DNA from: a bacterium
GTDB lineage: Bacteria; Oederibacteriota; CAKKQC01
NCBI GenBank assembly: GCA_919901855.1
Contig: CAKKQC010000052.1
Span: 1-15,517 of the forward strand
Direction: 5' to 3'
Length of the DNA: 15,517 nucleotides
Shown: positions 1 to 15,517 of the stretch, one piece after another
How the letters are laid out: the number at the start of each line of letters is the position of its first letter
How positions within the stretch are numbered: the stretch's first letter is position 1
Notes under the pieces: model-generated
Told to the model about the DNA's origin: nothing
Databases searched by the model: none
What the model saw: the letters and a program-made list of their open reading frames with translations, nothing else
Position numbers and translations under genes: made by a program

Positions 1-47
1 GGCCGAGGCCCCAAATCAGTTGTCGTTGTTCACTTAACGTTGGGACA

Positions 48-374
48 CTACTGGGTGAATATCTCAACAAAGGAAGCCGACACCGCCTTCACCTCAGGGT
101 CAAAGATTGGGGCGCGAGCAGCCTGTGGTTTCGTTCGTGTGAGATGGTGGTAGCCTGTGGAGCTATCCATCACGTACTCAGCAATGAGCAGGCGCTGACA
201 TTCATGCCTCGGGCAACGGAAGAGCCCTTCCAGTTCACGCTGGTTCCTCCGATAGGCCCAGATGCAGGAGGAGAACTGCGCTGCCACGTGGCAGAGCGGA
301 CACTCGTCCGGATAGGTGACCAAGTACACCTTCGTTGGCACATTGTCATAGCCATCGGCATTCAATGCGTGCAT
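48..374 (-). CDS. Truncated DUF4145-like zinc-ribbon protein (N-terminal fragment)
   Basis: The 108-aa product has two cysteine pairs, CPLC at residues 25-28 and CPRHEC at about 54-59, separated by a hydrophobic/aromatic stretch. This is the layout of the N-terminal zinc ribbon of DUF4145 proteins. The C-terminal residues (FDPEVKAVSASFVEIFTQ) resemble the conserved stretch around FPEE...SPSFVEIYNQA that in longer DUF4145 proteins leads into the helical main domain. Here translation stops immediately after that stretch, and no continuation is visible in other frames of the remaining 47 bases. I infer a 3'-truncated gene or a stand-alone ribbon protein. No good Shine-Dalgarno precedes the ATG, so the start is uncertain. 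DUF4145 has no settled biochemical role, although members are often found in mobile or defence-rich regions. The family assignment rests on motif memory only. Confidence 0.45.
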   Translation of the reverse strand: MHALNADGYDNVPTKVYLVTYPDECPLCHVAAQFSSCIWAYRRNQRELEGLFRCPRHECQRLLIAEYVMDSSTGYHHLTRTKPQAARAPIFDPEVKAVSASFVEIFTQ

Positions 375-420
375 AGCGTTGATTCTACTCCAGGCGCTGG
401 CTTCCAGCGGATAGGCACCT

Positions 421-488
421 GGGACGCTCTTCGCCCATGCGATTCGCGGAGTGCCCGCCGAAGAAACGCATGAACGAAAGAGCGTCCC
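421..488. repeat. 68-bp palindromic repeat, copy A
   Basis: The left arm GGGACGCTCTTCGCCCATGC (421-440) pairs with the right arm at 467-488, whose reverse complement reads GGGACGCTCTTTCGTTCATG plus CG. The near-perfect stem is about 21 bp, with an inner stem TTCGCGG/CCGCCGAA around the loop. Copies at 1433-1500 and 2132-2200 have the same orientation and the same conserved loop. It behaves like a REP- or MITE-sized intergenic palindrome. No cognate transposase is in the window. Confidence 0.8.
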
Positions 489-555
489 GCATCCTCTATC
501 TGCGTCAGAAGGGCTCGGGAATCTTAAAATCTGAAGCGCGTCCCCGTCCTCGCCA
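489..555 (+). repeat. Direct repeat flanking palindrome, copy 1 of 2
   Basis: The 67 bases after palindrome copy A, including GAATCTTAAAATCT and GCGCGTCCCCGTCCTCG, recur after palindrome copy B at 1501-1567 with only scattered substitutions. They do not recur after copy C beyond GCATCC. Copies A and B are therefore the ends of a longer duplicated unit. Confidence 0.75.
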
Positions 556-574
556 CCATGATCGCGTAGTCACC

Positions 575-1102
575 ATGGTCGACGCGGAACTGGCCACTCC
601 GGTTGCCGAAGACCGCAAGGGCCAGCTCTTCCGGTGGCGGGCATTCGCGAACCACGGCAGGCACCTCGACGACCTTGCGGTGCTCGATTTCGCGCACGCC
701 CGCATGTGCGGGGATTCAGAGATCGTTCGCAAGGCCATCGTGGCGGAAGAGCGGCGGTTGGGGCGCCCGTACCCCACCGGCGATGATCCGGAGCTCAGGA
801 AGGTCGTGCTCTCACGCACGCTGCCGGGTGTCGCCATCTTCTTCGGCTGGTGGGATCTGGGCGATCACTGCGTGGACCAAGCCCAATACGCCCTGGCCAT
901 CGAGGTTTACCAACACGCCAAGGCGTATGCCTATGCGAACGAAGCGTCCTTCTACCAGCGCCAGTCCGGCGCGCCCATCGAGTTCAGCCGATCGGAGGTC
1001 CTCGATGCGGAGAAGGCCAAGTGGAAAGGGACGGGCATCAGCTTTCCCAGCCAGACGCTCCAGAAGGCCATCGACAGGGCCCGATCCTGCCTGCCCGATT
1101 GA
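575..1102 (+). CDS. Hypothetical protein, 175 aa
   Basis: I do not recognise this protein. From the ATG at 575 it is a soluble, mixed helical product without signal peptide, membrane segment or cysteine cluster. It contains an aromatic stretch IFFGWWDLGDHCVDQAQYAL in the middle and ends KAIDRARSCLPD. The frame stays open upstream to an ATG at 437, but that extension would translate palindrome copy A and the repeat next to it, so I prefer 575. Neither start has a convincing ribosome binding site. A decayed 3' end of a paralogue (EAINKARACLPD) lies at 1585-1629, so the gene belongs to a locally duplicated pair, which supports its being a real gene. Repeats lie on both sides, consistent with an accessory region. 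Confidence 0.5.
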   Translation: MVDAELATPVAEDRKGQLFRWRAFANHGRHLDDLAVLDFAHARMCGDSEIVRKAIVAEERRLGRPYPTGDDPELRKVVLSRTLPGVAIFFGWWDLGDHCVDQAQYALAIEVYQHAKAYAYANEASFYQRQSGAPIEFSRSEVLDAEKAKWKGTGISFPSQTLQKAIDRARSCLPD

Positions 1103-1200
1103 ACATGCACGCCGCCGCCTCGGCGTAAGTTAATTACTTGGCTCTTCCGGGTTTCATGTGGGTAGCCTCTCGCCACCATGTTGAAATGTCCCTTCCGTCA

Positions 1201-1334
1201 GCACCCTCGCCCGTTTCGGGAGAGGGGAGGGTGAGGGATCGGTTGACCTTCGCCTGGCATCAACCGTGTCGTGAGCCCGGACCCCTCACCCTATCAGGCT
1301 GGGACTCCCTCTCCCGCTTCGCGGGAGAGGGAGT
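1201..1334. repeat. Nested palindromic intergenic element, about 135 bp
   Basis: This is the main content of the gene-free stretch 1103-1660. It is a nested inverted repeat centred near 1253. CGGTTGA (1240-1246) pairs with TCAACCG (1260-1266), and GGGTGAGGG (1229-1237) with CCCTCACCC (1273-1281). Each outer flank is itself a hairpin: CCCGtttCGGG at 1210-1220, and the perfect 13-bp stem CTCCCTCTCCCGC/GCGGGAGAGGGAG at 1305-1333 with a TTC loop. No T-run follows, so it is not a typical terminator. GGGAGAGGG/GGGTGAGGG palindromes occur between genes in many high-GC genomes; that comparison is from memory. Confidence 0.7.
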
Positions 1335-1432
1335 CGCATGCCCATCTCAACCCACGGAGAACCCGGAGGCGCCAATTACTCAAGCACGTCCCCTCATTCC
1401 TTGTTGAAGTATACAGCAGTGTGAATCGACTG

Positions 1433-1500
1433 GGGCGCGCTTTCGCCCATGCGATTCGCGGAGGACCCACCGAAGAAATGTGTGAACGAAGGAGTGTCCC
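1433..1500. repeat. 68-bp palindromic repeat, copy B
   Basis: This copy aligns base for base with copy A: TTCGCCCATGCGATTCGCGG is identical from 1442 on. Its arms have diverged more (left GGGCGCGCTTTC, right ending GGAGTGTCCC), so the stem pairs less well. It is followed by the same direct repeat as copy A. Confidence 0.75.
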
Positions 1501-1629
1501 GCATCCCCATTCTGCGTCAGGAAGGCCCGAGAATCTTAAAATCTAAAGCGCGTCCCCGTCCTCGTCCGGTTGCCGAGCGAGGCTCTCGAAGAAGCCATCA
1601 ACAAGGCCCGAGCCTGCCTGCCCGATTAA
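1501..1629 (+). pseudogene. Decayed paralogue of the 575-1102 gene
   Basis: After the direct repeat (1501-1567), the sequence keeps only short pieces of the gene at 575-1102. One is CCGGTTGCCGA, matching about 599-609. The other is the last 45 to 50 bases, encoding EAINKARACLPD and a TAA stop at 1627-1629, against KAIDRARSCLPD with TGA in the intact gene. Roughly 450 internal bases are missing. No reading frame joins the 5' repeat to this C-terminal remnant. I infer a tandem duplicate that lost its interior by deletion. Confidence 0.65.
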
Positions 1630-1660
1630 GGGTTCGCTCCGCCGCCTCCGAGCAACTCAA

Positions 1661-2086
1661 CTACTTGGGCGCGTCCTCATTCTTCCGCGCAGTCTTCGAA
1701 ACCATGCCCGCGACAACCCCAACCGCGAACTTGAGCACGAATCCCAGGAGGCAGCCCAGCCCCCCCATCAGGGGTCCGAGTGTCGCCAGGCCCATCCACG
1801 ATCGAGCGAGCATGACGTCAAAGAAGTCCTGCCCGGGATGAAGTGAGAGCGTCTGAACAAAGGCCGCAATCATCATCACCGCCGTTGGCAGGGGAATAGC
1901 CAGGTAGGACCAGGCACCTTCTGCGATGGCGCAGGTGATCATCGGCCCGACCACGCCATAGAGCAGGACAGCCTCGGTGTTCTCTCGGAACATGCCTTTG
2001 TTGTAGAGATCCGGCTGTCCCACGATTGCCATTATCCACGCCGACACTATCGCGAACAGAATCGCCGCGACATTCCTCTTCGTCAT
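1661..2086 (-). CDS. Small integral membrane protein, 141 aa
   Basis: Not recognised as a named family. From the ATG at 2086 the product has about four hydrophobic segments: residues 5-23, about 40-60, about 64-82, and a long glycine-rich stretch at about 96-128 (SWMGLATLGPLMGGLGCLLG). It ends in a short basic/acidic tail, KTARKNEDAPK. The start was chosen because GGGAGGGG sits a few bases upstream on this strand. A longer in-frame start 20 codons upstream would lack this and has no membrane-protein character. The gene is convergent with the degraded paralogue to its left, and palindrome copy C lies just upstream of it. A probable scar of a second copy of its 3' end follows the gene at 575-1102. 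Role unknown; presumably in the inner membrane. Confidence 0.65.
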   Translation of the reverse strand: MTKRNVAAILFAIVSAWIMAIVGQPDLYNKGMFRENTEAVLLYGVVGPMITCAIAEGAWSYLAIPLPTAVMMIAAFVQTLSLHPGQDFFDVMLARSWMGLATLGPLMGGLGCLLGFVLKFAVGVVAGMVSKTARKNEDAPK

Positions 2087-2131
2087 CGACCCCTCCCTCT
2101 CATAGTGGAACCAACACCGCATCGATCGACG

Positions 2132-2200
2132 GGGACGCTCCTCCATTCATGCGATTCGCGAAGTGCCCGCCGAAGAAACGCGTGAACGAGAGAGCGTCCC
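2132..2200. repeat. 69-bp palindromic repeat, copy C
   Basis: Left arm 2132-2153 (GGGACGCTCCTCCATTCATG plus CG) and right arm 2179-2200 (CGCGTGAACGAGAGAGCGTC plus CC) form a stem of about 22 bp. The loop is nearly identical to copy A. The element fills the gap between the membrane-protein gene and the end of tcmP. Confidence 0.8.
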
Positions 2201-2212
2201 GCATCCCAGTTC

Positions 2213-3304
2213 TCAACTGACGATCCTGATCAGCGCATCATCGGGAAATGTCCCTTTCTTCCGGTTCCTTCCGTCCTGCTTCTTTGGATTCACTGCGAGC
2301 TTCCCGTTTCCCTCGAGCGATCGCATCGCCGCAAGCATGTGCGTCCTAAGGTAAGCGGTCTCGTCCTCAACATATCTTGTTGCCAACACCACGGGCAGCT
2401 CTCCTTTGCCGGCGAACTGACGCATCAAGGCGGCCCCCAACTGAGATGCCGGATCGTCCCGCAAGAAGACCATCTGGTTCTGGTCGGTCCCGTCCGAGAA
2501 GCGGTACTGCCCGTCGGAGTTCACCTTCCACATTGCTGTCTTCATCTTGACGTGACCAAGTGGGTTGTTTGTCGCAAAGAAGAGGTAATAGATCGGACGG
2601 TCATTGGCGTTGCTCATCTCGAAGTACCGGACATACTTGGCATGCTCTGACAACTTCTTCTGATAAAGGGATCGCAACTTGCCGATCCGCTCCCCCAAGC
2701 CGTCCATAATGCTAAGCGGCTCGTCACTGCCGAAGGCCTCCGCTATCTGTCGTCTGATCGCCTCATTGGGAGCGTTAATCCAGCGGTTAACAGAGTCAAC
2801 CATGAAGGTGACAAGCACCTCGCACTTGTCTTGCTGCAGGAGTCGCCTAACCATGGAGAAGGGGATGCCTTTGAAGCCAAATGGGTCGATGAAAGCGAAC
2901 GTCGGGATGATCCCGTGATCAGGCGCGATACCATCGAGTGCTGCACCGATCACCTCGTGGAAGCGACCGTGATCGGTATGGATGATGAAGTGCGGCGGCC
3001 GGTCGATCGCCGCGAGTTGATCCACAAGATAGGCAAGCCGGTCCTCGTCTTCGTCGATGAACCAGAAGTGAATCTCCCCTTCCAGCTTCTGCCGATGGGT
3101 CCGGGCCACCTCAAGGGCGATCAGGGGGGAACCGATCTCTCCACCCTTGTACCGCCCCGGCCCAGAGAATCCGTCGATGTACAGAATCTTGGTGTTGTAG
3201 GTATTGAGTATTGGAAACCAGGCGGAGAGGTACTGGCGAAGAATATCATGTTTGGCAGCAGTATGAGGTTCTAGATCCCAGATGGTGGTCTTCGGGACTG
3301 CCAC
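2213..3304 (-). CDS. tcmP: Three-Cys-motif partner protein TcmP
   Basis: This 363-aa protein matches the TcmP family, defined by its pairing with the three-Cys-motif (Gp37/Gp68, DUF5131) protein. The N-terminal signature WDLEPHTAAKHDILRQYL spans residues 9-26. A glycine-rich DGFSGPGRY (44-52) and FIDPFGFKG (138-146) resemble motifs I and IV of class I SAM-dependent methyltransferases. A conserved LFFATNNPLGHVKMKTAMWK segment lies at 241-260, and the C-terminus (about 300-360) looks like a basic winged-helix region. The GTG start at 3304 is 12 bp after the stop of the DUF5131 gene, with AGGA overlapping that stop, so the two are almost certainly cotranscribed. A methyltransferase-like fold is inferred from motifs; the true substrate and activity of the family are not established. 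Base composition is lower in GC than the housekeeping genes to the right, consistent with horizontal acquisition. Confidence 0.88.
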   Translation of the reverse strand: MAVPKTTIWDLEPHTAAKHDILRQYLSAWFPILNTYNTKILYIDGFSGPGRYKGGEIGSPLIALEVARTHRQKLEGEIHFWFIDEDEDRLAYLVDQLAAIDRPPHFIIHTDHGRFHEVIGAALDGIAPDHGIIPTFAFIDPFGFKGIPFSMVRRLLQQDKCEVLVTFMVDSVNRWINAPNEAIRRQIAEAFGSDEPLSIMDGLGERIGKLRSLYQKKLSEHAKYVRYFEMSNANDRPIYYLFFATNNPLGHVKMKTAMWKVNSDGQYRFSDGTDQNQMVFLRDDPASQLGAALMRQFAGKGELPVVLATRYVEDETAYLRTHMLAAMRSLEGNGKLAVNPKKQDGRNRKKGTFPDDALIRIVS

Positions 3305-3316
3305 GATTGCGGAGTC

Positions 3317-4039
3317 CTATGTTGCCAGGGCAGGTGACGGCATTTCACTCCAGAGCTTCCGGTCGAGTCTCCTTCCTGCTGCTTTCTTGTTAACGCCTCC
3401 CCATTGCTTGAAGAAGAATGCAACGTTCTGATTGAAGCACTGGTCCCTGATCTCACGGACCCACTGGGGATCAGTTGGTCTAGCTCCCGGACCACTTTCT
3501 CCGCCAACAATCACCCAAGAAATACCTGAGAAGTCTTGACGCCCGAAGGGCCCCAGGAGCGGCTCCGCGGAGATGAACCGCACCGCAGCCGGAACCTTCC
3601 TCAAGATTTCCACTCTGTTCCAGTGGTCAACGGATTCGACCGAGGTCCCCATCCACACATTGGCCGGCCAATCGAGATGGGCGGATATCTCCGCGAGCCT
3701 CTCGGGCCTCTTGGTGAGGATCTGAAAGGTGTGCCAATGGGCTAGCTTCATCGTCTTGAAGACCTCGGCCACATACTCGAGAGGCACTGACTGGTGGAAC
3801 AGGTCGCTCATGCTGTTGACGAAAACCTTCCGGGGATCGCGCCAATGCAGCGGGAGGTCGAGAACGTCACGCTGAAGGGTCAATCTGAAGCCATGCCGGT
3901 AGCGACGAACACCCATGGCCTGTAGGCGTCGAGCCATTCGCTCCGCATAGCAGTGCTTGCAGCCCTGGCTAACCTTGGTGCATCCAGTCACCGGGTTCCA
4001 GGTGGAATCCGTCCATTCGATCGCCGAGTGATCGCCCAC
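3317..4039 (-). CDS. Three-Cys-motif DUF5131 (phage Gp37/Gp68) family protein
   Basis: This 240-aa protein is a full-length DUF5131/Gp37-Gp68 member. It begins with the family signature [14 protein letters not shown] and has the C20-X6-C27-X2-C30 cluster followed by YAE, which resembles a radical-SAM iron-sulfur site although the spacing differs from CX3CX2C. Further family motifs are [10 protein letters not shown] (72-81), LTKRPERL (108-115), WMGTSVE (129-135), [10 protein letters not shown] (about 154-163), [14 protein letters not shown] (about 175-188) and FFFKQWGG (about 208-215). The GTG start at 4039 is supported by GGAGG four bases upstream. It is the first gene of the module and reads straight into tcmP. 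Such pairs occur in phages, plasmids and islands. Function is unproven; nucleic-acid modification or defence is my inference. Confidence 0.9.
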
Positions 4040-4177
4040 AATTCCTCCGTTAGCCTATGATCCTCCGGGTTGGACCCCGGATCACGGCTCATCTTAGGTG
4101 ATTGCCAGACGGTGGGCAAAGAGGAACTGGGCGGTCAGATAACGCTGAGGAGCAACGGTCCTTTGTGGATTGAGGCC

Positions 4178-5257
4178 CTAGCGCCCCTTGAGACCCAGAG
4201 CCTTGGCGACGGCGGCGGGGGTGGGAGGCACGGAGTGGATCCGGCCGAACTGGGAGATGGCGGCGCTGGGGTCCTTGAGGCCGTGGCCGGTAAGAATACA
4301 GGCGATGGTGCGGTCCTTGCAGGCGCGGAAGTAGCCCTTGCGAGCCAGCGCGCGGACGCCGGCGACACCGGCGGCGGAGGCGGGCTCGCAGAAGACGCCC
4401 TCCAAGGATGAAAGCGCGCGGTAGGCGGCGAGGATCTCGTCGTCGGTGACGGCGCGGATGAGGCCGCCGGACTGGTCGCGGGCGGCCACGGCGGACTTCC
4501 AGCTCGCGGGGTTCCCGATCTTGATCGCGGTCGCGATGGTGTGGGGATCGGCCACGGGCTTGCCGTGCACGATGGGGGCGGAGCCGGCGGCCTGGAACCC
4601 GAGCATGACCGGGGTCTTCTTGATCTTGCCCGCGGAGAGGTACTCCCGGTAGCCCTTCCAGTACGCGGTGATGTTCCCGGCGTTGCCCACGGGCATCGCC
4701 TGGAACGCCGGGGCCTTCCCCAGTACGTCGCAGATCTCGAACGCGCCGGTCTTCTGGCCCTCGATCCGGTACGGGTTGATCGAGTTCACGATCGTGATCC
4801 GGTAGCTCCGGCCGAGGTCGCGGACGACGGTCAGGGCGTCGTCGAAGTTGCCCAGCACCTGGAGCACCTTCGCCCCGTGCATGAGCCCCTGCGCCAGCTT
4901 GCCCAGCGCGACGGCGCCCTTGGGGATCAGGATGATGCAGGGAATCCCGGCCCGGGCGGCGTACGCGGCGGCCGAGGCGGCCGTGTTGCCGGTGGAGGCG
5001 CAGACGACGGCCTGGGCACCCTCCTCCTTGGCCTTCGAGATCGCCATCGTCATCCCCCGGTCCTTGAACGAGCCGGTGGGGTTCAGGCCTTCATATTTGA
5101 GGTAGAGCTTGACCCCGCCGCCCGCCCACTTCGAGAGCTTGGGCGCCGGAATCAGGGGGGTGCCGCCCTCGAGCAGGGTGACGACCGGGGTCTTGTCGGT
5201 AACCGGCAGGTACTTGCCGTACTGGCGGATGAGACCGGGCCAACCGGGGGCCCTCAT
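4178..5257 (-). CDS. thrC: Threonine synthase
   Basis: This cytoplasmic PLP enzyme converts O-phosphohomoserine to threonine, the last step of threonine synthesis. The protein has 359 aa. The PLP lysine lies in NPTGSFKDRGM (59-69, K65), the phosphate-binding residues in STGNTAASAAAYAARAG, and the C-terminal PSAAISQFG region follows a GHGLK motif. Length fits the short (class II-like fold, PF00291) bacterial threonine synthases. The ATG at 5257 overlaps the stop of hom as ATGA, so the two are translationally coupled. Downstream, 4040-4177 holds no gene and no clear terminator before the accessory region, whose GC content falls visibly; this gene marks the edge of the housekeeping block. Confidence 0.95.
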   Translation of the reverse strand: MRAPGWPGLIRQYGKYLPVTDKTPVVTLLEGGTPLIPAPKLSKWAGGGVKLYLKYEGLNPTGSFKDRGMTMAISKAKEEGAQAVVCASTGNTAASAAAYAARAGIPCIILIPKGAVALGKLAQGLMHGAKVLQVLGNFDDALTVVRDLGRSYRITIVNSINPYRIEGQKTGAFEICDVLGKAPAFQAMPVGNAGNITAYWKGYREYLSAGKIKKTPVMLGFQAAGSAPIVHGKPVADPHTIATAIKIGNPASWKSAVAARDQSGGLIRAVTDDEILAAYRALSSLEGVFCEPASAAGVAGVRALARKGYFRACKDRTIACILTGHGLKDPSAAISQFGRIHSVPPTPAAVAKALGLKGR

Positions 5258-6576
5258 TCGCCGCGCTCGACGCGGATCAGGAGGTTCCGCTTCCCCACCG
5301 CCGGCAGGGCCTCGATCTGGTGCAGGGCGTCCTGCATGTCCTTCTCCTTCGCTTCATAAGTGAGGATCACGACCGGGACCTTGTTCCCCTTGCTGCGTTC
5401 CTTCTGGGCGAGCGCGGCGATGGAGACGCCGTGGTCGCCGAGGATCTTGGCGATGGCGGCAAAGACGCCGGGCTGGTCCGCGCAGTCGAGCCGGAGGTAA
5501 TACCGGCAGGTAATATCCGCAATCGGACGGATCGGGAGCTTGGCCGGCGCGTGCTCGATGTCGCCGAACGGCCCCCACCCGGCGCGGCCCGCGACGTCGT
5601 ATGCGATCGACCGGGCCAGGTACAGGATGTCGCTGACGACGGCGGAAGCGGTCGGCATCTGGCCGGCGCCCAGCCCGTAATACATCGTCGCCCCGACCCA
5701 GTCGCCGACGACGTAGATGCCGTTGTACGCGCCCTCGACGTCCGCGAGCAGATGGGTCTCGGGGATGAGGACGGGGTGGACGCGGACCTCGATCTGGCCC
5801 TCGGCCGCCTTGGCGATGGCCAGGAGCTTGATCACGTACCCGAACTCCTCGCGCGCATAGACGAGGTCCTGGGGAGTCAGGGCCTCGATGCCCTCGGTAT
5901 AGACCTGGTCCAGCGGCACGCTGGCCTCGAAGGCGAGCGAGGAGAGGATGACGAGCTTGTGCGCGGCGTCGCCGCCGGAGACGTCGAGTGTCGGGTTCGC
6001 TTCCGCGTACCCGAGCTTCTGGGCCTCCTTGAGCGCCTCGGCAAACGTCTTCCCGTCCTTGTCCATGCGGGTGAGGATGTAGTTCGTGGTGCCGTTGACG
6101 ATCCCGAATATGGACTGGATGCGGTTGGCCGCGAGGCCCTCGGACAGGGACTGGATGATGGGAATGCCGCCGCCGACGGAGGCTTCGAAGTAGACCTCGA
6201 CGCCGCGCTGGCGCGCGGCCATGAGGATCTCGTCCCAGGCGTGGGCGAGGAGGGCCTTGTTGGCCGTGACCACGTGCTTGCCGGACTTGATGGCTTCGAG
6301 GACGAACAACTTGGCGGGGTTGATGCCGCCGATGAGTTCGACCACGAGATCAATGGACCCGTCGCGGATGACGTTGTAGGCGTCGTCGGTGAGGACTTCC
6401 TTGGGCACGCCGGCTTCGAGCGCGCGCTTGGTGTCTTTCTCGGCGACGCGCGCGAGTTCGAGTTTGGCGCCGGCCTTGCGTTCGAGTTCTTCGCGGTGTT
6501 CCGTCAGCAACCGGACCACCCCGGTGCCCACCGTCCCCACGCCCAGCAACCCGATCCGGATCACCTTCTTACCCAT
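5254..6576 (-). CDS. hom: Homoserine dehydrogenase with C-terminal ACT domain
   Basis: This enzyme reduces aspartate semialdehyde to homoserine, the branch point toward threonine and methionine. The 440-aa protein has an N-terminal Rossmann fold with GLLGVGTVGTG (9-19), VTANKALLA (103-111, K107), the catalytic-domain motifs EASVGGGIPI (131-140) and NGTTNYIL (161-168), and DVSGGDAAHK (198-207). The C-terminal ACT domain covers roughly 358-436 (RLDCADQPGVFAAIAKILGDHGVSI...); in this family it usually mediates feedback inhibition by threonine. The frame is open 58 codons further upstream, but that extension translates a dispersed repeat. The ATG at 6576, with GGAGGTG six bases upstream, is clearly the start. 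thrC overlaps its stop. Confidence 0.96.
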   Translation of the reverse strand: MGKKVIRIGLLGVGTVGTGVVRLLTEHREELERKAGAKLELARVAEKDTKRALEAGVPKEVLTDDAYNVIRDGSIDLVVELIGGINPAKLFVLEAIKSGKHVVTANKALLAHAWDEILMAARQRGVEVYFEASVGGGIPIIQSLSEGLAANRIQSIFGIVNGTTNYILTRMDKDGKTFAEALKEAQKLGYAEANPTLDVSGGDAAHKLVILSSLAFEASVPLDQVYTEGIEALTPQDLVYAREEFGYVIKLLAIAKAAEGQIEVRVHPVLIPETHLLADVEGAYNGIYVVGDWVGATMYYGLGAGQMPTASAVVSDILYLARSIAYDVAGRAGWGPFGDIEHAPAKLPIRPIADITCRYYLRLDCADQPGVFAAIAKILGDHGVSIAALAQKERSKGNKVPVVILTYEAKEKDMQDALHQIEALPAVGKRNLLIRVERGE

Positions 6577-6581
6577 GGAGC

Positions 6582-6588
6582 ACCTCCA
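6582..6588 (-). promoter_or_regulatory. Ribosome binding site of hom
   Basis: On the minus strand GGAGGTG lies five bases before the ATG at 6576. It decides the start of hom against the longer open frame. It sits directly at the edge of dispersed repeat copy 1, so the repeat ends just short of the translation signal. Confidence 0.8.
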
Positions 6589-6809
6589 CGGACCGTTCAG
6601 CAGACCGGGCGCGGGTCCTGTCGGAGGTCTCGTCACCGTTCGCTCGCCATTGCGGCTGAGGCCAGAGCGAGCTGGTGCCATTACCACTGCTGGCGAGCGC
6701 CTGCCTGCGGAGGACCGCGAGCAGGCGCGGCGAGACCTGCAGCCGCTCAACCAACGTCGCCGCCTGTCGGCTCGCGAAGCTGACTTCGACCTCCTCCTCC
6801 CGCGCCCGG
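6589..6809. repeat. Dispersed palindromic element, copy 1 (about 220 bp)
   Basis: Shares CGGACCG-TC-GCAGACCGGG, GCGCGGGTCCTGTCGGAGGT, TGCGGCTGAGGCCAGAGCGA (one mismatch) and CTGACTTCGACCTCCTCCTC with the region 9053-9366, in the same orientation. Its ends are imperfect inverted repeats: CCGGGCGCGGG (6605-6615), followed by GGAGGTC and TCA, mirrors TGACTTCGACCTCCTCCTCC then CGCGCCCGG (6781-6809). Internal inverted pairs include CGCTCGCCA/TGGCGAGCG. It fills most of the gap between the aminotransferase and hom. It has no coding capacity that I credit. Confidence 0.8.
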
Positions 6810-6857
6810 AGAAGCTCGCGTTGACCCCGAACCATGACGCAACCTTCGGAGCTCACG

Positions 6858-8129
6858 TCAGGCCTTCATCAGACCGGAGACGGATTCGGACATGCGGGAG
6901 ACGGCCTTCGTAATATTATCGGCGGAGGTGGCGAAGGAAAGACGAAGATGACATTCAAGGCCGAACTCGCCGCCGGGGACCATGGCGACCTTCGCAGATT
7001 CCAGGAAATGAGAGGCAAGAGCAGAAGAGAAGCCCTTGGGGGGCTGGCCGGGCTTGAAGCCGAGCTTGGATGCCACAGAAGGATTCTCGAAGAGACCGCG
7101 GACGTCCGGGAAGGCGTAGAAGGCGCCGTCGGCGGGGGCGACCCGGAACCCGGGGATCTTGGAGAGCCCTTCGGCGATGAGGAGGCGGCGCTTCTTGAAC
7201 TCGGCGAACATGGCCGCCACGGAGTCCTTGGGCCCCTCGAGGGCGGCCAGCGCGGCTTTCTGGGCAATGGAGGTCGGGTTCGAGGTCGTCTGGCTCTGGA
7301 GGTTCCCGATCGCACCGATGACGTGTTCGGAGCCCAGCGCCCAGCCGATCCGCCAGCCGGTCATGGCGAAGGTCTTGGAGACCCCGTTCACGAGCAGGAC
7401 CCGGCCCTTGAGGTCGGGGGCGACGGCGGCGATGGACTTCGCTTCGCCAGCATAGACCAGGCAGTCGTAGATCTCGTCGGAAAGGATCCAGGTCTTCGGG
7501 AACTCGCGCAGGACGGCGGCCAGCCCCTCAAGCTCGGCGGGGGTGTAGACGATCCCGGTCGGGTTCGAGGGGGCGTTGAGGATGACCATCTTCGTCTTGG
7601 CGTTCAGCCCCTTGGCCAGCGAGGCGGGGTTAAGCTTGTAGCCCGCGGCCACGGGGGTGAGATAGGCCTCGTCCGGGTTCCATATCCTGGTCTCGCCGTC
7701 GGCGTACACGATCCGGGGGGTCCCCCCGGCCAGCCGGACCATGGCCGGGTACGAGACCCAGAACGGGGCCGGGATCAGGACCTCGTCGTGGACGTCCACG
7801 AGCGCGGTAATCGCGTTGGCGATCACGTGCTTGGCGCCGCAGCCGATCACGACCTGCTTGGGTTCGTATTCGAGGCCCTGGGATGCCTTCACGTGCTTGG
7901 CGACGGCGGCCTTGAGCTCGGGGATGCCGGAGGCGGGGGTGTATTTCGTGAACCCGGCCTTGATGGCGGCGGCGGCGGCGGCCTTGATGTGCTCGGGCGT
8001 GTCGAAGTCGGGCTCCCCCGCCGACAGGCTGACGACGTCGACGCCGGCGGCCCGCATGGCCTTGGCCTTGGCCTCGATGGCGAGCGTGGGCGAGGGGCGG
8101 AGCTCCGCGGCACGGCTGGAGAGGCTCAT
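6858..8129 (-). CDS. Class I PLP aminotransferase, aspartate aminotransferase type
   Basis: This is a cytoplasmic fold-type I PLP enzyme, most likely transferring amino groups between aspartate and 2-oxoglutarate. The 423-aa product shows the AspB/subgroup Ib pattern: SAGEPDFDTP (36-45), TKYTPASGIPELK (61-73), NAPSNPTG (185-192), LSDEIYDCLVY (216-226), the PLP lysine in SKTFAMTGWRIG (251-262, K252) and a C-terminal substrate-binding arginine in LRLSFA. It is 20 to 25 residues longer than typical Ib enzymes, apparently from small insertions near residues 155-167 and around LGFKPGQPPKG. Some Ib enzymes also act on prephenate, so I give no firm symbol. It lies upstream of hom-thrC on the same strand, which fits supply of aspartate to the threonine branch. 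No Shine-Dalgarno precedes the ATG. Confidence 0.9.
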   Translation of the reverse strand: MSLSSRAAELRPSPTLAIEAKAKAMRAAGVDVVSLSAGEPDFDTPEHIKAAAAAAIKAGFTKYTPASGIPELKAAVAKHVKASQGLEYEPKQVVIGCGAKHVIANAITALVDVHDEVLIPAPFWVSYPAMVRLAGGTPRIVYADGETRIWNPDEAYLTPVAAGYKLNPASLAKGLNAKTKMVILNAPSNPTGIVYTPAELEGLAAVLREFPKTWILSDEIYDCLVYAGEAKSIAAVAPDLKGRVLLVNGVSKTFAMTGWRIGWALGSEHVIGAIGNLQSQTTSNPTSIAQKAALAALEGPKDSVAAMFAEFKKRRLLIAEGLSKIPGFRVAPADGAFYAFPDVRGLFENPSVASKLGFKPGQPPKGFSSALASHFLESAKVAMVPGGEFGLECHLRLSFATSADNITKAVSRMSESVSGLMKA

Positions 8130-8138
8130 GGGAGCGTT

Positions 8139-8144
8139 ATTATA
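8139..8144 (-). promoter_or_regulatory. Perfect -10 box upstream of the aminotransferase
   Basis: The minus strand reads TATAAT here, with only nine bases before the ATG at 8129. A start site about seven bases downstream would leave a leader of a few bases or none, which would explain the lack of a Shine-Dalgarno. I see no good -35 hexamer at 16-18 bp. Confidence 0.5.
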
Positions 8145-8161
8145 CGGCCTTCCCTGGGTCT

Positions 8162-8190
8162 TTGACGCGCCCCCAACCCCACGCTAGAAT
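8162..8190 (+). promoter_or_regulatory. Sigma70-type promoter of the rpsU operon
   Basis: TTGACG (8162-8167), a 17-bp spacer, then TAGAAT (8185-8190). Each hexamer matches five of six consensus bases. The predicted start is near 8197, giving an untranslated leader of about 165 bases before rpsU. It is divergent from the aminotransferase signal 18 bp away. Confidence 0.75.
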
Positions 8191-8196
8191 CATTGA

Positions 8197-8361
8197 TCTC
8201 AGCTAAGGATTCGACAGCCTTCGCGGCACGCGGATGGTTCTGACGAGTTCCCCTGAAGGGGCGGCCTACTTCATGAAGACCCCGGGCATCAGAATGCCAG
8301 GGCCCATGTCCGGCCGGCTGAGACCGATTTCGAGTGCATATAAATGGAGGTGACGACTCAC
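8197..8361 (+). promoter_or_regulatory. Long, hairpin-rich 5' leader of rpsU
   Basis: The leader contains CCCCTGAAGGGG (8250-8261), the palindrome CTTCATGAAG (8269-8278) and GGCAT-CAGA-ATGCC (about 8285-8298). CTCAGC near the predicted start can pair with GCTGAG near 8316-8321. It ends in a strong GGAGGTGA (8346-8353). Such a leader suggests control of S21 or the whole operon, but it fits no known leader class that I recognise. Confidence 0.35.
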
Positions 8362-8571
8362 ATGGCAGAAGTCGTGGTGAAGGATTACGATTCCTTCGAA
8401 ACCGCACTTCGCCGGTTCAAGAAGAAGGTCCAGGACGCGGGTCTCCTGCAGGAGATGCGGAAGCGCGAGTATTACGAGGCCCCGTCGGTCCGCCGGAAGA
8501 AGAAGCTGCTCGCCGCGATCCGCAAGGAACGCCGGCGGCAGAAGCGCGAAAGCGAAAAGGCAGGAGCCTGA
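8362..8571 (+). CDS. rpsU: 30S ribosomal protein S21
   Basis: This 69-aa, highly basic protein of the small ribosomal subunit helps translation initiation at the 3' end of 16S rRNA. The family pattern is clear: [20 protein letters not shown], then [20 protein letters not shown], then a lysine/arginine tail. The ATG at 8362 is preceded by GGAGGTGA at eight bases. An in-frame ATG at 8344 lies upstream of that site and is rejected. It is the first gene of a macromolecular-synthesis operon (S21, YqeY, primase, sigma-like), behind the promoter at 8162-8190. The stop is five bases before yqeY. Confidence 0.96.
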
Positions 8572-8576
8572 CCTCC

Positions 8577-9026
8577 ATGGCACTTGACGAGCAGGTCCGG
8601 GCCGATCTGGCCACCGCGCTCAAGGCCAAGGACCTGGCGCGAGCCAACACCCTCCGTATGCTCCTCGCGGCGTTCAAGAACGCCGAGATCGAGAAGCGCT
8701 CGGCCCTGTCCGAGGAGGAACGGCTCGCCCAGGTCCAGAAGGCCATCAAGATCCGCAAGGAAGCGATCGAGGGCGCGGTGAAGGCGAACCGCGCCGACGT
8801 GAAGGCGGCGGAGGAGTCGGAGATGAAGATCCTCCAGGCCTACCTGCCCGCCCAGCTCAGCGACGCCGACCTGGCCGACCTCGTGGCGAAGGCCATCGAG
8901 GAAGCGGGGGCCAAGACCCCCGCCGAGATGGGCAAGGTCATGAAGATCCTGATGCCGAGGATCGCGGGCCGGGGCGACGGGGGCAAGGCCTCCGCGCTCG
9001 TGAAGCAGAAGCTGGCGGGAGCATAG
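8577..9026 (+). CDS. yqeY: GatB/YqeY domain-containing protein
   Basis: This 149-aa protein has the full length of the YqeY family and is related to the tail domain of the GatB subunit of tRNA amidotransferase. Typical features are the N-terminal LATALKAKDLARANTLRMLLAAFKN helix, EEESEMKILQAYLPAQLS-like spacing, and the C-terminal MGKVMKILMPRIAGRGDGGKASALVKQKL, where KVM...GRGDG is the conserved tail motif. The ATG at 8577 has AGGAG ten bases upstream, overlapping the end of rpsU. Its usual place between rpsU and dnaG is conserved in many bacteria. The exact role is not established; a link to tRNA-dependent amidation or translation is inferred from the domain. Confidence 0.93.
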   Translation: MALDEQVRADLATALKAKDLARANTLRMLLAAFKNAEIEKRSALSEEERLAQVQKAIKIRKEAIEGAVKANRADVKAAEESEMKILQAYLPAQLSDADLADLVAKAIEEAGAKTPAEMGKVMKILMPRIAGRGDGGKASALVKQKLAGA

Positions 9027-9052
9027 AGACGAGTAGAGGATCGAGGTCTCTG

Positions 9053-9366
9053 CGGACCGCTCGGCAGACCGGGCGCGGGTCCTGTCGGAGGTCTGAAGGA
9101 CGGGTCCTGTCAGAGGGCGAGGGCGCGGGTCCTGTCGGAGGTCTCGTCAGTGTCCACTCGCCTTGGCGGCTGAGGCCAGAGCGACCTGCAGGGCGATCCG
9201 ATTGCCGGCGTGCGTCTGCCGCACAGGAGTGCGGTCAGCCGCAGCGGGATGCGCTGACTTGAGACCGCTGTTGCCGCGTTCGGCTCGTGGAACTGACTTC
9301 GACCTCCTCCTCCCACGCCCTCGCCCCTTGCCACCCGTCCCCGCGACCTCCTCCTCCCGCGCCCGG
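9053..9366. repeat. Dispersed palindromic element, copy 2 (about 310 bp)
   Basis: Homologous to 6589-6809 in the same orientation, but longer because both ends are internally repeated. The left end CGGGTCCTGTCGGAGGTCT recurs at 9076, 9101 (variant CGGGTCCTGTCAGAGG) and 9126, an exact 25-bp period. The right end GACCTCCTCCTCCC recurs at 9301 and 9345. CCGGGCGCGGG (9069-9079) and CCCGCGCCCGG (9356-9366) are perfect inverted termini. It fills the whole gene-free stretch between yqeY and the glycosylase gene, and its last base is the first base of that gene's apparent GTG. Confidence 0.8.
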
Positions 9367-9926
9367 TGAGGACACTGCCCCCTTCCTTCTATAAGAAGAC
9401 GACGCATTGGGTGGCGAGGAGGCTGATCGGGTGCGTCCTCAGACACGGAAAGACGGCGGGGATCATCGTGGAGACGGAGGCGTACACCGGGGAGGACGAT
9501 CCGGGGAGCCATGCGTACAGGGGAAGAAAGACCAGAAACGCGCCCATGTTCGGGCCGGCGGGGCGGGCGTACGTGTACCAGTGCCACATCTGGCCATTGC
9601 TGAACGTGGTGACGGAGAGAGAAGGAACGCCGGGGGCGGTCCTCATCCGGGCGCTGATCCCGACGGAGGGGCTGGCGATCATGCGGAAGAGGAGAAAGAC
9701 GGAGAAGGACCGGGACCTGACGCGGGGGCCGGGGCGGCTGACGCAGGCGCTCGGGATCACGCTCCGGGACAACCGGAAGGACCTGAGGGGACCGGGGCTC
9801 AGGATCGTCAAGGGGCCAAAGGGATTCAAGTGCCGGATCGCGCGCACCACGCGCATCGGCCTGAAAGGTCCCGCCGCGAAGCTGCCCTGGCGGTATCACG
9901 CAGCGAACTGCCCGTTTGTGTCATAA
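9366..9926 (+). CDS. DNA-3-methyladenine glycosylase (AAG/MPG type)
   Basis: This monofunctional base-excision repair enzyme removes alkylated purines. The 186-aa protein has the family order: LPPSFYKKTTHWVARRLIGC (4-23), the catalytic glutamate in IIVETEAYTGEDDPGSHAYR, TRNAPMFGPAGRAYVYQCHI, NVVTEREGTPGAVLIRAL and LTRGPGRLTQALGI. The usual YVYxxYGxH region is altered to YVYQCHIWPLLNV. The GTG at 9366 gives a sensible N-terminus but has no Shine-Dalgarno and abuts the dispersed repeat; the native initiation region may have been displaced. Arginine codons AGA/AGG are frequent here (as in YRGRKTRN), whereas neighbours use CGC/CGG. The gene is not a usual member of the rpsU-dnaG-rpoD operon, so I infer insertion, probably by transfer. 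Confidence 0.88.
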   Translation: MRTLPPSFYKKTTHWVARRLIGCVLRHGKTAGIIVETEAYTGEDDPGSHAYRGRKTRNAPMFGPAGRAYVYQCHIWPLLNVVTEREGTPGAVLIRALIPTEGLAIMRKRRKTEKDRDLTRGPGRLTQALGITLRDNRKDLRGPGLRIVKGPKGFKCRIARTTRIGLKGPAAKLPWRYHAANCPFVS

Positions 9927-9950
9927 TTCCCGCGGAGTTGAACCACCCCC

Positions 9951-11774
9951 ATGATTGACCAGGCCACCCTCGACAAGATCCGCGCCGCCGTCGACATCGC
10001 CGAGATCGTCGGGGAGCACGTCCCGCTGAAGCGCGCCGGGGCGACCAGCCTCAAGGGGCTCTGCCCGTTCCACCCGGAGAAGACGCCGTCGTTCCACGTG
10101 AATACCGCGCTACAGATCTTCAAGTGCTTCGGCTGCGGCGCGGGGGGCAACGCCGCCACCTTCCTCATGAAGATCGAGAACATCCCGTTCCCGGAGGCCG
10201 TGAAGCGGCTGGCCGAGCGGGCCCACATCCCCTTCGCCGACACCGCGAACCCGGAAGAACAGGAGCGCACGCGGCTGCGGCAGTTGCTCGAGACCGCGAC
10301 GTCCCTGTACCAGCGCTCGCTCGCCTCGTCCCCGGCGGCCGCCCGGGCACGGAGCTATCTCGAGTCCCGGCGAATCCCGAAGGAGGCGGTGGCGGCATTC
10401 CGGCTCGGGTTCTCGACCGGCCAGGAAGTCTTCGCGGCCAAGGTCCACCCCGCCCTGCTCCAGCGGGCCGGGCTGGCGGGGCCGGGGCGGGACGGCTCCC
10501 CCACGGACCGCATGCGTGGCCGGCTCGTCATTCCGATCACGGACGACCAGGGCCGGGTCGTCGGGTTCGGCGGCCGGGCGCTCGACGACGAGCAGATGCC
10601 CAAATACCTGAACACCCCCGAAACGCCCGTGTTTCACAAGTCCACGTCGCTCTACGGGCTCTCGCTCGCGGCGAACGCCATCCGCAAGGCGGGCCGGATC
10701 GTGCTCGTGGAGGGCTACTTCGACGTGATCACGCTGCACGCGCTCGGCGTCACGGAGACCGTGGCGTCGCTGGGCACCTCGCTCACGGACGGCCAGCTCC
10801 ACGCGCTCAAACGGTTCGCCCGCGTCCTCCTGATCGTTTATGATGAGGACATGGGCGGAAACGACGCGGCGATCCGCGGACTCGACCTGGCTACCGAGGC
10901 GGGGTTCGAGGTCAAGATCGTGAGACTCCCGGGGTCCAAGGATCCCGACGAGTTCATCCTGGCGAACGGCCGGGACGCGTTTCTGCGCGCCCTCGAGGGC
11001 GCGGCGGGGTCCGAGGCGTCCGACGCCGTCGGCGGCGTCGTCGCGGTCTCGCTCTTCGACTACCGAGTCGAGGTCGCGTCCCGGCACGCGGACCCCACGA
11101 CCCTCCGGGGCAAGCAGGCCATCGTGGCCTCGGTCCTGCCCTATCTGGCCCGGGTGCCCAACGCGATCGAGCGGCACGCGTACGTGCGCCGGCTCGCCGA
11201 CCACCTCCAGATCCGCGAGGCGGACGTCGAGGAGGAGCTGGCCAAGGTTCCGCGGGCGCAGGAGCGCCCCTCGTTCCGGCCGGAGCCGGTCCGGCGCACT
11301 CCCGCGGCCGCCCCGGCATCCGGGTGGCGGGCGGAATCGCTCCTGCTCGCGGGCGTCCTCGCGCACCGGCCCGCGGCGATCCAGGCGCTCTTCGAGCTGC
11401 CGAACGAGGCGTTCCAGACGCCCGACGCGGCCCGGCTCGCGGCGCGCATGAGCGCGCTCCTGCAATCGGGCGAGTCGTTCTCGGTCTCCTCGCTCATGGA
11501 CGAGTTCCAGGATTCCCAGCTCGCGCTCGACCTCCTGTCGAACGCCGAGGCCACCGAGGCCGTCGCCGTTCCAGCGTCCGCCGGAACCGCGCCAGCTGCT
11601 CCTACAGCTGGGGGTTCCGATGCCGCGTGCAAGGAAGCCGCCGCGCACCTGACCGAGGGCTGGCGCCGCCGTAGGCTCAAGGACCTCCAGCGCCAGATCG
11701 AGCAGGCCCGCGACCCGGCCGTGGTCGCCCGCCTGCTCGAGGCCAAGCAGCAGTTGGCGGGGTCGACCCGATGA
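9951..11774 (+). CDS. dnaG: DNA primase
   Basis: DnaG synthesises RNA primers at the replication fork and works with the replicative helicase. The 607-aa protein has the N-terminal CHC2 zinc site (C38, H41, C59, C62), the catalytic core and a Toprim domain with VEGYFDVI (253-260, E254) and YDEDMGG (297-303, D298 and D300). The metal-binding acidic residues are present, though the usual DGD reads DED. The C-terminal helicase-binding region (about 455-607) is interrupted at about 536-560 by an Ala/Pro stretch encoded by a palindrome. The ATG at 9951 follows GGAG by 14 bases, 24 bp after the glycosylase. The stop overlaps the start of the sigma-like gene as ATGA, so the two are coupled. Confidence 0.96.
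   Translation: MIDQATLDKIRAAVDIAEIVGEHVPLKRAGATSLKGLCPFHPEKTPSFHVNTALQIFKCFGCGAGGNAATFLMKIENIPFPEAVKRLAERAHIPFADTANPEEQERTRLRQLLETATSLYQRSLASSPAAARARSYLESRRIPKEAVAAFRLGFSTGQEVFAAKVHPALLQRAGLAGPGRDGSPTDRMRGRLVIPITDDQGRVVGFGGRALDDEQMPKYLNTPETPVFHKSTSLYGLSLAANAIRKAGRIVLVEGYFDVITLHALGVTETVASLGTSLTDGQLHALKRFARVLLIVYDEDMGGNDAAIRGLDLATEAGFEVKIVRLPGSKDPDEFILANGRDAFLRALEGAAGSEASDAVGGVVAVSLFDYRVEVASRHADPTTLRGKQAIVASVLPYLARVPNAIERHAYVRRLADHLQIREADVEEELAKVPRAQERPSFRPEPVRRTPAAAPASGWRAESLLLAGVLAHRPAAIQALFELPNEAFQTPDAARLAARMSALLQSGESFSVSSLMDEFQDSQLALDLLSNAEATEAVAVPASAGTAPAAPTAGGSDAACKEAAAHLTEGWRRRRLKDLQRQIEQARDPAVVARLLEAKQQLAGSTR
11583..11618. repeat. REP-like palindrome inside dnaG
   Basis: GGAACC (11583-11588), CCAGCTG (11592-11598), loop CTCCTA, CAGCTGG (11605-11611), GGTTCC (11613-11618) form a nested stem of 13 paired bases. 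On the minus strand the loop region reads CTGTAGGAGCAG, similar to GTAG-headed REP palindromes. It is in frame and encodes part of an Ala/Pro linker. Confidence 0.6.
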
Positions 11775-12631
11775 CGCGCCCGAAGACGGGCGTTCCGAAG
11801 ACGGCCAGCGCCGGGGGCCCAAAGGCGGCCGTGCCGGCGAAGCCGGCGACCGCGAAAGTGCCCGCGGCGGCGAAGGCCGCGCCCGCCGCCAAGGCCGCGG
11901 CTCCCAAGGGCGCGCCGCTCCTCCCGCCGGTCAAGCCCGCGGGCAAGATGGGGCGGTTCGGCGGCGGTCCCGGCCGGCCGCGCGGCAAGGGCCGCGGCGA
12001 CTACATCCCCCGCGAGGGGTCCGACGAGCCGGGCGCGGAACCGCGCACGACGGACATCGAGACCCTGATCGCGCTGGGCCGCGAGCGCGGGTACCTGACC
12101 TACCAGGAGGTTTCCGACAAGCTCCCGCAGGACACGATGCTGACCGACCAGATCGACGACCTGCTGTCCAAGCTCTCGGAGATGGACATCGAGATCATCG
12201 ACGAGGACGACGCGCGCCAGCGCGAGGCGGAACCAAAGCACAAGGCCAAGCGGGCCCCCGGCGAGGAAGACTCCGCGCCCGAGCCGGAATCCCGGATCGA
12301 CGATCCCGTCCGCATGTACCTCCACGAGATGGGCCAGGTCATGCTCCTGACCCGCGACGAGGAGATCGCGCTGGCCAAGCAGGTCGAGGACGGCGAGAAG
12401 AAGGTGGACGCGGCCCTCTACCAGTCCGACCTCGTCATCAAGGAGCTCCTCCAGCTCGACGCCCGGCTGGCGTCCGGCGAGATCTCGTTGACCGACGCGG
12501 TCAAGGTGGACGGCGAGGGCGAGCTCACGCCCATCCAGGTCAAGCGGATCCGGCGGCGCATCGCGACGATCCTGGCCCGGGTCCGCCGCCTCTGGCTCCA
12601 GTACCAGCGGACCCGCGAACGCAAGGGGTAG
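11771..12631 (+). CDS. RpoD-like protein lacking regions 2-4 (truncated primary sigma factor)
   Basis: This 286-aa product starts with an Ala/Pro/Lys-rich, disordered, basic segment (1-80). Region 1.1 follows (about 92-146, with IETLIALGRERGYLTYQEVS and a LLSKLSEMDIEIIDED helix), then region 1.2 (about 177-212, DDPVRMYLHEMGQVMLLTRD and EEIALAKQVEDGEKKV) and the first helices of the non-conserved region (213-286). It then stops. Regions 2.1-2.4, 3 and 4 are absent and are not found in any frame downstream, because nrdR begins 9 bp later. It therefore cannot bind core RNA polymerase through region 2 or recognise -10/-35 elements as a normal sigma. The position after dnaG, with an ATGA overlap, is the standard rpoD place. 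It may be an in-place deletion, an assembly artefact, or a stand-alone regulator. Coding quality is intact throughout. Confidence 0.85.
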   Translation: MTRPKTGVPKTASAGGPKAAVPAKPATAKVPAAAKAAPAAKAAAPKGAPLLPPVKPAGKMGRFGGGPGRPRGKGRGDYIPREGSDEPGAEPRTTDIETLIALGRERGYLTYQEVSDKLPQDTMLTDQIDDLLSKLSEMDIEIIDEDDARQREAEPKHKAKRAPGEEDSAPEPESRIDDPVRMYLHEMGQVMLLTRDEEIALAKQVEDGEKKVDAALYQSDLVIKELLQLDARLASGEISLTDAVKVDGEGELTPIQVKRIRRRIATILARVRRLWLQYQRTRERKG

Positions 12632-12640
12632 GGTCCCGCC

Positions 12641-13168
12641 ATGAAGTGCCCGTTCTGCGGCCACCAGGAAGACAAGGTCGTGGACTCGCGGGAATCCAAG
12701 GAGGGCGACGCGATCCGGCGGCGCCGCGAATGCCTCGGTTGCCGGCGGCGGTTCACGACCTACGAGCAGATCGAGCAGGCGATGCCCCTGCTCAAGAAGA
12801 AGGACGGCCGGTGGGAGGCGTTCAGCCGGGACAAGCTCATGGGGGGCCTGCGGCGCGCCTGCGAGAAGCGTCCCGTGGGACAGTCCGAGCTCGACACGAT
12901 CGCCGAGGGCATCGAGAAGGAATGCTTCAGCCGGAACGGCCGGGAGGTCACGAGCGCCGAGATCGGGGAGATGGTGATGGCCAAGCTCCACGACCTGGAC
13001 GAGGTGGCCTACGTCCGGTTCGCGAGCGTGTACCGGCAGTTCAAGGACGTCACGCAATTCATGGAGGAAGTCCAGCGCCTGCTCAAGAAAAATGAAGGCC
13101 GGACGGCTTCCGCGGGTCGCACCCCGGGCGCGGTCGAGAAGGAAAAGGGGCCCAAGGCGGTCTCCTAG
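12641..13168 (+). CDS. nrdR: Transcriptional repressor NrdR
   Basis: NrdR is a zinc-ribbon/ATP-cone repressor of ribonucleotide reductase genes; it senses dATP/ATP and binds NrdR boxes. The 175-aa protein begins MKCPFCGHQEDKVVDSRES, with zinc cysteines C3, C6, C31 and C34 and the basic stretch IRRRRECLGCRRRFTTYEQI. The ATP-cone runs from about 48 to 138 (LKKKDGRWEAFSRDKLMGGL ... DEVAYVRFASVYRQFKDV). A tail of about 25 residues rich in Lys/Gly extends beyond the usual 150. The ATG at 12641 has GGGGTAGGG upstream, overlapping the stop of the sigma-like gene. nrdR is not a usual neighbour of dnaG/rpoD; its 5' edge may be the junction of a deletion that removed the rest of rpoD. No NrdR box was identified in the window. 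Confidence 0.95.
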   Translation: MKCPFCGHQEDKVVDSRESKEGDAIRRRRECLGCRRRFTTYEQIEQAMPLLKKKDGRWEAFSRDKLMGGLRRACEKRPVGQSELDTIAEGIEKECFSRNGREVTSAEIGEMVMAKLHDLDEVAYVRFASVYRQFKDVTQFMEEVQRLLKKNEGRTASAGRTPGAVEKEKGPKAVS

Positions 13169-13222
13169 CCGTCCAGGCGGTATATTGGTCAGGAGTTCCG
13201 AATCAAGGAGGACGAGGATACG

Positions 13223-13429
13223 ATGGCAATCGACGAAATCACCAAACGGCGGTACGGGCTGTACGTGTTCTGGTCCGGCTACGTCATGCTCATGGCCGGG
13301 TACTACGTCCTCTACCTCCTCGGCGCGAAGCCGGACTACAAGGCCGTTTTCGAAATCCTGGCCCCCGCCCTCATCGTCGGGGCCTTCCCCGTATTCTGGC
13401 TCTCCATCCACCTCGGCACGTTCGACTGA
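13223..13429 (+). CDS. Small two-helix membrane protein, 68 aa
   Basis: Not recognised. The product is short with a cytoplasmic-looking basic start (MAIDEITKRR) and two hydrophobic segments, about residues 12-34 (aromatic, Gly/Tyr-rich) and 42-63, joined by GAKPDYK. The N-terminal MAIDEITKRRYGLY and the tail HLGTFD give no family clue. It has a good AAGGAGG (13205-13211) eleven bases before the ATG, and lies 54 bp after nrdR and 30 bp before the TPR gene, so it probably sits in the same transcript. A TATATT at 13181-13186 could be a -10, but there is no matching -35. A membrane location is predicted from sequence; no function is proposed. Confidence 0.8.
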   Translation: MAIDEITKRRYGLYVFWSGYVMLMAGYYVLYLLGAKPDYKAVFEILAPALIVGAFPVFWLSIHLGTFD

Positions 13430-13459
13430 CCGCCACGACCCTTTAAGGAGGAGTCCGAT

Positions 13460-14455
13460 ATGAAGATGTCGACCATCGCCTGGCTCTCGGCCGCCGTGCT
13501 CGCCGTGTCCGTCACGGCCCGTGCCGCCGCTCCGGCGGAACCTGCCGTCGCGGCCCCGGCGAAGGCCGCGCCACACAAGGTCACGCGCGAGAGCGCGGCC
13601 GAGAACCGGGCCGGTTTCGACCTCATGAAGGACCGCAAGTACGCGGAGGCGATCGAGCGGTTCCAGAAGGCCGTCCAGATCGACCCCCTGAACAAGACCG
13701 CGTGGAACAGCCTCGGCGTCTGCCAGCTCCGGATGTACGAGACCGGCATGTCCGGCCTCCCGGCGCTCGAGGGCGCGCTCGCCGCGTTCCAGAAGGTTGC
13801 CGAGATCGATCCCGCGTACCACGCCGAGAACCTCGCCAATGCGCAGGCCCTCGTGGCCCAGGAGAAGGCCTGGAGCGAGGCCGCCGCAAAGCGCGCCGGC
13901 CAGCCGGCCCGGACCGTCGCCGCCACCGGCGACTACCGCGCCTACAAGGCGGCCGGGGAAGCCGCCGAGCAGGAGGGCGACCTCGCGTTCGCGCAGGCCA
14001 ACTACGAGAAGGCCGAGGCCGTGGCGGGCTCCTCCAAGGGCAAGAGCGCGGCGGCCAACTGGCAGGGCCTGCTCGCCCTCAACAAGGGGCGCAACCCCAA
14101 GGCCGCGGTCGACCACCTGCGGCGCGCCACTACCCTGGACCCCGCCTACAAGTACGCCTGGAACAACCTCGGGGTCGCCCTGCGCCGGCTGTACGACGCG
14201 GAGGCCGGCGGCAAGGAGCTCATCGAGGAGGCGGTCGCGGCCTTCCGGAAGGTGAGCGAGATCGATCCGGCCTACAAGCCCGAGAACCTGGCGGAAGCCG
14301 ACGCGCTGCTAACCGAGCTCGGTGGCCCGTCGGCGCCGGCGGGGGCCGATGCCTCCGCCACGACTACGGCGTCGGCGGTTCCCGCGGCAGTTCCAGCGTC
14401 TCCACCGTCCCAAGGCCGGACGGCACCTGCCGTCGCGACTCCAGTGGCGAAGTAA
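13460..14455 (+). CDS. Exported TPR-repeat protein, 331 aa
   Basis: The N-terminus is a typical Sec signal peptide (MKMSTIAWLSAAVLAVSVTA, likely cut after ARA near residue 23), followed by an Ala/Pro linker. Two TPR blocks follow. The first is at about 52-115 (GFDLMKDRKYAEAIERFQKA, AWNSLGVCQLRMYE, AFQKVAEIDPAYHAENLANA). The second is at about 155-275 (QEGDLAFAQANYEKAEA, AVDHLRRATTLDPAYKYAWN, NLGVALRRLYD, AFRKVSEIDPAYKPENLAEA). The two blocks resemble each other (EIDPAYHAENL against EIDPAYKPENL), so they probably arose by internal duplication. The C-terminus is an Ala/Pro/Thr-rich, low-complexity tail. TPRs form protein-binding scaffolds; the partner is unknown. The protein is presumably periplasmic. 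GGAGGAG lies a few bases before the ATG, and a strong terminator follows the stop. Confidence 0.88.
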   Translation: MKMSTIAWLSAAVLAVSVTARAAAPAEPAVAAPAKAAPHKVTRESAAENRAGFDLMKDRKYAEAIERFQKAVQIDPLNKTAWNSLGVCQLRMYETGMSGLPALEGALAAFQKVAEIDPAYHAENLANAQALVAQEKAWSEAAAKRAGQPARTVAATGDYRAYKAAGEAAEQEGDLAFAQANYEKAEAVAGSSKGKSAAANWQGLLALNKGRNPKAAVDHLRRATTLDPAYKYAWNNLGVALRRLYDAEAGGKELIEEAVAAFRKVSEIDPAYKPENLAEADALLTELGGPSAPAGADASATTTASAVPAAVPASPPSQGRTAPAVATPVAK

Positions 14456-14475
14456 CGGCTCGGTCCGACCATCCG

Positions 14476-14516
14476 GCACCCCGGGACCAACCAGGTCCCG
14501 GGGTGCTCCGTTTCTT
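14476..14516 (+). terminator. Rho-independent terminator after the TPR gene
   Basis: A perfect 13-bp stem, GCACCCCGGGACC (14476-14488) with GGTCCCGGGGTGC (14494-14506), loop AACCA, is followed by TCCGTTTCTT. It closes the transcript that began at rpsU. Its T-rich end overlaps the -35 of the next promoter. Confidence 0.9.
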
Positions 14517-14544
14517 GACATCCCCCGGACCGGTTTGCTAGGTT
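14515..14544 (+). promoter_or_regulatory. Promoter of the cold-shock gene
   Basis: Perfect TTGACA (14515-14520), an 18-bp spacer, then TAGGTT (14539-14544) with TGC in front, an extended -10 that compensates for a weak hexamer. The predicted leader is about 90 bases before the ATG at 14639, a long leader of the kind usual for cold-shock genes. Confidence 0.6.
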
Positions 14545-14638
14545 CATCGGCAATCTCGCGGAATACATACCGCCCGCGGGAGAGAGCGACCCGAAATCGA
14601 GGGCGTTCGAGCACGGCCCAGGGGGGAAAAGAAGTCGA

Positions 14639-14848
14639 ATGGAAACGCAAGGCAAGGTCAAGTGGTTCAACGACAAGAAGGGGTACGGGTTTATCGCGCA
14701 GGAAGGCGGACGTGACGTCTTCGTGCACTACTCCAACGTGAAGGGCGAGGGCTACAAGAGCCTCGCGGAGGGCCAGGATGTGATGTTCGAGATCGTGGAC
14801 GGACCCAAGGGGCCGCAGGCCATCAATGTCGTGAAGGCTTCGCCCTGA
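14639..14848 (+). CDS. Cold-shock domain protein (CspA family)
   Basis: This 69-aa single-stranded RNA/DNA-binding protein is a full-length cold-shock domain of the CspA fold. It opens with [15 protein letters not shown], including RNP1 (KGYGFI), then RNP2 as VFVHYS, then [15 protein letters not shown] and a typical ending [11 protein letters not shown]. One position differs from the commonest form: VFVHYSNV has Tyr where most have His-Phe/Ile. The ATG at 14639 follows a purine run, GGGGGGAAAAGAAG. The gene is a single-gene unit between two strong terminators, with its own promoter and a leader of about 90 bases. It probably acts as an RNA chaperone; whether it is cold-induced cannot be seen. 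Confidence 0.96.
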
Positions 14849-14873
14849 CCGCACGCGCCGCTGCCTGACCTTA

Positions 14874-14911
14874 CCGGCCCTCCGCGCCAGACGCGGGGGG
14901 CCGGTTTCTTT
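14874..14911 (+). terminator. Rho-independent terminator after the cold-shock gene
   Basis: CCGGCCCTCCGCG (14874-14886) pairs with CGCGGGGGGCCGG (14892-14904), with one T-G wobble and a CCAGA loop. TTTCTTT follows. It insulates secA from upstream transcription. Confidence 0.88.
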
Positions 14912-14915
14912 GGCG

Positions 14916-14931
14916 TAGAATAGGTACCTAT
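14916..14931. promoter_or_regulatory. -10-like box and 12-bp palindrome in front of secA
   Basis: TAGAAT (14916-14921) overlaps the perfect palindrome ATAGGTACCTAT (14920-14931), which ends one base before the ATG at 14933. It may be a promoter with a very short leader, an operator, or both. The region -35 to it is occupied by the terminator stem, and I see no good -35 hexamer. Confidence 0.35.
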
Positions 14932-14932
14932 C

Positions 14933-15517
14933 ATGTTCCCCTGGCTCGCGAAAATCCTCGACCGCAACACCCGGGAGATGCGGAAGCTCCAGCCCCGGGT
15001 GGACCGGATCAATGCGCTCGAACCGGAGTTCGAGCGCCTGTCGGACGAGGCCCTGAAGGCCAAGACCGCCGAGTTCCGCGACCGGCTGACGAAGGGCGAA
15101 ACGCTCGACGACCTCCTGCCCGAGGCCTTCGCCGTCGTCCGGGAGGCCGCGAAGCGCACGATCCACCAGCGGCACTTCGACGTCCAGCTCCTGGGCGGCA
15201 TGGTCCTGCACCAGGGCCGGATCGCGGAGATGAAGACCGGCGAGGGCAAGACCCTCGTCGCCACCCTCCCCGTCTACCTCAACGCCCTGCCGGGCAAGGG
15301 CGTCCACGTCATCACCGTCAACGACTACCTCGCCGAGCGCGACTCCCGGGGCAAGGGCAACTTCCTCGGCATGGGGCTCATCTACGAGTTCCTGGGGCTG
15401 TCGGTGGGGTGCATCCTGCACGGGCTGACCTTCGACCAGCGGAAGGCCGCCTATGCCTCCGACATCACCTACGGCACGAACAACGAGTTCGGGTTCGACT
15501 ACCTGCGCGACAACATG
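14933..15517 (+). CDS. secA: Preprotein translocase ATPase SecA (5' part, runs off the window)
   Basis: SecA is the ATPase motor that drives preproteins through SecYEG. The 195 codons present cover the start of nucleotide-binding domain 1. They include the N-terminal helix with [20 protein letters not shown] (30-49), [20 protein letters not shown] (70-89), the Walker A loop MKTGEGKT (100-107), [14 protein letters not shown] (124-137) and [18 protein letters not shown] (178-195). After NDYLAERD the sequence reads [19 protein letters not shown], about six residues longer than the common WMGxIYxFLGL. The start is the only sensible one, and only a weak AGGT precedes it. The 3' end lies beyond the window. 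Confidence 0.97.

What the first reader, a model, noticed from the sequence alone, without database searches (positions are those of the whole stretch)
11771..12631. rpoD position holds a sigma factor cut down to regions 1.1 and 1.2
In the conserved rpsU-yqeY-dnaG-rpoD order, the last gene encodes only a basic disordered N-terminus, regions 1.1 and 1.2 and the first part of the non-conserved region, then stops. nrdR begins 9 bp later, and no frame downstream encodes regions 2-4. Region 1.1 normally masks DNA binding by sigma and region 1.2 contacts the discriminator. A free protein with only these parts could regulate transcription in trans, or the gene could be a remnant whose full-length replacement sits elsewhere. 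The frame is long, intact and coupled to dnaG by ATGA, which argues against random decay.
Basis: partly seen in the sequence, partly recalled or inferred. Interest (0 to 1): 0.8.

Follow-up and report, generated by a model that had tools for sequence, protein, structure and literature searches.

The report
Housekeeping sigma factor in two pieces
In this uncultured bacterial lineage the gene for the main (housekeeping) sigma factor, normally one protein, is cut into two separate genes at distant places in the genome: the front part stays at the usual rpoD position and the matching back part sits near smpB, so the essential promoter-recognition subunit is probably assembled from two proteins.

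Summary
ORF 11771-12631 encodes sigma-70 regions 1.1 and 1.2 plus the first part of the non-conserved region (NCR), then stops 9 bp before nrdR. It is neither a misassembly nor a decaying remnant: a second genus of the same family, assembled independently, has the same dnaG / truncated rpoD / nrdR order, and region 1.2 is 38/38 identical between the two. The own genome holds no other region 1.1 and no full-length RpoD was found. Elsewhere in it (contig C21, downstream of smpB) lies an intact 383-aa gene with the complementary part: rest of the NCR plus regions 2-4, and no region 1. End to end, the two proteins align with intact RpoD of phylum relatives with nothing missing at the junction. The cut falls in a short loop between two NCR helices. 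Best explanation: the primary sigma gene underwent fission in the ancestor of this family and works as two polypeptides that reassemble non-covalently. A diverged second C-part (contig C30) may share the same N-part. I found no published split primary sigma factor in the open papers searched; the closest known case, SigO-RsoA, is an alternative sigma cut elsewhere. Reassembly is inferred, not shown.

The parts
11771..12631 (+). N-part of the split primary sigma factor (RpoD-N, 286 aa plus stop): basic Ala/Pro/Lys-rich tail, regions 1.1 and 1.2, first part of the NCR
11771..12046 (+). basic, low-complexity N-terminal tail (aa 1-92), 48% identical between the two genera, absent or much shorter in the unsplit relatives aligned, predicted without secondary structure
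12047..12274 (+). region 1.1 (PF03979, aa 93-168); its core aa 93-150 is 86% identical between genera
12302..12400 (+). region 1.2 (PF00140, aa 178-210); aa 175-212 are 38/38 identical between genera, pN = 0
12407..12628 (+). first part of the NCR (aa 213-286) ending in a predicted helix (254-285); the stop falls where unsplit relatives have a short loop between two NCR helices
9951..11774 (+). dnaG (primase), overlapping the RpoD-N start codon (ATGA)
12641..13168 (+). nrdR, begins 9 bp after the RpoD-N stop; same junction in the sister genus

Best explanation
The primary (housekeeping) sigma-70 factor of this lineage has undergone gene fission inside the NCR. The N-part (window 11771-12631; regions 1.1, 1.2 and the first NCR helices) stayed in the rpsU-dnaG-rpoD operon. 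The C-part (G000:C21:88156-89307, 383 aa; remaining NCR helices and regions 2, 3, 4) is a separate gene downstream of smpB. SHOWN by sequence: two intact, complementary, separately encoded genes, no full-length copy found, N-part conserved in two genera under purifying selection. INFERRED: the two polypeptides reassemble without a covalent bond at the NCR helical hairpin into one sigma-2 domain, so that the C-part binds -10/-35 and core RNA polymerase while the N-part supplies region 1.2 (discriminator contact, support of region 2) and region 1.1 (gating of DNA binding) as a separate subunit.
For: N-part plus C-part align end to end with intact RpoD of 11 relatives with no missing segment at the junction (...QYQRTRERKG | MTLSPAHRRQ... 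against ...QQRLKKPK | LSEKQNRQ...). C-part has regions 2, 3, 4 and no region 1 and is 51-60% identical to the C-terminal two thirds of relatives' RpoD. Only one region 1.1 in the own genome; region 1.2 otherwise only in a group-2 sigma. The sister genus G001 has the same N-part and gene order and a C-part 96% identical over the 196 aa its contig holds, with a tRNA downstream at both loci. N-part under purifying selection: pN/pS 0 in region 1.2, 0.29 in 1.1, 0.25 in the first NCR part, against 0.51 for dnaG. In the AlphaFold2 model of an unsplit relative the cut (after residue 211) lies in the 6-residue loop between helices 176-207 and 214-236, local pLDDT about 88, inside the domain that matches the E. 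coli sigma-70 fragment 1sig (267 residues, rmsd 3.0 A). The same loop is where the C-part's own ATG lies.
Against: No expression, binding or transcription data. In G001 the contig begins inside the C-part, so its 5' end is unseen there. Only two genomes of the family are available, both metagenome assemblies (93% and 83% complete). The C-part has a weak Shine-Dalgarno spacing for its ATG (GGGAG about 18 nt upstream), so its exact start is not certain. The N-part alone is predicted with modest confidence (pLDDT 63). No complex could be modelled.
Confidence: 0.82

Rival explanations
1. The C-part alone is the working primary sigma factor (like sigma factors without region 1), and the N-part has become a free trans-acting regulator of RNA polymerase or of the discriminator, not an obligatory subunit.
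For: Group-3 and ECF sigma factors work without region 1 (established knowledge). The N-part is in a different operon from the C-part, so dosage could be set separately.
Against: Region 1.2 and the NCR helices of the N-part are as constrained as in intact sigma factors. The C-part keeps the long NCR remainder, aligned from about its eighth residue on with intact RpoD, which has no obvious use without its partner helices.
Confidence: 0.12
2. Assembly or binning artefact: one intact rpoD broken by a chimeric join, or C-part from another organism.
For: Both genomes are metagenome assemblies in many contigs.
Against: Two independently assembled genera share the same N-part stop and nrdR junction. 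The two parts lie interior in different contigs, and the C-part is 96% identical to the sister genus's and has a tRNA downstream in both. Both parts have their own start or stop and complementary ends.
Confidence: 0.03
3. The two halves are joined into one chain after all, by protein trans-splicing (split intein), RNA trans-splicing (split intron) or programmed DNA rearrangement as for sigK of Bacillus subtilis.
For: Ends are so exactly complementary that joining would restore a full RpoD.
Against: No intein domain on either part, no intron family match in the flanks, only 9 bp between the N-part stop and nrdR, and no shared sequence at the two junctions beyond chance (longest 9 bp against shuffled mean 8.4).
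Confidence: 0.03

Closest known systems
Group 1 (primary) sigma-70 factors, RpoD/SigA
   Same: All regions 1.1, 1.2, NCR, 2, 3, 4 are present in the genome, the N-part at the standard rpoD position after dnaG; high identity to RpoD of phylum relatives.
   Different: Two polypeptides from two distant loci instead of one; long basic N-terminal tail; a second, diverged C-part (C30).
[quoted passage not shown]
   Same: A sigma-70-type factor made of two separately encoded proteins that are needed together.
   Different: SigO-RsoA is an alternative sigma, encoded in one operon, with sigma-2-like and sigma-4-like parts in different proteins; here the primary sigma is cut inside the NCR, so regions 2-4 stay together and regions 1.1-1.2 are the separate piece.
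Split RNA polymerase core genes, e.g. rpoC1/rpoC2 of cyanobacteria (PMC2758279)
   Same: Fission of a normally single essential RNA polymerase subunit into two chains that assemble.
   Different: A core subunit rather than the primary sigma factor.
sigK of Bacillus subtilis, interrupted by the skin element (own knowledge)
   Same: A sigma gene present as two separated pieces in the chromosome.
   Different: sigK pieces are rejoined by recombination; here each part has its own start and stop, no shared junction sequence, and both genera keep the N-part separate.

Membership tests
Group 1 (primary) sigma-70 factor RpoD | regions 1.1 and 1.2 | tested here: met
   PF03979 and PF00140 in the N-part over cut-off
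Group 1 (primary) sigma-70 factor RpoD | regions 2, 3, 4 with group-1-like sequence | tested here: met
   PF04542, PF04539, PF04545 in the C-part; groups with RpoD and far from the own group-2 sigma in the tree
Group 1 (primary) sigma-70 factor RpoD | all regions in one polypeptide | tested here: not met
   N-part in C52, C-part in C21; no full-length frame found
Group 1 (primary) sigma-70 factor RpoD | essential housekeeping transcription | not testable with these tools
   uncultured organism; inferred because no other primary sigma candidate with region 1.1 was found
SigO-RsoA two-subunit sigma | sigma-2 and sigma-4 functions on different proteins | tested here: not met
   regions 2, 3 and 4 are together in the C-part
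Split-intein gene pair (as cyanobacterial DnaE) | intein halves at the C-end of one part and the N-end of the other | tested here: not met
   Pfam finds only sigma regions; parts end and begin within sigma homology
sigK/skin-type interrupted sigma gene | recombination sites at the two break points | tested here: inconclusive
   no shared sequence beyond chance within 260 bp at the two junctions; rearranged state cannot be sampled

The most novel reading that the evidence does not exclude
A two-subunit primary sigma factor in which one shared N-subunit (regions 1.1-1.2) works with two alternative C-subunits (C21, the main one, and the diverged C30 copy, which also has no region 1), making the region 1 module an exchangeable, separately dosed subunit of the housekeeping holoenzyme.
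Probability: 0.35. Interest if true: 0.9.

Novelty: new variant of a known kind. Interest (0 to 1): 0.77.

Why it matters
The primary sigma factor is essential and is thought of as one chain whose N-terminal region 1 works in cis: region 1.1 gates the DNA channel and region 1.2 reads the discriminator. A natural lineage in which region 1 is a separate protein shows that the primary sigma factor tolerates fission inside the NCR, gives a natural test of what region 1 does in trans, and points to a cut site for building split sigma factors. It also warns that annotation pipelines will label both parts as truncated RpoD.

Tried and rejected
Full-length RpoD elsewhere in the own genome: searched with region 2, the N-part, region 1.2, region 1.1 and the C-part; none. 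PF04546 (NCR family of proteobacterial type) gave no match in the own genome; it also rings in only 2 of 14 controls, so it is uninformative. Split introns, riboswitches: nothing but tRNA. Recombination sequence at the junctions: none beyond chance. Extra conservation of the first NCR part as a sign of a new interface: 87% identity at 86% for region 1.1 is on the high side (predicted 69%) but 9 of 231 unsplit pairs reach the same excess, so it is not decisive. First attempts to align halves with full-length rows by the default aligner misplaced the N-part tail; replaced by cut references. Foldseek of the N-part model matches E. coli sigma-70 chains with poor rmsd (flexible arrangement). Other split cases: among the best-scoring region 1.1 matches listed from 389 genomes (not all matches were printed), I saw no other clear internal truncation; the few short frames lie close to the start of their contigs or look like short SigA proteins, judged from positions only. 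Literature searches on split or two-part primary sigma factors found none in the open library.

Full report
CHECK OF THE OBSERVATION. ORF 11771-12631 (+) encodes 286 aa. Its ATG overlaps the dnaG stop (ATGA at 11771-11774) and its stop lies 9 bp before nrdR at 12641. Pfam finds sigma-70 region 1.1 at aa 93-168 and region 1.2 at aa 178-210, and no region 2, 3 or 4. NCBIfam's best model is RpoD PRK05658, matched only over its positions 15-187 of 631. So the description given is right. One correction to the order: an MPG-type DNA glycosylase gene lies between yqeY and dnaG.

IT IS NOT AN ARTEFACT OR A REMNANT. The only other genome of the same family that is held (G001, another genus; contig identical in length and content with JAHFSL010000042.1, filed at NCBI as Candidatus Coatesbacteria isolate nzgw597) has the same series yqeY, dnaG, truncated rpoD (293 aa), nrdR, a small membrane-like protein, cspA-like gene, secA. 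The stop lies in the corresponding place. Between the two, the whole protein is 71% identical, region 1.1 86%, region 1.2 38 of 38 residues, and the first part of the NCR 87%; pN/pS is 0.29, 0.00 and 0.25 for these, while the N-terminal tail (0.74) and the last 21 residues (0.63) are loose; dnaG as a whole has 0.51 and nrdR 0.34. This is the pattern of a working protein. Elsewhere in the phylum (43 further genomes searched; records named FCPU426 and Goldiibacteriota at NCBI) the rpoD genes that the contigs hold whole have frames of about 580-700 aa with both parts in one frame.

THE OTHER HALF. In the own genome region 1.1 occurs once, here. Region 1.2 occurs here and in one group-2 sigma factor (C60). 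The best match for region 2 is on contig C21 at 88,156-89,307, interior in a 279-kb contig: a 383-aa protein beginning MTLSPAHRRQRELDRTRRQ, with regions 2, 3 and 4 and no region 1. It lies downstream of an RNB-domain (RNase R-like) gene, smpB, and a 60-aa ORF. When the N-part and this C-part are written one after the other and aligned with intact RpoD of relatives, the alignment runs through the junction without a missing segment...WLQYQRTRERKG | MTLSPAHRRQRELD... against ...LQQRLKKPK | LSEKQNRQLEK.... The C-part is 51-60% identical to the corresponding two thirds of the relatives' RpoD. In G001 the C-part is 96% identical but is cut by the start of its contig at residue 188; at both loci a tRNA and an ECF-like sigma gene follow downstream, so it is the same locus.

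WHERE THE CUT LIES. AlphaFold2 on an intact relative (L137) predicts helices 176-207 and 214-236; the cut corresponds to residue 211|212, inside the loop between them, with local pLDDT about 88. The model's residues 117-424 match the E. coli sigma-70 fragment 1sig (267 residues, 3.0 A), so the cut is inside the domain that contains region 1.2, the NCR and region 2. The N-part's model ends with a helix at 254-285, the last before the stop. The break thus avoids all helices, and the two parts would have to come together to rebuild this domain. This last step is inference.

A SECOND C-PART. Contig C30 holds a 327-aa protein with regions 2-4 of the same type, no region 1, and a shorter NCR remnant. 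It shares with the C21 protein and the G001 C-part an extra residue in region 4 and groups with them, with moderate support and a long branch (69/98). It may be a paralog from after the fission, and could use the same N-part. It was not seen in the G001 contigs; the G001:C185 fragment resembles the end of the own group-2 sigma.

HOW IT MOST LIKELY WORKS. Shown: two complementary intact genes at separate loci, conserved N-part, no full-length copy found. Inferred from established knowledge of sigma-70: the C-part carries the contacts for -10, -35 and core enzyme; the N-part supplies region 1.2, which contacts the discriminator and supports region 2, and region 1.1, which in most bacteria keeps free sigma from binding DNA (PMC2758279). 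They would assemble through the NCR helical hairpin and region 1.2-region 2 packing. Because the two genes lie in different surroundings (dnaG operon; smpB neighbourhood), the ratio of the parts could be regulated. Covalent joining is disfavoured: no intein, no intron family, no shared junction sequence.

COMPARISON WITH WHAT IS KNOWN. Two-protein sigma factors are known: SigO-RsoA of B. subtilis carries sigma-2 and sigma-4 on separate proteins (PMC8103513). Core RNA polymerase subunits can be split, as rpoC1/rpoC2 (PMC2758279). I found no report of a split primary sigma factor in the open papers searched, and no second clear case among the listed region 1.1 matches of a 389-genome sample (the list was cut). 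I therefore file it as a new variant of a known kind.

LIMITS. Two genomes, both from metagenomes; the 5' end of the G001 C-part is not seen; no complex model; no experiment. The extra conservation of the NCR part in the N-part is suggestive only.

Noticed in passing
L002 1228-2211 (G000:C30:36233-37216): Second RpoD-like protein of 327 aa with regions 2-4, no region 1 and a shortened NCR remnant; long branch, shares a one-residue insertion in region 4 with the main C-part.
   Followed up: partly
L101 5909-6091: 60-aa ORF between smpB and the C-part, weakly like the end of DUF4032 (E 0.003, under the Pfam cut-off).
   Followed up: no
L001 about 1047-1067: A 6-codon frame ATGAGAGACACGCATCCATGA, better placed after a GGGAG motif than the C-part's own ATG, ends in a TGA overlapping that ATG; possible leader peptide or translational coupling.
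   Followed up: no
window 11771-12046: Long basic Ala/Pro/Lys-rich tail before region 1.1, also in the sister genus but diverged; absent or much shorter in the unsplit relatives aligned.
   Followed up: partly
window 13223-13429: 68-aa membrane-like protein downstream of nrdR, 81% identical in the sister genus, no Pfam match.
   Followed up: no
L104 9162-9765: VapB antitoxin and PIN-domain toxin genes inserted between the DNA glycosylase gene and dnaG in the sister genus only.
   Followed up: no
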